Source: Geobacter sp.
GTDB lineage: Bacteria; Desulfobacterota; Desulfuromonadia; Geobacterales; Geobacteraceae
Assembly (NCBI GenBank): GCA_003574885.1
Contig: PJFC01000002.1
Coordinates: 248,001 to 312,000, forward strand
DNA: 64,000 nucleotides
Direction of reading: 5' to 3'
Shown here one piece after another: positions 1 to 64,000 of this stretch (within the stretch, counting starts at the first letter, position 1; each line of letters opens with the position of its first letter). Made by a program: the position numbers and the translations under genes. The notes beneath the pieces are model-generated. The model saw only the letters and a program-made list of their open reading frames with translations. It did not search any database and had not been told where the DNA came from.

Positions 1-356
1 TGTCAGTATTCTGCCAGCTCCATTTCGACATCAGACGGATGTTCCTCGTCAAGCCGGGCTCGTTTTTCCCGGCACCCAAGGTCGATTCGGTCGTCCTGCG
101 GCTTATCCCCCTTGCCGAACCTCGGGTCACGGTGGGTGATGAAGCCCTGTTCCGTCGAGTAGTGAAGTCTGCCTTCAGCCAGCGGCGCAAAACCCTCTGG
201 AATTGTCTGAAGAGCGGACAGTTCCTTGATGAGGAAGTACAGTTGCGGAAAGTCCTCGACGACTGCGGGATCAACCCGTCAAGACGTGGCGAAACCCTTT
301 CCCTTGAAGATTTCGCCCGTCTCGCCAATGCCCTGGAACTGTCCGTAAAGCCGTGA
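1..356 (+). CDS. rsmA: 16S rRNA dimethyladenosine transferase, C-terminal part (partial)
   Basis: RsmA/KsgA dimethylates two adjacent adenosines in helix 45 of 16S rRNA during small-subunit assembly. The reading frame is open from base 3, so the gene starts outside the window and only about 118 C-terminal residues are present. The family signature VKPGSFFPAPKVDSVV is visible near the start, followed by the helical C-terminal domain (FSQRRKTLWNCL, then LEDFARLANAL). It ends 65 bp before ugd on the same strand. Nothing is odd apart from truncation by the window edge. Confidence 0.92.
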   Translation, partial: SVFCQLHFDIRRMFLVKPGSFFPAPKVDSVVLRLIPLAEPRVTVGDEALFRRVVKSAFSQRRKTLWNCLKSGQFLDEEVQLRKVLDDCGINPSRRGETLSLEDFARLANALELSVKP

Positions 357-421
357 AAAGAGTGGCGTGCAGGCTCTGTTTTGTGATATAAAGTTCGCTT
401 GATTATCTCCGGGAGGATGCT

Positions 422-1774
422 ATGAAGATTTGCGTATTCGGCGCCGGTTATGTCGGTCTGGTGGCTGCCGCTTGTTTTGCCGAGAGCGGCAATACCGTTA
501 TCGCCGTCGATGTTGACCTGTCCAAGATAGAAGGACTGAAGCAGGGCATCATCCCGATCTACGAGCCGGGGCTCAAGGAGTTGGTGCTTCGTAACCAGGC
601 GGAAGGGCGACTCTCTTTTACTACCGACGTTCCTCAGGCGGTGAAAGAATCACTCATAAACTTCATTGCCGTCGGCACTCCTCCGGGTGAGGATGGTTCG
701 GCAGATCTTCAGTATGTGCTGGCCGTGGCCCGTGAAATCGGTCGCAACATGGATAGTTTCAAGATCGTCGTCGACAAGTCGACGGTTCCGGTGGGGACCG
801 CTGACAAGGTCCGTGCCGCTCTGCAGGAGGAGCTGGACAGGCGCGGAACCTTGCTGGAGTTTGACGTCGTCTCCAATCCCGAATTCCTGAAGGAAGGTGC
901 GGCCATCGAGGATTTCATGAAGCCGGACCGGGTGGTGATCGGCACAGACAACGTCCGGACTGCCGAACTGATGAAGGAACTCTACGAACCGTTCATGCGC
1001 AAGCATAACCGGCTTATTGTCATGGACATCCGGAGTGCCGAGATGACCAAATACGCTGCCAATGCCATGCTCGCCACCCGGATCTCCTTTATGAACCAGG
1101 TTGCGCTCCTTTGCGAGCGGTTGGGTGCGGATGTGGCGTCCGTCCGGGAGGGGATCGGCTCCGATTCACGCATCGGCTACGACTTCCTCTTTCCCGGCCC
1201 CGGTTATGGCGGTTCATGTTTTCCCAAGGACGTGAAGGCGCTCATCCGGACCGCAGAAGAGAGCGACTACGATTTTCTCCTGCTTAAGGCTGTGGAGGAA
1301 GTGAACGAGCGGCAGAAGCAGGTCCTTTCCCGCAAGGTACTTCAATCTCTCGGTGATCCTGCCAAGGAACGGCCGCTTGCGGGTCGCACCGTTGCCTGCT
1401 GGGGGCTTGCGTTCAAACCACGGACCGATGACATGCGGGAGGCACCTGCAATCACTATCATCGAAAACCTGCTAGCCCAGGGGGCCACGGTGCGAGCCCA
1501 TGATCCCGAGGCTCTGAAAGAGGCCAAAAAGCAGTTCGGCGACCGGATAACTTACAGCACCAACCAGTACGAGATACTGGCTGATGCAGACGTTCTGGTG
1601 ATCATCACTGACTGGAGCGAGTATCGCAACCCCGATTTCGACCGGATAAAGGCCGAACTCAAGGAGCCATTCATCATAGATGGCCGCAATCTTTACAAGC
1701 TTGGCCGGATGCGCGATGCCGGTTTCCACTATGTCCCCCTCGGGCGGAACGGCCTGTCCTCTGAGGGCAAATAG
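422..1774 (+). CDS. ugd: UDP-glucose 6-dehydrogenase
   Basis: This enzyme oxidises UDP-glucose to UDP-glucuronate with two NAD+, in the cytosol. At 450 aa it has normal family length. It opens with the Rossmann motif [11 protein letters not shown], has the STVPVGTA segment and the central-domain helix around residue 215, and carries the catalytic cysteine in [12 protein letters not shown] (about residue 268). The C-terminal UDP-binding domain follows. GGGAGG lies just upstream of the ATG. The next gene starts 2 bp after the stop and uses the product, so the two form a sugar-nucleotide operon likely serving the polysaccharide genes at 29.5-47.8 kb. Confidence 0.95.
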
Positions 1775-1776
1775 CG

Positions 1777-2718
1777 ATGCGTGTTCTTGTTACCGGCGGT
1801 GCCGGTTTTATCGGTTCACATCTCTGTGAACGGCTTGTCCGGGATGGTCATGACGTCCTCTGTCTCGACAATTTCTTCACCGGCTCCAAGCTCAATGTTG
1901 CCCGTCTCATGGGGGAATCGCGTTTCGAACTGATCCGTCACGACATTACCCAGCCGATCCTGCTTGAGGTTGACCGGATCTACAACCTTGCCTGCCCGGC
2001 TTCGCCGATCCACTACCAGTACAACCCGGTGAAGACCATCAAGACCAGTGTCCTCGGTTCCATCCATATGCTGGGCCTGGCAAAGCGGGTAAGGGCCAGA
2101 ATACTCCAGGCATCCACCTCCGAAGTCTACGGAGATCCTCAGGTCCACCCCCAGACCGAGGAATACTGGGGAAATGTCAACCCCATTGGACTGAGGAGCT
2201 GTTACGACGAAGGAAAGAGGGTAGCAGAAACCCTGATGATGGGTTATCACCGCCAGAACGGAGTGGATGTCCGCATCATCCGCATCTTCAATACCTACGG
2301 ACCACGCATGGCACTCAACGACGGGCGTGTAGTATCCAATTTCATCGTCCAGGCCCTCAAGGGGGAGGATCTTACGGTTTACGGCAAGGGTGAGCAGACC
2401 CGATCCTTCTGTTATGTCACCGACCTCGTGGAGGGGATGGTCCGGATGATGGAGTGCGAAGACTTCGTCGGTCCGGTCAACCTGGGGAATCCTGCCGAGA
2501 CCACCATCCTGGAGTTCGCCGAACGGATTATCAGTCTGACCGGTTCCCGCTCGAAAGTCGTCTTTAATCCCCTTCCTGCCGATGATCCTCAGCAACGCCA
2601 GCCCGACATCAGTCTGGCCGGTGCCCGGCTCGACTGGAGCCCGACGGTTGATGTGGAGACAGGGCTGATACGGACTATTGACTATTTCGCCGCACTCCTG
2701 AAGGGAGCAGTGTCCTGA
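1777..2718 (+). CDS. UDP-glucuronate decarboxylase (UDP-xylose synthase), SDR family
   Basis: An extended short-chain dehydrogenase/reductase of 313 aa. It has the N-terminal NAD motif [11 protein letters not shown] and the catalytic pair in [11 protein letters not shown] (about residues 145-155). The FFTGSKLNV segment and the NTYGPRM motif are typical of UDP-glucuronate decarboxylases, which convert UDP-GlcA to UDP-xylose. It follows ugd by 2 bp, which fits consecutive steps. A dTDP-glucose dehydratase or epimerase is less likely because of the FFTG and NTYGPRM context. It is assumed to supply xylose or 4-keto-pentose units for surface polysaccharide. Confidence 0.88.
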
Positions 2719-2741
2719 GCGGGGTTCACCTAAGCAAACGG

Positions 2742-3083
2742 ATGTATTTCATCCCGGCCGGTGTCATCCTGTTTATCCTTTTTTTCACTGTGTTCGGCGA
2801 ACGCGGCCTGCTGCGCATCTATCATCTTTCCAAGGACAAACAGGAGATGGAGAAGCGGGTGACGGAGTTGAAGGCCGAGAACGACCGTCTCCGGCGGGAG
2901 GTAGAGGCGCTGAAATCAGATAGACGGTATCTGGAAAGCATAGCTCGTCACGACTTCGGTCTGGTACGGCCAAACGAGATCATCTACCAGTTCCCGACCC
3001 AGGAGAAAACCGACCCAGGCAAAGCCGCCACTCCGGCAACCAGAGCCACTCCGGCGACTGCACCACCAGCAATAAAGCGTTAA
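2742..3083 (+). CDS. FtsB/DivIC-type septum formation initiator protein
   Basis: A small bitopic membrane protein of 113 aa. An N-terminal hydrophobic segment (about residues 3-20) is followed by a coiled coil (residues 30-70, with EKRVTELKAENDRLRREVEAL). Next come the conserved YLESIARHDFGLVRPNEIIY motif of the FtsB/DivIC family and a Pro/Ala/Thr-rich tail. Members link FtsL and FtsQ in the divisome. It lies 23 bp after the decarboxylase on the same strand. The ribosome site before the ATG is weak, so the start is less certain than the family call. Confidence 0.82.
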   Translation: MYFIPAGVILFILFFTVFGERGLLRIYHLSKDKQEMEKRVTELKAENDRLRREVEALKSDRRYLESIARHDFGLVRPNEIIYQFPTQEKTDPGKAATPATRATPATAPPAIKR

Positions 3084-3223
3084 CCACAGAGGAGCACGGA
3101 GGAGAAGGCACCGTCATGCCAGTGTTTCTCTGGACACGCATTTGAACAGTAGGGGCGTGTGGTGAAAGCTTTTGGGTTATTGCAGTTTCCAGCAAAATGC
3201 AGATACGTACGAAACGGTGAATT

Positions 3224-3385
3224 ATGAGCGATAAACGACAATTCTGTGTGGTGTGCGCCTGGCGGGAGAACTGTGCCAAGAAGTTCTGCGTTCCCGACGG
3301 TGGGGCACGATGCCCCGATTTCACCCGCGACATTTCCATCAAGGTGGAGAGCGATACGACAGATCAGATGAAGCAGGAGGAGTAA
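3224..3385 (+). CDS. Cys-rich 53-aa protein overlapping argS
   Basis: A small ORF starting at ATG 3224. It has six cysteines, five of them arranged as C-x2-C-x5-C-x4-C-x7-C between residues 8 and 30, followed by an acidic tail. This pattern suggests a zinc or Fe-S site, which is an inference. Its TAA shares an A with the argS start codon (TAATG at 3383-3387), and its last codons (CAG GAG GAG) form the argS ribosome site, so the two genes are probably translationally coupled. No function is recognised. The coupling and the ordered cysteines argue that it is real. Confidence 0.7.
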
Positions 3386-5067
3386 TGCGAAACGTAGTAC
3401 GCGACCTGGTCAGGAAGGTACTGGAGGAGTGCGTTGCCGACGGCACGCTCCAGTCTGGCCAGTTGCCGGCGATAGTCATCGAGACCCCCGCCCATGCCGA
3501 GCATGGAGATTTTGCCACCAATGTGGCGATGCAACTGGCAAAGGGGGAGCGGAAAGCACCGCGCGCTGTTGCGGAAGTCCTTCTGCCCCGTCTGGTAGCA
3601 GCCGACATCTTTGACCGGGTGGAGATTGCCGGCCCCGGTTTCATCAATATCCATCTCAAGGGTGATGCCTGGCAACGGACTCTTTTGCCCCTCGCCGCTG
3701 CCGGTCCCGACTACGGCAAGAGCAGGAGTGGTGCGGGGAAAAAGGCCCAGGTGGAATTCGTCAGCGCCAATCCGACCGGACCGCTCCATATCGGCCATGG
3801 CCGGGGTGCTGCTATCGGCGATACCATCTGCCGGCTGCTTGATGTCACCGGTTGGGATGTGACACGAGAATTCTATTATAATGACGCGGGACAGCAGATC
3901 AGCAACCTTGCCCTGTCGGTGCAGGCCCGCTGTCTCGGGATCGAGCCGGACGACCCGCGGTGGCCAGCCGACGGCTACCAGGGAGAGTACATCCGGGACG
4001 TGGCCCGTTCCTACTTGGCACGGGAAACAGTTGATGCCGACGACCAGCATGTCACGGCCGACGGCGACCCCCTGAACCTGGACGCCATCCGCCGTTTTGC
4101 CGTTGCCTGTCTGCGCCGGGAGCAGGATCAGGACCTCACGGCTTTTGACGTTCATTTCGATGTCTATTCGCTGGAATCCGAACTCTACTCCACAGGGAAG
4201 GTCGAGGGGGTTGTGCAACGCCTTATCGCCAAGGGCCATACCTACGAGCAGGACGGCGCACTCTGGCTCCGCACCACCAATTTCGGCGATGACAAGGACC
4301 GGGTAATGCGCAAAGCCGATGGCGGCTATACCTATTTCGTTCCCGATGTTGCCTATCATCTGGCAAAGTGGGAGAGGGGATTCGGACGGGTCATCAACGA
4401 ACAGGGGGCCGATCACCATAGTACCATTACCCGGGTGCGGGCCGGCCTTCAGGCGCTGGACGCGGGGATTCCCCAGGGCTGGCCCGAGTATGTGCTCCAC
4501 CAGATGGTGACTGTCATGCGGGGAGGGGAGGAGGTAAAGATCTCCAAACGTGCCGGCAGTTACGTCACTTTGCGCGACCTCATCGACGAGGTTGGGCGCG
4601 ATGCCACCCGCTATTTTTTTGTCATGCGCAAACCAGATTCCCAGCTGGTTTTCGATATCGACCTGGCCAAGCAGCAGACCCTCGACAACCCTGTCTATTA
4701 TGTCCAGTACGCCCATGCGCGCATTTGCAGCATTTTCGAGAATGCAGCAGAGAAAGGGTATGAGTTGCCGGCAGCTGACAAGGTAGATCTGTCCCGTCTC
4801 TCCACTCCTGATGACATGGCGATCATCAGGCTCCTTAACCAGTTTCCGGAAACAGTTGAGGGGAGCGCCCAGAATTTTGAGCCTCACCGCATCACCTACT
4901 ATCTCCAAGAACTTGCCGGTCAGTTCCATACGTTCTACAACAAGAACCGGGTGGTCACGGAAGATCGTGAGTTGACCTTTGCCCGCCTGTTCCTCCTCCA
5001 CTGTGTCAGACAGACTCTTCGCAATGCACTTGCCATCCTCGGTATATCCGCACCGGAAAAAATGTAG
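3385..5067 (+). CDS. argS: Arginyl-tRNA synthetase
   Basis: A class I aminoacyl-tRNA synthetase that charges tRNA-Arg with arginine. From ATG 3385 it is 560 aa. The N-terminal Add1 region (about residues 1-85) is followed by the catalytic core with the HIGH motif in [13 protein letters not shown] (about residue 130). The KMSK-like motif reads VKISKRAG (about residue 385). The DALR anticodon-binding domain makes up the C-terminal 120 residues. The frame stays open upstream to 3253, but 3385 has AGGAGG immediately upstream and starts at the argS N-terminus. It overlaps the stop of the 53-aa ORF by one base. Confidence 0.94.
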
Positions 5068-5082
5068 GCAGGCGGTCGTCTT

Positions 5083-5874
5083 ATGGTTATGGATTACAGG
5101 GAACGCAAACCAGTCAGCAAAAACCGGCCACGCAAGCAGCCACTCGGTGTATTTTTCTTTATTGTTATCATTGCAATATCGATCTCTTTTGTAGCGGGAG
5201 TTGCGACGGGCTGGTTGATATTCCGGCCGACCAGGTCCAAACTTGCAGGGGTCCAGCAACAGGGTGTAACGCCTGATCAGCCGGGGCAGGCGTCTGCAAC
5301 CACCGGCCAACCCCAGAATCCTGAAGCGCAAAGCACAGGAGAGCCGCCACTGACCTTTTACGAGACCCTTCCGAAAGGGAGCAGGGCTGTTATCGGGAGT
5401 GGGCTCAATCCATCCAGTAATGCCCCAGCCTTCACTGCAAAACCGGCCACACCTCCTCAGGCACCTCGTGCAGTTCAAACAGAGCAGCCGGCTGTTCCGG
5501 AACCGGTTCCACCTGCTCAACCTGCCGTCAAAATACCGATGGTTGCCAAGCCCAAGGACGGCAAAGAAATGGCCGACCAGCCCAAACCGGCGACAAAGTC
5601 AAAAGCCTCAACTCTTTCCCCCGTGGTTCCCAATAAAACTTCCCCGTCGAAGGGAACCTTCTCGGTACAGGTGGCGTCCCAAAAAGATCGCAAGGAAGCG
5701 GAGGCGGTACGCGACCGCCTGGTAGCGCGGGGAATGGCGGCATACATTGTCGAGTCACACCTTCCGGACAAGGGGGTATGGTACCGGGTTCGTGTCGGGC
5801 GTGGTCTTGAACAGAGGGCGGCAAGCGAACTCGCTGCCAAGGCGGGTAAGGGAGCCATAACAATTCCGGAGTGA
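5083..5874 (+). CDS. SPOR-domain membrane protein
   Basis: A 263-aa bitopic inner-membrane protein. It has a basic cytoplasmic N-terminus (residues 1-22), one membrane segment (about residues 25-48), a long Pro/Ala/Gln-rich periplasmic linker (50-185), and a C-terminal SPOR domain starting near KGTFSVQVASQKDRKEAEAV. SPOR domains bind glycan strands denuded of stem peptides at division septa. It starts 15 bp after argS. A second in-frame ATG lies at 5089. The exact biological role is not evident. Confidence 0.82.
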   Translation: MVMDYRERKPVSKNRPRKQPLGVFFFIVIIAISISFVAGVATGWLIFRPTRSKLAGVQQQGVTPDQPGQASATTGQPQNPEAQSTGEPPLTFYETLPKGSRAVIGSGLNPSSNAPAFTAKPATPPQAPRAVQTEQPAVPEPVPPAQPAVKIPMVAKPKDGKEMADQPKPATKSKASTLSPVVPNKTSPSKGTFSVQVASQKDRKEAEAVRDRLVARGMAAYIVESHLPDKGVWYRVRVGRGLEQRAASELAAKAGKGAITIPE

Positions 5875-5936
5875 CACTGGCTGCTTTACACCGGGGCAAA
5901 GAATGCAAAAAAAAACAAATTGATGGTTCTTTTTGG

Positions 5937-5966
5937 TTGACAGTATTCAAGGTCGCATGGTATAAC
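5937..5966 (+). promoter_or_regulatory. sigma-70-type promoter of tRNA-fMet
   Basis: TTGACA at 5937-5942 and TATAAC at 5961-5966 are separated by 18 bases, about 15 bp before the first base of the tRNA. The tRNA therefore probably has its own strong promoter, independent of the SPOR gene upstream. Confidence 0.7.
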
Positions 5967-5981
5967 TCGAACTTCAATTGA

Positions 5982-6065
<84 letters not shown>

Positions 6066-6067
6066 CT

Positions 6068-6100
6068 AGGGACTTGCGTAACTCGCAGGTCCCTTTTTTA
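6068..6100 (+). terminator. Terminator after tRNA-fMet (element-borne copy)
   Basis: GGGACTTGCG and TCGCAGGTCCC form a stem with one G-T pair, followed by a run of T. The copy after attR (17798-17829) has a perfect stem, so the element carries its own slightly diverged version that keeps tRNA termination after insertion. Confidence 0.82.
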
Positions 6101-6104
6101 TTGC

Positions 6105-6130
6105 AACTGTACACAAAACTGTACACAAAA
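6105..6130 (+). repeat. Left integrase arm-type sites (two 12-mers)
   Basis: Two tandem CTGTACACAAAA units. The 26-bp block is repeated identically at 17604-17629 near the right end, with an inverted unit at 17668-17680. The position just inside each att site suggests arm-type binding sites for the integrase, which is an inference. Confidence 0.65.
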
Positions 6131-6164
6131 TCTGCAAAGGGACGCTGCCACGGAGGGTTTAAAG

Positions 6165-7292
6165 ATGGCAAGTCTCGTGAAACGAGGAAACGTCTACTAT
6201 GCGCAGTACATGAAAGGAGGGAAGGCCAAACGGGTTTCACTGGAAACCGATTCCCTCAGGATCGCCAAGGAGAAAGTTCGCAACATCGAATCCGCTTTCT
6301 TCCGTGGTGATGATGTATCCCTTCCGACAAAGACCCCCATAGCCCAGGTCGTAACCGCCTATATCGAATACATGAAAACGCGGAAAACGGCTCGTAGCGT
6401 CGAGCGGGACACCTACTATCTCCGCGAAGCATTCGGTCCCATCTGTCAGGCTCTTGCCCTCAAAAATGCCAAAATCAGCGCCAAAGGGAAGAAACGCCCG
6501 ACCCGACACGCTCCCCAATACATCGAAGCCAATTACTTTGAACAGATTACCACGGCTGATATTTCCTCATTCATATCGGTCAGGGTAAGGCGGCAAGTAC
6601 TTGCACCCAAAACCGCCAATCGCTACAGGGAAATCCTGACCCGCCTGTTTAATTGGGCCATGGAGCAACATGGCATCCGCATTCCTGGCGACAAGAACCC
6701 CGCAGCCAAGGTTGAACGGTATCGCGAACGGGCTCCGGATATTTCATTCCTGAAACTGAACGAGATCGACGAGCAGTTGCAGGTATTGGAACATGTACCG
6801 GATTTGCAGACCATGGTTGCCGTTTATATCTATGCCGGATTGCGCCGGGAAGAGTTGTGTTGGCTCACCATCGATGATGTGGATTTTACCGCTGGGGGTA
6901 ACGGCATGATCCGGGTGAGGGCGAAGACGGTAAAAGGAGAGAGATGGGAACCGAAGACTAAAGTGAATAGGGTAGTGCCGATTAGCAATAAATTAAAAAT
7001 ATCCCTTGAAAAATTTCTTACTGCGGGTGTAGAACGGAAATGGTTCTTTACCACGCCGCACGGCAAGCGTTGGGACCCGGATAATCTGTCGCGATATCTC
7101 AGGAAAGAAAATGAGAAGGCGGGGGTATCCTGGGGATGTCTGGATTACCGGCATACATTTGGTAGTCAGTTAGCAATGAAAGGTGAAAGTCTGTACAAGA
7201 TTTCAAAGCTGATGGGGAATTCTCCTGAAATTTGCAGAAGGCATTATGCGGCGCTGATGCCAGAATCGATGATTGAATCAGTTGAATTCTAA
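6165..7292 (+). CDS. Tyrosine-family integrase
   Basis: A site-specific recombinase of 375 aa. The N-terminal Arm-type DNA-binding region (about residues 1-60) begins LVKRGNVYYAQYMKGGK. A SAM-like core-binding domain spans about 65-195. The catalytic domain shows the first Arg in YAGLRREELCWL, the second box DYRHTFGSQLAMKG, and the nucleophile Tyr in CRRHYAAL near the end. GGAGG lies 8 bases before the ATG. It sits immediately inside attL, transcribed into the element, as is usual for tRNA-targeting integrative elements. It presumably catalyses the recombination that made the 52-bp repeat. Confidence 0.93.
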   Translation: MASLVKRGNVYYAQYMKGGKAKRVSLETDSLRIAKEKVRNIESAFFRGDDVSLPTKTPIAQVVTAYIEYMKTRKTARSVERDTYYLREAFGPICQALALKNAKISAKGKKRPTRHAPQYIEANYFEQITTADISSFISVRVRRQVLAPKTANRYREILTRLFNWAMEQHGIRIPGDKNPAAKVERYRERAPDISFLKLNEIDEQLQVLEHVPDLQTMVAVYIYAGLRREELCWLTIDDVDFTAGGNGMIRVRAKTVKGERWEPKTKVNRVVPISNKLKISLEKFLTAGVERKWFFTTPHGKRWDPDNLSRYLRKENEKAGVSWGCLDYRHTFGSQLAMKGESLYKISKLMGNSPEICRRHYAALMPESMIESVEF

Positions 7293-7364
7293 TTTGTGAA
7301 AAACTACTTCCAAACCTCAGTGTTACCGAAAAAACAATGAGTTGGATATAAAAGGAGAAAACAG

Positions 7365-7727
7365 ATGAAAGCCCATCCACGTGCGGCAGTGGCTTACATT
7401 GCCTCAAGATTGATTTCCGGGAAACAGGCATCTTCAGTTTATGACTATTCACAATCAACATACATAAGCATGTCTGGAAATGTGGATCCAAAGAATGTCG
7501 CAGTATACGACTATGGCCAAGGATGTCACGTATTAGGAAGCGGTAACGGCAAGGACTTCTCCTTGTACCACTATGGCGATTCTCACCACATAAATCTAGA
7601 AATAAGCGGCAATAACTTTGAAGGTTATGACTACGGAAGCTCTTGCCATTTTAACGGAAGCGTTAATGGCAATAGCGTGAGCCTGTATGACTACGGTGAA
7701 AGCTCCTACTTTAATTACTCAATTTAA
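7365..7727 (+). CDS. YDYG-repeat protein, predicted beta-solenoid
   Basis: A 120-aa protein that I cannot assign to a known function. After a 20-residue N-terminal segment it consists of five repeats of about 20 residues. Each centres on Y-D-Y-G (YDY or YHY at residues 26, 48, 68, 88 and 108), followed by a polar/aromatic stretch and an Asn/Gly/Ser-rich turn ending in SGN or NGN. Such spacing suggests one turn of a beta-solenoid per repeat. AAGGAG precedes the ATG. The base composition is more AT-rich than the flanking chromosome. It is the first cargo gene after the integrase, with no signal peptide seen. Confidence 0.62.
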
Positions 7728-7783
7728 TCCCGAAATACGCTTTGCACCGCTGATACGATCTCTTACATTGAAAATGGAGACTT

Positions 7784-8809
7784 ATGGCAACACATAAACT
7801 ACATATAGCAGGTAAAACGGTTCGACTTCACGGAAGCCTGATCGATGCGGACTTTAGAAAACAACGAGTGCTTTGCTCGGACCCTTGGGCATTCGTATCT
7901 CTTTGGCTTAAAAGAGATCATAAAAATGATGCTTTGTTTTACTGGGAACAAGCACACTATTTTTTTACAGCATCACAATCCTTACCTGAATTATCATCAC
8001 CATTGACTTCTTATTACTGTTTTTTAAATGCAACTAAAGCTCTTCTTTCAGCAAAAGGTGTTCCCTTTAGAGAAAATCATGGTGTGGGTGGACGCTCAAT
8101 AGGTAATGTGAAGTCTCTAGACAATGAAATTGTAGATTTCCAGGGTGGGGGGATACTACCGTCTTTATGTAAATATTTAGAGGAGCCTGATAATGCAGGC
8201 AAGGAATTCACTTTAAAGGAAATTTTCTGGAATATACCCTTTATTCACAGAGCTTACTGCCTCACATATAAAGGTGCCACCGAACTGTTTATTCCTCTAA
8301 TTAATCAATGTTTTATGCGAAAAGATGGTTCAAAAGAAGCATGGTTTCAGGCAGAAATTGATAAACGATATGTTAACGCTCATACAAAGAATTGCATAAA
8401 ACCGGGCTTTGAACTTTATGACAATAATGGTACCTATGAAATAAGAAGAAAGAGAAGATTTACTTGGTCTGGCAGAGATATTGAAAACAGTATAAAACAG
8501 TTCAAACGTTATCATAAACAAATTCGTAGACGTGTTGTGCCAATCTATTCTTCAGAAAATAGATGGTACTTAAAAAAATCAGTAACTGGGTACGATAAAG
8601 TTAATAATTCTCAGTTAGTATTAATATTTGCTGCTATGCACCGGCTAAGCGAGCTTAGCCGGTATGAACCTATAGCCTTTTCTGGGCATTTTAACGTTAA
8701 TCACAACTGGCTTTTAACTGAATTCATAAAGGCGTCTCCAGGCCAGTTTGTTTACGGAATGGCCTCAGAGATCACAGGGTTGGAGTTCATAAAACCAGAC
8801 GCTTTTTAA
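7784..8809 (+). CDS. YaaC-like protein
   Basis: A 341-aa soluble protein. The segment FYWEQAHYFFTASQSLPELS followed by a run of helix and then HGVGG near residue 105 resembles the YaaC-like family, whose biochemical role is unknown. I see no catalytic motif I can name. GGAG lies before the ATG. It is AT-rich and flanked by other unassigned cargo genes of the integrated element. YaaC-like genes are often seen in mobile or defence-like contexts, but a defence role here is speculation. Confidence 0.5.
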   Translation: MATHKLHIAGKTVRLHGSLIDADFRKQRVLCSDPWAFVSLWLKRDHKNDALFYWEQAHYFFTASQSLPELSSPLTSYYCFLNATKALLSAKGVPFRENHGVGGRSIGNVKSLDNEIVDFQGGGILPSLCKYLEEPDNAGKEFTLKEIFWNIPFIHRAYCLTYKGATELFIPLINQCFMRKDGSKEAWFQAEIDKRYVNAHTKNCIKPGFELYDNNGTYEIRRKRRFTWSGRDIENSIKQFKRYHKQIRRRVVPIYSSENRWYLKKSVTGYDKVNNSQLVLIFAAMHRLSELSRYEPIAFSGHFNVNHNWLLTEFIKASPGQFVYGMASEITGLEFIKPDAF

Positions 8810-8962
8810 CATGCTAAATATCAAATCAAACACGCGGCGGTACTCGGTCTCCGCTACGTTCCGCCGGTGCGCCTTGCCCCGTTGTTCAAATCATTTGGTG
8901 CCTACCAATGGTATAAATGCGAATTTCTACTGAAATTATTTTAGAAATAGAATGGATGACAA

Positions 8963-9703
8963 ATGGAAGATGATTACGCGTCTAAACTTTATAAAGAATA
9001 CTCTGATCAGAGACAGAAACTTGATGATGCTTCTCTTGAAGCCGCTGGCCGATATGATAAAACGGTCCTCGCCATCACAACTGGTGCATTAGCGCTATCA
9101 GTCACATTTATTGAAAAAATAGCATCTAATCCTCAGCCTTTTACTCTCTATATCCTTGTAATAGGCTGGTTTTTGCTACTAGCCTCAGTTGTTTTCCAAT
9201 TGCATGCTCTCTCTTCAAGTCATAACTCTGTACGCAGACAAATTGTGATTTTAGATCAGCAATATTCCGATGTTTTTATAGCTGAAGATCCGGCCAAATT
9301 AATACAAGATAGATGGGCTGATCCCCCACCAGTAAACCCGCATATTCGTCGTACTCATCTTTATAATGTACTTTCAAAACATACTCTAATAATTGGCATA
9401 ATCTGCATTCTATTATTCTCTGCGATGAACGTTTTCTTGAAAAAGCCAACAACTGTAGCCGCTACACCTCTAAAACTAATCCCACAGAAGATGGAGATAA
9501 CCATCTTGAAGAAATATACGCCACGAAAGAAAGCTACGCATAATAGTGCGCCGCCTGCGCACAATCTACCTATTGAAGAAGGAGAATTAATTATGACATG
9601 CAAGCCTACACCGCAAGAGCCACTAAAAATAATTGATGAAAGCTATACTCCGCCAGTCAACAAGCTGCCTCCACCCCCGCCAACTCAAAAGAAGGAGAAA
9701 TAA
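8963..9703 (+). CDS. Three-TM membrane protein ending in a proline-rich module
   Basis: A 246-aa protein with an acidic N-terminal helix (1-33), hydrophobic segments at about 35-53, 59-80 and 141-159, and a charged segment of about 60 residues between the second and third. From Met211 the last 36 residues match, residue for residue in layout, the three separate micro-ORFs that follow: MTxKPTP at the start, then ESYTPPVNKLPPPPP and KKEK. Met211 (9593-9595) has its own GAAGGAG ribosome site, so this tail could also be made alone. The function is unknown. A membrane effector analogous to small-TM defence effectors is possible but unproven. Confidence 0.6.
   Translation: MEDDYASKLYKEYSDQRQKLDDASLEAAGRYDKTVLAITTGALALSVTFIEKIASNPQPFTLYILVIGWFLLLASVVFQLHALSSSHNSVRRQIVILDQQYSDVFIAEDPAKLIQDRWADPPPVNPHIRRTHLYNVLSKHTLIIGIICILLFSAMNVFLKKPTTVAATPLKLIPQKMEITILKKYTPRKKATHNSAPPAHNLPIEEGELIMTCKPTPQEPLKIIDESYTPPVNKLPPPPPTQKKEK
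9593..9703 (+). CDS. Possible internal start: proline-rich micro-ORF copy 1
   Basis: An in-frame ATG at 9593 within the membrane-protein gene would give a 36-aa peptide of exactly the same design as the next three ORFs. GAAGGAG lies 7 bases upstream. It may be translated only as the C-terminus of the 246-aa protein, only alone, or both ways. Confidence 0.4.
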   Translation: MTCKPTPQEPLKIIDESYTPPVNKLPPPPPTQKKEK

Positions 9704-9705
9704 CC

Positions 9706-9816
9706 ATGACAGAAAAACCTACACCTCCAAAGCCGGCAAAGAAGATAACTACAGGTAATAGTTATACACCGCCAGTGAGTAAGTTGCCACCGCCGCCACC
9801 AAAGAAAGAGAAATGA
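9706..9816 (+). CDS. Proline-rich micro-ORF copy 2 (36 aa)
   Basis: This ORF starts 2 bp after the stop of the membrane-protein gene. It has an MTEKPTPPKP head, a lysine-rich middle, SYTPPVSKLPPPPP and a KKEK tail. The codons for KKEK of the previous ORF (AAG AAG GAG AAA) supply the ribosome site. Codons for the shared peptide differ synonymously from the other copies, which favours selection on the peptide. The function is unknown. Confidence 0.6.
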   Translation: MTEKPTPPKPAKKITTGNSYTPPVSKLPPPPPKKEK

Positions 9817-9818
9817 CC

Positions 9819-9950
9819 ATGACAAACGCGCCTCAACCATCAACGCCCGAAGAGAAGAATAAAAAAACGGATGAAAGCTATACGCCCAGCTATACTCCTC
9901 CAGTCAACAAGATGCCTCCACCTCCACCAAAAAATAAGGAGCAATCATGA
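9819..9950 (+). CDS. Proline-rich micro-ORF copy 3 (43 aa)
   Basis: This is the third member of the array, starting 2 bp after copy 2. It has an MTNAPQPSTP head and a DESYTP segment partly duplicated (SYTPSYTPPVNKMPPPPP), ending KNKEQS. A purine-rich AAGAAAGAGAAA run from the end of copy 2 acts as ribosome site. Its stop overlaps the next start (ATGA at 9947-9950). Confidence 0.6.
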   Translation: MTNAPQPSTPEEKNKKTDESYTPSYTPPVNKMPPPPPKNKEQS

Positions 9951-10057
9951 CAGACAAGCCTACACCCTCGACGCCAACTGCACCACGCGAAAAAGTCGTC
10001 AAGGAAAGTTATACGCCGCCGACGCCAAAGCTACCCCCTCCACCACTAAAGAAGTAA
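9947..10057 (+). CDS. Proline-rich micro-ORF copy 4 (36 aa)
   Basis: This is the last member of the array and overlaps copy 3 by 4 bp. It has an MTDKPTPSTP head, then ESYTPPTPKLPPPPLKK. AAGGAG from the end of copy 3 is the ribosome site. The conserved core is ESYTPP followed by KLPPPP. Confidence 0.6.
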   Translation: MTDKPTPSTPTAPREKVVKESYTPPTPKLPPPPLKK

Positions 10058-10101
10058 AAGCACATTGACAAAGCAAGAACGGTGTACCAACGAGACTAGT
10101 G

Positions 10102-10131
10102 GACCCGGTCGCGATAAACCTGCGCCGGGTC
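10102..10131. repeat. Hairpin between the micro-ORF array and the next gene
   Basis: GACCCGG (10102-10108) and CCGGGTC (10125-10131) form an inverted repeat without a following T run. It could stabilise or attenuate the mRNA between copy 4 and the 73-aa gene. Its function is not known. Confidence 0.4.
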
Positions 10132-10172
10132 ACCTCCCGAGCCGTTGTCACTATCTAAGAGGAGGAAGAAAA

Positions 10173-10394
10173 ATGCAAATCTACAAGGACATTGATAATG
10201 ACTCTGGGGTTAGAGGCTTTGAAATCGCGGCCACATCAATAACCGTTTGGTTCGAAGGAACACAAAAATCATACACTTACAGCTATCAATCAGCAGGACA
10301 ATCAAACGTCGAACAAATGAAAAAACTAGCTTTAGCTGGGGAAGGACTTCACGCGTTCATAAATAAATATGTAAAATTCAAATATGTTCGTTAG
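10173..10394 (+). CDS. 73-aa conserved-type hypothetical protein
   Basis: The frame opens at 10065, but ATG 10173 has a strong AGGAGGAAG just upstream and begins the compact domain, so I start it there. The sequence begins [18 protein letters not shown], has alternating strands with several Tyr residues ([11 protein letters not shown]), and ends in a helix and KYVKFKYVR. This is like small KTSC-type single-domain proteins, which are thought to bind nucleic acid or partner proteins. That resemblance is weak. It sits between the micro-ORF array and the DUF2130 gene. Confidence 0.55.
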
Positions 10395-10462
10395 TTGTAT
10401 CATTATATTTGATAGTGTCATTTTGTAGCCGCCATTTCAGTAAATGGAGGAACGTAATAGTC

Positions 10463-11854
10463 ATGCATGAAATCATCTGTCCACACTGCAAGAAAGCATT
10501 CAAGATTGACGAGGCCGGGTACGCAGACATTCTTAAGCAGGTTCGCGACGATGAGTTCGAGCAGCAGTTGTGCGATCGGCTCGAATTAGCCGAACAGGAC
10601 AAGCGGAATGCCGTAGAGCTCGCGACTACCAAGGTCGCAAGTGAGTTTGAGAAGGCAGCAGCAGCCAAGGATTCTGAGATCCAGAAACTGAAGGATAGGC
10701 TTGATGCTGGCGAGGTCGCACAGAAACTCGCCGTCACCGAAGCACTAAGCCCTGTAGAAAAAGAGCGTGACGCTCTCGCGAGTGAACTCGAGCAAGTAAA
10801 GCATGACAAGAAGACCTCTGCCCAACTTGCCGAGGCGAAGCTTGCGAATGAACTGCAGAAAGCTTCCGCTACGAAGGACGCGGAGATTCAGGGCCTAAAG
10901 GCCCGGCTTGATGCCATAGAGCTTAAGCAGAAGCTCGCGATTGCCGAGGCGGTCAATGCAGTCGAGAAGGAGCGCGACGAACTTAAGAGCGGCCTTGAGC
11001 GAGCACAGCTTGAGAAAGAGCTCGCCGAAAAAGCGCTCAAGGACAGGTACGAGACGCAGATCAAGGATCGTGATGACGCAATCGAGCGCCTCCGGGACAT
11101 GAAGGCGCGTCTGTCGACTAAGATGGTTGGAGAAACCCTTGAGCAGCACTGCGAAACTGAGTTCAATCGAATTCGAGCTACGGCGTTTCCGAGAGCATAT
11201 TTCGAGAAAGACAATGACGTGCGAGGTGGTAGCAAGGGTGACTACATCTTTCGCGATTCGGATGAGGCTGGCACTGAGATCGTCTCGATCATGTTCGAGA
11301 TGAAGAATGAGAGCGACGAAACAGCTTCTAAGAAGAAAAACGAAGATTTTCTCAAAGAGCTCGACAAAGACCGGTGTGAAAAGAGCTGTGAATACGCGGT
11401 GCTAGTTTCGCTTCTTGAACCTGATAGCGAGCTTTACAACTCCGGTATTGTCGATGTGTCTCACCGATATCGAAAGATGTATGTCGTCCGGCCGCAATTC
11501 TTCATTCCGATCATTACGCTGTTACGAAATGCCGCTCAGAACTCACTGAAATACAAAACAGAGCTCGCGCTAGTGAAAACTCAGAACATTGATATCACGA
11601 ACTTTGAGAACGACCTCGAGGCGTTCAAGACTGGCTTCGCCCGTAACTACGAACTGGCGTCCAAGAAATTTAAGACGGCTATTGAGGAGATCGACAAAAC
11701 CATCGACCATCTTCAAAAGACCAAAGATGCGCTACTCGGTTCTGAAAACAATCTCCGACTTGCCAACAATAAAGCCGACGATTTGACCGTAAAGAAGTTG
11801 ACTAAGGGTAACCCCACAATGGCCGCAATGTTCGCTGAGCTCAAGAACAAATGA
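10463..11854 (+). CDS. DUF2130-type protein with zinc finger, coiled coil and PD-(D/E)xK-like domain
   Basis: The frame opens at 10409, but ATG 10463 with GGAGG upstream starts the conserved [13 protein letters not shown]. The protein is 463 aa. It has an N-terminal CxxC motif, then a long coiled coil (about 40-225) with an internal duplication of about 66 residues, then a C-terminal alpha/beta domain. In that domain [10 protein letters not shown] and [10 protein letters not shown] (about residues 260-290) give an Asp followed by E-x-K spacing as in PD-(D/E)xK nucleases. This fits DUF2130, a family whose role is not settled. Its place as last cargo gene of the element suggests DNA cleavage in defence or inter-element conflict. 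That part is inference. Confidence 0.68.
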
Positions 11855-12022
11855 TACTTCAGGTTCCAAATGAGTCGTGAGGATAGGGCTGCTACCTAGG
11901 TTCTTGGACATCGACCGGGGTTGAGAAGTGCCCCGGTGCGGGTCAAAACCGACCCCATTACGGTGAAACATCTTCTTGCCAGTGCCAGATTTTTCCACTA
12001 AGGGGAGCCTAGGTAAATAAAG

Positions 12023-12056
12023 AACTCCCCCGGGGACTTGCAGGGCCGGGGGAGTT
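12023..12056 (-). terminator. Terminator of the leftward replication operon
   Basis: AACTCCCCCGG (12023-12033) and CCGGGGGAGTT (12046-12056) form a perfect 11-bp stem. Read leftward it is followed by CTTTATTT. It ends the operon that runs from 15760 to 12076. Confidence 0.75.
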
Positions 12057-12075
12057 TGTGGAGCAGTATTCGATT

Positions 12076-12285
12076 TTAGATTATGCGTGATGCTTCATAG
12101 GCTTCTACCTCCTTTCTGATGTACCGGACAATTCCGTTTTTCCCTTCACCCAGATACATCCTTTTTAGTCGTGCCCGGCGTGCGATTCGGTCAACCGAAG
12201 ATCGAGAACAGTGCCACCGTTCCGTCAATTCGGAAGGGGAGATATAGGGGGATGTTTCACTCACGATTTCCTTATTCCGCGCCAT
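12076..12285 (-). CDS. HTH (MerR/excisionase-like) DNA-binding protein
   Basis: A 69-aa protein. YISPSELTERWHCSRSSVDR forms a winged-helix/HTH of the AlpA or excisionase type, followed by a basic wing (ARRARLKRMYLGEGKNG) and a terminal helix. It is the last gene of the leftward operon and overlaps the helicase-like gene by 14 bp. It could be the excision directionality factor for the integrase or a repressor. The first is favoured by size and context but not proven. Confidence 0.65.
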   Translation of the reverse strand: MARNKEIVSETSPYISPSELTERWHCSRSSVDRIARRARLKRMYLGEGKNGIVRYIRKEVEAYEASRII

Positions 12286-13828
12286 CGCTCCCCCCGTCAG
12301 ACTGAACCTGTGTCCTTTCCTTTCGATTCCGCAGAATCATGTTGTATGCTTCTTCTTCCGCATCCTCCGGCATTAAGCGGCCATCAGCTATTAAGATTGC
12401 CACCCGTTCATCGAATTCTTCTTGTTCTTCCGTAGATAGTGACTCGATTAATTCCTTTTCCTGCCATGGTCCTGCAGAAACCCTACTACTCCCTACCACT
12501 CCCGTATCACCCTGATATTGTTTTGTTCTTATCGGTAGGGTTTCATTTGGGTGATTCTTGTGGTTACCTGAATCCCTACCACTCACCCCGTATTGTTCAA
12601 TTAATGTCCAGTAGTCGTCGAAAGTAAGAATGATCTCCGAGCGGCCGTTTACTGTCCTGTGGCGCAGACTGAGTGTTTTCAGCTTTTTGCCGATCCATTG
12701 CGCTGATACATACTTGTCAGCCGGTCTTTCCCCATTGAACTTTTGCAAAATGTCGCTGGTCTTTAAGGTCCATTCTTGCAGCCCTTCAAGTCCCTTTTCG
12801 GCGGAGAGGTCTTTGATGATGCCGACAAGGTGCCCTTCAGTGGAATCCTTCTTCGACTCACTTCGTTCCCCGGCAATAGTGAGAATTGCTTCCTGTAAAA
12901 GCTCGCAGCCATCTGGATTGACCAGGTTGTTAACCTGGAAAAGCGGTTTTGCTATATCCCACAGTCGCCCCGAGATCCCTTCAATTGGATGGAGATCGGG
13001 AAGAGGGGTGAAGAGAGCTTTTGCCCGCCACGCCGTCAGCCGTTCTTTCAATTCCAGGGCCAGTTCCGGACGCGGGTTCTCGTAGTTGCCGGGACGGTTC
13101 GGCATGATGATGGGGAGGCAACGGGTTTCAAGAATCTTGTGCAGTTGTTCATTGCTGGCGATGATTGTCGGGCCATAGATTTCATAATAGGTGGTATCTT
13201 CGAACGCTCCCTTTTCCGGGTGGATAACCCGGACACACTTCGCCCCCTTTTCGGCCCTCAGCAACAGGATGTCATCACAACCGCTTTTCTCGGCTTTCTT
13301 TGATATATCCATAAGATCAAAAAACAAAGTTCCATGCAGGTTCTGGCTATACCGGAAAATGTTTGCTTCCCGCATCTCAATCAAATGCACTCCCCGGAAA
13401 GCAAGATAGGAAACAGATTTCCCCGTCCGGCTCTTGCCCCGTTCCGGCACAGCATAGAAGAGAATGTAGGGGCAATAGTCGATATGTATATGGTCATGTA
13501 AGTAGGTAAGAAAGATGTAGTGAGCTACAACCGACCACTGGAGATCATCCAGGGCGGAGAAACGTTGCAGGTAGGTCAATACATCGGCATAGATGTTTGC
13601 ATCATCATCGTCAAAGTATTCCGTTACCTTGTCCATCCGGGGCAAGGTGAAGGGGAAATGATGCTTGTCGGGCGGAACGTATTCCATCGAACTACGACAA
13701 GTGGTTTCCTCGAACATTGGCAGGTCATCTTCAATGGTCAGGTAGACGAGATGACCGTCTTCCCGCTCGCACACGTCAATGAGGCCATGGAAGTAGGCGG
13801 AAAGTTTTTCATCGCGTTTTTCGCTCAT
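12272..13828 (-). CDS. Helicase-like P-loop ATPase of the replication module
   Basis: A 518-aa protein. A Walker A-like loop reads PERGKSRTGKSV (about residues 128-139) and a Walker B-like strand LFFDLMDIS (about 166-174). The core resembles DUF3631/primase-associated helicases of plasmids and integrative elements. The C-terminal 130 residues are polar and low in order, with several acidic runs. The start overlaps the rep stop (ATGA, 13825-13828) with GGAGG upstream, so the two are coupled. It probably unwinds DNA during rolling-circle replication started by the upstream Rep. Confidence 0.6.
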   Translation of the reverse strand: MSEKRDEKLSAYFHGLIDVCEREDGHLVYLTIEDDLPMFEETTCRSSMEYVPPDKHHFPFTLPRMDKVTEYFDDDDANIYADVLTYLQRFSALDDLQWSVVAHYIFLTYLHDHIHIDYCPYILFYAVPERGKSRTGKSVSYLAFRGVHLIEMREANIFRYSQNLHGTLFFDLMDISKKAEKSGCDDILLLRAEKGAKCVRVIHPEKGAFEDTTYYEIYGPTIIASNEQLHKILETRCLPIIMPNRPGNYENPRPELALELKERLTAWRAKALFTPLPDLHPIEGISGRLWDIAKPLFQVNNLVNPDGCELLQEAILTIAGERSESKKDSTEGHLVGIIKDLSAEKGLEGLQEWTLKTSDILQKFNGERPADKYVSAQWIGKKLKTLSLRHRTVNGRSEIILTFDDYWTLIEQYGVSGRDSGNHKNHPNETLPIRTKQYQGDTGVVGSSRVSAGPWQEKELIESLSTEEQEEFDERVAILIADGRLMPEDAEEEAYNMILRNRKERTQVQSDGGSDGAE

Positions 13829-14946
13829 CGGTTGCCTCCTATCTGAGCGGAAGCGGCGAGAATTCTTTCGTGCTTGGCCCCCATCCTCTGCTTTCCGTCT
13901 TCGATTACCTCCTTGAAGTATTCATTGAATGAAGCAGAGCCGAGATGCTTGTTGATCATGGCAAGAGAAGGGGCATATTGCCGCTTGATGAATTCCATGG
14001 AATCGGTGACAAGTTTGGTTGCCTTCTCTGTCGTCAGTCTGATCTTGTCCGTTGTTTGCAGCCATTCCGACCACCAGGGCTGAAGGGTGCAGCGGCTCTT
14101 ATTGGAATCATCCTCATGGATCACGGCGAAGTAGTTGTTGATGATCCCAGTGGCGAGAGTGCCTACTTGTATATTGGCAGCGATAAGCTTCGCAGCTTCG
14201 TGTGCCCGCTTTGACCTGAGTTGGATTTCAAAGCGTATCCATTTGCCGTCTATGTCCGATTCCTGAGCCTTGTTGTACACGCGGAACATGGTGTGGGATT
14301 TTGATGAACCGAGATAGATGGTTTCTCCGTTGATACCCTCTCCATTGGCAAAGCTCCCCTTGCGAATCTGCCGCCATTCACCGAACAGGGTTCTTGTTTG
14401 TCGGTCATGATCCTGAAGGGCGTGACTGAGCAGGGAAAGGGAGAGAGCACCATCCACGTTGTCGATTGCAATATCCAGGCGGGTAAAATTTGCTTGTGCG
14501 GCAAGAGCTGTTGCAAACAATGACGGCCAGGGATTCTCTGAAAACTGCGCCTCAAACTGTCGGCAACCTTGACCGGTCATTTCCACATGGCAGCCCATGT
14601 CTTCCCGGCCATCGTAGAACACGATGATGTTGCCGAAGCGAAGGGACTTCCGATAACCGGAAAAGCCGGATTTGGATTCGGAAAAAAGGGTAGGGTCCAG
14701 GTCAATGAGTGCAAGAGCTTCCTGGGGATCAGGAGCTTTGACCGTAAACGAGACCCAATCAAGAAGGGACCGATTTTCTGGGGGGATTGTAATTTCTGCC
14801 CCCCTGTTAGTATAAGGGGGCTTAGGACTTAAAGCCGCAACCGGCGAAGCCGCTGCACCGGCAACGCCGGTATCCGCGGCCATGCCGGTTGCTAAGTTAT
14901 CAGGTGATACTTTATCATTTTCGTCAGTAGAAACAAAAACAGCCAT
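13825..14946 (-). CDS. Rep_trans-family replication initiator / relaxase-like protein
   Basis: From ATG 14946 (AAGGAG upstream; a TTG at 14952 also fits) it is 373 aa. A low-complexity Ala/Pro N-terminus (1-50) precedes the Rep_trans domain: LLDWVSFTV, then TRLDIAIDNVDG, GETIYLGSSKSHTMFRVYNK with the candidate nicking Tyr, and WIRFEIQLRSKR. These are the motifs of rolling-circle initiators such as plasmid Rep proteins and the NicK relaxase of ICEBs1. It should nick one strand at an origin, probably close upstream. Its presence beside an integrase suggests an element that replicates after excision and may be mobilisable. Confidence 0.78.
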   Translation of the reverse strand: MAVFVSTDENDKVSPDNLATGMAADTGVAGAAASPVAALSPKPPYTNRGAEITIPPENRSLLDWVSFTVKAPDPQEALALIDLDPTLFSESKSGFSGYRKSLRFGNIIVFYDGREDMGCHVEMTGQGCRQFEAQFSENPWPSLFATALAAQANFTRLDIAIDNVDGALSLSLLSHALQDHDRQTRTLFGEWRQIRKGSFANGEGINGETIYLGSSKSHTMFRVYNKAQESDIDGKWIRFEIQLRSKRAHEAAKLIAANIQVGTLATGIINNYFAVIHEDDSNKSRCTLQPWWSEWLQTTDKIRLTTEKATKLVTDSMEFIKRQYAPSLAMINKHLGSASFNEYFKEVIEDGKQRMGAKHERILAASAQIGGNR

Positions 14947-15053
14947 AAACAACTCCTTTCAGCGCAAGTGCGCGTTGGATGTTGCCCATGGCTTACGTGC
15001 TATGTCCCTATGACGATAGTTTGGCTTACGGGGCTACGTGTAATTTGAGTTTA

Positions 15054-15089
15054 GCCGGTGGCTCCGATAAGAAACAGGAAACCACCGGC
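15054..15089. repeat. Inverted repeat upstream of rep, candidate nick-site region
   Basis: GCCGGTGG (15054-15061) and CCACCGGC (15082-15089) flank a 20-base loop, between the 45-aa ORF and rep. Rolling-circle origins usually lie next to rep and contain such hairpins, so this is one candidate. A role as attenuator is equally possible. Confidence 0.35.
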
Positions 15090-15107
15090 CAGGACCTACA
15101 GTGTGCG

Positions 15108-15245
15108 CTAACCTTTGATGAGTTGAGCGCCAAGTTTCCGGCCTGCTGCTTTAAGGGTAAACAATTCATATTTTCCGTGTTCTCCTTTCAGCTTAATAAG
15201 CAGGGGAAGTTTCTTCATATCTACTTCCAGAAATTGCAGCTTCAT
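15108..15245 (-). CDS. 45-aa basic protein of the replication operon
   Basis: ATG at 15245 is preceded by AAAGGAGGT, a near-perfect ribosome site. The peptide starts MKLQFLEVDMKKLPLLIKLK and is rich in Lys and Leu. It lies between the RHH gene and rep on the same strand. The opposite-strand 96-codon frame over this region has no ribosome site and is less likely. The function is unknown. It may be a copy-control or accessory DNA-binding peptide. Confidence 0.5.
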   Translation of the reverse strand: MKLQFLEVDMKKLPLLIKLKGEHGKYELFTLKAAGRKLGAQLIKG

Positions 15246-15277
15246 TCGATTCACCTCCTTTCTTATTAGAGTGTTCA

Positions 15278-15760
15278 TCATCTTTTCAACGAATTAGCAG
15301 CCTGTTCGCCATCTTCACAAACGGCTCGGAAATATTCTGGCAGGTCTCTGACAATTGTGAAGAGTTTGACGAGACCGACTTTATCCATTGTCTCTAGACC
15401 TTCCACACCAACACGAACGAGATTTCGCATTAGCATAGCCCTGGAGAGATCGGCACGTTCCGCCAGCGCATCAAGTCGGGTGAGCAGTTTTTCGTCTAAG
15501 GTAACAGGGATGGCTTTTTCACCCGTAACCGGGTCAGACTTTGGAAGATTGCACCATGTGGCAACATCCCTGGCTAGTATCCCGAGCTGAAACATTCCGA
15601 TGTTCTTGAGGTCTTCCAATTCCTCAATACCCACCTCAAGAAGATTTCTCAATAGTTGATGCCTCGAAAGTTTCGCCTTGTGGGCAAGATAATCCAGCCT
15701 AGAAATAAACTCTTCATTCATTTTTATTGAAACGTTTTTCCCGTCAGTAGTAGGGCTCAT
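15278..15760 (-). CDS. Tandem ribbon-helix-helix-like DNA-binding protein
   Basis: From ATG 15760 (GGAGG 6-7 bases upstream) it is 160 aa, although the frame stays open to 15853. Two similar segments follow each other: NVSIKMNEEFISRLDYLAHK (from residue about 9) and IPVTLDEKLLTRLDALAERA (from about residue 84). Each continues with SR..L.RNL..VG.E.LE and an Ile/Leu-rich helix. Each looks like a strand-helix-helix unit of the MetJ/Arc fold, so one chain may form the fold by itself. It heads the leftward replication operon and probably autoregulates it. Confidence 0.6.
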   Translation of the reverse strand: MSPTTDGKNVSIKMNEEFISRLDYLAHKAKLSRHQLLRNLLEVGIEELEDLKNIGMFQLGILARDVATWCNLPKSDPVTGEKAIPVTLDEKLLTRLDALAERADLSRAMLMRNLVRVGVEGLETMDKVGLVKLFTIVRDLPEYFRAVCEDGEQAANSLKR

Positions 15761-15867
15761 ATTTTTGCCTCCTTGCATAGTATAAATATGTACCAAAAAA
15801 GATATATTGTCAAGATTGAAATAGATATTTTTCCCAGTCCGTTTTTCGAACATGGAAAAGCGAGCTT

Positions 15868-15934
15868 CACGACTAAATGAATTTAGCCGTCAAGCTGTAA
15901 TTTTTATCTCCACGACTCGATAAATCGAGCCGTC
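15868..15934. repeat. Two covarying 24-base inverted repeats
   Basis: Both units have CACGACT on the left arm and AGCCGTC on the right arm. The inner stem is AAAT/ATTT in the first (15868-15891) and CGAT/ATCG in the second (15911-15934), so base pairing is kept while sequence changes. They are candidate replication-origin hairpins or structured binding sites. Confidence 0.6.
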
Positions 15935-16013
15935 GTGAGATACCGGGCCCGCCCACCGCCCTTGCAAAAAGTTAAAAACTTGAGGGCAACGAGTAAAAAG
16001 TAAAAATAGAATC

Positions 16014-16041
16014 TTGACAAAATAGCTAATTTGGCTATAAG
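16014..16041 (+). promoter_or_regulatory. Promoter with overlapping palindromic operators
   Basis: TTGACA (16014-16019) and TATAAG (16036-16041) are 16 bases apart. AATAGCTAAT (16021-16030) lies in the spacer, and the perfect palindrome AATAGCTATT (16051-16060) lies just downstream. They suit binding by a small dimeric repressor such as the product of the next gene or the RHH protein. Confidence 0.6.
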
Positions 16042-16072
16042 TAGATATAAAATAGCTATTATGGAGGCTGAC

Positions 16073-16501
16073 ATGGAAAAGACGATCCTTATTTCTTCTG
16101 AGCTTTACAAGAGGCTTGAGGCGCATGCGACAGGTTTTGATACACCAGCAAATGTTATTGAAAAAATTTTAAACTTCTATGAAAATAACTTCGATACTAG
16201 TATCAAGACATCGGAAGTTAAAATACCTGCACCGACTCCTGCAAGAAGCTTTCAATTGGAGGTAATCTTCCACCCCAATAACGAGAATGAATTCAAGAAG
16301 TTACTACTCTCGAATAAGGTTGCATGGGTAAAACTCTTCAATGTGAATGGTAGAACGGAAACAAAAAAATGGAAGGCCCAATCATTTACACAGCAGTCTG
16401 ACGTAATGGGAAACCTCCGCTCCGGTTATTTGAGGGGGTGGAGGGAAAAGGGGATTTGCAAGGCTGTCCTGGCTATCGATCCTGATGATTTGCCATCCTA
16501 A
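16073..16501 (+). CDS. Putative small DNA-binding regulator (SeqA-like N-terminus)
   Basis: From ATG 16073, with GGAGG 5 bases upstream, it is 142 aa. The first 32 residues, starting MEKTILISSELYKRLEAHAT, resemble the strand-helix-helix multimerisation segment of SeqA- or RHH-like proteins. The rest (ARSFQLEVIFHPNNENEFKK onward) forms an unassigned alpha/beta domain. The upstream palindromes suggest autoregulation. The function is not known. Confidence 0.5.
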   Translation: MEKTILISSELYKRLEAHATGFDTPANVIEKILNFYENNFDTSIKTSEVKIPAPTPARSFQLEVIFHPNNENEFKKLLLSNKVAWVKLFNVNGRTETKKWKAQSFTQQSDVMGNLRSGYLRGWREKGICKAVLAIDPDDLPS

Positions 16502-16536
16502 TCTACTTGTATGTGATGTAGAGGGGAACAATCTTT

Positions 16537-16641
16537 ATGGCAATCTATCGAATTGACTGGACTCAATACACTTCTGCAATGTGGCAACCTCTTGTAGCAC
16601 GTCTTGGATATGAAGGGCCACGTCCACTAGGTTATAATTAG
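16537..16641 (+). CDS. 34-aa small ORF
   Basis: ATG 16537 follows GAGGGG by about 10 bases and encodes MAIYRIDWTQYTSAMWQPLV and 14 more residues, ending at TAG. There are two Trp and three Tyr in 34 residues. It lies in a gap between two small element genes. There is no recognisable family. Confidence 0.3.
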   Translation: MAIYRIDWTQYTSAMWQPLVARLGYEGPRPLGYN

Positions 16642-16690
16642 CGCCTGAACAGTATGTAATGTTTAACCGCTTAAACCTCGACCCTCTGCA

Positions 16691-17011
16691 ATGAATATCA
16701 GTAAGAGGATATTTAATATGCCAGGAATGACATTTGAGATGGAAGTTGATAATGTAATCAAGGTTTACGAATGGGAAGTTAAGCACCCAGCAACACGGAC
16801 TCGTGAAATGATTAAAACGCATGGTGAGATAGAGGCGCTTTCACGCTTGATGATTAGCGCCGATCTTCAAATAGGTTTCAAGGTATTGCGTGACCGTGGT
16901 CTAATAGAAATGACTTTTGAAGCTTTGGTTGTACGCTTCAAAAATCTATTTAGACCTGATGTAGTTCTTGCGGCACAATGGCGACTAGATCACGCGCAAG
17001 AACTTCTTTAA
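16691..17011 (+). CDS. Hypothetical 106-aa protein
   Basis: It is predicted to be mostly helical (EALSRLMISADLQIGFKVLR and others), has no signal peptide, and belongs to no family I know. It is AT-rich like the rest of the element and ends 15 bp before the next gene, probably co-transcribed. The ribosome site before the first ATG is weak. A start at Met10 or Met13 is possible. Confidence 0.45.
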   Translation: MNISKRIFNMPGMTFEMEVDNVIKVYEWEVKHPATRTREMIKTHGEIEALSRLMISADLQIGFKVLRDRGLIEMTFEALVVRFKNLFRPDVVLAAQWRLDHAQELL

Positions 17012-17026
17012 ATTGGGTGAAATAGA

Positions 17027-17590
17027 ATGTCAATAATTAAGAAAAACAATAAATTTTATTCAGATATGCAAGAATATATTGCAGTCACAACTATAGGACC
17101 GTCTACGCTTAGGAATCAAGGATCAAAAGGGGTAATAAGGGCGGCGCAACAATACCTCGCTGTTATGAACATCAGAGCTTTTAGTGTTGAAAAGGAAAAC
17201 ATTTATCTACGGGTCCTAGATGATCATACTGAGAGACTAAGAATCACTCTCCCAAAAGCAGCACAAAATTGGGGTGCCGCTCGTAAGGCTTTGAATCTAT
17301 ATTTAAGAGACATTTGCTATAATCGATTTCTTTGTGAAAGATATAATCTTTCCGAAAAGGAAAATTGGATGGAGATTCCCCTTGATAGTTTTGTGGCATC
17401 TTCATTGAAGAAAAGGGCAGGGAGAGGGCAATTGCCGTGCTGGCCTGGACTCAATGGGCTTACTCCAGAGATCAGCTTTAAGTTCCAAAAATTTGCGAAG
17501 CACTTTGCAGCAAATGAAGGGATTTCACGCATACATCTTGATATGCGTCTATGGATGGATACCAGAGAAAATATAATTAAGATTGGTTAG
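17027..17590 (+). CDS. Hypothetical 187-aa protein at the right end of the element
   Basis: The N-terminus starts MSIIKKNNKFYSDMQEYIAV, is basic and has a possible nucleic-acid-binding segment (GPSTLRNQGSKGVIRAAQQY). The middle part (RKALNLYLRDICYNRFLCER) is helical and aromatic. A K/R-rich loop KKRAGRGQLPCWPGLNG lies near residue 130. I do not recognise a family. It is the last gene before the right arm-type sites. Confidence 0.45.
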   Translation: MSIIKKNNKFYSDMQEYIAVTTIGPSTLRNQGSKGVIRAAQQYLAVMNIRAFSVEKENIYLRVLDDHTERLRITLPKAAQNWGAARKALNLYLRDICYNRFLCERYNLSEKENWMEIPLDSFVASSLKKRAGRGQLPCWPGLNGLTPEISFKFQKFAKHFAANEGISRIHLDMRLWMDTRENIIKIG

Positions 17591-17603
17591 ATTAACAGCG
17601 AGA

Positions 17604-17680
17604 AACTGTACACAAAACTGTACACAAAAAATAAAAAAACATGGAAAAAATGGCAAATATGGTGTATTTTTGTGTACAGT
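17604..17680. repeat. Right integrase arm-type sites
   Basis: The 26-bp block of two CTGTACACAAAA units (17604-17629) is identical to 6105-6130. One more unit in inverted orientation lies at 17668-17680. The left-right asymmetry is typical of att regions of tyrosine recombinases. Confidence 0.62.
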
Positions 17681-17743
17681 CAACTGGTTGAAATTGTTGC
17701 AAGTTGTTAGAATTGTTAAGGGAAACGGAAGCGCCTGCGACCC

Positions 17744-17795
17744 CTCATAACCCGAAGGTCAGAGGTTCAAATCCTCTCCCCGCAACCAAATAATT
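17744..17795 (+). repeat. attR: second copy of the 52-bp direct repeat
   Basis: Identical to 6014-6065 and carrying only the 3' tRNA part, starting at the anticodon loop. The element therefore spans 11,730 bp from repeat to repeat. After it comes a perfect-stem terminator that was the original tRNA terminator. Confidence 0.93.
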
Positions 17796-17797
17796 TC

Positions 17798-17829
17798 AGG
17801 GACTTGCCCAGCCGGCAAGTCCCTTTTTT
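17798..17829 (+). terminator. Original tRNA-fMet terminator
   Basis: GGGACTTGCC and GGCAAGTCCC form a perfect 10-bp stem with a 5-base loop, followed by six T. It now terminates transcription leaving the element. Confidence 0.85.
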
Positions 17830-18069
17830 GTTGCGTTTTGGTGCAATTGTACTCTATTTTGTGCTCTAGACTTACCCTATAAGGGCCTCTGCCGTCGCTC
17901 AACGAGAAGATGCGCACATAGCCAACTTGGCACCACGTACTGCGCATGCGCTCGCTTTGTGGTAAATAATAGAATGCGTAATAAAATGTCTTGCTTTACC
18001 AGTTAGCGCTTCAAAGATAGCCTATGCTGAATCCCCTGTCGATTTATCACCGTAACATGGAGCATTCCC
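17830..18069. other. No gene seen between attR and the radical SAM gene
   Basis: I find no ORF with a ribosome site and no recognisable RNA here. The first 50 bases continue the chromosomal flank of the tRNA. Confidence 0.5.
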
Positions 18070-19344
18070 ATGAAAGTGCTGCTGATTTCCGCAAATACTG
18101 AGACAATCAACATGGTGCCTCTTCCGCTGGGCCTTAATTGTGTGGCCGTTGCAATCCGCACCGCCGGACACGACGTGCACCTGCTCGATCTGATGGGGAG
18201 TGGCGACAATAACATGCTCATCCGGGATACTATTCAGAAGTTCAAGCCCCGTGTGATCGGTATCTCCGTAAGGAATGTAGACAACCAGCAGATGGCTGAG
18301 ACCAGGTTCCTGTTGGAGCCGATACGCGATATGGTCGCCAGTTGTCGGAGCTTCTCCGACGCGACCATCGTGCTTGGAGGCGCGGGGTTCAGCATTTTTC
18401 CGGAGGCGGCGCTTAGTTACCTGCAGGCAGACATGGGAGTTTGCGGTGAAGGGGAGGTGGCATTTACGATGCTCCTCGATGCCCTGGAACGGGAAGACCC
18501 CCTGTCGGGGATTCCTGGCATCTGCCTCCCCGACGTCATAGTGCGGAGGGGCTCAGTTGTTCGAGCTGGACTTGAGGACCTTCCGCTTCCCGATCCTTCA
18601 CTCTGGAATGTGCCCGCCGGCACCGGAACGGAGATATGGATTCCCTTCCAGACCAGGCGCGGCTGTCCCATGAAATGCAGCTATTGCTCCACACCCGCCC
18701 TCGAAGGGACTGTAATCAGGAAACACCCGGTTGAAGTGGTCGTAAAGGGGATCGCTCGGCATGTGGCAGCCGGTTTCAACCATTTCTACTTTGTTGACAA
18801 CACGTTCAATTTCCCGCCGCAGTACGCGAAGGACCTTTGTACGGCGCTTGCTACCGCCGGCCTGAATATCCGCTGGCGCTGCATCCTCTACCCCGGTTTT
18901 ATGGACGAAGAGCTGGTACGGAAGATGGCGGAAGCGGGCTGCGTTGAGGTTAGCCTCGGATTCGAGAGCGGCAGCCCTGCCATTCTCAAAAAACTCAACA
19001 AAAAGTTCGACCTCGATCAGGTGCGGGTTACTTCGGAACTTCTAAGTGAGCACGGCATTCGCAGAATGGGCTTTCTCCTACTCGGCGGTCCCGGAGAAAC
19101 GAAGGCAACAGTACGGGAAAGCCTTGCCTTTGCCGACTCCCTCAAACTGGATATGCTGAAAGTGACAATGGGGATCCGAATCTATCCGGGAACGGCTCTG
19201 GAGAAGGTTGCACGGGAAGAAGGTGTCCTTGCAGAAGAAGATGATCTGCTCCTTCCACGGTTTTACATGGCCAAGGGACTCGACGGATGGCTTGGGCCGA
19301 TGATCCGCGACTGGATGGTCGACCGCTCTTACTGCGTTACTTGA
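18070..19344 (+). CDS. B12-binding-domain radical SAM protein
   Basis: A 424-aa protein. An N-terminal Rossmann-like cobalamin-binding-type domain (1-150) contains VLGGAGFSIFPEAALSY and CGEGE. The radical SAM domain has the cluster motif CPMKCSYCS (about residue 200) and GFESGS. I do not see the canonical DxHxxG cobalamin-ligand motif, so base-off B12 binding is uncertain. Such proteins include methylases and ring-forming enzymes. The substrate cannot be told. GGAG precedes the ATG. The remnant nitroreductase lies 30 bp downstream on the same strand, so the pair was once an operon. Confidence 0.8.
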   Translation: MKVLLISANTETINMVPLPLGLNCVAVAIRTAGHDVHLLDLMGSGDNNMLIRDTIQKFKPRVIGISVRNVDNQQMAETRFLLEPIRDMVASCRSFSDATIVLGGAGFSIFPEAALSYLQADMGVCGEGEVAFTMLLDALEREDPLSGIPGICLPDVIVRRGSVVRAGLEDLPLPDPSLWNVPAGTGTEIWIPFQTRRGCPMKCSYCSTPALEGTVIRKHPVEVVVKGIARHVAAGFNHFYFVDNTFNFPPQYAKDLCTALATAGLNIRWRCILYPGFMDEELVRKMAEAGCVEVSLGFESGSPAILKKLNKKFDLDQVRVTSELLSEHGIRRMGFLLLGGPGETKATVRESLAFADSLKLDMLKVTMGIRIYPGTALEKVAREEGVLAEEDDLLLPRFYMAKGLDGWLGPMIRDWMVDRSYCVT

Positions 19345-19374
19345 CAGGGAATAATTAAGGAGGTCAATCAAACT

Positions 19375-19677
19375 ATGAACGAGACAATCAATGCCCTGCT
19401 AAACAGGCGGAGTATCCGTAAATTCAGGCATGAACAGGTTAAAGATGAGGAACTGAACGCAGTGTTGGAGGCGGGGAAAAGGAAAGATTTGCTCAGGTTG
19501 TGGGGTTGAAAGGCGATCACATCGGTGTCGGGTCCTGCATTTTGGGATATCCCGATTGCGGACTTCCCAAGCTCTCAGTCCATGTCCTGCCGACAAGGCT
19601 ACCACAGGTCAAGCGCAGCTCCGTTGACTGGCCCATACTAGCGCTATACCAAATTAATTTTCTGATCTTTTAAATAC
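19375..19677 (+). pseudogene. Nitroreductase remnant with internal deletion and frameshift
   Basis: ATG 19375 with AAGGAGG upstream starts MNETINALLNRRSIRKFRHE, the FMN-binding N-terminus of a nitroreductase, but the frame stops at 19509 after 44 codons. The next frame from about 19480 continues with a C-terminal part (FAQVVGLKGDHIGVGSCILG, then GYPDCG). About 100 central residues are missing. The gene is dead as a nitroreductase. The two ends of the family being kept in order shows a deletion rather than chance similarity. Confidence 0.7.
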
Positions 19678-19786
19678 TTGAATGCACTCAACCCGCTCAC
19701 TCAATCCTTTGCTTGCTCTGGCCATGATTCGTGATAGAATCCCATTTGGCTCCCGAACGGACGATGTGAAAAAAGGAGGGTACCAT

Positions 19787-20041
19787 ATGAAAATTGAGAT
19801 ACTTGATACTGGCAGCGCTATGTGTAAGACCTTATTGGGCAATACTCTGGAAGCCTTGCGGGAAAGCGGCAAGAATGGCAGGGTCGTAATAATTAAAGAT
19901 ATCCGGAAAATGGTGAAGTACGGGGTGATTGTTGCACCGGCCTTGGTGATAAACGGCGTTGTGATGTTTTCAGGCAGGATGGGTTCGCCAGAGGAAATTA
20001 TAGCTTTACTGCAACGGAATCTGTCATCTTTCGTCGGATAA
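19787..20041 (+). CDS. Thioredoxin-like redox protein lacking the first active-site Cys
   Basis: From ATG 19787 (AAAAGGAGGG upstream) it is 84 aa, although the frame opens earlier. It matches the small glutaredoxin/thioredoxin-fold 'redox-active disulfide protein 2' type: KIEILDTGSAMCK, then IRKMVKYGVIVAPALVINGV with the cis-Pro (VAPA). The usual CxxC is SAMC here, so a disulfide cannot form within the motif. It may act through one Cys or be a divergent copy. A strong terminator follows. Confidence 0.72.
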   Translation: MKIEILDTGSAMCKTLLGNTLEALRESGKNGRVVIIKDIRKMVKYGVIVAPALVINGVVMFSGRMGSPEEIIALLQRNLSSFVG

Positions 20042-20086
20042 ACAACTTTCGGGGAATTGTAAAGAAACAATCCGAGCATGAAAAAG

Positions 20087-20124
20087 AAACGGTACCGACC
20101 CTCAAAAGTCAGTACCGTTTTTTA
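20087..20124 (+). terminator. Terminator after the thioredoxin-like gene
   Basis: AAACGGTACCGAC and GTCAGTACCGTTT form a stem of 12 pairs with one mismatch, followed by T residues. Confidence 0.8.
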
Positions 20125-20868
20125 ATGCTTGTTTCCTCTCAAGTGATGGAACACCTGCCACTCCACGTTTTCAACCAATGAGCGCATCGTTACGATGACA
20201 ACTTCAAATCAGTCCTATTGTACACCACAACATCTATTGTTGGAGTTAAGCTCTTTCCCTGCTTAATCAGTGTATTCAGACTGAAAAAAGTCTGTGTTTA
20301 CGTAAGTATATATACAGGTATGTCAATATGTGGAGCTAACCGCAATCGGGGGGACTGTTTACCTCTGGGACAAATCTGAAGGATTGTATCAGCCGATTCC
20401 TGATACCGGCGGAAGTAGTGACAGCTACTAAGCTGCGGGTGGCAGAGCATGTCAAGTGATCGGGAGCCTGCCACCGGAAATGTTTTTACGCACTGATTTC
20501 AGAGACACCCCAGTCTCATCCATCGTTATCCTCAAGAGCTGGACTTTTTGTCGGACAGAGATAGACTTTCCCCATAAAGGTCTGTAGAGGGAATTCAAGT
20601 TTTCTCGACTGTGGCCTCGTTTCCCAAAGTATTCTTGACACGAGCTGAATCCCACCGAATACAACTTAATCCACGTAATGCCTGATAATATATATGGCAT
20701 CCATACCTTTTTCTTTATATGATCTTAGTAGATTTTTGCGTCGAACGAGTAGATGCACGCAAAATCAGGCTGTTTTGCCGGCCTGAACAACTGTGTGGAG
20801 TAAATTCATTACCATATTATCCGCACATAATCACGAATACTTATAGTTAATCTTTATAGCTACTGAAG
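20125..20868. other. 744-bp stretch without a recognisable gene
   Basis: No frame here has both reasonable length and a ribosome site, and none resembles a family I know. An 82-codon frame on the - strand (20452-20700) lacks support. The composition is more AT-rich than neighbouring genes. It may hold decayed DNA or the control region of the downstream kinase. Confidence 0.5.
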
Positions 20869-20874
20869 GTGCTC

Positions 20875-23800
20875 ATGGAAACTGACAACAGAAGCCGCGG
20901 GGAACTGCTTGCCGAGATTGAGTCTCTCCGAGCTCGTCTTGAAGTTGCAGAAAATACCTTGTGTGCCAGCCGGGATCAGGAGTCAGGTGTTTTCAAAGGT
21001 GAAGCCGTCTATCGCGCCATAGGCGAATCGATAGATTATGGCGTCTGGGTCTGTGCACCCGACGGACGCAATATCTACGCCAGTGAAAGTTTTCTCGCGC
21101 TGGTCGGGATGACACAGGAACAATGTTCCAGCTTTGGCTGGAGCAACGTGCTCCATCCCGATGATGCAGAAAGGACTATCGCGGCATGGAAGGAATGTAC
21201 TCGAACTGGTGGAACGTGGGATGTCGAGCATCGCTACCTCGGCGTGGACGGGGAGTACCATGACATTCTGGCACGCGGTGTAGCGGTGAAGAATGAGGCA
21301 GGCGAAATCATCTGCTGGGCCGGCATTAATCTGGATATCAGCAACATCAAACAGACGCAGAAAGAGCTGCTCAAGAGCAACCAGCGGCTCGATCTGCTCT
21401 CCAGGACGGCCCGCCGGTTGCTGGAAAGCGAGGCTCCCCAGGTCATCGTCGATTCTCTCTGCAAGGAAGTCATGACCTTTCTGGAGAGTGACGTTTTTTT
21501 CAATTTCCTGGTCGATGATACCAGGCAGTGTCTGCACCTCAATGCCTGCGCCGGCATCCCGGAAGACACACAGACCGGGATCGAGTGGCTCGACTACGGA
21601 GTTGCCGTCTGTGGTTGTGCCGCCCGCGACGCGTGCAGAATAGTAGCAGAAGATATCCAGCAGACGACCGATCCTCGAACGGACCTGGTGAAGTCCTTCG
21701 GTATTCGCGCCTACGCCTGTCATCCGTTGATGGCCCATGGGAGAGTGATAGGGACACTCTCCTTTGGGACGCGCAGCAGGGACAGCTTCTCGGACGATGC
21801 CCTCGCTCTCATGCGGGCCGTGGCCGACATGGTTGCCATTGCGATGGAGCGGAAGCGAACGACTGCCGAAATCGAGCGCCTCGCAACGTTCCCGCACCTG
21901 AACCCGAACCCGGTAATCGAGCTGGACACGGCAGGTCGTGTGACATTCTATAACCGTGCCGCCCAGGAAATAGTGAACAGTATCGGTGCCGGTGACGTTC
22001 GCATTCTTCTCCCGCCGGACATACATGAAATCCTGGCAACGATCGACACGGGAGCGGCACACCAGTGGATTCGGGAACTGGAGATCGACAATCTGGCCTA
22101 TCAGGTGAATGTGTATTATGCCTCGCAGTTCCAGGCGGTTCGCCTGTACATCAACGATATCACCGCGCTGAAACTGGTCCAGGAAAGATTGGTACGTACC
22201 AACGAAGAGCTGGAGAAACGGGTTGCGTCGCGGACCGCGGACCTGTTGCTAACCATCGACCGAATCAATGAAGAAATCGCCGAGCGCCAAAGGGTGGAAA
22301 CCGCGCTCCGCAAGAGCAAGGAACGTTATATCCTTGCTGTTGAAGGCGCCAATGACGGCATCTGGGATTGGGATATTGAAAACGGTACCGCTTTTGTATC
22401 GCCCCGTTGGAAGAGCATGCTCGGCTATGGCGATGATGAAATATCGGATATAGTCAGGGAGTGGCAGGAACTCATTCACCCCGACGATTACCAGCGTTCC
22501 ATCGATACGATCAATGCCTATCTTGCAGGTCTCACGAAGGACTACCAGATGGAATACCGGCTTCGCCATAAAGACGGAAGCTACCGCTGGATACTGACCC
22601 GCGGTACCTGTGTCCGTGACGCCGAAGGTAAACCGCGCCGGCTGGCCGGCTCACATACCGATATAACGGAGCGCAAGGCAGATGAAGAACGCCTGAACCG
22701 GCTCAACCGGATTCACGCGGTTCTCAGTGGAACCGGCGTCGCTATTGTGCGTGCCACGGATCAGGATAGCCTGTTCCATGATACCTGCAGGATTGCAGTC
22801 GAGAATGGCAAATTTCGTCTCGCCTGGATAGGTTTGCTGGATGCCGCAACAGGAGACGTTGCTGTCGTGGCATTTCATGGACTGGCGGACTATCTGGACG
22901 GTATCCGGATCACTGCCAGGGACGAACCGGAGGGATGGGGACCAACAGGTACTGTCATTCGTGAAGGGAGGAGCTGTATATGCAATGACTTCGAACACGA
23001 CCCCCGTACCGCTCCCTGGCATGATTGGGCACGTATGCACGGTATCATGTCCGCCGCCGCAACTCCTATCCGACTGGAGGGGGCAGTCATCGGCGCCCTG
23101 ACCCTCTATTCCGGAGATGGAGATTTCTTTGACATCGATATGATCGCCCTCCTCGAGCAGATGTCGGCAAACGTCTCATTTGCACTCGACAACCTCAATA
23201 CGACAGCCCGCCGCCGGGAGGCGGAAGCGGCTCTGCAGGGGGAAACCCTGGAGCGTCTCCAGGCCATCGAGGAACTGCGCGCCAAAGAACGTATCATGAT
23301 ACAGCAGGGACGACAGGCGGCCATGGGAGAGATGATCGGCAATATCGCCCACCAGTGGCGGCAGCCGCTCAATACCCTCGGCCTCATCATTCAGCAGATG
23401 AAGTATTATTACGAACTCGGCGAATTCAACGGAGAGTTTCTGGAGAGCAGCACTAAAAAGTCAATGGCGCTGATCAGGCACATGTCGAATACGATAGAGG
23501 ATTTTCGGGATTTCTTCAAACCGGACAAGGAAATGTGCCTCTTCAGTATCAATAACGCAATCAAGCAATCCGTTGCGCTCATCGATGCAAGTTTCAAGGC
23601 CCAGTTCATTGGCCTGGAGGTGGACACTTCCGGCGATCCGATCATCAACGGTTATACCAATGAATTTTCCCAGGCAATCCTGAACATCCTGGTAAACGCC
23701 AGAGACGTGATCCTGGAGCGGTCAGTCGCCAATGGCCAGGTGCGGATACAGTCGCGAATGGAAGACGGCAATGCGGTCGTCATCGTATCTGACAATGGCG

Positions 23801-23994
23801 GCGGCATTCCTGACGATATCATGGAGAAGATATTCGATCCCTACTTCACCACCAAGGGGCCGGACAGGGGGACCGGGATCGGTCTCTACATGGCGAAAAC
23901 CATCATCGAACGGAACATGGGAGGGCGACTGACGGTCTCTAACGATCAGGGAGGTGCCATGTTCAGGATTGAGGTTAAATATGGGGACAATTGA
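20875..23994 (+). CDS. Multi-sensor histidine kinase (PAS-GAF-PAS-PAS-GAF-HisKA-HATPase)
   Basis: ATG 20875 (GAAGG upstream) gives 1039 aa. A GTG at 20869 is also possible. Domain order by eye: PAS with PAC (about 45-160), GAF (about 170-325), a short PAS (335-435), coiled coil (435-490), PAS (490-605), GAF (615-770), then the kinase core. The phospho-His box reads GNIAHQWRQPLNTLGLI, followed by an N box (NILVNARDVI) and G boxes (DNGGGIPDD, then GTGIGLYMAK). No transmembrane segment is seen, so it is probably cytosolic. The next gene overlaps its end and carries a receiver, its likely partner. The signal sensed is unknown. Confidence 0.88.
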   Translation: METDNRSRGELLAEIESLRARLEVAENTLCASRDQESGVFKGEAVYRAIGESIDYGVWVCAPDGRNIYASESFLALVGMTQEQCSSFGWSNVLHPDDAERTIAAWKECTRTGGTWDVEHRYLGVDGEYHDILARGVAVKNEAGEIICWAGINLDISNIKQTQKELLKSNQRLDLLSRTARRLLESEAPQVIVDSLCKEVMTFLESDVFFNFLVDDTRQCLHLNACAGIPEDTQTGIEWLDYGVAVCGCAARDACRIVAEDIQQTTDPRTDLVKSFGIRAYACHPLMAHGRVIGTLSFGTRSRDSFSDDALALMRAVADMVAIAMERKRTTAEIERLATFPHLNPNPVIELDTAGRVTFYNRAAQEIVNSIGAGDVRILLPPDIHEILATIDTGAAHQWIRELEIDNLAYQVNVYYASQFQAVRLYINDITALKLVQERLVRTNEELEKRVASRTADLLLTIDRINEEIAERQRVETALRKSKERYILAVEGANDGIWDWDIENGTAFVSPRWKSMLGYGDDEISDIVREWQELIHPDDYQRSIDTINAYLAGLTKDYQMEYRLRHKDGSYRWILTRGTCVRDAEGKPRRLAGSHTDITERKADEERLNRLNRIHAVLSGTGVAIVRATDQDSLFHDTCRIAVENGKFRLAWIGLLDAATGDVAVVAFHGLADYLDGIRITARDEPEGWGPTGTVIREGRSCICNDFEHDPRTAPWHDWARMHGIMSAAATPIRLEGAVIGALTLYSGDGDFFDIDMIALLEQMSANVSFALDNLNTTARRREAEAALQGETLERLQAIEELRAKERIMIQQGRQAAMGEMIGNIAHQWRQPLNTLGLIIQQMKYYYELGEFNGEFLESSTKKSMALIRHMSNTIEDFRDFFKPDKEMCLFSINNAIKQSVALIDASFKAQFIGLEVDTSGDPIINGYTNEFSQAILNILVNARDVILERSVANGQVRIQSRMEDGNAVVIVSDNGGGIPDDIMEKIFDPYFTTKGPDRGTGIGLYMAKTIIERNMGGRLTVSNDQGGAMFRIEVKYGDN

Positions 23995-25126
23995 TCCGGG
24001 CGGTCATGTCATATCCTTGCTTTATGTGGAAGATGAGCAGGATGCGCGGGAGATGCTCGGCGAGATCATCGGCCGCCACTACCCGGATGTGCGGATATTT
24101 GTCGCCGAGAATGGTGAAGCGGGACTCGAATCGTTCAAACTGAATCGACCTGAAATCGTTCTTACCGATATCAACATGCCGGTTACTGACGGAATCCGGA
24201 TGGCGACGGAAATCAAATCGTTGAGCCCCTCTACCGAAATCATTGCCTTGACCGCGTACACCAACACATCACATCTGCTGCAATCCATCGAGATTGGCAT
24301 CAGCCACTACATCCTGAAGCCCATCGACATGGAACAGATTTTCAGGGCCATCGACAAGGCCCTCTTCCTGATCCGGTCGGAACGGGCAATTTCCCGGCAA
24401 AACGACATGATCAGGGATCTCAACGAAGAACTTGTCAAAAAGGCAGCGGAGCTTGAAATGGTGAACCAGGATCTTGAGTCGTTCAACTACACCGTAGCCC
24501 ATGATCTTCGTTCTCCCATGCTCGCCATAAGCGGTTACTCCCAGGTGCTGCTTGACCAGTATGCCTCAGGCCTGGATGAGTCAGGCAAGGAGTATCTTCA
24601 AATTATCAATCGGGAAATTCTCCGCATGAGTAACCTCACCGGTGCCCTGCTCAAATTTTCCGTACATTCCAGAAAGTGTGTGGAGAAAAGATGGTCTAAT
24701 CTCAGCGGTATAGCCCATGAAATCAAAGACAATCTGCTGAGGCAGGAATCCGGGCGTCGAGTTATTTTCTCCATAACCGACGGGATTAACGGCTACTGCG
24801 ACCCGGAGCTTCTGCGGATCGTTCTGGAAAATCTCTTCGGGAATGCCTTGAAGTATTCCGTGAAAAAGGACGATGTGTGTATCGAGTTCGGCACGATCAA
24901 CAAGGAAGAAGATCTTGTCTATTTTGTCCGCGACAATGGAGCCGGATTTGATCAAGGGGATGTGGAGAAGCTTTTCATCCCCTTTCAACGCCTGCAGCGT
25001 GATGACGGAATCGAGGGGTTGGGTATCGGCCTGTCCACGGTGAACAGGATCATCCAGCGCCATGGCGGCAAAGTCTGGGCCGATGGGGAAAAAGGGAAGG
25101 GGGCAACATTCTATTTTACCCTCTGA
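23981..25126 (+). CDS. Receiver domain-histidine kinase hybrid
   Basis: ATG 23981 overlaps the upstream kinase by 14 bp and starts the receiver domain. The protein is 381 aa. The receiver (about 10-125) has DE at its start (YVEDEQDA), the phospho-Asp in VLTDINMPV and a Lys in ILKPID. A coiled-coil linker is followed by HisKA (FNYTVAHDLRSPMLAISGYS) and HATPase (NLFGNALKYS, then DNGAGF and GLGIGLSTVN). The upstream kinase may phosphorylate this receiver and control its kinase output. A small terminator-like hairpin lies at 25168-25186. Confidence 0.88.
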   Translation: MGTIDPGGHVISLLYVEDEQDAREMLGEIIGRHYPDVRIFVAENGEAGLESFKLNRPEIVLTDINMPVTDGIRMATEIKSLSPSTEIIALTAYTNTSHLLQSIEIGISHYILKPIDMEQIFRAIDKALFLIRSERAISRQNDMIRDLNEELVKKAAELEMVNQDLESFNYTVAHDLRSPMLAISGYSQVLLDQYASGLDESGKEYLQIINREILRMSNLTGALLKFSVHSRKCVEKRWSNLSGIAHEIKDNLLRQESGRRVIFSITDGINGYCDPELLRIVLENLFGNALKYSVKKDDVCIEFGTINKEEDLVYFVRDNGAGFDQGDVEKLFIPFQRLQRDDGIEGLGIGLSTVNRIIQRHGGKVWADGEKGKGATFYFTL

Positions 25127-25167
25127 GACCACCTATCTGTTTTGACAGAACTGAAATTGTGCATACT

Positions 25168-25186
25168 GGGAGGTGACTCCCTCTTT
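25168..25186 (+). terminator. Short hairpin after the kinase pair
   Basis: GGGAG-GTGA-CTCCC is followed by TCTTT. The stem is short, so termination may be partial. Confidence 0.45.
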
Positions 25187-25347
25187 GTAGGACTACACCG
25201 TAATGCTCCCGCCTGTGAATACCTATCTTTTTTTACCTGAATATCCTAGCTCAAAAACAGACGTACGCCCACTATTTCTTGTCGACGACATTGCTATCCT
25301 TGTAAACGGGCAACCGTTTTTTACAACAATCGAGCAAGGAGGACGAG

Positions 25348-27672
25348 ATGAAAAATCGCTTACTGTTGTACCAGCTGTTTGTCGCCGCACTCGTCATATT
25401 GGTGATGACCTTGGCAGGTTGCGGCGGGGGCGGGGGCGGGACTGCGGCGCCGGCCGCAAACACCCAGGTGGTCAGCAAGGGGGCCATTACCAAACTGGGG
25501 AGCATCTTTGTCAACGGGGTAGAATATGATACCGGCGGTGCCTCCGTCACCATGGAAAATCCGGATGATGTCGCTTCCGGCCTTCAAGTCGGCATGGTCG
25601 TGACGGTCAAGGGGACGTTCAGCGACAGCACCCACGCCAAGGCGACTAGCGTTACCTACTCCGATAACCTGGAGGGTCCGATTGCTTCTTTTGATGGGAC
25701 TGCCGGCACCATGACGGTTCTGGGGCAGAAGGTCACCTTCGATTCCACAACCGTTTTCGCTGATTTCCCGACGAAGGGGACGAGCAGTGTCGTTCCGGGA
25801 CAGATGGTCCAGGTGAGCGGCTTTGCGGACCCGAGCGGGACCATCCGTGCGACGCGCATCGAGCGTCATACGCCCGACTGGACGCCAACGACGACCGTTG
25901 AACTGAAGGGGACCATAAGCAGCACTATAGCAGCATCCACCTTCTCTATCGGTAATCTGACGGTCGACGCCACTGGCATAACCCTGCCGACCGGTACGAA
26001 CGTCGGTTCATTCGTAAAGGTCGAGGGAAGACTCGCCGCATTTAACAGTACAACCCTCAAGGCGACAAGCGTCTCATTGCGTAAGGATGGAATCGAGATG
26101 AATGAGACGGATCGTGAACATACTGACGTGGAAGGATACGTCAGGAATCTGGCCGGTAACCGGTTCATGATTGGAGATACGCTCGTCAACGCAGGAACCC
26201 TTTCTCTTGCCGGGATAGCCAACGGCGTCAAGGTTGAGGTCGAGGGGTATTTCCTTAATGGCATCCTGATTGCCACAAGTATAAAAATAGAGGGGGCGTC
26301 AACAACTCCCACAACCGTTCCCGCCGCTCCAGTCGCCAGCGCTGTCGGTGGCCTTAACCAGGTAACCATTTCCTGGGACGGTGTAAGCGGAGCAACTTCA
26401 TACAATATTTACTGGTCGACCACCGCAGGCGTGACAACGGCAACAGGGGCTAAAATAGCTGGCGTCACTTCCCCCTACGTCCATACGGGACGCACTGCTG
26501 GCACCACGTACTACTATGTCGTCACTGCGGTCAACAGCGTCGGCGAAAGTGTGCCGTCGGCCCAGGTCTCAGCGACGCCGACCAGTGTTCCGACCGTTCC
26601 CGCCGCTCCCATAGGGGTTTCAGCCGTCGGTGGCGCCAACCAGGTGACCATCTCCTGGGCGGCCGTTGCCGGTTTAACCTACAATATCTATTGGGCGCCT
26701 ACCGCGGGAGTCACTCCGGCCACCGGAACCAAGATAACCAGTGCAACGTCTCCCTATGTCCAGTCAGGTCTGACCGCCGGCACCACCAATTACTATGTGG
26801 TGACGGCAGTTAATGTTGCCGGTGAAAGTGCACCGTCAGCACAGGTTTCGGCGACCACCGCCGCACCGGCGCCCCAACCGCCATCCGCCCCAACTGGGAT
26901 CACCGCTACTGTCGTAAGTCCAAACCAGGTGAACGTCTCCTGGAGTGCCGTAACCGGCGCGGTATCGTACAACATCTACTGGTCGACCACCACAGGCGTG
27001 ACACCGTCAACAGGGACCTTGATCGCAAATGCAACCTCTCCCTATAGCCATACGGGGCTGACAGCTTCAACTACCTATTACTACGTCGTCACGGCAGTTA
27101 ACGCAGCGGGTGAGAGCGCCCCGTCGGCCCAGGCCTCGGCGACCACTGCCGCAACGCCTCAGCCGCCAGCTGCACCGACCGGTGTGACCGCCGTCGGCGG
27201 TACCAACCAGGTGACGGTTTCCTGGGCTGCCGTCGCCGGTGCAACTTCCTACAACCTCTACTGGTCGACAACTACGGGTGTGACCCCGGCCACGGGGACC
27301 TTGATCGCCAACGTGACCTCTCCCTTCGTCCACATGGGGCTGACTCCATCGACCACCTACTATTATGTAGTGACAGCTGTCAATGCTGTCGGCTCAAGCG
27401 CACCGTCGGCCCAGGTTTCGGCAACAACGTCTGCCGCCCCTCTTGTCTGCGGCACCTGCCATGCCATTCCTCCGGCGACGGGGCAGCATGATTTCCACGT
27501 CAATTCATTGGGTTACAGTTGCGCCATCTGTCACGGCACGGGTTACAGCAGCACGACCGTAAATACGACGTTGCACCTGAACGGTGTCGTAGACGTTGTC
27601 AGCAGCATCGGGTGGAATGCGACCACGAGTACGTGCGCGACGCCCGGTTGCCATGGGAGCAGGACATGGTAG
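25348..27672 (+). CDS. Lipoprotein cytochrome c with DUF5666 and four FN3 domains
   Basis: A 774-aa secreted protein. The signal peptide ends in a lipobox (VMTLAGC, about residue 26) followed by a Gly-rich linker, so it is probably lipid-anchored. DUF5666-like beta domains fill about residues 35-315. Four fibronectin type III repeats follow (about 325-695, each with VSWxAVxGAxSYNxYW and TTYYYVVTAVN). The C-terminal 77 residues carry CGTCH (701-705) and CAICH (725-729), plus CATPGCH (763-769), a CX4CH motif. Two or three hemes are thus likely. AGGAGG precedes the ATG. A surface electron-transfer role is inferred from architecture only. Confidence 0.8.
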   Translation: MKNRLLLYQLFVAALVILVMTLAGCGGGGGGTAAPAANTQVVSKGAITKLGSIFVNGVEYDTGGASVTMENPDDVASGLQVGMVVTVKGTFSDSTHAKATSVTYSDNLEGPIASFDGTAGTMTVLGQKVTFDSTTVFADFPTKGTSSVVPGQMVQVSGFADPSGTIRATRIERHTPDWTPTTTVELKGTISSTIAASTFSIGNLTVDATGITLPTGTNVGSFVKVEGRLAAFNSTTLKATSVSLRKDGIEMNETDREHTDVEGYVRNLAGNRFMIGDTLVNAGTLSLAGIANGVKVEVEGYFLNGILIATSIKIEGASTTPTTVPAAPVASAVGGLNQVTISWDGVSGATSYNIYWSTTAGVTTATGAKIAGVTSPYVHTGRTAGTTYYYVVTAVNSVGESVPSAQVSATPTSVPTVPAAPIGVSAVGGANQVTISWAAVAGLTYNIYWAPTAGVTPATGTKITSATSPYVQSGLTAGTTNYYVVTAVNVAGESAPSAQVSATTAAPAPQPPSAPTGITATVVSPNQVNVSWSAVTGAVSYNIYWSTTTGVTPSTGTLIANATSPYSHTGLTASTTYYYVVTAVNAAGESAPSAQASATTAATPQPPAAPTGVTAVGGTNQVTVSWAAVAGATSYNLYWSTTTGVTPATGTLIANVTSPFVHMGLTPSTTYYYVVTAVNAVGSSAPSAQVSATTSAAPLVCGTCHAIPPATGQHDFHVNSLGYSCAICHGTGYSSTTVNTTLHLNGVVDVVSSIGWNATTSTCATPGCHGSRTW

Positions 27673-27987
27673 CGTCTGACGTGTGGCAATACCCGGCCTA
27701 ACAGCCATTGCAAGCTCTGAACAATCACCTCATATGGCTGCCGGAAGCGGGTCCTCCCAGGCCCCTTCCGGCTGCATCTTTATTGTCCATTCCACCTCTT
27801 AACTTTCTTCCATCTTCATTACCCGACGCTCGTCTGCAACGTGAAGCCTGACTTGACGGTGTTGATCAGCTGCACCAACAGGGGAGTACATGCATGTTCA
27901 ATTTCTGTTATGAAATTGTTTTTTTCTTGAAATATTTTTGGAGAACAGATAAGGTAAGCATACTTACGTCAACCGCAAATTATCACA
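27673..27987. other. Intergenic region with a terminator
   Basis: It has a long inverted repeat (TGCCGGAAG and CTTCCGGC, about 27736-27774) followed by CATCTTTATTG, a plausible terminator for the FN3-cytochrome gene. The remainder leads into the riboswitch and must contain its promoter. I see no gene. Confidence 0.55.
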
Positions 27988-28071
27988 GATACACGATAAT
28001 ACTAAACTATCCGCGAGGATAGGGCGGAAAGCCTACAGGGTCTCACTGAGACAGCCGGGTTGCCGAAATAT
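27988..28071 (+). promoter_or_regulatory. GEMM-class cyclic-dinucleotide riboswitch aptamer (cGAMP-type suspected)
   Basis: The sequence follows the GEMM fold. AATACTAAAC leads into a stem CTATCC-GCGA-GGATAG (28007-28022, GNRA loop), then the invariant GGCGGAAAGCC (28023-28033). A GTCT/AGAC stem (28040-28052) and CAGCCGGGTTGCCGA follow. The base I align with ligand-contacting G20 of the Vibrio Vc2 aptamer is A (28001). This A is the reported mark of GEMM-Ib members that sense 3',3'-cGAMP in Geobacter. The 3' strand also pairs with a downstream terminator arm, so ligand binding should switch transcription on. Confidence 0.87.
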
Positions 28072-28103
28072 CTCAAAACCAGATGTTCGGGCCCGGCTTT
28101 TTT
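28053..28103 (+). terminator. Riboswitch-controlled intrinsic terminator
   Basis: AGCCGGG (28053-28059) and CCGAA (28063-28067), both part of the aptamer, pair with TTCGG (28085-28089) and CCCGGCT (28092-28098), followed by a T run. Aptamer folding and terminator are therefore mutually exclusive. Confidence 0.82.
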
Positions 28104-28134
28104 GTGTCCGCTATCTGACAAACAAGGAGAGAAA

Positions 28135-29427
28135 ATGAGGAAAGTAGCAGCGTTTTTTTGTTTTTCGTTAGCCCTGACCGCATTGTTTACCTGGATTCCC
28201 AAAGCGAACGCAACTTCCACCCTCTATTCCAACAACTGTGCCGGTTGTCATGGCACAACACTAACCACCTGTGCCGGGTGTCATGCACATGGCGTCCATT
28301 CAAGCAGCGCAAAAACCGGCATCAACCTGACCGGCGTGACAAACAAGACATCCTATGCCCCCGGAGAGACGGTAAGCGTCACCATCAACGGCGGTTACCG
28401 GTCAGGATGGGTACGCGCAATTCTCTATGATCAGAACATGGTTGAAAAGGCCAGGAGCACCGGTCCTACCGGAGAAGGCGGCGGTGCAAGTTTCCCCATC
28501 ACCCTGACCGCACCCGCGCCGACGACGGCAGGCACCTATACCTGGAACGTCTCCTGGTATGGCAACCAGTATGACATAGCCACTGCCACCTTTGGCGCCC
28601 GCTGGACCCCCGATGCAAACAATCCTGACCACGGCGAAGAGATCGTCAGCACGAATTCCTTTACCGTAGCCACAGCAGTTCCTTCCGTCAAAATCGGGGT
28701 TTTCAGCAATGGAACGTGGTTCCTCGATGGTAATGGCAATGGGGCATGGAACGGCTCGACCACTGACCGGCAACTGGTCTTCGGTTTTCCCGGTTCGATT
28801 CCGGTGACAGGAGACTGGGACGGGAGCGGCACATCCAAAATCGGGGTATTTGACAAGGGAACATGGTATCTCGACGTAAACGGTAACGGTGTCTGGGATG
28901 GCGCGCCGTCTGACAAAAACCTTGTTTTCGGCGGCGGGCTCGCCGGGGCAGTTCCCGTAACCGGCGACTGGACCGGAACCGGCACAACCAAGGTTGGCGT
29001 GTATGTTGCCGGCAAATGGTACCTCGATCTTAACGGCAATGGTGTCTGGGACGGTGAAACGGTTGACGGACTCTATACCTTCGGCGATGGACTCACGGGC
29101 GCGGTTCCCGTAACCGGCGACTGGACAGGAAGTGGCACGACAAAGATCGGCGTGTATGTGGACGGTATCTGGTACCTTGATTTTAACGACAACAAGAAAT
29201 GGGATGGTCCGTCTCTTGACCGTCAGTACTACTTCGGCTTTAACGGAGCGTTACCGGTGACGGGCGACTGGAACGCGGACGGCAAATCGGAGATCGGTAC
29301 CTTCAACAACGGCATATGGTATCTGGATCTGAATGGCAACGGTGCCTGGAATGGAACGCCAAGCGACGTCACCTATAACCTCGGTGGCGGAGTTTCGGGA
29401 GCGGTGCCGGTAGCCGGGAAATGGTAA
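28135..29427 (+). CDS. Secreted diheme protein with five-fold C-terminal repeat
   Basis: ATG 28135 (AAGGAGA upstream) gives 430 aa. It has a signal peptide (1-26, ending ANA) and two heme-binding motifs CAGCH (35-39 and 46-50), next AHGVH. A beta domain (about 55-180, with YAPGETVSVTINGGYRSGW) is shared with the protein at 62471-63685. Five repeats of about 49 residues follow, with KIGVF..GTWYLD.NGNG.WDG as core, ending in AVPVAGKW at the C-terminus. DxNxNGxWD resembles calcium-binding loops. The riboswitch controls it. A role in extracellular electron transfer or surface anchoring is inferred. Confidence 0.8.
   Translation: MRKVAAFFCFSLALTALFTWIPKANATSTLYSNNCAGCHGTTLTTCAGCHAHGVHSSSAKTGINLTGVTNKTSYAPGETVSVTINGGYRSGWVRAILYDQNMVEKARSTGPTGEGGGASFPITLTAPAPTTAGTYTWNVSWYGNQYDIATATFGARWTPDANNPDHGEEIVSTNSFTVATAVPSVKIGVFSNGTWFLDGNGNGAWNGSTTDRQLVFGFPGSIPVTGDWDGSGTSKIGVFDKGTWYLDVNGNGVWDGAPSDKNLVFGGGLAGAVPVTGDWTGTGTTKVGVYVAGKWYLDLNGNGVWDGETVDGLYTFGDGLTGAVPVTGDWTGSGTTKIGVYVDGIWYLDFNDNKKWDGPSLDRQYYFGFNGALPVTGDWNADGKSEIGTFNNGIWYLDLNGNGAWNGTPSDVTYNLGGGVSGAVPVAGKW
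28690..29425 (+). repeat. Five-copy repeat module, copy A
   Basis: Five units of about 147 bp encode the KIGVF-GTWYLD-NGNGAWDG-PVTGDW repeat. The same module with five units lies at 47978-48730 and 53396-54125, in both cases at the end of a gene. Confidence 0.85.
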
Positions 29428-29462
29428 CCTTGGCTGAACCCTGGAAACTGCTCTAAAAGTAC

Positions 29463-29503
29463 GGGGTGTGTTGCGTTAGCAGCACACCCCGTACTTTGTT
29501 CCA
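29463..29503. terminator. Bidirectional terminator between convergent genes
   Basis: AAAGTACGGGGTGTG and CACACCCCGTACTTT form a long perfect stem. It serves the diheme gene on one side and the polysaccharide operon on the other. Confidence 0.82.
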
Positions 29504-29527
29504 CCATCCGTTTCGGACAGGTTATTC

Positions 29528-31153
29528 TCAGTACCGGTAGCGAAGTTCGAACTTCGCCAGCTGATTGGTACGATTCTGATTGCCAACCAGGTCCACATTG
29601 TCGATGCGCTCCACTCCGTACATCATCTGGGCATCAAAATTGCCGTACACCGGCACCGTCCAGAATATCCTCCCCGCATTCTTCCTCTCCACCGCCTGCC
29701 CGGGTAGCCGACCGAATGTGCCGCGTTCCGTGAAGAAATACTCCAGCGCCACGCTGTTCCTCGCGTCGAACCAGTGGGCGTAGCGGAAGAAATAATCTTC
29801 CACCGCACCCCCTTGGGAATGGCCGAAGGTCATGTCGTGGTAGAGAAACCCTTTCGGGAACATGGCCCCCCAATAGAGGATATTGTTCCCCCTGAAGTAT
29901 TCGAAACGGAATTCGTTCCTGCCGTCCGCCGTCAACATGGGGATATGGACACCGGCGAGGTAGCTCTCCACAATGGGCCAGAACGTCGCCACGTCACATC
30001 CTGAAAACTCTCCGTACAGTTCGGTGTTGCGAAGCCACGCCAGTCGGTAACGGGCCTCTAAACCGGCGTTGGCTTTCGAATTGTCCGAAGACGTCCCCCC
30101 CACGAGCCCTTTAACCCAGGCATCCAGGCTGTTGTCCGTGCCGGGTCCTCCCTGCATTCGTCCCAGATTCAACCCTATTTCGAGATTATCGGTCGGTTTC
30201 ATACTGAGCTTTAGCGCATAGAACCAGGGGTGACGCTCCTGTCCGTCGACAAACGTTCTGTCCAGCCGTGAAAAAATGAAGGCATACTTCATGTCTCCAA
30301 GCCATGACAACCAATCGACGCGAAACGGTTCGGGGCTCGACAACTTTACGAAATCGAGGTTACGGGCATTGTTGGTCAGGGTTATGGCTCCCCGGTACCC
30401 AAAACCCAGCCAGTTTTCGTCCCTTCCCACTTCCAGTTCAAGATTTTCCCCACCCACCTTGAGGTAGCCTCTGTTGAGCCGCAGAGCGGTATCGGACCCG
30501 GCAATCAGCAGCGACGGCTCCAGGAGCGCCGCCATTTTGTCCAGGACATAACCCTCGCTTGCCCAGCGCACCTCACCGTTGCTCCCTCTCCGGTAGACGA
30601 TTCCATCGTTGTTCTCGAAGAGGGGAGTTCCTTCCGTACCATAGAGCTGGACCGGAGTGGGGTAGGGGTTCGCCGGCCGCAACCCCTGGCCGATGCCGAA
30701 TACGCCGTCATTCCCCGGATCGTTGACCTGACGCTCATAACTGCGTGGTTTGCCGTCAAGATATACGTAGCGGAGAAGGACAGATGATGCCGGGTTGACG
30801 TAGAACAGGGGCGTTTCTTTTACGGGATACTGTTTCAGGGCCATCTCTCGCCGGAGCAGTTCCCGCCCTCTTTCGATCAGGTCGACCGCCAGGACCGGCA
30901 CATCGTTGCCATGCTCCTTAACGTTCCCCTCCGCTTCCAGGAGGAGCCGAGCTGCTTCTGCCTTGGAATAGGGCTTGATCCCCTTTACATCCGAGTGAAT
31001 CAGTCCCATTCCGGCCAGTTTGTCCAGATAGGCATAGAGAGGGCTGTCCAGGGAAATATTGGTCGAGGAGAGGGCGGCACAGTCACCGATGCAGCAGGCA
31101 GTGATCACTGCGATGGTGGATGCGATAGTGAGTGACCGGCAAAGTTTACCCAT
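29528..31153 (-). CDS. Wzi-family capsule assembly outer-membrane protein
   Basis: ATG 31153 has AAGGAGG upstream and starts a signal peptide. The frame upstream of it overlaps the previous gene. The protein is 541 aa. Residues 30-105 form a helical N-terminal region, and the rest alternates beta strands, ending in KFELRYRY with a terminal aromatic as in outer-membrane barrels. Segments such as LDFVKLSSPEPFRVDWL and FRFEYFRGNNILYWG match the Wzi/capsule assembly family. It should help retain polysaccharide on the cell surface. It is the last gene of the - strand cluster. Confidence 0.78.
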   Translation of the reverse strand: MGKLCRSLTIASTIAVITACCIGDCAALSSTNISLDSPLYAYLDKLAGMGLIHSDVKGIKPYSKAEAARLLLEAEGNVKEHGNDVPVLAVDLIERGRELLRREMALKQYPVKETPLFYVNPASSVLLRYVYLDGKPRSYERQVNDPGNDGVFGIGQGLRPANPYPTPVQLYGTEGTPLFENNDGIVYRRGSNGEVRWASEGYVLDKMAALLEPSLLIAGSDTALRLNRGYLKVGGENLELEVGRDENWLGFGYRGAITLTNNARNLDFVKLSSPEPFRVDWLSWLGDMKYAFIFSRLDRTFVDGQERHPWFYALKLSMKPTDNLEIGLNLGRMQGGPGTDNSLDAWVKGLVGGTSSDNSKANAGLEARYRLAWLRNTELYGEFSGCDVATFWPIVESYLAGVHIPMLTADGRNEFRFEYFRGNNILYWGAMFPKGFLYHDMTFGHSQGGAVEDYFFRYAHWFDARNSVALEYFFTERGTFGRLPGQAVERKNAGRIFWTVPVYGNFDAQMMYGVERIDNVDLVGNQNRTNQLAKFELRYRY

Positions 31154-31199
31154 GCGACCCAGCCTCCTTGTTCCTTGAAAAATACGTTGAGAAGTGATT

Positions 31200-31952
31200 C
31201 TAAGAGCGGGAAATAAACTGGGAAACTTTTGAAACATTTTTCAAAGGAATAGTATAAAAACGCCTTGGCAGAGAATTTACCGTCCAGGCACGATAGTCTT
31301 CGAGTGACTTGATGATCATATTCCGCAGACTGCCGTTACTCGTTCCTCCCGTTCTCATCCTCACTATAATTTCCGGTATATATACCGTAGAAACCTTGTA
31401 CTTGAGAAGAAATCTAAGCATCAGTTCGTAATCGGCTGCGATTCTGAAACTTGTATTGTAACCGCCATATTTTTCGTAAATATTTCTTCTTACAAAAAAT
31501 GTTGGATGGGGGGGCATCCACCCTTTTAGAAACAGGCCTTCCCGATACGGGCATGATTTCCAGTATCGAACTATTTTGTCGGTAGAATCCTTCCTGACAT
31601 AAAGAAGATCTCCATAACAGCTGTCGGTGGCATACGTTGTCATATGTGCATCGACAGTCCTGAGAATGTCGTCTGTGGCATAAAAATCGTCCGAGTGGAG
31701 TATCCCGATTACATCACCGGATGACACGCCGATCCCTTTGTTTATGGCATAGTACATGCCCTTGTCCTGCTCTGAGATGAAATGCGATATTTTCTCCCCA
31801 TAGCTTTTTATTATTTCGATTGTGCCGTCCGTCGATCCGCCATCCACAACAATATATTCAATAGAGGAATGTGACTGTGCCAACACGCTCTCGATACAGT
31901 TACGGATTGTCTTCCTGTTATTGTATACCGCGGTGATTATGGATATCTTCAT
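31200..31952 (-). CDS. Glycosyltransferase family 2
   Basis: A 250-aa GT-A enzyme. It starts MKISIITAVYNNRKTIRNCI, has YIVVDGGSTDGT and the metal-binding DxD-type motif in GILHSDDFYA, and GYNTSFRIAADYELMLRF near residue 175. No membrane segment is visible. It overlaps the upstream GT4 gene by 4 bp. It transfers an unknown sugar during repeat-unit assembly. Confidence 0.88.
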   Translation of the reverse strand: MKISIITAVYNNRKTIRNCIESVLAQSHSSIEYIVVDGGSTDGTIEIIKSYGEKISHFISEQDKGMYYAINKGIGVSSGDVIGILHSDDFYATDDILRTVDAHMTTYATDSCYGDLLYVRKDSTDKIVRYWKSCPYREGLFLKGWMPPHPTFFVRRNIYEKYGGYNTSFRIAADYELMLRFLLKYKVSTVYIPEIIVRMRTGGTSNGSLRNMIIKSLEDYRAWTVNSLPRRFYTIPLKNVSKVSQFISRS

Positions 31953-33046
31953 GCGTTGAGATCCCGCCGATTTGAGGCTTGCTCATAAAATCCGATGGTT
32001 TCATCGAAGCATTTGTCCCACGAGAACTTGCTGGCTTGCGCATACCCTGATTCTATTACTTCATTCCGAAAGAGGACATTATCAAGACTATCTATTTTTT
32101 CCAGAATATCACGCACGTTATTTTGATCAACTATCAGGCCGGCATTCCCGATAACCTCAGGGATAGAAGCTGCGTTCGTGGTAACGACCGGACAGCCCGA
32201 CTTCATCGCTTCCACCAGGGGGATGCCGAAACCTTCGTAACTTGAAAGATAAAGCAAGCAATGGGCATTGTTGTATAACAAATTGAGCTCATTATTGTCA
32301 GGTTCCTTAAGATGATAATACCTGTGAGGCAATCTGCTTTTAAGATCATGCTCCTCAGTTGATGACAGAGTGTTGCCTCCCACTATTACAAGTACATAGT
32401 CATTAAGCTGACTGATTACGTCCACGGCTGATTTGAAATTCTTATAAACACTCCTGTTGCCGACGTATAACATATACTTTTTTGTTAGTATGTTGTCAAA
32501 GCAGCTCTTTTCAGCTGAACCACTGCCCACAGGGAAATAATCGGCGCTGACACCATTATAAATGACTTTTATCCTGCTCTCATCGACCCATGGATAAAAT
32601 TTGAGTAAATCTGTTTTGGTATTTTCTGAAACACATATGATGCCATCAGCAAATTCAAGAGCTTTTTTCTTTTGGGACGAGTGAACCAATCGCTTAAGGC
32701 CACTACTGAAATACTCATAGATAAAATCGTGAACCGTAACAATGTTAACAACATGCTTTTGGTTGCAGACCCTGTAATAGCTGGAATGGAATACGGACAT
32801 ACCCTCGATTTTCAATTGTAACGGCAGATACCTCAACAACCTTAAGGGGAGTCCTTTTTCGTACATTATCTGTTTTTTATCAAGGCTCAGTTGATTTCTA
32901 AAAATATTGCCAGATTGCACTGACTGCTCTATGAAAGTTGTGTTCAGATCAGAGGTAACCAGTCGTTTGATAAGTTCAGCCCAATAAACAGAAATCCCGC
33001 CTGCTTTTTGCAGCTGAAATACAATGTTGTCCATGAATATTTTCAT
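31949..33046 (-). CDS. Glycosyltransferase family 4
   Basis: A 365-aa GT-B enzyme. The acceptor half starts MKIFMDNIVFQLQKAGGISV, and the donor half carries KYMLYVGNRSVYKNFK and LYLSSYEGFGIPLVEAMKSG with the E-x7-E-type retaining motif. It is part of the polysaccharide operon. The base composition is AT-richer than that of the export genes, as is common for glycosyltransferases. Sugar specificity is not visible. Confidence 0.87.
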   Translation of the reverse strand: MKIFMDNIVFQLQKAGGISVYWAELIKRLVTSDLNTTFIEQSVQSGNIFRNQLSLDKKQIMYEKGLPLRLLRYLPLQLKIEGMSVFHSSYYRVCNQKHVVNIVTVHDFIYEYFSSGLKRLVHSSQKKKALEFADGIICVSENTKTDLLKFYPWVDESRIKVIYNGVSADYFPVGSGSAEKSCFDNILTKKYMLYVGNRSVYKNFKSAVDVISQLNDYVLVIVGGNTLSSTEEHDLKSRLPHRYYHLKEPDNNELNLLYNNAHCLLYLSSYEGFGIPLVEAMKSGCPVVTTNAASIPEVIGNAGLIVDQNNVRDILEKIDSLDNVLFRNEVIESGYAQASKFSWDKCFDETIGFYEQASNRRDLNA

Positions 33047-33130
33047 TGGCTCTATTCCAGGATTCTTCTTTGTTCGGGATATAAATAATACGTCCAGTTA
33101 CTTGTGTTGCAACCCGTCTGGAACAGGTAG

Positions 33131-35857
33131 TCAGAGTGGCACTTCCGTGCCGAGCAAAATAGTCGTTAGTTTAACCGCCGAAGGACCGTCAGATTGCACG
33201 AGGACTTTATTCCCACCGGATTTGAGCCTCGGCATGTCGGGCATTTTGATAGTAGAGAGTTGCACTCCATTCCGGTCGAATACTTGTGCCGTTTGTTCAC
33301 CCCAGTATTCCAGATAATCGCCGGTCCTCAGCGTTACAGGGATCACTGAAGACCCAATCGTTGGGTTTCTGAGAACAGTATCGGTTTCTGCAAGTGCTTC
33401 TACTGCTGTTACGGTGCAATTCAACGGGTTGAGTCGGGGTTGACGCATCCAGCGGAAATTAACGGCATCAATACTCTTGAAATTGAACCCACTCAAGGCG
33501 GCCTTGATGTCATATGCAGAATAGGAAGGCCGGAGGTCGGGCAGCATCCGTTCCGAGTTCGACCGGGGGATGATGATCGTGCGTTCTCCAATAAAATCAA
33601 GGTCAATGTAATGGTCACGATAGAAACCGCCTGATTCCAGCTGAACATTCAGGATGGCGACGTCCTTTTTCTGCGGCAATACCCCTTCCAATTTTATTGT
33701 TAGTGCCAGGGCCCGGTTTGCGAGGAGGTTTGTTGGCGTGCCTCCCTGCACCATGTTTGCACTTTGGGCGAAGCCCCCGGTTCCAGAGAAGAGGATTCTT
33801 GCAGCGAGCATCCCGGGCGAGACACCGGTCGGACCGGGTTTACTCAGACTCAGCGTCGAACCCTCCGGCAACAACGCATGGTTTGATTGATCTCCCATCG
33901 CGGCCAGCGCTGGACCTGCCTGAAGACGGAATTTGAAACTTTGTGGCATGTACTCATTGTTAATCTGTACTTCATTTTGTGTTTTGGTCAGATCCTGCGT
34001 GTCGTATTTAACGGGAGAAAACCGGGAGTGCCCGCCGCTCTGTGTCAGGTGCCATTCCCCAAACCGCAATTTTTCTCTGATACTGTCAGGAACCACTCCG
34101 CTCAGTCGCAATTTTTCATATGCGCCGAGCATAGTGAGCATCTCGCTGGTTCTGCCATTGGACCTTAATGCATCGATACTTGTTTCGAGCGAAACGGGGG
34201 TATTCAATGCCAGCATTCGAACCGCGTAGAGCTCTACCTCATCCGGCATCGTCGCAGAATAATCAGGCGAACCCGAAAGAAATCCCAACCATCCAAGTTC
34301 TACCGGCATGAAGCTTTTTGCGTAGAAATTCCACCAAAAATCAATTTTGTGGTAATCGAGATACTGCTTGGGGGCAACCGCCGCATAATCATCACAGTAG
34401 CCCCGCGTCGAAATGTGCCAGGTCCAGTGAGACATCCCGGAACCCTCGACCAGCAAATCCCGCTTCACCTTTTTCACGATGTCCGATTTCTGCAGGCCAC
34501 CCCAATACCAGCACGGGCCGTTGATGCAATTTTCACCATCGAAAAAAATCATGTCGAACCCGCACCGGTCGATAAGACCAGCTATGCGATTCGAAATAGT
34601 GTCCTTCAATGGTGAGTTGAGATCCGCCAGGTAGGATCCGAAGTACTCAGCAAGATGCTCGATTTTCGCACCGGCCTTGTGGGGAACAGGCCTGGTTCCG
34701 GCATACCCTCGCGTACATTGCAGGAGCATGGTGGAACCGGGGCCGCCAATCACTTCATAGTGAATGATTTCTTCATCTATCCTCACATCCCTTGAAACTT
34801 CATACATGCTCCGCATGAACTGATTCATACTCCCGCGGGCAGGAATCTCCCCATCCTTCATCCCGATATCCGTAGCGAGTACCTGCCCGGAATCGGAGAA
34901 TAGATGTTTCACCTGTGAAGCGGCAAAGAGATCGTTCTTCCCCACAAAACTTGTCAGCATGTGCATGCCTACCTTGAGTCCAGCCCGATGGCATTTGTCG
35001 ATGACCTCTTTCAGTCCTGACTCCCCACGGGGAAAATTCTGAATGTTGATGGGGTAGGAGCCAAGCGAGGATGACCAGATATGACTATAAATGAGGATAT
35101 ATCTGAAACCCGCAAGTTTGGCATATCTTATCGTCTCGTCGGCGTTTGCCTCGGTCAGGTCGGTGAATAGATAACTTGTCTGCACGTCTGGCGACGATTT
35201 CGCCCAAATACCGTTGATTTTTGGCGATGGGAGCTTAAACTCTTTTTCGATTTTCTGGACAGCAGAAGGGAACTGCTGTGTCGGTACCGCAACCAGTGCG
35301 ACTTTCTCACCAATCATGCCGAACTCAGGATATACCGACGCGAGAAGCATCCCCTCGCCGAAGCGGGAATTCACTTTGTCGCTCAACCCCATAAGGCTGA
35401 ACGCAACCTGTGCATCCCATAAGACAGTGAGCGTCTCTCCGGTGTTGGGCATCGCCCGTGTCCGGATCTGGGCAAGTCTGACCTCCTCGGAGCCTGTTCC
35501 CTCAAGGCGGGCAAGTTCGATCAAGACGCGGTCTCGGCCGGCCGATATTCTGAAATAGGCGGTTATGCCCGATTGACCGAATTGGGCGTTGAAGAACTCA
35601 CCCTGCCGAGTCAGTTTCGTGACCGACTTCCATTTGCCCCCCTTTTTGATGGAAAAAAAAGGCACAGGCGTGCCGGCAAGCAGTTCCGTACGATCCGCTT
35701 TTTTTTGCATGCTTTTGGCCGCACCGTTTTCATCGATCACCAATCGAACTGCGGATGTCTCAAATATGAAATCTTTGGCCTTCGCCTCTCCACGGCCCAT
35801 GGCGAACAGCATTAACAACATCGTAAATGTTATGGTGACGTAATGCCTCGTTTTCAT
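33131..35857 (-). CDS. Secreted TIM-barrel glycosidase-like protein
   Basis: ATG 35857 starts a signal peptide (residues 1-25, ending GRGEAKA). The mature protein is about 880 aa. An N-terminal beta domain (30-220) leads to a barrel-like region with GFRYILIYSHIWSSS, AGLKVGMHMLTS and GFDMIFFDGENCING, which places acidic residues at strand ends as in GH27/GH31/GH36 hydrolases. C-terminal beta domains follow. Enzymes of this kind inside polysaccharide operons often trim or release the product. The family assignment is not certain and a lyase cannot be excluded. Confidence 0.5.
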   Translation of the reverse strand: MKTRHYVTITFTMLLMLFAMGRGEAKAKDFIFETSAVRLVIDENGAAKSMQKKADRTELLAGTPVPFFSIKKGGKWKSVTKLTRQGEFFNAQFGQSGITAYFRISAGRDRVLIELARLEGTGSEEVRLAQIRTRAMPNTGETLTVLWDAQVAFSLMGLSDKVNSRFGEGMLLASVYPEFGMIGEKVALVAVPTQQFPSAVQKIEKEFKLPSPKINGIWAKSSPDVQTSYLFTDLTEANADETIRYAKLAGFRYILIYSHIWSSSLGSYPINIQNFPRGESGLKEVIDKCHRAGLKVGMHMLTSFVGKNDLFAASQVKHLFSDSGQVLATDIGMKDGEIPARGSMNQFMRSMYEVSRDVRIDEEIIHYEVIGGPGSTMLLQCTRGYAGTRPVPHKAGAKIEHLAEYFGSYLADLNSPLKDTISNRIAGLIDRCGFDMIFFDGENCINGPCWYWGGLQKSDIVKKVKRDLLVEGSGMSHWTWHISTRGYCDDYAAVAPKQYLDYHKIDFWWNFYAKSFMPVELGWLGFLSGSPDYSATMPDEVELYAVRMLALNTPVSLETSIDALRSNGRTSEMLTMLGAYEKLRLSGVVPDSIREKLRFGEWHLTQSGGHSRFSPVKYDTQDLTKTQNEVQINNEYMPQSFKFRLQAGPALAAMGDQSNHALLPEGSTLSLSKPGPTGVSPGMLAARILFSGTGGFAQSANMVQGGTPTNLLANRALALTIKLEGVLPQKKDVAILNVQLESGGFYRDHYIDLDFIGERTIIIPRSNSERMLPDLRPSYSAYDIKAALSGFNFKSIDAVNFRWMRQPRLNPLNCTVTAVEALAETDTVLRNPTIGSSVIPVTLRTGDYLEYWGEQTAQVFDRNGVQLSTIKMPDMPRLKSGGNKVLVQSDGPSAVKLTTILLGTEVPL

Positions 35858-35922
35858 ATTCCGGATCCACCTTTGCAACAGAATCTGTGCGGGGAGCAAG
35901 CCCTGTTCAGGTTGTAGAACTG

Positions 35923-36702
35923 TTAACATTTTCTCCCCGTCAAGTAGATGTCAGAGCAGAATGACGCCTTCAGCCGCAGGGGATAGTCCATGATTCTTGT
36001 CGCAATACGGACAGCCGGGTTTGCAGAGGCATAGCCCAGCCAGTTCCTGCCAAAAACGGAGATATCTGCAAGTCCCATATCCCGAGCAATGTACCGGAGG
36101 TCATCCACGTCGGGTTCCCGAACATGGCCGCGAAACATCTCTTCATCATACCATTCCTGAATCCTGCTCCACTTGCCAATGCCCAAGGGTACGGTGATCC
36201 GTTTGCGCATATTCACGCAGTTGGGCACCCCGAGGATGAACGCCCCCCCATCTCTGATCAACCCCCTCGCTTCCTTGAACATCTTTTTCGGCGAGTGGTG
36301 CCAGTGCTCCATGCTGTCGAAGGTGGTAATGACATCGAAATCGTTGGGGAGATCATCACCCAGACCTTCGGCTATAACGTCACGGGAAATGATCTCGACA
36401 CCGTAGTGTCGATGAAGGTCGAGCACTGAGGGGCCAACACGGCGGTTTACCGTATCGTTGAAGTCATCAACGAGAAAGACCCGCTTGAACCCAAGGGCTG
36501 CACATCCGACAGAAAACAGTCCGATGCCTCCTCCGAGATCGCAAACAGTGGACTGCTGATGCGGTTTTGGTCCAAGGGCAGCAAGAGCCAATTCAATGTG
36601 GTACGTAATCCGTGGAATATCGCGTAACTGCTCAGCCGCCATATCTTTTGGATATTCGTTTGCGACTTTGGTCAGCACTGCGACCAGTTCATGATGCTCC
36701 AT
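35923..36702 (-). CDS. Class I SAM-dependent methyltransferase
   Basis: A 259-aa protein. Motif I is VCDLGGGIGLFSVGCAALG (about residues 50-68), followed by an acidic VFLVDDFND and, further on, FDVITTFDSMEHWHHSPKKM. GGGGG precedes the ATG. It sits between the FkbM-like gene and the glycosidase-like gene. It likely methylates a sugar of the repeat unit or a chain end. Confidence 0.82.
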   Translation of the reverse strand: MEHHELVAVLTKVANEYPKDMAAEQLRDIPRITYHIELALAALGPKPHQQSTVCDLGGGIGLFSVGCAALGFKRVFLVDDFNDTVNRRVGPSVLDLHRHYGVEIISRDVIAEGLGDDLPNDFDVITTFDSMEHWHHSPKKMFKEARGLIRDGGAFILGVPNCVNMRKRITVPLGIGKWSRIQEWYDEEMFRGHVREPDVDDLRYIARDMGLADISVFGRNWLGYASANPAVRIATRIMDYPLRLKASFCSDIYLTGRKC

Positions 36703-36766
36703 GCAGTTCCCCCCAGAGTGACAACATAGTTAAGGCTTTTTGTCAGACCACCCAAACCGGGATGTT

Positions 36767-37522
36767 TCATGTAATGCGGCCCTCATAATGAGTTGCCAGG
36801 AACGACGACGGGTCGTCGTCAGAATCCAGCGCTTCAACGGTGTAGCCAGCCTCTTCCAGGTACGCCAGGCAGTCGGTCCTGAGTGAAGCTGAGTGCGTCG
36901 ATAGGAATATCTCCGGCCGCGCGGAAGCAATCGTATTCTTTGCACCTTTCAATACGGAAAGCTCAGCTCCTTCCACGTCTATCTTCATGGCGTTTGGTGA
37001 GACACCCGTTTTTTTGACTACAGCATCCACTGACAACGTAGGGACCAGAAAAGTATTTTCCTGTGTCACTGCACTACCGTCAATGTGCCCGGTAGCGAAA
37101 TTCTCGCCGGAAGAAAAGAGAGCAAGCGATAATGATTCTGAACAGGCAGCCGCTATTACCGTAACGTTGTTCGCTCCATTGAGTAAAAGATGGCGGTAAA
37201 GATACGCCAGATTTCTCACGACCGGCTCGAATGCGAATACCTTGCCTTCCCGGCCAACCTGTCGCGATGCGAGCAGGGTGTAATAGCCAACATTGGCACC
37301 GATATCGAAAAAAACATCACCTTGCTTCAGTCTTGCCGCAATGGCCGCTGTTTGTTCCGGTTCCAGCATGTTGAAGTAGGCGGTAGCTCCGCCACCTTCA
37401 CCTTCCAAAGCGCCAAGGATAATTCGTGCGCCATTCAGAGGCCCACGAACAACAGGGTAAGCCACCCGGGGGAGCAGCTTGCCAAAAACTGTTCGTGCGA
37501 TGGGTCTCAGTACGTTCGACAT
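36767..37522 (-). CDS. FkbM-family methyltransferase
   Basis: A 251-aa protein. The SAM site is in VFFDIGANVGYYTLLASRQV, and the family motif MKIDVEGAELSVLKGAKN lies near residue 170. FkbM-type enzymes methylate hydroxyls of sugars or polyketides, and they are frequent in polysaccharide clusters. It lies 27 bp after the upstream GT4. Confidence 0.85.
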   Translation of the reverse strand: MSNVLRPIARTVFGKLLPRVAYPVVRGPLNGARIILGALEGEGGGATAYFNMLEPEQTAAIAARLKQGDVFFDIGANVGYYTLLASRQVGREGKVFAFEPVVRNLAYLYRHLLLNGANNVTVIAAACSESLSLALFSSGENFATGHIDGSAVTQENTFLVPTLSVDAVVKKTGVSPNAMKIDVEGAELSVLKGAKNTIASARPEIFLSTHSASLRTDCLAYLEEAGYTVEALDSDDDPSSFLATHYEGRIT

Positions 37523-37548
37523 GGGTTTGAGGCTCCTTTCCCAGACTC

Positions 37549-38592
37549 TTATGATGCATGATTACGTTGATATATCTCGTCGTAAATCAAGGAGTACTGC
37601 TTTGCAACGTTTTGAGATTCGAAGCGCTTGACGTTCTTATAGCCATTTTCAACAAGCTCGGTGCGATAGCGCTCATCGTTCAGGATACGCACTATACCGC
37701 TCCTGATACTTTTCACGTCGAACGGGTCGACCAGGCAGGCAGCATTGCCGGCAACTTCAGGCATAGACGAAATATTGCCGGTTATCACCGGCCGACCGAC
37801 GGCATTTGCTTCAAGAATCGGCATGCCAAACCCCTCGTAGGTGGATACGAAAACGAGCATGTCGCATTGTCGATATTCATTGACGATCTCTTCGTCTGAA
37901 ATATCAGCGACAGAGGAGAATTCGACATGGCATTCAGACAATGCTGACAGTTGCTGGTTATCCAGCATGCCGATAATTCTAAGGTGGCACGGGATTCCCT
38001 GTAAAGCTTCAGCTACGCGCAGCAGATTTTTATTGTATCTGGTCCCGACTTGCAGTAATACGGGCTTTGCTGTGTTGAGCAATTTATGGCATGGTTTGAA
38101 CTCGCTGGGAATGCAATTGTGGATAACTCGTATTTTATCGGGTTCGCACTGGATATAGCGAAGCAAATCAGATTTTGCCGATTGTGAAATAACCGTTATT
38201 ATGGAAGATTTTTTCTCTGGCAACCAATACCAGATAAAAAAGAACAATGATTTTTTGATACCCGTAAGTCTCTCAAGGACGACGCAATCATGTATTGTCA
38301 GAACTGTTCTTTTTTTGTCTAGCAGAAGGGCAATGTAATTCACATCACCAGTAATATGATTGACCTCGCTCTGGTACAACGGTGCAATTAAGACATTAGC
38401 AAGGCGCTTCCAGAACCCGCGACTTGTAAATGGTGACACAGCCACCCTGGAGATTATGTGTGCGGGCATATTCCTGCGAATGTCAGCAAAAAGGCGTTCA
38501 ATGCTGAAATATGAATCGTAGGGCTTCCGGTGATAAAAAGTCACCGACAATTTGTCAGTCTTTTGCTTCACAAAAAGTCTCACTAACCGCAT
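37549..38592 (-). CDS. Glycosyltransferase family 4
   Basis: A 347-aa GT-B enzyme. The C-terminal donor domain has KPVLLQVGTRYNKNLLRV, and VSTYEGFGMPILEANAVGRP near residue 255 is the usual nucleotide-sugar motif. It is similar in layout to the GT4 at 31949-33046 but clearly diverged. It belongs to the operon between the polymerase and FkbM genes. Confidence 0.86.
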   Translation of the reverse strand: MRLVRLFVKQKTDKLSVTFYHRKPYDSYFSIERLFADIRRNMPAHIISRVAVSPFTSRGFWKRLANVLIAPLYQSEVNHITGDVNYIALLLDKKRTVLTIHDCVVLERLTGIKKSLFFFIWYWLPEKKSSIITVISQSAKSDLLRYIQCEPDKIRVIHNCIPSEFKPCHKLLNTAKPVLLQVGTRYNKNLLRVAEALQGIPCHLRIIGMLDNQQLSALSECHVEFSSVADISDEEIVNEYRQCDMLVFVSTYEGFGMPILEANAVGRPVITGNISSMPEVAGNAACLVDPFDVKSIRSGIVRILNDERYRTELVENGYKNVKRFESQNVAKQYSLIYDEIYQRNHAS

Positions 38593-38601
38593 GCATTATA
38601 T

Positions 38602-40113
38602 TTACAGACGTTTTTTTAATATAATCCACATCAAATACGCAGCTCCAAAAACTAGCGGCAAATCGCGAAACCTCACAAGGAACTGCCCAATGCTAGCCTC
38701 CATTCCCAATGAAAAAATGATACAAAGAGGTGTTAACGGATGAGTAGCCAAGCGATTTTCAGATAACAACCAAACGCAAAACAGTGTCCATAAAATACCG
38801 ATGAGGCCGAAAGATAAGACTCCAGCAAGATGGCCGTAATTCCCAACAAATTCAAAGGGAATGCTGACACCAATATTGTTTATGTAATTATCTGGATCAG
38901 AAACGCCAAGATAACGGGCAAAATAATTACCCATATTCAATTCCGGTTTCTCGGGATAAATAGATCGAGGGACAAGAGCTAACAGCCCGTCTGACATGGT
39001 GTTTTCCCACGGACCATTATATAAGTAGCTCTCTGACGAAATGCGACTTGCATAATCATAAATATACCTAAAAGGTGACTCGATATTGATCTCGACTCCT
39101 TGCAGGTCAGACAGTGATATTTCGCTGTTAAGGAATTGTTTAAATAATTCGCTTCGCTCTTCTGGTGTAGTAATTTGAGCAACCTCAGCTGCAAATCGCA
39201 TTTGACTAACTACTGGCTCGACTACAAGAAGATAAAAAAAAGCCAGTACAAGAACTAATACTACTGGTAATTTCTGCCTCCACGTGAACATGATCATGAA
39301 AAGAATAACTAAACTTATGACCATCGCTCCTTTCCAACCGGAAGTAAAAGCATTGATAGTGTTAAAGACTATCAGGGCTATAGCTATCAGTTTGAATTTA
39401 AGAGCATGATTTTGAACTGGGCCGACAAGATAACCCATTACCCCTACTGTTGCAAAAAAAGCTATGGCACTTATTGCTTCAAGCGCAGAAACGAACCAAT
39501 TTTCACTGACTGTTCCACCTAGATAATTGATCGCCTGATTACCAACTATCCCAAAACGAGCCAGAATCATGACAATTAGAGCCAGCAGGCCACCTACCAG
39601 CCAGTAAGCAAATATAGTTTTGGGTAGATAAAGTGGCCCATCAGGCATAAGAAATGAGATGTGACGAATCTTGCCATGAAAATAACGCATAGTGCCGTTT
39701 GCACAAAATGCATACAAAGGCAATCCCAGAGCAACGGTCCATAGTGCAGCGCCGCCTGACGTTACATATGTAGAAAGTAACTCAGCATCATTTCTCAATA
39801 CGGCAAATGTGGCGGCAAGGCTTGGTCCGATGGCGAACCACCAGTGGAATAAAAATACTACGGCTTGTATGGGATTAAGGAGTGGCTTTTCTCGCAGTTG
39901 AAATAATGCCAGATAGGTACCCGCAGCCAGTGCAATCTGACCGGTAACCACAAGCAGGCGTGGGTCATCTGCAACGTTGCTTATGAGCATTATCAGAAGC
40001 GCCGGAGCGAAACAAAAGGCAATGATATACCATCGTTGTACCCATGATATGGCAAACTCATCGGCATTGCCGGTAAGTTGCAAATTATTCTTTATGAGTT
40101 GGTAATCATCCAT
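38602..40113 (-). CDS. Wzy-like polysaccharide polymerase (multi-span membrane protein)
   Basis: ATG 40113 follows the stop of the upstream glycosyltransferase and gives 503 aa. The upstream extension of the frame overlaps that gene and is rejected. I count about 11 hydrophobic spans with a large periplasmic loop at about 300-390 that includes FRYIYDYASRISSESYLYNG, as in O-antigen polymerases. A flippase and a chain-length protein in the same cluster support a Wzy role. Sequence conservation of Wzy proteins is low, so the call rests on topology and context. Confidence 0.68.
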   Translation of the reverse strand: MDDYQLIKNNLQLTGNADEFAISWVQRWYIIAFCFAPALLIMLISNVADDPRLLVVTGQIALAAGTYLALFQLREKPLLNPIQAVVFLFHWWFAIGPSLAATFAVLRNDAELLSTYVTSGGAALWTVALGLPLYAFCANGTMRYFHGKIRHISFLMPDGPLYLPKTIFAYWLVGGLLALIVMILARFGIVGNQAINYLGGTVSENWFVSALEAISAIAFFATVGVMGYLVGPVQNHALKFKLIAIALIVFNTINAFTSGWKGAMVISLVILFMIMFTWRQKLPVVLVLVLAFFYLLVVEPVVSQMRFAAEVAQITTPEERSELFKQFLNSEISLSDLQGVEINIESPFRYIYDYASRISSESYLYNGPWENTMSDGLLALVPRSIYPEKPELNMGNYFARYLGVSDPDNYINNIGVSIPFEFVGNYGHLAGVLSFGLIGILWTLFCVWLLSENRLATHPLTPLCIIFSLGMEASIGQFLVRFRDLPLVFGAAYLMWIILKKRL

Positions 40114-40124
40114 ATCGTGCCAAA

Positions 40125-41099
40125 TTATTTCAAGTAGCGTGTCGTTATGATTCGACCGGGAGGAGATCCCAGCGGCTTTGTAACTCCATCGTAAACAGCC
40201 ATGACAAGAGCCCGGCATTTATCGATTCGAAACAGCAGCAATAAAACCGCGCAGTAATAACAAAACCACGCAGCAAACGCCAGCAATGCAGTACAGCGCT
40301 GGAGTGCAGTGTCTGCATGTTTACGTATCAGGAAAAGTCTGTTGCGGTTGATTATGTACACGCTGAACGGCGATGTCGTTCCCCCGTGCCTTTGCTTTTT
40401 CAGCGTATTCAACGTAGCCGAAACCTTGTGCCGGATCGTTGCCTGTGGCAGGTACTGCAGCAACAAATGAGCTTTACTGGCCCGCAGACACCAGTCACTG
40501 TCTTCAAAATAGGCGAAAAAATGGTCGTCAAACCGGCCGACTCGCTCAAGAGCTTCACGCCTTACAAACATGCAGCACCCTGAGAGAAACGGCACTTCTT
40601 CGATCCTGTCATATTGGCCGGCATCTTCTTCATCATAACCACGGTGCTCAAAGTGAAGGGGCCACTTGACATAGCGGGCGCCGGCGTACCAGATACGGCC
40701 AGAGTCGGCGAACAGGATCTTCCCGCTGCAGGCAGACACTTCGGGATGATTGGCCATATGGTTCTTCAGTGCCAGCAGGCACTCCGTATCGACAGTGGTG
40801 TCGTTATTCAAAATCCAGATGTATTCGCACCCTGCGGCCATGAGCCTACTGATACCGATGTTGTTGGCCCCCGTAAAGCCGAGATTATCCTCGTTGCGAA
40901 TCAGGACAATGCCCGGAAACTTCTGCGCTATCAGATCAGGAGAATTGTCACGGGACCCATTGTCGACGACGACTATCCGCTCCGGTTTGGCGCTCCCGGC
41001 AAGCAGCGACTCGATACACGGAATCGTATGCTCGGCGCCGTTCCAGTTGACGAGGACGACGCCGACAGATTCGCTGGGTTTTTCTGCCTGAACGTTCAT
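40125..41099 (-). CDS. Glycosyltransferase family 2 (rhamnosyltransferase-like)
   Basis: A 324-aa protein. VVLVNWNGAEHTIPCIESLL at the N-terminus, RIVVVDNGSRDNSPDLI and ILNNDTTVDTECL resemble the dTDP-rhamnosyltransferase-type GT2 group. A C-terminal hydrophobic stretch (about 270-300) suggests a membrane contact. It lies 1 bp after the upstream methyltransferase. Confidence 0.85.
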   Translation of the reverse strand: MNVQAEKPSESVGVVLVNWNGAEHTIPCIESLLAGSAKPERIVVVDNGSRDNSPDLIAQKFPGIVLIRNEDNLGFTGANNIGISRLMAAGCEYIWILNNDTTVDTECLLALKNHMANHPEVSACSGKILFADSGRIWYAGARYVKWPLHFEHRGYDEEDAGQYDRIEEVPFLSGCCMFVRREALERVGRFDDHFFAYFEDSDWCLRASKAHLLLQYLPQATIRHKVSATLNTLKKQRHGGTTSPFSVYIINRNRLFLIRKHADTALQRCTALLAFAAWFCYYCAVLLLLFRIDKCRALVMAVYDGVTKPLGSPPGRIITTRYLK

Positions 41100-41100
41100 G

Positions 41101-42054
41101 CTAAGCGGTCCATTGCAAATAAAACGACGCCTGGTCGCCGTCGTTCCGTGCGTTCAGCGCTGCTGCCTGTTTGGCATACTCCTCGATCTGTGTTGCTGAG
41201 AACATGGACTTGTCGGGGTTCGCGGCATAGGACTTTTCGTCAGCCAGGGGGATGCCGTTGGCGTATTGCTCGCTTGCCCAGAATTGGCTAGCTGCGGAGT
41301 CATAGACAATCTTCATCGTGTTGAAGCCTGCTTCCGCAGTCAGCCTGCGCAAACCTGTTTCAGTGAATACGACAAAATGGCGCGGTGCATCCAGTTGGAA
41401 CCAGTTTTGTCCATAGGTCCGCCAGGCATGGGTGCCTCCCACCGGAACCCTGATCAGCACTTTGCCCCCGGGGTTCAGCAGTCGTTTGACCTGCACCAAT
41501 GCCTCCCGTGGTGCGGGCATGTGTTCTAGGCAATGATGCAGCATGACGCAGTCGAAACTGCCGCCGGTTTCTTCCAGTGTTTGCATCAGAACCTTTGTGC
41601 CATTGGCGAACGTGATTGGCTCGCGTATGTAGGGATCAATTCCGGTGGAGGGAAACCCGGCATCCTGCAGATTAACGATAAGGACGCCGCTGCCACTGCC
41701 GACATCGAGAATGCTGGAGCCGACGGGCAATTCCAGGTTTTTCAGCCATTCGATGTAGGGAGGCGCAGGGAGGAACAAGGAGAGGAGATGGCCGACAATT
41801 CCGGGCTCACCGAGGTAATGAAGGTCACGCTTCCCCTTGAGCACGCCGAGGAACCGGTTATAGGCTCTGGCTGCATAGGAATAATAAGTTTCAGGATAGT
41901 AGCGATCCATATTCTCGGGTATTTCCACGATCGAAAGGCTGCCGCACGCGCCGCACTCGATATACGCGAACTCGTCTCCCAGTCCCAGGTACTTTTCCTG
42001 GAAAACATGGTGACGGTTATTCTGACTGTTTCCGCAAACCCGGCAGCTGTCCAT
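41101..42054 (-). CDS. Class I methyltransferase with N-terminal zinc ribbon
   Basis: A 317-aa protein. CRVCGNSQNN and YIECGACGSL give a CxxC...CxxC ribbon (residues 4-38). The SAM motif is SSILDVGSGSGVLIVNLQDA, with CVMLHHCLEHMPAPREAL further on. It shares this zinc-ribbon plus methyltransferase plan with the adjacent gene, from which it may have arisen by duplication. It probably acts on a nucleotide- or lipid-linked sugar. Confidence 0.83.
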   Translation of the reverse strand: MDSCRVCGNSQNNRHHVFQEKYLGLGDEFAYIECGACGSLSIVEIPENMDRYYPETYYSYAARAYNRFLGVLKGKRDLHYLGEPGIVGHLLSLFLPAPPYIEWLKNLELPVGSSILDVGSGSGVLIVNLQDAGFPSTGIDPYIREPITFANGTKVLMQTLEETGGSFDCVMLHHCLEHMPAPREALVQVKRLLNPGGKVLIRVPVGGTHAWRTYGQNWFQLDAPRHFVVFTETGLRRLTAEAGFNTMKIVYDSAASQFWASEQYANGIPLADEKSYAANPDKSMFSATQIEEYAKQAAALNARNDGDQASFYLQWTA

Positions 42055-42058
42055 TTAT

Positions 42059-43066
42059 TTACCTTGTACGCCGCAGCACGGCGGCGCAAATCGGGCCTCG
42101 TGAACCATGCCACCTGTTGCCTGTGACGAATTTTGACCTGACTGCACGGAGAAAATCCATGATACCTGTCCGCTCCAAAACGTTCCGCACAGGGCTTACC
42201 ACCGGGATGGGTTGACTGATCACCAGCTTCCAGTGGGCGTCGAAGACCGGTTGCCTGTCCACCAGGGGGACCGGCGGGAACTTCGGCCTCAGGTAAGCAG
42301 CGTAGAAGGGGGCGAAGTCGATGAACGAGATGGTGCAGCGGTGGTGCTGCGCCAGGGACTTCAGCGCCTCTTCGCCGAACCACCAGAGGTGGACGGGGGG
42401 GAGGTCGGTTTCCCACTCTGTATCGGGATAGGCGGACTTGTTCGGGGTGGTGATGAGGATCTCACCTCCGGGGGAGAGGAGGGAGACGGCGTCGGCCATG
42501 AACCCGTGAACGTCAGGGAGATGCTCGATGAGCTGGTTCATGATGATGGCATCGTACCGGTCGCCCCGGGCCTGGAGCTCGTCCAGCGTCGTGCAGGCGT
42601 AGTAGGGGCCGTAGTGCTCACGTGCCCAGGAAACGGCGTGGGACGAGATGTCCACGCCGGTGACGGTGAAACCGTCCTGGGCAAGGGCGTGGGTGAAGTA
42701 ACCCATGCCGCAGCCGAGTTCCAGGATGTTTAGCTTCTCTCCCGCCTCTCTGCGTTTCCGCAGATGGTGCGCCACGGCCCAGTAGGACTCCTCCTGTCCC
42801 ATCAGGTAGTCGAGGGGGCGTCGCCGGGTGAGGATTTCCTGGGCATAGCGGAAGTAGCGGTTGTAACCGGGAACGTTCCGGACATTTGCATAGATCTGGC
42901 CGTAAATCTCGTCCGACACCTCCAGGGGGGAGGAGAAGGACGAGAGACACCCTTCGCACTCCAGGATGGTGTAGGTCCGGCCCTGCTGATAGCCGGTTGC
43001 GGAGTCGGTGACGACATGGACGGCACAACCGCACAAGGGGCACTTTTCAGTTCTCTGGGTCGTCAT
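42059..43066 (-). CDS. Class I methyltransferase with N-terminal zinc ribbon
   Basis: A 335-aa protein. CPLCGCAVHV and LECEGCLSSF form the ribbon. The SAM motif is LNILELGCGMGYFTHALAQD with MNQLIEHLPDVHGFMAD. It is followed after 4 bp by the second enzyme of the same type. The GC content is higher than that of the neighbouring glycosyltransferases. Confidence 0.83.
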   Translation of the reverse strand: MTTQRTEKCPLCGCAVHVVTDSATGYQQGRTYTILECEGCLSSFSSPLEVSDEIYGQIYANVRNVPGYNRYFRYAQEILTRRRPLDYLMGQEESYWAVAHHLRKRREAGEKLNILELGCGMGYFTHALAQDGFTVTGVDISSHAVSWAREHYGPYYACTTLDELQARGDRYDAIIMNQLIEHLPDVHGFMADAVSLLSPGGEILITTPNKSAYPDTEWETDLPPVHLWWFGEEALKSLAQHHRCTISFIDFAPFYAAYLRPKFPPVPLVDRQPVFDAHWKLVISQPIPVVSPVRNVLERTGIMDFLRAVRSKFVTGNRWHGSRGPICAAVLRRTR

Positions 43067-44392
43067 TCAGTCCTTCCGCCGGTTCAGTATAGCGATGACT
43101 ACAAAGTAGAGGAGGAAGCTCAGGAGCAGCGCCAGGCCGAGGCCGAGAGCACCGAGCTTTATCAGGGACCAGCTCAGCACGACCAGGGCTATACCCCAGA
43201 AACCGTTGGCAAAGAGATTGGTCCACATGCGGCCATCTGCTGCCCACGATGTTATGATGGGTGATTGCAGTATCTGCGCAAATGTTGCCAGTTGCACAAT
43301 TACGAATACCGGCCACTGTTCCGTGTAGCTTCGCCCGTAGAGTGCCATTATAAGGGGACTCAAGAGCGACATGCCGATCAGGACCGGCAGGGCGATGATA
43401 ATATTTATCTTCATGTAGAGTATCTTGGCGGATTCCGGGCGATCACCCGCCTTTTGCGACGACATAATGGGGAGAAAGACCTGAGCGACGATGCCGGGCA
43501 GAAAGAGCAAAAATTGCCGCCACTGGGTTACGACATTATAGAAAGCCATCTCGGAAAAGCCACCCGGCTGGTTTACCAGCATGGCATTACATGCCCATGC
43601 AGCAGGCGTTACAAGAGTATTGGCCAGCATGGTCGGCAGACTGAATCGCCAGAGAACGGACCATTCACGCATGCAATTCCGGTAGTCGGGATCAATCCCT
43701 TTTTCCCTGGTTACAACTCGCAAAGCGCGGGTTCCCAGGAAACAGGAAACGGCAGTGGCTATGTTGTATCCCCACAATGCTCCGGCAAGCCCGTCCAGGA
43801 TGACCCCGACTGTCATGGCAATTACGCTGACTATCCCCGAATAGATATTGACACGGGACAACCCCTGAAACGCCTCGAATCCAGCCAGCGCACCGCTCTG
43901 GGTACCGCTCAGGGCAGTTGTGACAAGGCTCACGGAAGCTATCTGCAAGAACGTCGTCAGATGCGGTGACGAAAGAATATGTGTCGAGATAAACGACGAT
44001 CCGGCCAGTAGCGTCAGGGTCATCACGCCGCCGAACGCGGTGGTAAGGATGATAGTGAGGGCAAGGATTCTTCCCGACCGAGCGGGATCGGACCGGAATG
44101 TTTCGGCGATGTGCTTGGTAGCGGTAAGGCCGGCCCCAAACCCGGCGAAAACGCCGAAAGTCAGAATTGTGCTCTGAATAATGCTGAATTCGCCGAACAG
44201 TTCTTTGCCGAGCAGCCTTGAAATTATTATGGATGAGATGAGTCCGGCTGAACGTCCTGCGACGGTTGCAAGCAAATTCCAGAGGAGACCGTGACTGATT
44301 CGCCTGTCACCAAGAACGGATTTTAGGGTGTTGAACACACCAAGTCTATTGATAGCATCAATGAAAATCATTACTTTGAGCGCTGACCTCAC
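43067..44392 (-). CDS. Wzx-like polysaccharide flippase (MOP superfamily)
   Basis: A 441-aa protein with about 12 hydrophobic spans. The N-terminal segment SHGLLWNLLATVAGRSAGLI followed by RLLGKELFGEFSIIQ is characteristic of Wzx/RfbX-type flippases, which translocate lipid-linked repeat units. It is placed between the chain-length gene and the methyltransferases. It starts inside a compact operon and its stop abuts the next start. Confidence 0.84.
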   Translation of the reverse strand: MRSALKVMIFIDAINRLGVFNTLKSVLGDRRISHGLLWNLLATVAGRSAGLISSIIISRLLGKELFGEFSIIQSTILTFGVFAGFGAGLTATKHIAETFRSDPARSGRILALTIILTTAFGGVMTLTLLAGSSFISTHILSSPHLTTFLQIASVSLVTTALSGTQSGALAGFEAFQGLSRVNIYSGIVSVIAMTVGVILDGLAGALWGYNIATAVSCFLGTRALRVVTREKGIDPDYRNCMREWSVLWRFSLPTMLANTLVTPAAWACNAMLVNQPGGFSEMAFYNVVTQWRQFLLFLPGIVAQVFLPIMSSQKAGDRPESAKILYMKINIIIALPVLIGMSLLSPLIMALYGRSYTEQWPVFVIVQLATFAQILQSPIITSWAADGRMWTNLFANGFWGIALVVLSWSLIKLGALGLGLALLLSFLLYFVVIAILNRRKD

Positions 44393-44469
44393 ACAGTATA
44401 TTGTTACTCTCTGCCCTACGAAGTCAGACCGTTATCCATCAGGGAAGTCATCCTGACGCTCGTTAATAG

Positions 44470-45651
44470 CTATGCACTGCTTTTTAATAGTTCAAGTTTT
44501 TCCCTGTTCTTGGGGTTATTTATGAATTTTTCCCTGTTCTCCATGAAAAAAGCCGCGAGGATGGAGAAGAAGAAACTCGTGAATGCTGCAGTAACAACCA
44601 TGATCGTCCTGTTCGGTTTTATTTTCTTCTCAGGGGGCAGGGCCTTGTCCAGCAGCTGTATCACGGCCGCATCCCTGGCTTCATCAATTTTTGCAATTTC
44701 ATATTGCTTCGCGAGGAGCTCATAAAGGGATTCGTTGTATTTTAGATCTCTTAATTTTCTGACGGAGCCGGTACCGGCCTCGGGCATTCTTCCCGCCGAC
44801 ATGAGTGGGTCGGGATTGCTTCCTCCCTTGGTTTCGAGCTTCGAGAGCTGCTCCCTCATCCCCCGCAGCTGTTCTTGTATCTTCTGCATATCGGGATTCT
44901 GAGGCGTGGCATACGTCCTGAGTACTTTCAGTTCAACTTCCTTGGCAGCTATCTGTGCCCTCAGGTGTGCAACAGACTCAATGATGGCTTTTGCCTGTTC
45001 TTTGATCTCAATAGCCCCCGTTTGTTCCTGATAGCCTTTCAGCGCCTCTTCGGAACGCGTGAGGGCTTCTTTCACGCTCTTGAGTTGTTCCTCGAAGAAA
45101 AGTCTGCGCTGCGACGCCTCGGTCAGCGCGATGTACTGTGATACATTTTTCAACTCTTCAACAAAGGCATTTGCCATGTCAGCGGACCGTTGTGGGTCTT
45201 TATCTTCTACTCCTATGGTGATAATTCCGCTTTTCTTGCCGTCCTGTATTTTCAGTGCCTTCAAGAGTTTGCGGCGCGCATCTTCACGATATTTTACGTC
45301 GTACACGTCAAGCAGCTTGAATCGGTCGACAATCCGGTCGAGAACGGTCCTGCTCTTCATCAGCCCGATGTAGAGATCGTTCGTGGTTTTCATCCCGACC
45401 AGACCCGGTGAAACGCCGAGTCCCCCAAGCTGGGTCAGCAGTTGTGCCGCCGCTCCGGAGGAAGCCTGCTGAGGCGGTAATATCCGGGCTTCGGCCTTGA
45501 AAATTTTGGGCAACAACAGACTCACGACTGCCGACAGGACGATTGCGCCCACGGTGATCCAGATGATAAGTCTCTTCCATTTCAGCAGGACGATGAGATA
45601 GTCCAGGACTGTGACATTCGGCTGCTGACCTGCTTCTTGTCCTTCCAGCAT
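44470..45651 (-). CDS. Wzz/GNVR chain-length determinant protein
   Basis: From ATG 45651 (AAAGGAGA upstream) it is 393 aa. The first membrane span is LIIWITVGAIVLSAVVSLLL (about 27-46), a periplasmic coiled-coil region of about 290 residues follows, and the second span is near 355-375. A Wzz motif and a GNVR-type region are seen. No C-terminal kinase domain is present, so it is a Wzz-type co-polymerase that sets chain length. Confidence 0.84.
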   Translation of the reverse strand: MLEGQEAGQQPNVTVLDYLIVLLKWKRLIIWITVGAIVLSAVVSLLLPKIFKAEARILPPQQASSGAAAQLLTQLGGLGVSPGLVGMKTTNDLYIGLMKSRTVLDRIVDRFKLLDVYDVKYREDARRKLLKALKIQDGKKSGIITIGVEDKDPQRSADMANAFVEELKNVSQYIALTEASQRRLFFEEQLKSVKEALTRSEEALKGYQEQTGAIEIKEQAKAIIESVAHLRAQIAAKEVELKVLRTYATPQNPDMQKIQEQLRGMREQLSKLETKGGSNPDPLMSAGRMPEAGTGSVRKLRDLKYNESLYELLAKQYEIAKIDEARDAAVIQLLDKALPPEKKIKPNRTIMVVTAAFTSFFFSILAAFFMENREKFINNPKNREKLELLKSSA

Positions 45652-45661
45652 CTGCTCTCCT

Positions 45662-47821
45662 TTAAAACACGACAATCAGGACGCCGGCGGTCACGGCGAT
45701 CTGGTACATGATCTGCGTTATGTCTTTGATGTGACGCATCCACGCGACTCGCTCAATCTGCTCGGGGACAACGACGGTGTCTCCGGAGCCCAGGTGTTCG
45801 CCGAAGCCGAGGAAGTTCCCCCCCGCCTTGATGGCAGTACCGTTCGCCTGCAGGACAAAGGTGTTCCCGTTATCCGCATTCGAGGTGTAACCGCCGGCGA
45901 GATTAACGTAGTAGTCGTAGTCCCTGTCGCGTTCATAGACAAAGGCACTCTGGTTGTAGACCGAGCCGATTACCTGGACCGTTTTCGGATCCGAAGGAAC
46001 GGTAATGATATCCCCCTGTTCCAGTTCGATGTCGTACGCTGATCCCCGGAAGGTGGCCATTTCCGTGATGTTCAGGGCAATCCGCCCCTTGGCCCTGACG
46101 GTCTTGAGCTGTGCAATGAAATGCCGTTTCTGCTCCAGTTCCAGCTGGACCATGCGGGCATCATCCGGAGACGACGCGGTGGAAATCTGGGCAGCTCCGG
46201 AACCGCTCAGTTCCCGCTCGAGACGTTCAACCATCTCGTTGATCTGCCGTTGCTGCTGCTCCCGCACCCGTTCACGGGTAAACATGGCGCCGCGCAGGTA
46301 CGCGCGGACGGTGAAACCGCCGGCTCGCTCGATGACCGACGATAACGTTTCACCCTGTTTGAACGTATAGGTACCGGGATATCTGACTTCGCCGGTGAGC
46401 GTAACGGTCCGGTAGAGGTTCCATTCGGGAACGGTCCGTACCAGCAGGTAATCGTTCATCTGCAATGGCACATTGTGCTGGGGGTCGCCCTGCATAGCCT
46501 TGGCAAGGTCGATGACGAAGATCTCGGTCTTCGGTCCCGACTGGGTAACCGTTACCCGCGTCACCTCTGCCTGGTTGGACGTATAGTAAAGCAGTCCGCC
46601 TGTCAGGGAGATGATGTCACTGACTTTCGTAACGCCGGGGTTGACGCCGTACTGGCCGGGATGGGCGACTGCGCCGGTGACAGTGACGGTTTTTGCCGTA
46701 TCGACAACCGCGAATATCTTTGCCAGATCGCCATCCTGGAGAATGAAGTTCTTGGCGGGGTTATTCTCGACATCGATCAGATCACCCTCGAACATGGTCC
46801 TGGCATGGTGATTCTCGACCCGCTGCACCTGTACCCGTCCTGTGAAGGCGATGCCGGTGATACCACCTGCCATATCGATAAGGTCGAGAAGGCGGGTTTC
46901 GCCTTTCAGCTCGTAAATCGCGGGGGTCTTGACGTTTCCTGCTATCCCCACCAGTGGCCCGACCGGCGGGATGAAGATTACGTCTTCCGGCATGAGGCGG
47001 ATGTCCTTCGTCTTGTCCCCCTGCAACAGAAAGTCGTAGAGATCGAACGTCACCACGGTCTTGCCGTTTCTCTTGACCTGGATGTTGCGCATCGAACCGG
47101 TCTTGGAGGGGCCGCCACCCTCGAACAGGGCGTTGATGATAGTCGAGAGGGAGGATATGGTGTACGCTCCCGGCCGCTGGGCATTCCCCACGACATAGAC
47201 CTGGATGGTCCTGAGGGGGCCCATGCTGACGTTCATTTCGAAGCCGGTATAGTATTTCGAGAAATTTTTATGCAGAAGGTCTTTCAGTTCCTTGAAGGAA
47301 AGCCCGGTGACGCCGAACACGCCTGCCTTGGGCAGACTGATGTTGCCGTCGTTGCTGACGACCACATTCCAGTTCCCCTCGACCTTCCCCCATACTTCGA
47401 CCCTGATCGTATCACCGGGGCCAACTACATAGTCAGGCCCGACCGGTACAGACAGTGTCGGTGCGAAGGTGGACGGCGGCTTTGCGAAGAGGTCGTAGCC
47501 GAACTGGCTGATGTCGAGAGATGTCGTCGACGGGATCTTGCCGGAGACGTACTTTTCAAATTCGGATTTTCCGTCTTGAGTGGATTTAACCCTGTTTGAT
47601 TGCTGCTCAGGTTGTCTTTCCCTTGCGGAATAAGGCGTCTGGCGTTCCGCTACGACCGCTGTCTGCGAAGATTCCCGCTGGTCAGCAGGTGGTGAGGCGG
47701 TTACGGGAAGAGCCTGAACTGAGGGCACTTCTTCAGCAATTGCAAAGGGAATACAGAGAAAAAACGATACTGCGGCGCAGGCGGCAAGGACAAGCTTACG
47801 TGATTTTTTCATAGGAGGCAT
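45662..47821 (-). CDS. Polysaccharide export outer-membrane protein (Wza-like, SLBB)
   Basis: A 719-aa protein with a signal peptide (about 1-29). A poly-export domain starts with VGPDYVVGPGDTIRVEVWGK (about residue 127), with several SLBB beta-grasp domains after it. A C-terminal hydrophobic tail (QIAVTAGVLIVVF) ends the protein. It forms the outer-membrane exit channel. It is the first gene of the cluster in transcription order. A second ATG at 47812 could be the real start, as neither has a strong ribosome site. Confidence 0.86.
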   Translation of the reverse strand: MPPMKKSRKLVLAACAAVSFFLCIPFAIAEEVPSVQALPVTASPPADQRESSQTAVVAERQTPYSARERQPEQQSNRVKSTQDGKSEFEKYVSGKIPSTTSLDISQFGYDLFAKPPSTFAPTLSVPVGPDYVVGPGDTIRVEVWGKVEGNWNVVVSNDGNISLPKAGVFGVTGLSFKELKDLLHKNFSKYYTGFEMNVSMGPLRTIQVYVVGNAQRPGAYTISSLSTIINALFEGGGPSKTGSMRNIQVKRNGKTVVTFDLYDFLLQGDKTKDIRLMPEDVIFIPPVGPLVGIAGNVKTPAIYELKGETRLLDLIDMAGGITGIAFTGRVQVQRVENHHARTMFEGDLIDVENNPAKNFILQDGDLAKIFAVVDTAKTVTVTGAVAHPGQYGVNPGVTKVSDIISLTGGLLYYTSNQAEVTRVTVTQSGPKTEIFVIDLAKAMQGDPQHNVPLQMNDYLLVRTVPEWNLYRTVTLTGEVRYPGTYTFKQGETLSSVIERAGGFTVRAYLRGAMFTRERVREQQQRQINEMVERLERELSGSGAAQISTASSPDDARMVQLELEQKRHFIAQLKTVRAKGRIALNITEMATFRGSAYDIELEQGDIITVPSDPKTVQVIGSVYNQSAFVYERDRDYDYYVNLAGGYTSNADNGNTFVLQANGTAIKAGGNFLGFGEHLGSGDTVVVPEQIERVAWMRHIKDITQIMYQIAVTAGVLIVVF

Positions 47822-47895
47822 AGGTTCATTTCAAAGATGGATTTTAGTGCAATGGGAGAAGTATAATTCATTTGCGAAAATATTCCAGAACCTCA

Positions 47896-47936
47896 TGAAA
47901 AAAGGGTGCGTCCGGGTATGCAACGCACCCTTTTTC
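47896..47936. terminator. Terminator after multicopper oxidase 1
   Basis: AAAAAGGGTGCGT and ACGCACCCTTTTT form a perfect stem with A and T runs on both sides. A close relative sits at 53328-53370 after the second oxidase gene. Confidence 0.82.
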
Positions 47937-47971
47937 GTCACAACACATTAATCATCATACCTTCATGACTA

Positions 47972-50900
47972 TTACCATTTGCCTGCGACGGGTAGTGCTC
48001 CGGCAAGGCCGGTACCAAAGTAATACAGACCGTCCGTCGGCGTGCCATCCCACGCACCGTTGCCATTCAGATCCACATACCACGTGCCGTTGTCGTACAC
48101 GCCGACTTTCGTGGAGTTGGTCGCCGTCCAGTCGCCGGTCACGGGGAGTGCGCCCGTAAGGCCTGCCCCAAAGGTATGCATGGCGTCTGTCGGTGTGCCG
48201 TCCCAGGCCCCGTTGCCGTTCAGGTCCACATACCAGGTTCCATTATCATAGACGCCGATCCTGGAAGCCCCGGTTCCTGCCCAGTCGCCGGTCACCGGTA
48301 CAGCTCCCGTAAGGCCGGTACCGAAGTAATACTGGCCGTCCGTCGGCGTGCCGTCCCAGGCACCGTTGCCGTTCAGGTCCACATACCAGATTCCATTATC
48401 GTACACGCCGATCTTGGTAGCACCGGTTCCCGTCCAGTTGCCGGTTACCGGTACTGCTCCGGTGAGTCCCGCGCCAAAGGTGTACATGGCATCAGTCGGT
48501 GTGCCGTCCCATATACCGTTGTCATTCAGATCGAGATACCAGGTTCCGTTGGAATAGAAACCTATTCTCTTGACGCCTGTACCTGTCCAGTCGCCGTTTA
48601 CGGGGATGGCGTTCGGGAACCCCCAGTTGAAGGAGAGGAGTTTATCGGTAGGCGTGCCGTCCCATGCACTGTTTCCGTTCATATCCAGATACAGTGTCCC
48701 GCTGTTGTACACACCGACTTTATCCGGTGCAATGACCGTGTACGACCGCATCATCTCGTTGTCTTCATGATCGATAATGTGGCAATGCCAGACGTAGAGT
48801 CCGGCGATGTCGAACTTCGCCTTGATCCGTGTAATCTGTGAAGGATAGGCGATTACGGTGTCCTTGTACCCCAGTTCGTTGGGGAGTGGCGGCGTCACCG
48901 TCCCGGCGACCGGCAACATGGTCACCATATCGAGGTTCTGACGATCAACCACCGCGAAGCGTACCAGATGAAGGTGGATCGGGTGGGCGTCCATAGTGGT
49001 GTTGTAAATCTCCCAGACCTCCGTGCTGTTCAGGGCAGGGGTCTCAGTAATAGCGTCGCCCCATTTTTTTGGGACGGCCATAACGTTGCCCATGCCATCG
49101 GTCGTCAGCACACCCAGCTGTGCCATTCGGGGACCCATGGGCGTTGGGAAATTTCCTGCTCCAACAGTAGCAGCGGCACAGTTGGCCAGGAAGTTCGGGT
49201 CTCCTGCGGTGGTGCTGAAGAGAGTGCTGATAATCGCCCCGTCGATGATGTTGACTTCCACGCAGACCTGGTCAGAAGACAATTCGTTGAGGGAGACCTG
49301 GCGAGTGTTCGTGGTGGCACCGAGCGAAGCTTCCGCGGGGAGAACAATATTTTGCGGTGTGGTGGTGGTGTCGGTGCCTGTCAAGCCGATGACGAAATCC
49401 ATAACTTGGCCGGTGGTTTGGGGGTCGGCAACATCACCGGGCAGAAATGGCTGTGGCGGGAACCCACCGAAGGGGGCGTCGGGTGCGGTATTGATCATGC
49501 GGACCCGGGTCCCGGCAGGCAGGCCGGTGAAATCAACGATCACGTCGGCCCGTTCAGCAGGGCCCATGAGCAGTGCTTGGCGTAGATCCGGTGCAGCCAC
49601 AGGAGCAGGAACGGTCCCGTTACCGGGAAGTGTCGTGGTTGAGCCGGTCACGATCTTGACGACATTGGGGAGGAACCCCTGATCGCCCCCTATCTGGTAA
49701 ATGGGGATTTCTGCACCGAGAGGATCATCGGCGGTTGCGGGCAAGAGATCTGGGCCGATGGTGTCATCGGCAGTTCCAGGTTTGCCATCGGCGCCGACAT
49801 TGTTCATGACGAACATCGACAGATTGAGGGTCCGTGCGTTGCAGCCATTGAGCAGGCGCAGGCGGTAGCGGACCGGTGCAACATTCAGTTGCGGCCAGGT
49901 GGTGCCATTGACCACCATGGTGTTGAAGAAGGCTTCCGGGTTCCAGATGCCGGAGATGTCTGAAGGACCGGTCGGAGTGCCAGTCCCCCCGATAAAGGGG
50001 CCGGTAAAGCCGTCGAAGAAGGTGCGGGTGGCAGGGAAGAAGAGTGTTCCGTCGGTGTTGAAGGAGCGGTCCTGGATAACCACTGGGATCTCGCGGATGG
50101 TATTGCGATACGCCGTGGTGAAGTTCGGGTCGCCGGTACCGCTTGGGGCTGGTCCCGGCAGGACGCCGGCCGCCGTGTCGTGGGATCCTCCACGGAGGAG
50201 CCAGAAGCCGGCGGGACCGGCATAGACGTTCAGCCGGGTCAGGCCAAGTGAGTGGTCATGATACCAGAGGGTGGTTGCCGGCTGGGTGTTCTCGTAGCTG
50301 TAAAAAGCGGAGCCGGGAACGGTGTTGGTATTGTCCGACTGGGTGAAGACAGATCCGCGCTCAGCATAGCTCACGGGAATGCCTTTGGTTCCCGGGGTCC
50401 CGGGTAGCCACCATGCCTCGGGGTAACCGTCGCTGTGGGGCTGCACGTGGGAGCCGTGGACATGGGTCACGATCGGAACCGGGCCGGTATAGGGAGCCGC
50501 TACCTCGGTGTGGCAATCGGTCCGGTTGGCGGGCATCATCATGCAGTTCGCTTTGGGAGGGTTGGCCCAGTGCAGGGTCTGATCGACACTGAACAGGTGG
50601 GGGAGGAAATTGCAGGCTGCAATGGTCTTGTCGGCAGAAGCTGCACAGGCAATCGGGTCCGTGACCAGATCATTGATCCAGCGCACCTTGGTTGGCGTAG
50701 CCGTGACAGCTTCGACCGTGAAGGCCGGATAGTTGAAGCTGGAGTTGGGGGCAGGGGCAATCCCTGGCCCCCCACCTTTGGCTGTTGAATCAGGTAGCGA
50801 GTCGGCAGCCCGGCCGTAACTCCAGACGGTCGTCGCAGGGAAGGGGCCAACCGTTGGCGGCGCTGTTCCAAGGGGATTGGGGAAAGAAGGCCCCCATACC

Positions 50901-51154
50901 CCCCCTGGCAGGATCTGCTGCTTGAACTGCCGGACCGCAATATCGTAATCGGCCGCTGGTGCGGGAGAGGTGACGCTCTTGGGCATCTCCGGCGGAATGA
51001 CGAGCGGAGTCACGTACTTGGGAATGGACAGCGGGTCAAGGGTTCCGCCGGGAACGGGGACCGCAAGGGCGGGGGAAAATGCCGCCAGGCTTAACAAGGT
51101 GAGGGCGGCAACGGGTAAAACAGTCACGTGCCATCGCAGATGAATTTTTTTCAT
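47972..51154 (-). CDS. Secreted multicopper oxidase with five C-terminal repeats (MCO 1)
   Basis: A 1060-aa protein with a signal peptide (1-31). Cupredoxin domains carry HVHGSHVQPHSDG (about residue 230), LWYHDHSLGLTR (about 298), HPIHLHLVRF (about 721) and YVWHCHIIDHEDNEMM (about 787), which supply type 1, 2 and 3 copper ligands. Five repeats (about 820-1060) match those of the diheme protein and MCO 2, ending LPVAGKW. Extracellular multicopper oxidases of Geobacter such as OmpB are implicated in Fe(III) oxide reduction. Equivalence here is inference. FKBP genes lie just upstream. Confidence 0.83.
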   Translation of the reverse strand: MKKIHLRWHVTVLPVAALTLLSLAAFSPALAVPVPGGTLDPLSIPKYVTPLVIPPEMPKSVTSPAPAADYDIAVRQFKQQILPGGVWGPSFPNPLGTAPPTVGPFPATTVWSYGRAADSLPDSTAKGGGPGIAPAPNSSFNYPAFTVEAVTATPTKVRWINDLVTDPIACAASADKTIAACNFLPHLFSVDQTLHWANPPKANCMMMPANRTDCHTEVAAPYTGPVPIVTHVHGSHVQPHSDGYPEAWWLPGTPGTKGIPVSYAERGSVFTQSDNTNTVPGSAFYSYENTQPATTLWYHDHSLGLTRLNVYAGPAGFWLLRGGSHDTAAGVLPGPAPSGTGDPNFTTAYRNTIREIPVVIQDRSFNTDGTLFFPATRTFFDGFTGPFIGGTGTPTGPSDISGIWNPEAFFNTMVVNGTTWPQLNVAPVRYRLRLLNGCNARTLNLSMFVMNNVGADGKPGTADDTIGPDLLPATADDPLGAEIPIYQIGGDQGFLPNVVKIVTGSTTTLPGNGTVPAPVAAPDLRQALLMGPAERADVIVDFTGLPAGTRVRMINTAPDAPFGGFPPQPFLPGDVADPQTTGQVMDFVIGLTGTDTTTTPQNIVLPAEASLGATTNTRQVSLNELSSDQVCVEVNIIDGAIISTLFSTTAGDPNFLANCAAATVGAGNFPTPMGPRMAQLGVLTTDGMGNVMAVPKKWGDAITETPALNSTEVWEIYNTTMDAHPIHLHLVRFAVVDRQNLDMVTMLPVAGTVTPPLPNELGYKDTVIAYPSQITRIKAKFDIAGLYVWHCHIIDHEDNEMMRSYTVIAPDKVGVYNSGTLYLDMNGNSAWDGTPTDKLLSFNWGFPNAIPVNGDWTGTGVKRIGFYSNGTWYLDLNDNGIWDGTPTDAMYTFGAGLTGAVPVTGNWTGTGATKIGVYDNGIWYVDLNGNGAWDGTPTDGQYYFGTGLTGAVPVTGDWAGTGASRIGVYDNGTWYVDLNGNGAWDGTPTDAMHTFGAGLTGALPVTGDWTATNSTKVGVYDNGTWYVDLNGNGAWDGTPTDGLYYFGTGLAGALPVAGKW
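47978..48730 (-). repeat. Five-copy repeat module, copy B
   Basis: Units of about 150 bp encode the same repeat as at 28690-29425. The last three units are nearly identical at DNA level, indicating recent gene conversion or expansion. Confidence 0.85.
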
Positions 51155-51346
51155 GAAGCGCCTCCTTCTGAATCCGGGATAGGGTGCTTATTGGGGTCAA
51201 TCAAGTGTGGTAGCAGTGATCTCCTGGAACATCGTTTGACGATGATCTGCAATCCTTTCCTTGAAGCAATGGTTCCCATGTTTCCCCCCTTCTATCGTGC
51301 GAGATGACTACAGCCTGGAAAATTCCATGGATACTATACGCATTCA

Positions 51347-52138
51347 TCACTTGGCTGGAAGGACGGAGACCAGTTCCAGTTCGTAAATTATTACCCCCAT
51401 ATCATCGAGGGGTTCGCGGCCACCCGCTGCTGTTGAGGTGGGAAGCACTACTTCCCATTTAGCACCTTCTTCCATCAACGGCAGGATCTCCTGCAAACCG
51501 GGGATCGCCTTGGCTACGGGATAGGATCTGGGTGCTTTTGCATTGGTGCGGGCTATCTCTTTGCCGTCAATGCGCGTAACCCGGTAGCTGATGCTTACGC
51601 TGTCCTGCAGTGTCGGTTTCTTGCCGGAGCCGGCCTTGATGATCCTGTATTGAACCCCGCTCGGCAAAACCGTTACCCCCTTCTGCTTGGCATGTTCCTT
51701 CAGGAAGGCCGCACTCGCCTTGCGGTTTTCCTCTGCGGCCTGTTTTTCCTGGCGCTGCTGATCGGCGACAATTTTCTTCTTCAGGTTTACCAGGGTCGTG
51801 TTCATCTGCTCCTGAGTCATGAGAGGAGCAGTTTTAGCGAGGGCATCCCGAATCCCCTGCACCAGGACGTCAGGAGCGAGTTCCACTCCCTGAGCCTTGA
51901 AGTCGCCGCCGATCTGGTAACCGACGCTGTAGTTGATCTTTTCCGCATCGGTATTGAGTTCTTGCCTGTCTGCGGCCACTACCGCGCAGGGCGACAGCAT
52001 CAAACTCAACATACCGAACAAAATACACTTTTTGCGGCTGCTTTTCCCTGCATGGCCCGAGTCGGCCGGTTTTGCGTCAGTCTCTTCCCAGGGAGTCTGA
52101 GTATTCAGGTTCCATCCCCGATGATAATAGCGGATCAT
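51347..52138 (-). CDS. Exported FKBP-type prolyl isomerase
   Basis: A 263-aa protein. An FkpA-type N-terminal helical domain (INYSVGYQIGGDFKAQGVEL) precedes an FKBP domain (GVTVLPSGVQYRIIKAGSGK onward). The signal sequence is internal, around CILFGMLSLMLSPCAVVA (38-55), so a start further downstream is possible. Several FKBP active-site aromatics are replaced (SISYRVTRIDGKEIA), so chaperone rather than catalytic activity is possible. It is likely to help fold exported partners such as the oxidases. Confidence 0.75.
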   Translation of the reverse strand: MIRYYHRGWNLNTQTPWEETDAKPADSGHAGKSSRKKCILFGMLSLMLSPCAVVAADRQELNTDAEKINYSVGYQIGGDFKAQGVELAPDVLVQGIRDALAKTAPLMTQEQMNTTLVNLKKKIVADQQRQEKQAAEENRKASAAFLKEHAKQKGVTVLPSGVQYRIIKAGSGKKPTLQDSVSISYRVTRIDGKEIARTNAKAPRSYPVAKAIPGLQEILPLMEEGAKWEVVLPTSTAAGGREPLDDMGVIIYELELVSVLPAK

Positions 52139-52179
52139 GCAGAGTCCCTCCTTAAATGATATGTGAGCATCATCGACTG

Positions 52180-52518
52180 TTATGGCCCTTCCGGTGTCAA
52201 CTTCCCCTCCCGTAACAGTCTGTTCCGGGCACTAATCGTAGCTCCGACGCGCGATCTGGACATGCGTCTGAATCTTGGCGTATTGACGGCATCCGCGGTA
52301 TTGCTCTGTTTCTGAAGCGAGCCCTGACGAGGAGTTATCGGCTGCGTTGCGGCTGCCGGTTGAGCCATAGCGGGTGACTGGCGGGGGACAGGTTCGGCTT
52401 TTTCATCCCCGGTACATACTGCCAGGTAATGATCCGGATATTCCTTTACCCAGCAGTCGGTATCTGCAAAGAGAAGTTGAGGCAGTAAAACCATCACTGG
52501 CACAATAGTTTTTTTCAT
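52180..52518 (-). CDS. Small secreted hypothetical protein
   Basis: ATG 52518 (GAGG upstream) starts a signal peptide, MKKTIVPVMVLLPQLLFA. The mature chain has two Cys (DTDCWVKEYPDHYLAVCTGDE) and a Pro/Gln-rich middle, then a basic tail with RFRRMSRSR. It is 112 aa. The longer frame up to 52611 overlaps the FKBP gene by 4 bp and is less likely. No family is recognised. Confidence 0.55.
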   Translation of the reverse strand: MKKTIVPVMVLLPQLLFADTDCWVKEYPDHYLAVCTGDEKAEPVPRQSPAMAQPAAATQPITPRQGSLQKQSNTADAVNTPRFRRMSRSRVGATISARNRLLREGKLTPEGP

Positions 52519-52607
52519 GTGTTCATCCTCAATGCCTTGCAGGTATGCTTCTGCTGTTTGCGCAAAAGGCTCCTCAGCGGATAACTGGCCAGAGTTTTGT
52601 CCTAGCG

Positions 52608-53276
52608 TCATTTCTTAACCTCAAGAAGCTCCACCTCGAATTCCAGGGGAGAACCCGGCGGAATGACGTTACCCACGCCGGTCTCACCATAGGCGAGCGT
52701 TGCCGGGCATACCAGCTTGGCTTTACCGCCCGGCTTCATTTTTTGCAGACCTTCCTTCCAGCACGCGATTACGCCGTCCAGCCTGAACTCCGTTGGGGTG
52801 CCACGCTTATAGGAACTGTCGAACTCTTTACCATCCGGTAGCTTGCCTCGGTAGTTAACCTTTACCGTGTCGGTCGGTTTCGGCGAAGCTCCACTTCCCT
52901 CGGTAAGCGAAAGATAGATCAGCCCGGAATCGGTTTTCACCGCGCCCTTTTCCTTGGCGGCTTTCTCCAGGAATTCCTTGTTCAGCGGGGCCATTTTCTC
53001 CGCCTGGGCTTTGATGCGCGTGCGGGCCAGTTCCTGAACCTTTTCGCTGTAGGCACTGAGTTCTACTTCGGGTTTCGTGCCGGTGACGCCGTCGGTTACA
53101 CCTCGTTTAACGACCTCCAGTTCGGCAGGGGTAAGGTTGAACACCGCCAGTTGACGGGCAACGGTCAGGCCGACGGCATAGAGGGTTTTGTCCACTTCGG
53201 TCTTGGGCATCTCTTCGGCGGCGAAGGCATGAGAGGAGAGCAGGGCGATCAGGACGGTTACGATGAGTCTGTGCAT
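52608..53276 (-). CDS. Exported FKBP-type prolyl isomerase (FkpA/Mip-like)
   Basis: A 222-aa protein with signal peptide MHRLIVTVLIALLSSHAFA. The helical dimerisation domain spans about 25-110, and the FKBP domain has DTVKVNYRGKLPDGKEFDSS, FRLDGVIACWKEGLQKM and PATLAYGETGVGNVIPP. The active-site aromatics are largely kept. It lies between the two oxidase genes on the same strand, suggesting folding help for these large secreted proteins. Confidence 0.85.
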   Translation of the reverse strand: MHRLIVTVLIALLSSHAFAAEEMPKTEVDKTLYAVGLTVARQLAVFNLTPAELEVVKRGVTDGVTGTKPEVELSAYSEKVQELARTRIKAQAEKMAPLNKEFLEKAAKEKGAVKTDSGLIYLSLTEGSGASPKPTDTVKVNYRGKLPDGKEFDSSYKRGTPTEFRLDGVIACWKEGLQKMKPGGKAKLVCPATLAYGETGVGNVIPPGSPLEFEVELLEVKK

Positions 53277-53327
53277 GTTTTCACTCCTTTTATAAGTTGG
53301 AACGAAATCTGTTTATCACGGGTGATT

Positions 53328-53370
53328 ATGAAAAGGGTGCGTCCACTGGAGGCGACGCACCCTTTTCATA
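53328..53370. terminator. Terminator after multicopper oxidase 2
   Basis: ATGAAAAGGGTGCGTC and GACGCACCCTTTTCAT are a 16-bp perfect stem. The inner core is the same as in the terminator at 47896-47936, supporting duplication of the whole oxidase-repeat-terminator unit. Confidence 0.85.
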
Positions 53371-53392
53371 TGTAGTCAACTATGCTCAAATA

Positions 53393-56300
53393 CTACCATT
53401 TGCCGATAATCGGTGCTGCTCCGGTCAGACCTGCTCCGAAGGCATGGGTGCCGTCGATTGGTGTGCCATCCCATGCTCCATTGCCGTTCAGGTCAAGATA
53501 CCAGGTTCCATTGTCAAACACGCCGATCTTCGTGGTCCCCGTTCCTGTCCAGTCACCAGTTGCCGGTACGGCTCCCGCGAGACCACCACCAAAATTAAAG
53601 ATACCGTCGGTTGGTGTACCGTCCCATGCGCCGTTACCGTTCAGGTCAAGATACCAGGTTCCATTGTCAAACACGCCGATCTTCGTGGTTCCGTTACCTG
53701 TCCAGTCACCGGTTACCGGTATGGCTCCCGTGAGACCGACGCCAAAATTAAAGATACCATCGGTTGGCGTACCGTCCCATGCTCCGTTGCCGTTCAGGTC
53801 GAGATACCAGGTTCCATTGACAAAAACGCCAATTTTCGTGGCTCCGTTACCGGTCCAGTCTCCAGTTACCGGCATGGCTCCCGGGAGACCGGCACCAAAG
53901 CTGTAGGTTGTGTTGCTGGCGCCATTTCCTGACATGTCGAGTATCCATGTTCCGTTATTGAACACGCCTACCTTGGCACCGTTACCATCCCATTCGCCGC
54001 TTACCGGAATGTCGCCAGGTATACCGAAAGTATAGAGCCTGTCACCGGCTGCATCCCACGCATTGTTGCCAGTAGCATCGAGATACCACTGACCATTGGT
54101 AAACACACCGATACGGTCATTGGGCTTGAAAACTATCGGCCGCATCATGTCGTTTTCTTCATGGCCCAGGAGGTGGCAATGCCACACATACTCGTGTCCG
54201 AAACTGGTAACTTGGTTGGTGACGGTAATCGGCGTGCCACTATAGGGGTCAACGCCGGTGAATTGCGTTGTGGTTCCCAGGGGCATCGTCACATCAAGCG
54301 GCCGGACACTGTCAGGAAGCGGGAACGGCACCGGCGGTGTCGTCGGCCTCATGGCGACGACAATGTCTTCCAGCGGGTTCATCCGAACGGTGTCCTTCCA
54401 CCCCAGTTCGTTGGCATCGGGGGGCCGTATGGCACCATCCCAGCCGACCCGGTTGATCACCTGCACATCGTTCAGATGGAAATGGATGGCATGGGTATCA
54501 ACGCCGTTATGGGTGATCTTCCAGAGTTGGGGCTTGCCATTGGCAAGGTGCTCGGTCGGTGGGTCTATGTACCCCAGGGGGATCGTCGTCTGGGTCAGGG
54601 CACTGGTAAATGGCAGTTCAACGCCCAGTGTGGCGTTCATCCGTCCATAATCCGCGGTGAAGAGTTCCTGGATGGTCTTCGGTCGCATCGGCATCGTTAC
54701 CGGTGTGGTTGCGCCGACTGGAGTGAAGGTCAGAGAGGTGGCAGAGATTGTTGAATACGTGTCAGTAGCTGCGGTATACGGCGCGGGATAACCCGTTTGC
54801 GGAACCACCGGTGCCGGCTGGGATGCCGCATAGATCGTCGGCAGCGCAGCGGTTAACGGTGCCGGATTGAAGGGTACGGGAGTAGCTGCCGCTACCCGGA
54901 ACTGCATGATGGTCCGGGTGTTGGGTCCGTAACCGGGTTTTGTCGAAGGTGCGCCACCCATCCAGGTATTGTCCGGGCCGTTTGTGTAGTAGTCGATGCG
55001 TGGATCGAACGCCGGTACCGGCGCAGGGGCGTCGTTGTACAGAATGACGGTCTTGCCGGCATACGCGGAGAAGTCGACGATGACATCGGCACGCTCAGCC
55101 GGACCAAGGAAGAGCGCCTTGTCCAGCACATTCAGTACCACGATGTTTCTGCGATTGTACTCATAGTTGACCGGTTGGGGATCGATCACGGCAGGCGCCG
55201 GCAAGAGGCCGCCTTCGGTGCCTATCTGGATCATCGACGGACCAGCCGTGACTGGATCAGGCACACCGCCAGCCCTTGAATCAGTCGGCCAGGTTGGCGG
55301 GAAACAGCCAACCGGTGTTCCGGGTGCTCCGGTGCAGGTGCAGTCAGTCGTGACGGTTGCACTGCAGGCCGGCCGAGGGAGTGCCGGAACTATCTTGACT
55401 TCTTTTTGATACCCGGGATTCGGCAGGCCGGTCACGGGATCAAACGGGGTAAGGGTAGGGTCGGCGGTAAATAACGACAGGTTGAACATCCGGTCGTTGG
55501 CCGCATTCAGGATCCGCAAACGATATGCCTGCGGCTGCACATCGAGATACGGATAGGCCGTTCCGTTGACAACCGGCGTATCCATGAAACTTTCCGGCAC
55601 GCCGGACACGTTAAATGACGGCAGTCCGGGGAACTGGACGGGGAACACCGGCCAGAACCAGGGGCCGTAATCCCACCGGCCATAATTGTTCGCGCCAGTC
55701 AGGTCCGGGTTGGTCGGCCACTGGTTGGTCTCGTACACATGGGGGAACCAGAGGTCGCCATACACGCCCCATTTGGGGTTGGTCCACTTCGCATCCTGGA
55801 CGGCAACGTCCTGGGGTACGAAGGATTTGTCCTGTATGACCAGAGGGATGAGGTGAGCAAGGTCGTTTGCAGTGTCAGTCAAAGTGGCCGGGTTGCTGAT
55901 GGTTCCCGGGACGCCGGCGCTCTTTAGTGCCGCTTCTTCCGTCGGGTCAATGATGATGTAACCAGCTGCCTCGCCGGCATAGACGTTGAGGCGCGTGATC
56001 CCGTAGGCGTGGTCGTGGTAGAACATCAGCCTGCCGCTCTGGTTGTTGGTATAGAAATAGGTAGACACGCCGGGCGGTTCGACACCGCCGTCCATGTCGG
56101 GGACATTTTGCATACTCGCCCCTGTGGTATAGGGTGTGCTTGTCTCCCCGGCAGGAGTAATCCACTGGTGAGGGGTTCCGTCGCTGATCCACGGAGTGTG
56201 CCCGCCATGGAGATGGAGATCGGCTCGGTTCTGCGTGTAGGCATTCATCCCGTCGGGGCCCATCCCCGCTCCCATATATGTGGTGTCCACCGGTATGAAG

Positions 56301-56896
56301 AGGTCGCCCGCACCGTTAACGCCAAGTTCGTTGAAGAACTTGATACGTACCGGCTTGTTCTTCGTGGCAATGATCAGAGGTCCCAGGTACTGCGATGAAT
56401 GGTCCGTACCATTTTTCTGGTAATATCCCCGGAGCTTGGTGCCGGTTCCCAATGTATCCGCCGTGAGGGGAAGGTCCGAATGCATCCGTGCCCGGTAGTC
56501 CTTCAATCCGATCTCGTAATAATCAGAGCCCGTATACGTAGCAATGTCCGGAGTCGCAACGGGGAGGTACTGCCCGAGGTTGTTTGCGCCCAGTGCGGTT
56601 CCGGCTGGTCGTGCACCGGATCCCAGGCCCGGCAGCGAGTCGACGAACTTCCTGAGTGGCGTTCCGGAATTGCTTACGGCGCTTTTGTACGTACCCGTGA
56701 CATCAGTATACTGCCAGTTGCCTGCCGGGCTGTTGGCGTAGAACGTGCCTCCGCTGGGAGTTGCGGACGCCGGATAATCGGGCGGTGGTGGCGTCGCCAG
56801 GGTTCCCGGTCCCGCCTGGACCGGCATAACTCCCAGTGGAAGGGCAGCTAGCGCCAGTACCAGGCTCATAATGATCGAAAATCGTTGCCTGTTCAT
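53393..56896 (-). CDS. Secreted multicopper oxidase with five C-terminal repeats (MCO 2)
   Basis: ATG 56896 has AGGAGG upstream and gives 1167 aa with a signal peptide (about 1-29). Copper motifs are LHLHGGHTPWISDG (about 227), LMFYHDHAYGITR (about 288), HAIHFHLND (about 800) and YVWHCHLLGHEENDMM (about 900). Five repeats (about 930-1167) end in APIIGKW. The long cupredoxin region suggests inserted loops compared with MCO 1. It is likely extracellular, with copper-dependent oxidase or metal-oxidation activity. The pair probably arose by duplication. Confidence 0.83.
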   Translation of the reverse strand: MNRQRFSIIMSLVLALAALPLGVMPVQAGPGTLATPPPPDYPASATPSGGTFYANSPAGNWQYTDVTGTYKSAVSNSGTPLRKFVDSLPGLGSGARPAGTALGANNLGQYLPVATPDIATYTGSDYYEIGLKDYRARMHSDLPLTADTLGTGTKLRGYYQKNGTDHSSQYLGPLIIATKNKPVRIKFFNELGVNGAGDLFIPVDTTYMGAGMGPDGMNAYTQNRADLHLHGGHTPWISDGTPHQWITPAGETSTPYTTGASMQNVPDMDGGVEPPGVSTYFYTNNQSGRLMFYHDHAYGITRLNVYAGEAAGYIIIDPTEEAALKSAGVPGTISNPATLTDTANDLAHLIPLVIQDKSFVPQDVAVQDAKWTNPKWGVYGDLWFPHVYETNQWPTNPDLTGANNYGRWDYGPWFWPVFPVQFPGLPSFNVSGVPESFMDTPVVNGTAYPYLDVQPQAYRLRILNAANDRMFNLSLFTADPTLTPFDPVTGLPNPGYQKEVKIVPALPRPACSATVTTDCTCTGAPGTPVGCFPPTWPTDSRAGGVPDPVTAGPSMIQIGTEGGLLPAPAVIDPQPVNYEYNRRNIVVLNVLDKALFLGPAERADVIVDFSAYAGKTVILYNDAPAPVPAFDPRIDYYTNGPDNTWMGGAPSTKPGYGPNTRTIMQFRVAAATPVPFNPAPLTAALPTIYAASQPAPVVPQTGYPAPYTAATDTYSTISATSLTFTPVGATTPVTMPMRPKTIQELFTADYGRMNATLGVELPFTSALTQTTIPLGYIDPPTEHLANGKPQLWKITHNGVDTHAIHFHLNDVQVINRVGWDGAIRPPDANELGWKDTVRMNPLEDIVVAMRPTTPPVPFPLPDSVRPLDVTMPLGTTTQFTGVDPYSGTPITVTNQVTSFGHEYVWHCHLLGHEENDMMRPIVFKPNDRIGVFTNGQWYLDATGNNAWDAAGDRLYTFGIPGDIPVSGEWDGNGAKVGVFNNGTWILDMSGNGASNTTYSFGAGLPGAMPVTGDWTGNGATKIGVFVNGTWYLDLNGNGAWDGTPTDGIFNFGVGLTGAIPVTGDWTGNGTTKIGVFDNGTWYLDLNGNGAWDGTPTDGIFNFGGGLAGAVPATGDWTGTGTTKIGVFDNGTWYLDLNGNGAWDGTPIDGTHAFGAGLTGAAPIIGKW
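53396..54125 (-). repeat. Five-copy repeat module, copy C
   Basis: Units encode KIGVFDNGTWYLDLNGNGAW-type repeats. Two adjacent units share long identical DNA runs (GGTTCCATTGTCAAACACGC around 53500 and 53660). Confidence 0.85.
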
Positions 56897-56934
56897 GAAT
56901 CCTCCTTTGAATTGCGTGTGCATGTTCCGTTTAC

Positions 56935-57174
56935 CTAGTTCGTACCGTTGGCCTGCGCCTTTCGTCTGATTTTCTTCATTTGCTCAACTTCGATCATTGC
57001 CTTATTGTGTTTGGATAATACGGCCTTCTTCGGCGCCTTGTTGGAGTTCTGTTTGACCTGCTCAATCCGTTTTTTCTGATTGGTTCCGGAAGCGCCATTT
57101 GATCCGGCATTCACCGTTGCAACCAGTAGAACAGATAGAACTATCCCGGTTGCCAATGTCATTAGTTTCCTCAT
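56935..57174 (-). CDS. Small secreted basic protein
   Basis: A 79-aa protein. The signal peptide MRKLMTLATGIVLSVLLVAT(VNA) is followed by a Lys/Asn/Gln-rich chain (KKRIEQVKQNSNKAPKKAVL) with no Cys. AAAGGAG precedes the ATG. It lies 38 bp upstream of MCO 2 and is probably co-transcribed. The function is unknown. Confidence 0.6.
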   Translation of the reverse strand: MRKLMTLATGIVLSVLLVATVNAGSNGASGTNQKKRIEQVKQNSNKAPKKAVLSKHNKAMIEVEQMKKIRRKAQANGTN

Positions 57175-57228
57175 ATTTTTCTCCTTTCAGCCTGCAACTG
57201 TAGCGCGCAGCTACAATCCTGTTGGCAT

Positions 57229-57921
57229 TCACTTTATGGCGAGGAGTTCCACCTCAACGATGATCGTTTCATTCGGACCGACGGGCGATCCGATGAGGCT
57301 GGTCCGACCCCGCTCCCCATACCCGAGCCGGGGAGGGATGTAGAGTTGCCACATGGAGCCTACCGGCATCAGTTTTAATGCTTCACTCAAACCGGGCATA
57401 CCTCCCCCTTCCCGGACGCTGAAGGTTACCGGCCGGTCAGGATAGGACCGGTCGAATTCATTCCCATTCAGAAGGGTACCGCGATAGTTGCACAGGACGA
57501 GGTCCCCATCCACGGGCATTCTGCCGGAACCTGCCTTGAGTACCTTATACTGCAGGCCGCTCGGCAGGGTAATCACCCCTTCCTTCGTTTTGTTTTCTGC
57601 CAGGAACGACTGCCCCTCCTTAGCCGCCACTATCGGGGCCACCTTCTGTCTTCGTAGCACCTCGGTCTGAACGGCGGCCATTGTTTTGCGGAGTTCTTCT
57701 TCGGTCATAAGGAGTTTGCCGCCAGCGAGAGCATCCTTCATTCCTTGAGTCAAGATGTCCAGATCAATCCCGGTCCCCTGCTGCTTGAAGTTCCTCACCA
57801 CATTAACCCCGATACTGTAATTAACCTTGTCTTGCACAGTCTTGAGAACCATTGGCTCCTCGGCCAATGCCTGTGCGGCAAGAAGCACTACGCCAAGAAC
57901 TACCATCAATTTCAGGGGCAT
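57229..57921 (-). CDS. FKBP-type prolyl isomerase from internal start
   Basis: ATG 57921 has AAAGGAGGG 3 bases upstream and starts a typical signal peptide (MPLKLMVVLGVVLLAAQALA). It gives a 230-aa exported FKBP like its two neighbours. Conserved features are LPSGLQYKVLKAGSGRMPVD, NEFDRSYPDRPVTF and PPRLGYGERG. This start is at least as credible as the long fusion. Confidence 0.75.
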   Translation of the reverse strand: MPLKLMVVLGVVLLAAQALAEEPMVLKTVQDKVNYSIGVNVVRNFKQQGTGIDLDILTQGMKDALAGGKLLMTEEELRKTMAAVQTEVLRRQKVAPIVAAKEGQSFLAENKTKEGVITLPSGLQYKVLKAGSGRMPVDGDLVLCNYRGTLLNGNEFDRSYPDRPVTFSVREGGGMPGLSEALKLMPVGSMWQLYIPPRLGYGERGRTSLIGSPVGPNETIIVEVELLAIK

Positions 57922-59037
57922 TGTCCCTCCTTTGTGGATAAAATCAGGTCTGGTCGTGTCATAGCAGTTAAATCCAACCGGATCCGGCACCCTGCTGGCA
58001 GGAGGTGGCAGATCGGGACCGCCTTCCAGTGCTACGACTCGCTGCGTCAGGCTGGAGGCAAACAGGCACAGGAACGATACGGCATACAGTCCGACGAAGA
58101 GATACGACGCCGATGCACGGTTTGTCAGGAAAATCGCAATACAGCCAAACGCAGCCGTAACCGCCCAGAACAGGAGCGTCACGTTTGTCGATGAAATGTT
58201 ATTGCGCACCATCAGGTAATGCAGGTGAAGGTTGTCCGCCTGAAAAGGGTTTTTTCCGTTCAGGAGTCTCACCAGTAGTACCCGGAGTGTATCGAATATG
58301 GGGATGAGGAGCACCAGCACCGGGAACATGGAATCCACCGTTGATGATGCATTCTGCGTCAGCAGAACGGCCGTGACGGAAAGGGAGAAGCCCAGGTAGA
58401 GGCTCCCCGTGTCCCCCATGAAGACTCTGGCCCGGGGAAAGTTGTACAGGAGGAATGCGCCCAGGGCTCCCACGTGGGCGAAGCAGATGACCGCAATCGC
58501 TACGTTGCCCGCGAGGAGAGCTGCCAGTCCCATAAACAGGAACCCCAGAAGCGATACTCCACCGGCAAGTCCGTCGAGACCGTCGAGGAGATTGATGGCG
58601 TTGGTGATGCCAATGATGCTGACATAGGTGAAGGGGATGCTGAGCAACCCGAGGTCCGCACGCCCCAGTGATCCGTAGAAGCCGATGTGGTGTATGATGG
58701 TATCCCCAGCGAATATGACTATCGTGGCAGCTACAGCCATGACGGAAAATTTCATCTTCCAGCCAAGCGAGGACAGGTCGTCAAGCATCCCCATGGCGAC
58801 CAGAAGGAACGATGCGGCAATGAACGGAGTCAGCGTGTTGCTCCCGTTCTCAACGAGATAAAAGGGAAGCACACCGATGAAAAAAGAAACTCCACCCCAT
58901 CGGGGAGTCGTCTTGTCATGCAGTCGTCGCTCACCTGGCACATCAAGACATCTGCACGTGGTCGCACAACGGATGACAAGCGGCATGATAATTACCGTGA
59001 CCAGAAATGAAGCGAGGCAGGGGATGACGAATTTCAT
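57229..59037 (-). CDS. WecA-like polyprenyl-phosphate sugar-1-P transferase fused in frame to FKBP
   Basis: One frame of 602 codons without stop. Residues 1-350 form a multi-span MraY/WecA-type transferase: GMLDDLSSLG (Mg-binding DD), NAINLLDGLDGLAGG, NFPRARVFMGDTGSLYLGF and a LHLHYLM His motif. It loads a sugar phosphate on undecaprenyl phosphate and so starts polysaccharide assembly. From Met373 a complete exported FKBP (signal peptide, helical domain, FKBP with GYGERG) follows, with its own ribosome site. The product may be one chain, two proteins, or both. Confidence 0.72.
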   Translation of the reverse strand: MKFVIPCLASFLVTVIIMPLVIRCATTCRCLDVPGERRLHDKTTPRWGGVSFFIGVLPFYLVENGSNTLTPFIAASFLLVAMGMLDDLSSLGWKMKFSVMAVAATIVIFAGDTIIHHIGFYGSLGRADLGLLSIPFTYVSIIGITNAINLLDGLDGLAGGVSLLGFLFMGLAALLAGNVAIAVICFAHVGALGAFLLYNFPRARVFMGDTGSLYLGFSLSVTAVLLTQNASSTVDSMFPVLVLLIPIFDTLRVLLVRLLNGKNPFQADNLHLHYLMVRNNISSTNVTLLFWAVTAAFGCIAIFLTNRASASYLFVGLYAVSFLCLFASSLTQRVVALEGGPDLPPPASRVPDPVGFNCYDTTRPDFIHKGGTMPLKLMVVLGVVLLAAQALAEEPMVLKTVQDKVNYSIGVNVVRNFKQQGTGIDLDILTQGMKDALAGGKLLMTEEELRKTMAAVQTEVLRRQKVAPIVAAKEGQSFLAENKTKEGVITLPSGLQYKVLKAGSGRMPVDGDLVLCNYRGTLLNGNEFDRSYPDRPVTFSVREGGGMPGLSEALKLMPVGSMWQLYIPPRLGYGERGRTSLIGSPVGPNETIIVEVELLAIK

Positions 59038-59625
59038 TGTCGGAATTCCTCCCGGAACCTGTCAGGGCTTGCTCATGTGAACTTGGGAAAAGGTATCACT
59101 ACGGGAAACAGTGGATTCTGATCTGTTTTAATTTTGTAATTTTGGCTAAGTATACGCGATAACGTTCATTAGTAAATTCGGTGAATATCCGTATTTTTCA
59201 TAAGTGTTCAAGGTATAATCCCCTAGGTTTTTGTGAGGTGATGAGTACATAGTTTGTCCTACAAGTTGTTAAAGGTTGCGCACCGGTTGTGAGGCATGGA
59301 TATTGCGGGATGCAGCGGCTAGGACAAACTTGTATTGTTTTTGGCAGAACCACCTATCTTGAGCCTGCCGACTTTCCTAGTGAAAATACGGACAACTGCA
59401 CATATCACGTCTGCAAACAGCGTGTTATTATCCCTGAGAGCATTGTTTTAACATGTGTTGCCTGCGCGGAACCACGGCGGGAATGACTTCACGGAGAACA
59501 CTTTTACCAGCCCTGATGAAGACGACGGGCGGACGACAAACGAATTGTCAGAGGACAAACGGGCAGCCCTCCGGTATACTTAGACGTTGTGCATCTAGGT
59601 GCGCAGCAGGCAAGCGAGGTCATCA
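59038..59625. other. 588-bp region without a convincing gene
   Basis: It separates the divergent transferase and kinase genes. A 65-codon frame from GTG 59289 contains five Cys but lacks a ribosome site. Promoters for both directions must be here, though I cannot place one with confidence. No structured RNA was recognised. Confidence 0.45.
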
Positions 59626-60996
59626 TTGGATACGGGCAATGAAAGGGACGTATCAACCACAGCAGACGAAATGAAGTTCCGTACGAGAGAGCGTCCTGTC
59701 CCCCCTCCGCCGGCAGGGTCTTCCCTTCCGACAGAGGACAGGATCCAGATGCAGTTGCATGAGCTTGAAGAGCAGATGGGCGAACTGGAGATACGAAATG
59801 CCGAGCTTCTCCAGGCCATGAAAGAGACGGAGAAGGTCCTGCAAAAATACAGTAACCTGTTCGACCAAGCGCCGGTTGGTGGCGTTATCACGGGACGAGA
59901 CGGAATAATTCGCGCCGTCAATCATGTTGGTACCCAGATCCTGGGGGGCGAACGTTCCGACTTGGTTGGCCGGCGGTTAGAGCACTTTGTCCCTTATTCC
60001 GCACGTTCGGTCTTTACGGAATTTTTCGGAAATATGCTCAGGGGGGAGCAGATAGCCACCTGCGAAGTGGAACGATCGGGAGAGGTGAATCGGGCCATTA
60101 TCCATTTCGAGGGGGTTTGTACAACGGCTGAAGACGAGTGTCGCATCGCAATGATCGACATCACCGGCCGGAAATTGTCACCCGAAGAAAGGGTCAAACA
60201 GAATCTGCGTTTGCAGGAGCTGTCCGGAGAGTTGGCCCGTGCAAACCGGGAGCATCACCAGGAAATTTTCCGGCATAAAAAATGGGAGGAGGCACTGAAC
60301 GTTTCCCTGAGTCAACAGCGGAAGCTCGCGTCTCGTATCATGTCTGTCCGGGAGGAAGAGCGAACAGCAGTCGCCCGGGAAATCCACGACGAACTGGGCC
60401 AGATGCTGGCGGCCCTCCAGCTGAACGTGTCGCTCATGGCACAGGAATACAGCGATCACGCACAGCTTGTTGCCAGGACAAAGGCGATGGAAAACCTGAT
60501 CACCTCTTCCATCATGACCGTCCAACGGATCTCCTCGGAACTGCGGCCGGTAATGCTTGATATACTGGGGCTTGCCGACGCAATTGAGTGGCAGGCCAAG
60601 GAGTTCCAGAAAAGGAGCGGGATTTCCTGCAAAACCATCATTCTTCTCACTGAGAAAAAGCAGGACCGGGACTTATCTACGGCGGTCTACCGGATATTCC
60701 AGGAAGCGCTGAGCAATGTCATTCGCCACTCCGGCGCCACCACTGTCCAGGTGGATCTGGTGGAAAGGAAGGGGTGGCTTGTGTTGACAGTGCGCGACAA
60801 TGGCAGGGGGATTGCCGAACAAGAGAAGAGAGACGTACAGTCACTCGGTATCGCCGGGATGCGGGAACGGGCCGAGACGTTCGGAGGAAAGTTGAGGATA
60901 TGCGGCGCTCCACAACAAGGGACCGCACTGTTCGTACGAATTCCGTTAACAGGGAAGGAGTTGCTGTATGCCCACCAGGATTCTTGTAGCCGATGA
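59626..60996 (+). CDS. NarL-type (HisKA_3) histidine kinase with PAS domain
   Basis: TTG 59626 with GAGG 6 bases upstream is preferred. A GTG at 59599 keeps the same frame. It is 456 aa. An N-terminal coiled coil (about 40-80) is followed by a PAS domain (85-195, GVITGRDGIIRAVNHVGTQI) and a second coiled coil. The HisKA_3 box EERTAVAREIHDELGQML and an HATPase domain (NVIRHSGATTVQV, DNGRGI, GIAGMRERAETFGG) complete it. No transmembrane span is visible. Its end overlaps the response regulator by 29 bp, its obvious partner. Confidence 0.86.
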   Translation: MDTGNERDVSTTADEMKFRTRERPVPPPPAGSSLPTEDRIQMQLHELEEQMGELEIRNAELLQAMKETEKVLQKYSNLFDQAPVGGVITGRDGIIRAVNHVGTQILGGERSDLVGRRLEHFVPYSARSVFTEFFGNMLRGEQIATCEVERSGEVNRAIIHFEGVCTTAEDECRIAMIDITGRKLSPEERVKQNLRLQELSGELARANREHHQEIFRHKKWEEALNVSLSQQRKLASRIMSVREEERTAVAREIHDELGQMLAALQLNVSLMAQEYSDHAQLVARTKAMENLITSSIMTVQRISSELRPVMLDILGLADAIEWQAKEFQKRSGISCKTIILLTEKKQDRDLSTAVYRIFQEALSNVIRHSGATTVQVDLVERKGWLVLTVRDNGRGIAEQEKRDVQSLGIAGMRERAETFGGKLRICGAPQQGTALFVRIPLTGKELLYAHQDSCSR

Positions 60997-61600
60997 TCAC
61001 GCAATATTTCGGGAAGGTCTCAAGCAGGTTATCGGCTCGACAGTCGACATGACCGTAGTCGACGAAGCGATCAACGGCCAGGAGCTTCTGAACAAGGTTC
61101 AGACCAATGATTACGACCTGGTAATTCTCGATATTTCCATGCCGGGCAGGAACGGGCTCGATGTTTTGGTGGAGATGAAGAACATCAGACCGAAGCTGCC
61201 GGTTCTCGTCATGAGCATGCACCCCGAGGAGCAGTATGCGCTTCGGGCCTACAAATCGGGAGCATCCGGCTACCTGACCAAGGGAAGTCCCTCCAACGAA
61301 CTCCTCGAAGCGTTACAGAAAATCTCGCTGGGGAAAAAATACGTCAGCTCCGCTCTTGCGGAATCACTCGTTAACGGACTCAGTGATACTAGTCAGCAAG
61401 ACCTTCTTCACAGCCTTTCCAATAGGGAATACCAGGTTATGAGCCTGATCGCCTCCGGCAAGCCAGTCGGCAAGATTGCAACCGAGCTTACCCTGAGCGT
61501 CAAGACCGTTAGCACCTACCGTGCCCACATACTTCGCAAGCTGAACATGAAAAACAACGCGGAACTCACGAGGTTCGTCATAGAAAACAAGTTACTGTAA
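60968..61600 (+). CDS. NarL/FixJ-type response regulator
   Basis: A 210-aa protein. The receiver has VADDHAIFREG, phospho-Asp in LVILDISMPGRNG and Lys in GYLTKG. The LuxR-type HTH has LSNREYQVMSLIASGKPVGK and VSTYRAHILRKLNM. It overlaps the kinase gene, forming a classic two-component pair. Targets are unknown. Candidates are nearby secreted redox genes. Confidence 0.92.
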   Translation: MPTRILVADDHAIFREGLKQVIGSTVDMTVVDEAINGQELLNKVQTNDYDLVILDISMPGRNGLDVLVEMKNIRPKLPVLVMSMHPEEQYALRAYKSGASGYLTKGSPSNELLEALQKISLGKKYVSSALAESLVNGLSDTSQQDLLHSLSNREYQVMSLIASGKPVGKIATELTLSVKTVSTYRAHILRKLNMKNNAELTRFVIENKLL

Positions 61601-61627
61601 CAGCTACAGTATTTGGATAGGTGGGGT

Positions 61628-62398
61628 ATGCTACAGACCCAATCTATAGTCGTTGTTGCCAAGCGTAAGCACGCCGATCTGTTGAGCTCTCTAACGATCG
61701 ATAACGCTCGTATCATATATTTGTACATGGGTGAGTCTGAACTTCCCGCTGCAATCGGGTCCGATGAACCCGACATCGTCATCTTGGACTGCGGCGCTGA
61801 CGCCGATGACGGGATAACAATCCTGGAAGAACTCAAATCTCTTCGCAACGATCTACCGGTTATCTTCCTGACCGATGCCAGTTCCGAGGAAACTGTCCTC
61901 AAGGCATTCAAGCGGGGCGCCCGGGAGTATTTCCGCAAACCGGTCGATCTGCACGAACTCCAACAGACGGTCGAACGTATCCTTTTACTTCGAAGGAGTG
62001 GACGGGAAAGCAGGACTTCCCTTAAAGTGCACGCTCCAGATTTCAGCAGAATGTCGGGCAAACTCCCTCCCCATCTTCCCCATGCAATCAGTCGTGCAGT
62101 CATGCATATTCATGACAATTTCAGCCGCACTCTTTATCTCGATGACCTGGCGCGTGCAGCCCATCTCAGCAAATTTCACTTCTGCCGAAACTTCAAGCAT
62201 TATATCGGCGTAAGCCCGATGCGTTTTGTGAACATGGTCAAGATCAGGAAGGCGCAAGCCCTGCTACTGCAGGCCAATGTCACCATTTCGACCGTAGCCT
62301 ACAGTCTGGGATTCAACGACCAGAGCGAATTTACGCGACAGTTCAAGAACATTACCGGCGTCTCCCCCTCTGCGTACCGGCGTTCCCACCTCCACTGA
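61628..62398 (+). CDS. Receiver-AraC response regulator
   Basis: From ATG 61628 it is 256 aa. A TTG at 61613 is possible. The receiver (5-120) has a candidate phospho-Asp in DIVILDCGADADDG and a Lys in YFRKPVDL. The first acidic pair normally near the start is missing (VVVAKRKHAD), so phosphorylation is doubtful. The AraC HTH (about 150-255) includes LDDLARAAHLSKFHFCRNFK and FNDQSEFTRQFKNITGVSPS. It lies 27 bp after the NarL-type regulator, so it may belong to the same circuit. Confidence 0.83.
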   Translation: MLQTQSIVVVAKRKHADLLSSLTIDNARIIYLYMGESELPAAIGSDEPDIVILDCGADADDGITILEELKSLRNDLPVIFLTDASSEETVLKAFKRGAREYFRKPVDLHELQQTVERILLLRRSGRESRTSLKVHAPDFSRMSGKLPPHLPHAISRAVMHIHDNFSRTLYLDDLARAAHLSKFHFCRNFKHYIGVSPMRFVNMVKIRKAQALLLQANVTISTVAYSLGFNDQSEFTRQFKNITGVSPSAYRRSHLH

Positions 62399-62416
62399 TC
62401 TCTTCTCTTCCATAAA

Positions 62417-62445
62417 CATGAGGGGAGGGCCAAACCCTCCCCTCG
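62417..62445. terminator. Terminator between the AraC-type gene and diheme protein 2
   Basis: GAGGGGAGGG and CCCTCCCCTC form a stem with a CCAAA loop between convergent genes. Confidence 0.65.
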
Positions 62446-62470
62446 GTTCATCCTCACAAAGTACGCTCGA

Positions 62471-63685
62471 TCATTGCCGCACAGTTGTTACCGCCGTTGC
62501 CTGGTCGACGTCCGCATCGTTGTCAACAACGGTGGCAGTCCAGGTTATATCCCCCAATACAGTGGGTGTGAATGGTGGGAATTTGAACATGACCGTTTCG
62601 GCCGGTGGTACGGAGACGTTGATGGTTTCGCTGTAGACCTGGTTGCCGTTCTGCATGCCGACCAGGGTTGCCGTGGAGGTCCCGGGGCCGGTCCCCTCAT
62701 TGAAGAGCCAGAGGTGGAAATTCACCGAGTTCGCCTTACCTTTGTCCTTCAGTTTGATCTCTTTGGTTGCCATGAACTTCTGGATGTCGAAGTCGAACTC
62801 GGTAAGCGGCGGTGTAGTGACGCCGCTCCCGGCAAGGTTCAGGACGGCCGGGTTGGTGACCGGGTCATTGCTGGTGATGTTCAGGCAGCCGGTGTCGGTA
62901 GTTGTATCCACTGGCGCGTAGACTACCGACAGGGTCTGACTGCTCCCCGGGGTGACCGTGAACGGCGCCGGCGGTGACCAGGTGAACTCCGTGCTGGTCC
63001 CGGTGCAGAGGGCGATAGCGGTGACGTTGAGATCAGCGGTGCCCGTGTTTTGCACCAGAGTTGTCAGTGTTGCGGACCCGCCGGTGAGGATGGAGCCGAA
63101 ATTCAGGGAGGCGGGGTTCAGGGCGATGCTCGGCGTTAGTACCGGGGTTACCGCGACCGTAAAGGAGTTGGTGCTGACGATTTCCTGCCCGTGTTCGGGG
63201 TTGTTCGGGTCGGGTGTCCAGCGTGGTCCGAAAAAGGCGCCGCTGGCGTCGAACTGGTTGCCGTACCAGGCGACGTTCCAGGTGTAATCTCCCGCTGCCG
63301 TGGGCGCCGGTGCGGTCAGGGTGATCGGGAAGCCGGAGCCGCCTCCAATTCCGGACGGGCCGGTGCTTCTTGCCAGCTCAACCATGTTCTGGTCATAGAG
63401 GATCGCACGAATCCATCCTGTCCGGTAGCCACCGGTAATGTTGACGCTCACTGTTTCGCCGGGTGCATAGGTCTGTTTGTCGGTCGTGCCGGCAACGTTG
63501 AGGTCGCTTTTTGTGCTGTCCGTGTGTACGCCGTGGGCGTGGCAGCCGTTGCATGTTGAAGTCGCGCCATGGCAGTCGGCACAGTTGGTGGTGTAGTAAC
63601 CCGAAAATGCATGTGAATTAGGTACCCACGACATCCAGGCGGCGAGCGCCAGAATGCAACAGAATACCAAGGATGCTTTTTTCAT
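62471..63685 (-). CDS. Secreted diheme protein with ASH-type beta domain (diheme 2)
   Basis: A 404-aa protein. It has a signal peptide (1-26) and CADCH (35-39) and CNGCH (45-49). A beta domain with YAPGETVSVNITGGYRTGW is about 75% identical by eye to the N-terminal half of the 28135-29427 protein. After residue 190 it diverges. An HYDIN/ASH-like domain (LNPASLNFGSILTGGSAT onward) replaces the five repeats, followed by an Ig-like C-terminal domain. GGAG lies before the ATG. It is probably periplasmic or extracellular. Confidence 0.78.
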   Translation of the reverse strand: MKKASLVFCCILALAAWMSWVPNSHAFSGYYTTNCADCHGATSTCNGCHAHGVHTDSTKSDLNVAGTTDKQTYAPGETVSVNITGGYRTGWIRAILYDQNMVELARSTGPSGIGGGSGFPITLTAPAPTAAGDYTWNVAWYGNQFDASGAFFGPRWTPDPNNPEHGQEIVSTNSFTVAVTPVLTPSIALNPASLNFGSILTGGSATLTTLVQNTGTADLNVTAIALCTGTSTEFTWSPPAPFTVTPGSSQTLSVVYAPVDTTTDTGCLNITSNDPVTNPAVLNLAGSGVTTPPLTEFDFDIQKFMATKEIKLKDKGKANSVNFHLWLFNEGTGPGTSTATLVGMQNGNQVYSETINVSVPPAETVMFKFPPFTPTVLGDITWTATVVDNDADVDQATAVTTVRQ

Positions 63686-64000
63686 GACGAGTTCTCCTTT
63701 TGATGATTTACGTATGAAACTGATTCAAGTTTAGCTGATTATGTGACCCACTGGACTCACCCCCTTTTTACTGTGACGGTTGATCCGAGAGCAGGTCGGA
63801 ACGTCAAGCTCTCGTGGTGCCGGCCCTGGAAGAAAAGGTGCAATAAATGGGTTACTGCGGTGGAAAGTACCGAGGATTGTCAGTGACAGGAAAGGGAAGT
63901 CGACAAGGCGCTCATGTATGAGAGACTGTATGAAAATATCTGTTAATCCCATCTCCAAGAATAGGTTGATGTACTATTGTTTCAAATATAGTCGTTATAG
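63686..64000. other. Window end without a recognisable gene
   Basis: This is upstream DNA of the diheme 2 gene. No GEMM-type core (GGAAAGCC with GCCGGGTTGCC) is seen on either strand here, unlike upstream of the related gene at 28135. No supported ORF. Confidence 0.45.

Follow-up and report, generated by a model that had tools for sequence, protein, structure and literature searches.

The segment at 27991-28103 of the window (the whole 64-kb stretch of DNA that was analyzed) is predicted to be a 3',3'-cGAMP-sensing riboswitch of the GEMM-Ib class that switches on, at the level of transcription, the gene of a 430-amino-acid (aa) diheme protein. We assign this reading a probability of roughly 0.87. 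Through riboswitches of the GEMM-Ib family, Geobacter-like bacteria turn on electron-transfer genes when cGAMP rises. The initial annotation had proposed a cGAMP-type ON switch at this site, and the proposal is supported by the adenine at nucleotide 20 (A20), a full set of ligand contacts, an overlap between aptamer and terminator, the same arrangement at orthologous genes, and two predicted Hypr-type cyclases.

When the window was scanned with cmscan, the c-di-GMP-I (GEMM-I) model RF01051 matched over its full length at 27991-28067 on the plus strand, scoring 47.0 bits (gathering cutoff, 35 bits) with an E value, scaled to the 64-kb window, of 4.6e-6. The full GEMM core that had been claimed is therefore present, and this match, copy L015 of the genome, was the only riboswitch found in the window. 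The 5' strand of P1 (AGATA..CG) lies at 27987-27995; its potential pairing partners are 28069-28073 for AGATA and 28064-28065 for CG, and the previously proposed extent of 27988-28103 corresponds to the region from this strand through the end of the U-tract. The P1 core, GAUA/UAUC, forms standard pairs in 38 to 39 of 42 distinct A20 aptamers. Covariation in P1 was not significant, since the observed mean was reached by 353 of 5,000 permuted pairings and by 1,291 of 5,000 after dereplication. The predicted P1 is supported by conservation alone, its pairs being conserved rather than covarying. A 6-bp inverted repeat, ATTATC/GATAAT, at 27979-27984 and 27995-28000 was considered as an anti-aptamer hairpin that would mask the junction and was rejected; it is probably due to chance, because the ortholog L061 lacks it. 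A literature search found no mention of the aptamer sequence, a plasmid search found no copy on plasmids, and no sigma-70 site emerged from a consensus promoter scan.

The base that discriminates between ligands, equivalent to G20 of Vc2 and to A14 in the numbering of the cGAMP-aptamer crystal, is an adenine at 28001 on the plus strand by alignment to RF01051, as the initial annotation had read it (PMC6456294, PMC9481103, PMC6274999). In the Gmet_0970 switch, changing A20 to G was shown by experiment to convert cGAMP selectivity into c-di-GMP selectivity (PMC6456294), and the same A/G rule at nucleotide 20 (nt20) is described in PMC9481103. All 10 ligand contacts of the crystallized cGAMP aptamer (G8, A9, A11, A12, A14, C15, G40, A41, A42, and C75; PMC6274999) are present, at 27995-28002, 28027-28029, and 28063, the mapping to window positions being our own. 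From these features we infer that the aptamer at 27991-28067 belongs to the GEMM-Ib class and has 3',3'-cGAMP as its ligand. Some Geobacter GEMM-I aptamers answer both dinucleotides, as reported for the OmcST switch of Geobacter sulfurreducens (PMC6456294), and the genome also carries copies with G at nt20 (G20) and 18 GGDEF hits, mostly canonical. It is nevertheless rather unlikely that c-di-GMP, alone or alongside cGAMP, acts as the cellular ligand of the switch, given A20 and the complete set of cGAMP contacts; moreover, the genome's mixed-scaffold copies (L014 and L016), which have G20 with C21 and C22, differ from the copy at 27991-28067.

Downstream of the ligand-binding core, the predicted cGAMP aptamer runs into an intrinsic terminator at 28053-28103 on the plus strand, composed of a 5' arm (28053-28073), a loop (28074-28080), a 3' arm (28081-28098), and a U-tract of six T residues (28098-28103). 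This bulged terminator was missed by a simple terminator scan. Folding with ViennaRNA gave the stem at 28053-28098 an energy of -24.1 kcal/mol, compared with -10.4 ± 2.8 kcal/mol for 1,000 mononucleotide shuffles, none of which was as low. Segment 28053-28073 doubles as the 3' strand of the aptamer, including the P1 partner of 27987-27995, and as the 5' arm of the terminator, which confirms the shared strand that had been claimed. Forcing P1 in ViennaRNA abolished the terminator, indicating that the ligand-bound aptamer and the terminator are mutually exclusive, as would be expected if the element is a transcriptional ON switch. The terminator fold (-46.2) greatly exceeds the P1-forced fold (-25.3) in equilibrium stability, so that switching would have to be kinetic, as is usual for such switches. 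Of 44 A20 switches compared across this genome and related ones, most show the same overlap and a U-tract. The high stability of the terminator would also suit a decayed or inert aptamer followed by a constitutive attenuator, or by a terminator that merely ends upstream transcription. This explanation is very improbable, since all contact bases are conserved, the aptamer is retained at orthologs with 77 to 90% protein identity, and the use of the aptamer 3' strand as the terminator 5' arm recurs in about 40 switches.

Under the proposed mechanism of cGAMP-dependent antitermination, 28053-28073 would pair with 28081-28098 when no ligand is present, and RNA polymerase would halt at about 28103. 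cGAMP would bind at the three-way junction, with A28001 opposite the adenine, and stabilize P1 and P3. The ligand-bound aptamer would then keep its 3' strand, allowing transcription to run on into the gene at 28135-29427. The switch would thus act in the ON direction in vivo, and the 430-aa protein may serve in extracellular electron transfer.

The cGAMP could be supplied by two enzymes of the same genome, a GacA ortholog and a GSU1937-like enzyme. One locus (L051), next to a hisS-like gene, encodes a REC-GGDEF protein whose Hypr residue is Ser. Its best PDB match is 6d9m, with 249 bits compared with 145 bits for the next best, PleD. The 6d9m entry is annotated as a fusion of a GAF-containing response-receiver diguanylate cyclase, and we take it to be the GmGacA construct. 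The L051 protein is predicted to be a close GacA ortholog and hence a cGAMP synthase. A GGDDF protein (L057/L095) resembles GSU1937: its Hypr position is occupied by Ser, and its membrane N terminus is HAMP-like. It is predicted to be a second Hypr enzyme of that kind. On this evidence, the host genome can probably make cGAMP.

The 3.47-Mb genome contains 23 RF01051 hits, with A at nt20 in 15 and G in 8, and GEMM-I is present in 94 of 97 related genomes. By our own reading of the gene sequences, the A20 copies lie upstream of a pilM-like gene cluster (L034), an L,D-transpeptidase-like gene (L032), and heme-protein genes (L036, L039, and L041), among others. These targets parallel the cGAMP regulon of G. 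sulfurreducens, which includes pilMNOP, transpeptidases, and cytochromes (PMC6456294). One genomic copy (L013; L036:295-371; G000:C10:348094-348170) has A20 within an otherwise canonical c-di-GMP-type scaffold (GAGC) and lies 5' of a gene for a cytochrome with six CxxCH motifs. Another, a G20 aptamer (L005, within L030; G000:C13:29595-29668, minus strand), is located directly 5' of a REC-GGDEF cyclase gene, where it possibly mediates feedback of c-di-GMP on its own synthesis.

Several GEMM-I copies occur in mixed or unusual tandems. At L027 (1528-1603 and 1725-1814; G000:C10:101927-102213), an A20 switch with its own terminator is followed about 120 nucleotides later by a canonical G20 c-di-GMP-I aptamer that scored 81 bits; the leader can mask the ribosome-binding site (GTACCTC...GGAGGTAC), and a gene for a surface-type protein lies downstream. 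The order of one or two A20 aptamers and then a G20 aptamer is kept in eight relatives (L097, L098, L099, L108, L110, L111, L113, and L121), so that the cGAMP-plus-c-di-GMP tandem is conserved within a single leader in nine genomes. Such a tandem is possibly a two-messenger gate, and it is absent from the logic-gate table of PMC9481103. In another genome (G013; L107:657-1371), three A20 switches are followed by a decayed-looking fourth aptamer with C at nt20, which occupies the place of the relatives' c-di-GMP aptamer. The second aptamer of L068 (1171 on the reverse strand; 2292-2367 on the plus strand) has G at nt20 and is otherwise of the cGAMP type; it stands in tandem with an A20 copy upstream of the same diheme gene and shows natural variation at the base that governs selectivity.

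The gene predicted to be controlled by the switch in the window (28135-29427, plus strand) encodes a predicted secreted protein of 430 aa. Its layout comprises a signal-like helix, two CxxCH motifs, an Ig/macroglobulin-like sandwich with a weak MG2 hit, and then about five C-terminal repeats of approximately 50 aa; the first 185 residues make up the N-terminal diheme and Ig-like module. The two CxxCH motifs agree with the earlier description of a diheme protein. The signal-peptide-like N terminus, the sole basis for placing the protein, suggests a surface location. For the full-length protein, the structure model was of low quality (pLDDT, 57.9). Modeling of the N-terminal module yielded the signal helix, a heme segment at low confidence, and the sandwich, with weak PDB matches (best E value, 2.5e-3). 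Thirty-seven columns of the module are invariant, including both CxxCH motifs, His52, and His166, and no Pfam or NCBIfam family matched the module above cutoff. A third copy in the genome, a 404-aa paralog at 62471-63685 on the minus strand, has the same diheme/Ig module together with a choice-of-anchor D domain and is not preceded by GEMM.

The initial annotation had emphasized the repeats, as shared with two multicopper oxidases, and the repeat motif does recur in two Cu-oxidase_2 proteins encoded at 47972-51154 and 53393-56923, both on the minus strand. The riboswitch tracks the N-terminal module of about 185 residues instead. Among loci matching the 430-aa protein, one to three GEMM-I aptamers lie upstream at 23 of 28 loci with the N-terminal module, whereas none was found at nine repeat-only loci, three of which are sites in this genome judged from the genome-wide RF01051 hit list. 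This contrast (Fisher P = 1.6e-5) is indicative, since related loci are not independent. Neither multicopper oxidase gene has a GEMM aptamer. The switches at module loci carried A20 in 29 of the first 30 examined, the exception being the second copy of L068 (G), and in all 7 found later. An A20 switch also precedes the orthologous genes of Geobacter sp. AOG1, Geomobilimonas luticola, and an uncultured Geobacter MAG. At the sequence level, the riboswitch is linked to the signal/diheme/Ig-like module and not to the C-terminal repeats. It is about as likely as not that the diheme and Ig-like module belongs to the conserved core of cGAMP targets across the Geobacterales, its gene usually carrying one to three cGAMP-type switches whatever its variable C terminus. 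In that case, the module would stand out as a redox unit employed in solid-metal respiration.

The site adds a concrete member of the cGAMP regulon beyond the model Geobacter species and draws attention to a heme module, as yet lacking annotation, whose genes recur under cGAMP-type switches. Compared with the RF01051 model, the aptamer is a full-length match but has A rather than G at nt20, and its C21-U22 pair with G-G instead of the usual G-C. By published description, it resembles the GEMM-Ib switches of GSU1761 (pgcA) and Gmet_0970 in the A at nt20, the ligand contacts, a secreted heme-protein gene downstream, and the presence of GacA in the genome (PMC6456294, PMC8835794), and it shares with the pgcA switch the overlap between 3' strand and terminator (PMC6456294). 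Its target differs from theirs, being a diheme and Ig-like module with C-terminal repeats. The switch at 27991-28103, by sequence a member of the known GEMM-Ib class, is ordinary in kind; its modest novelty lies in the target module.
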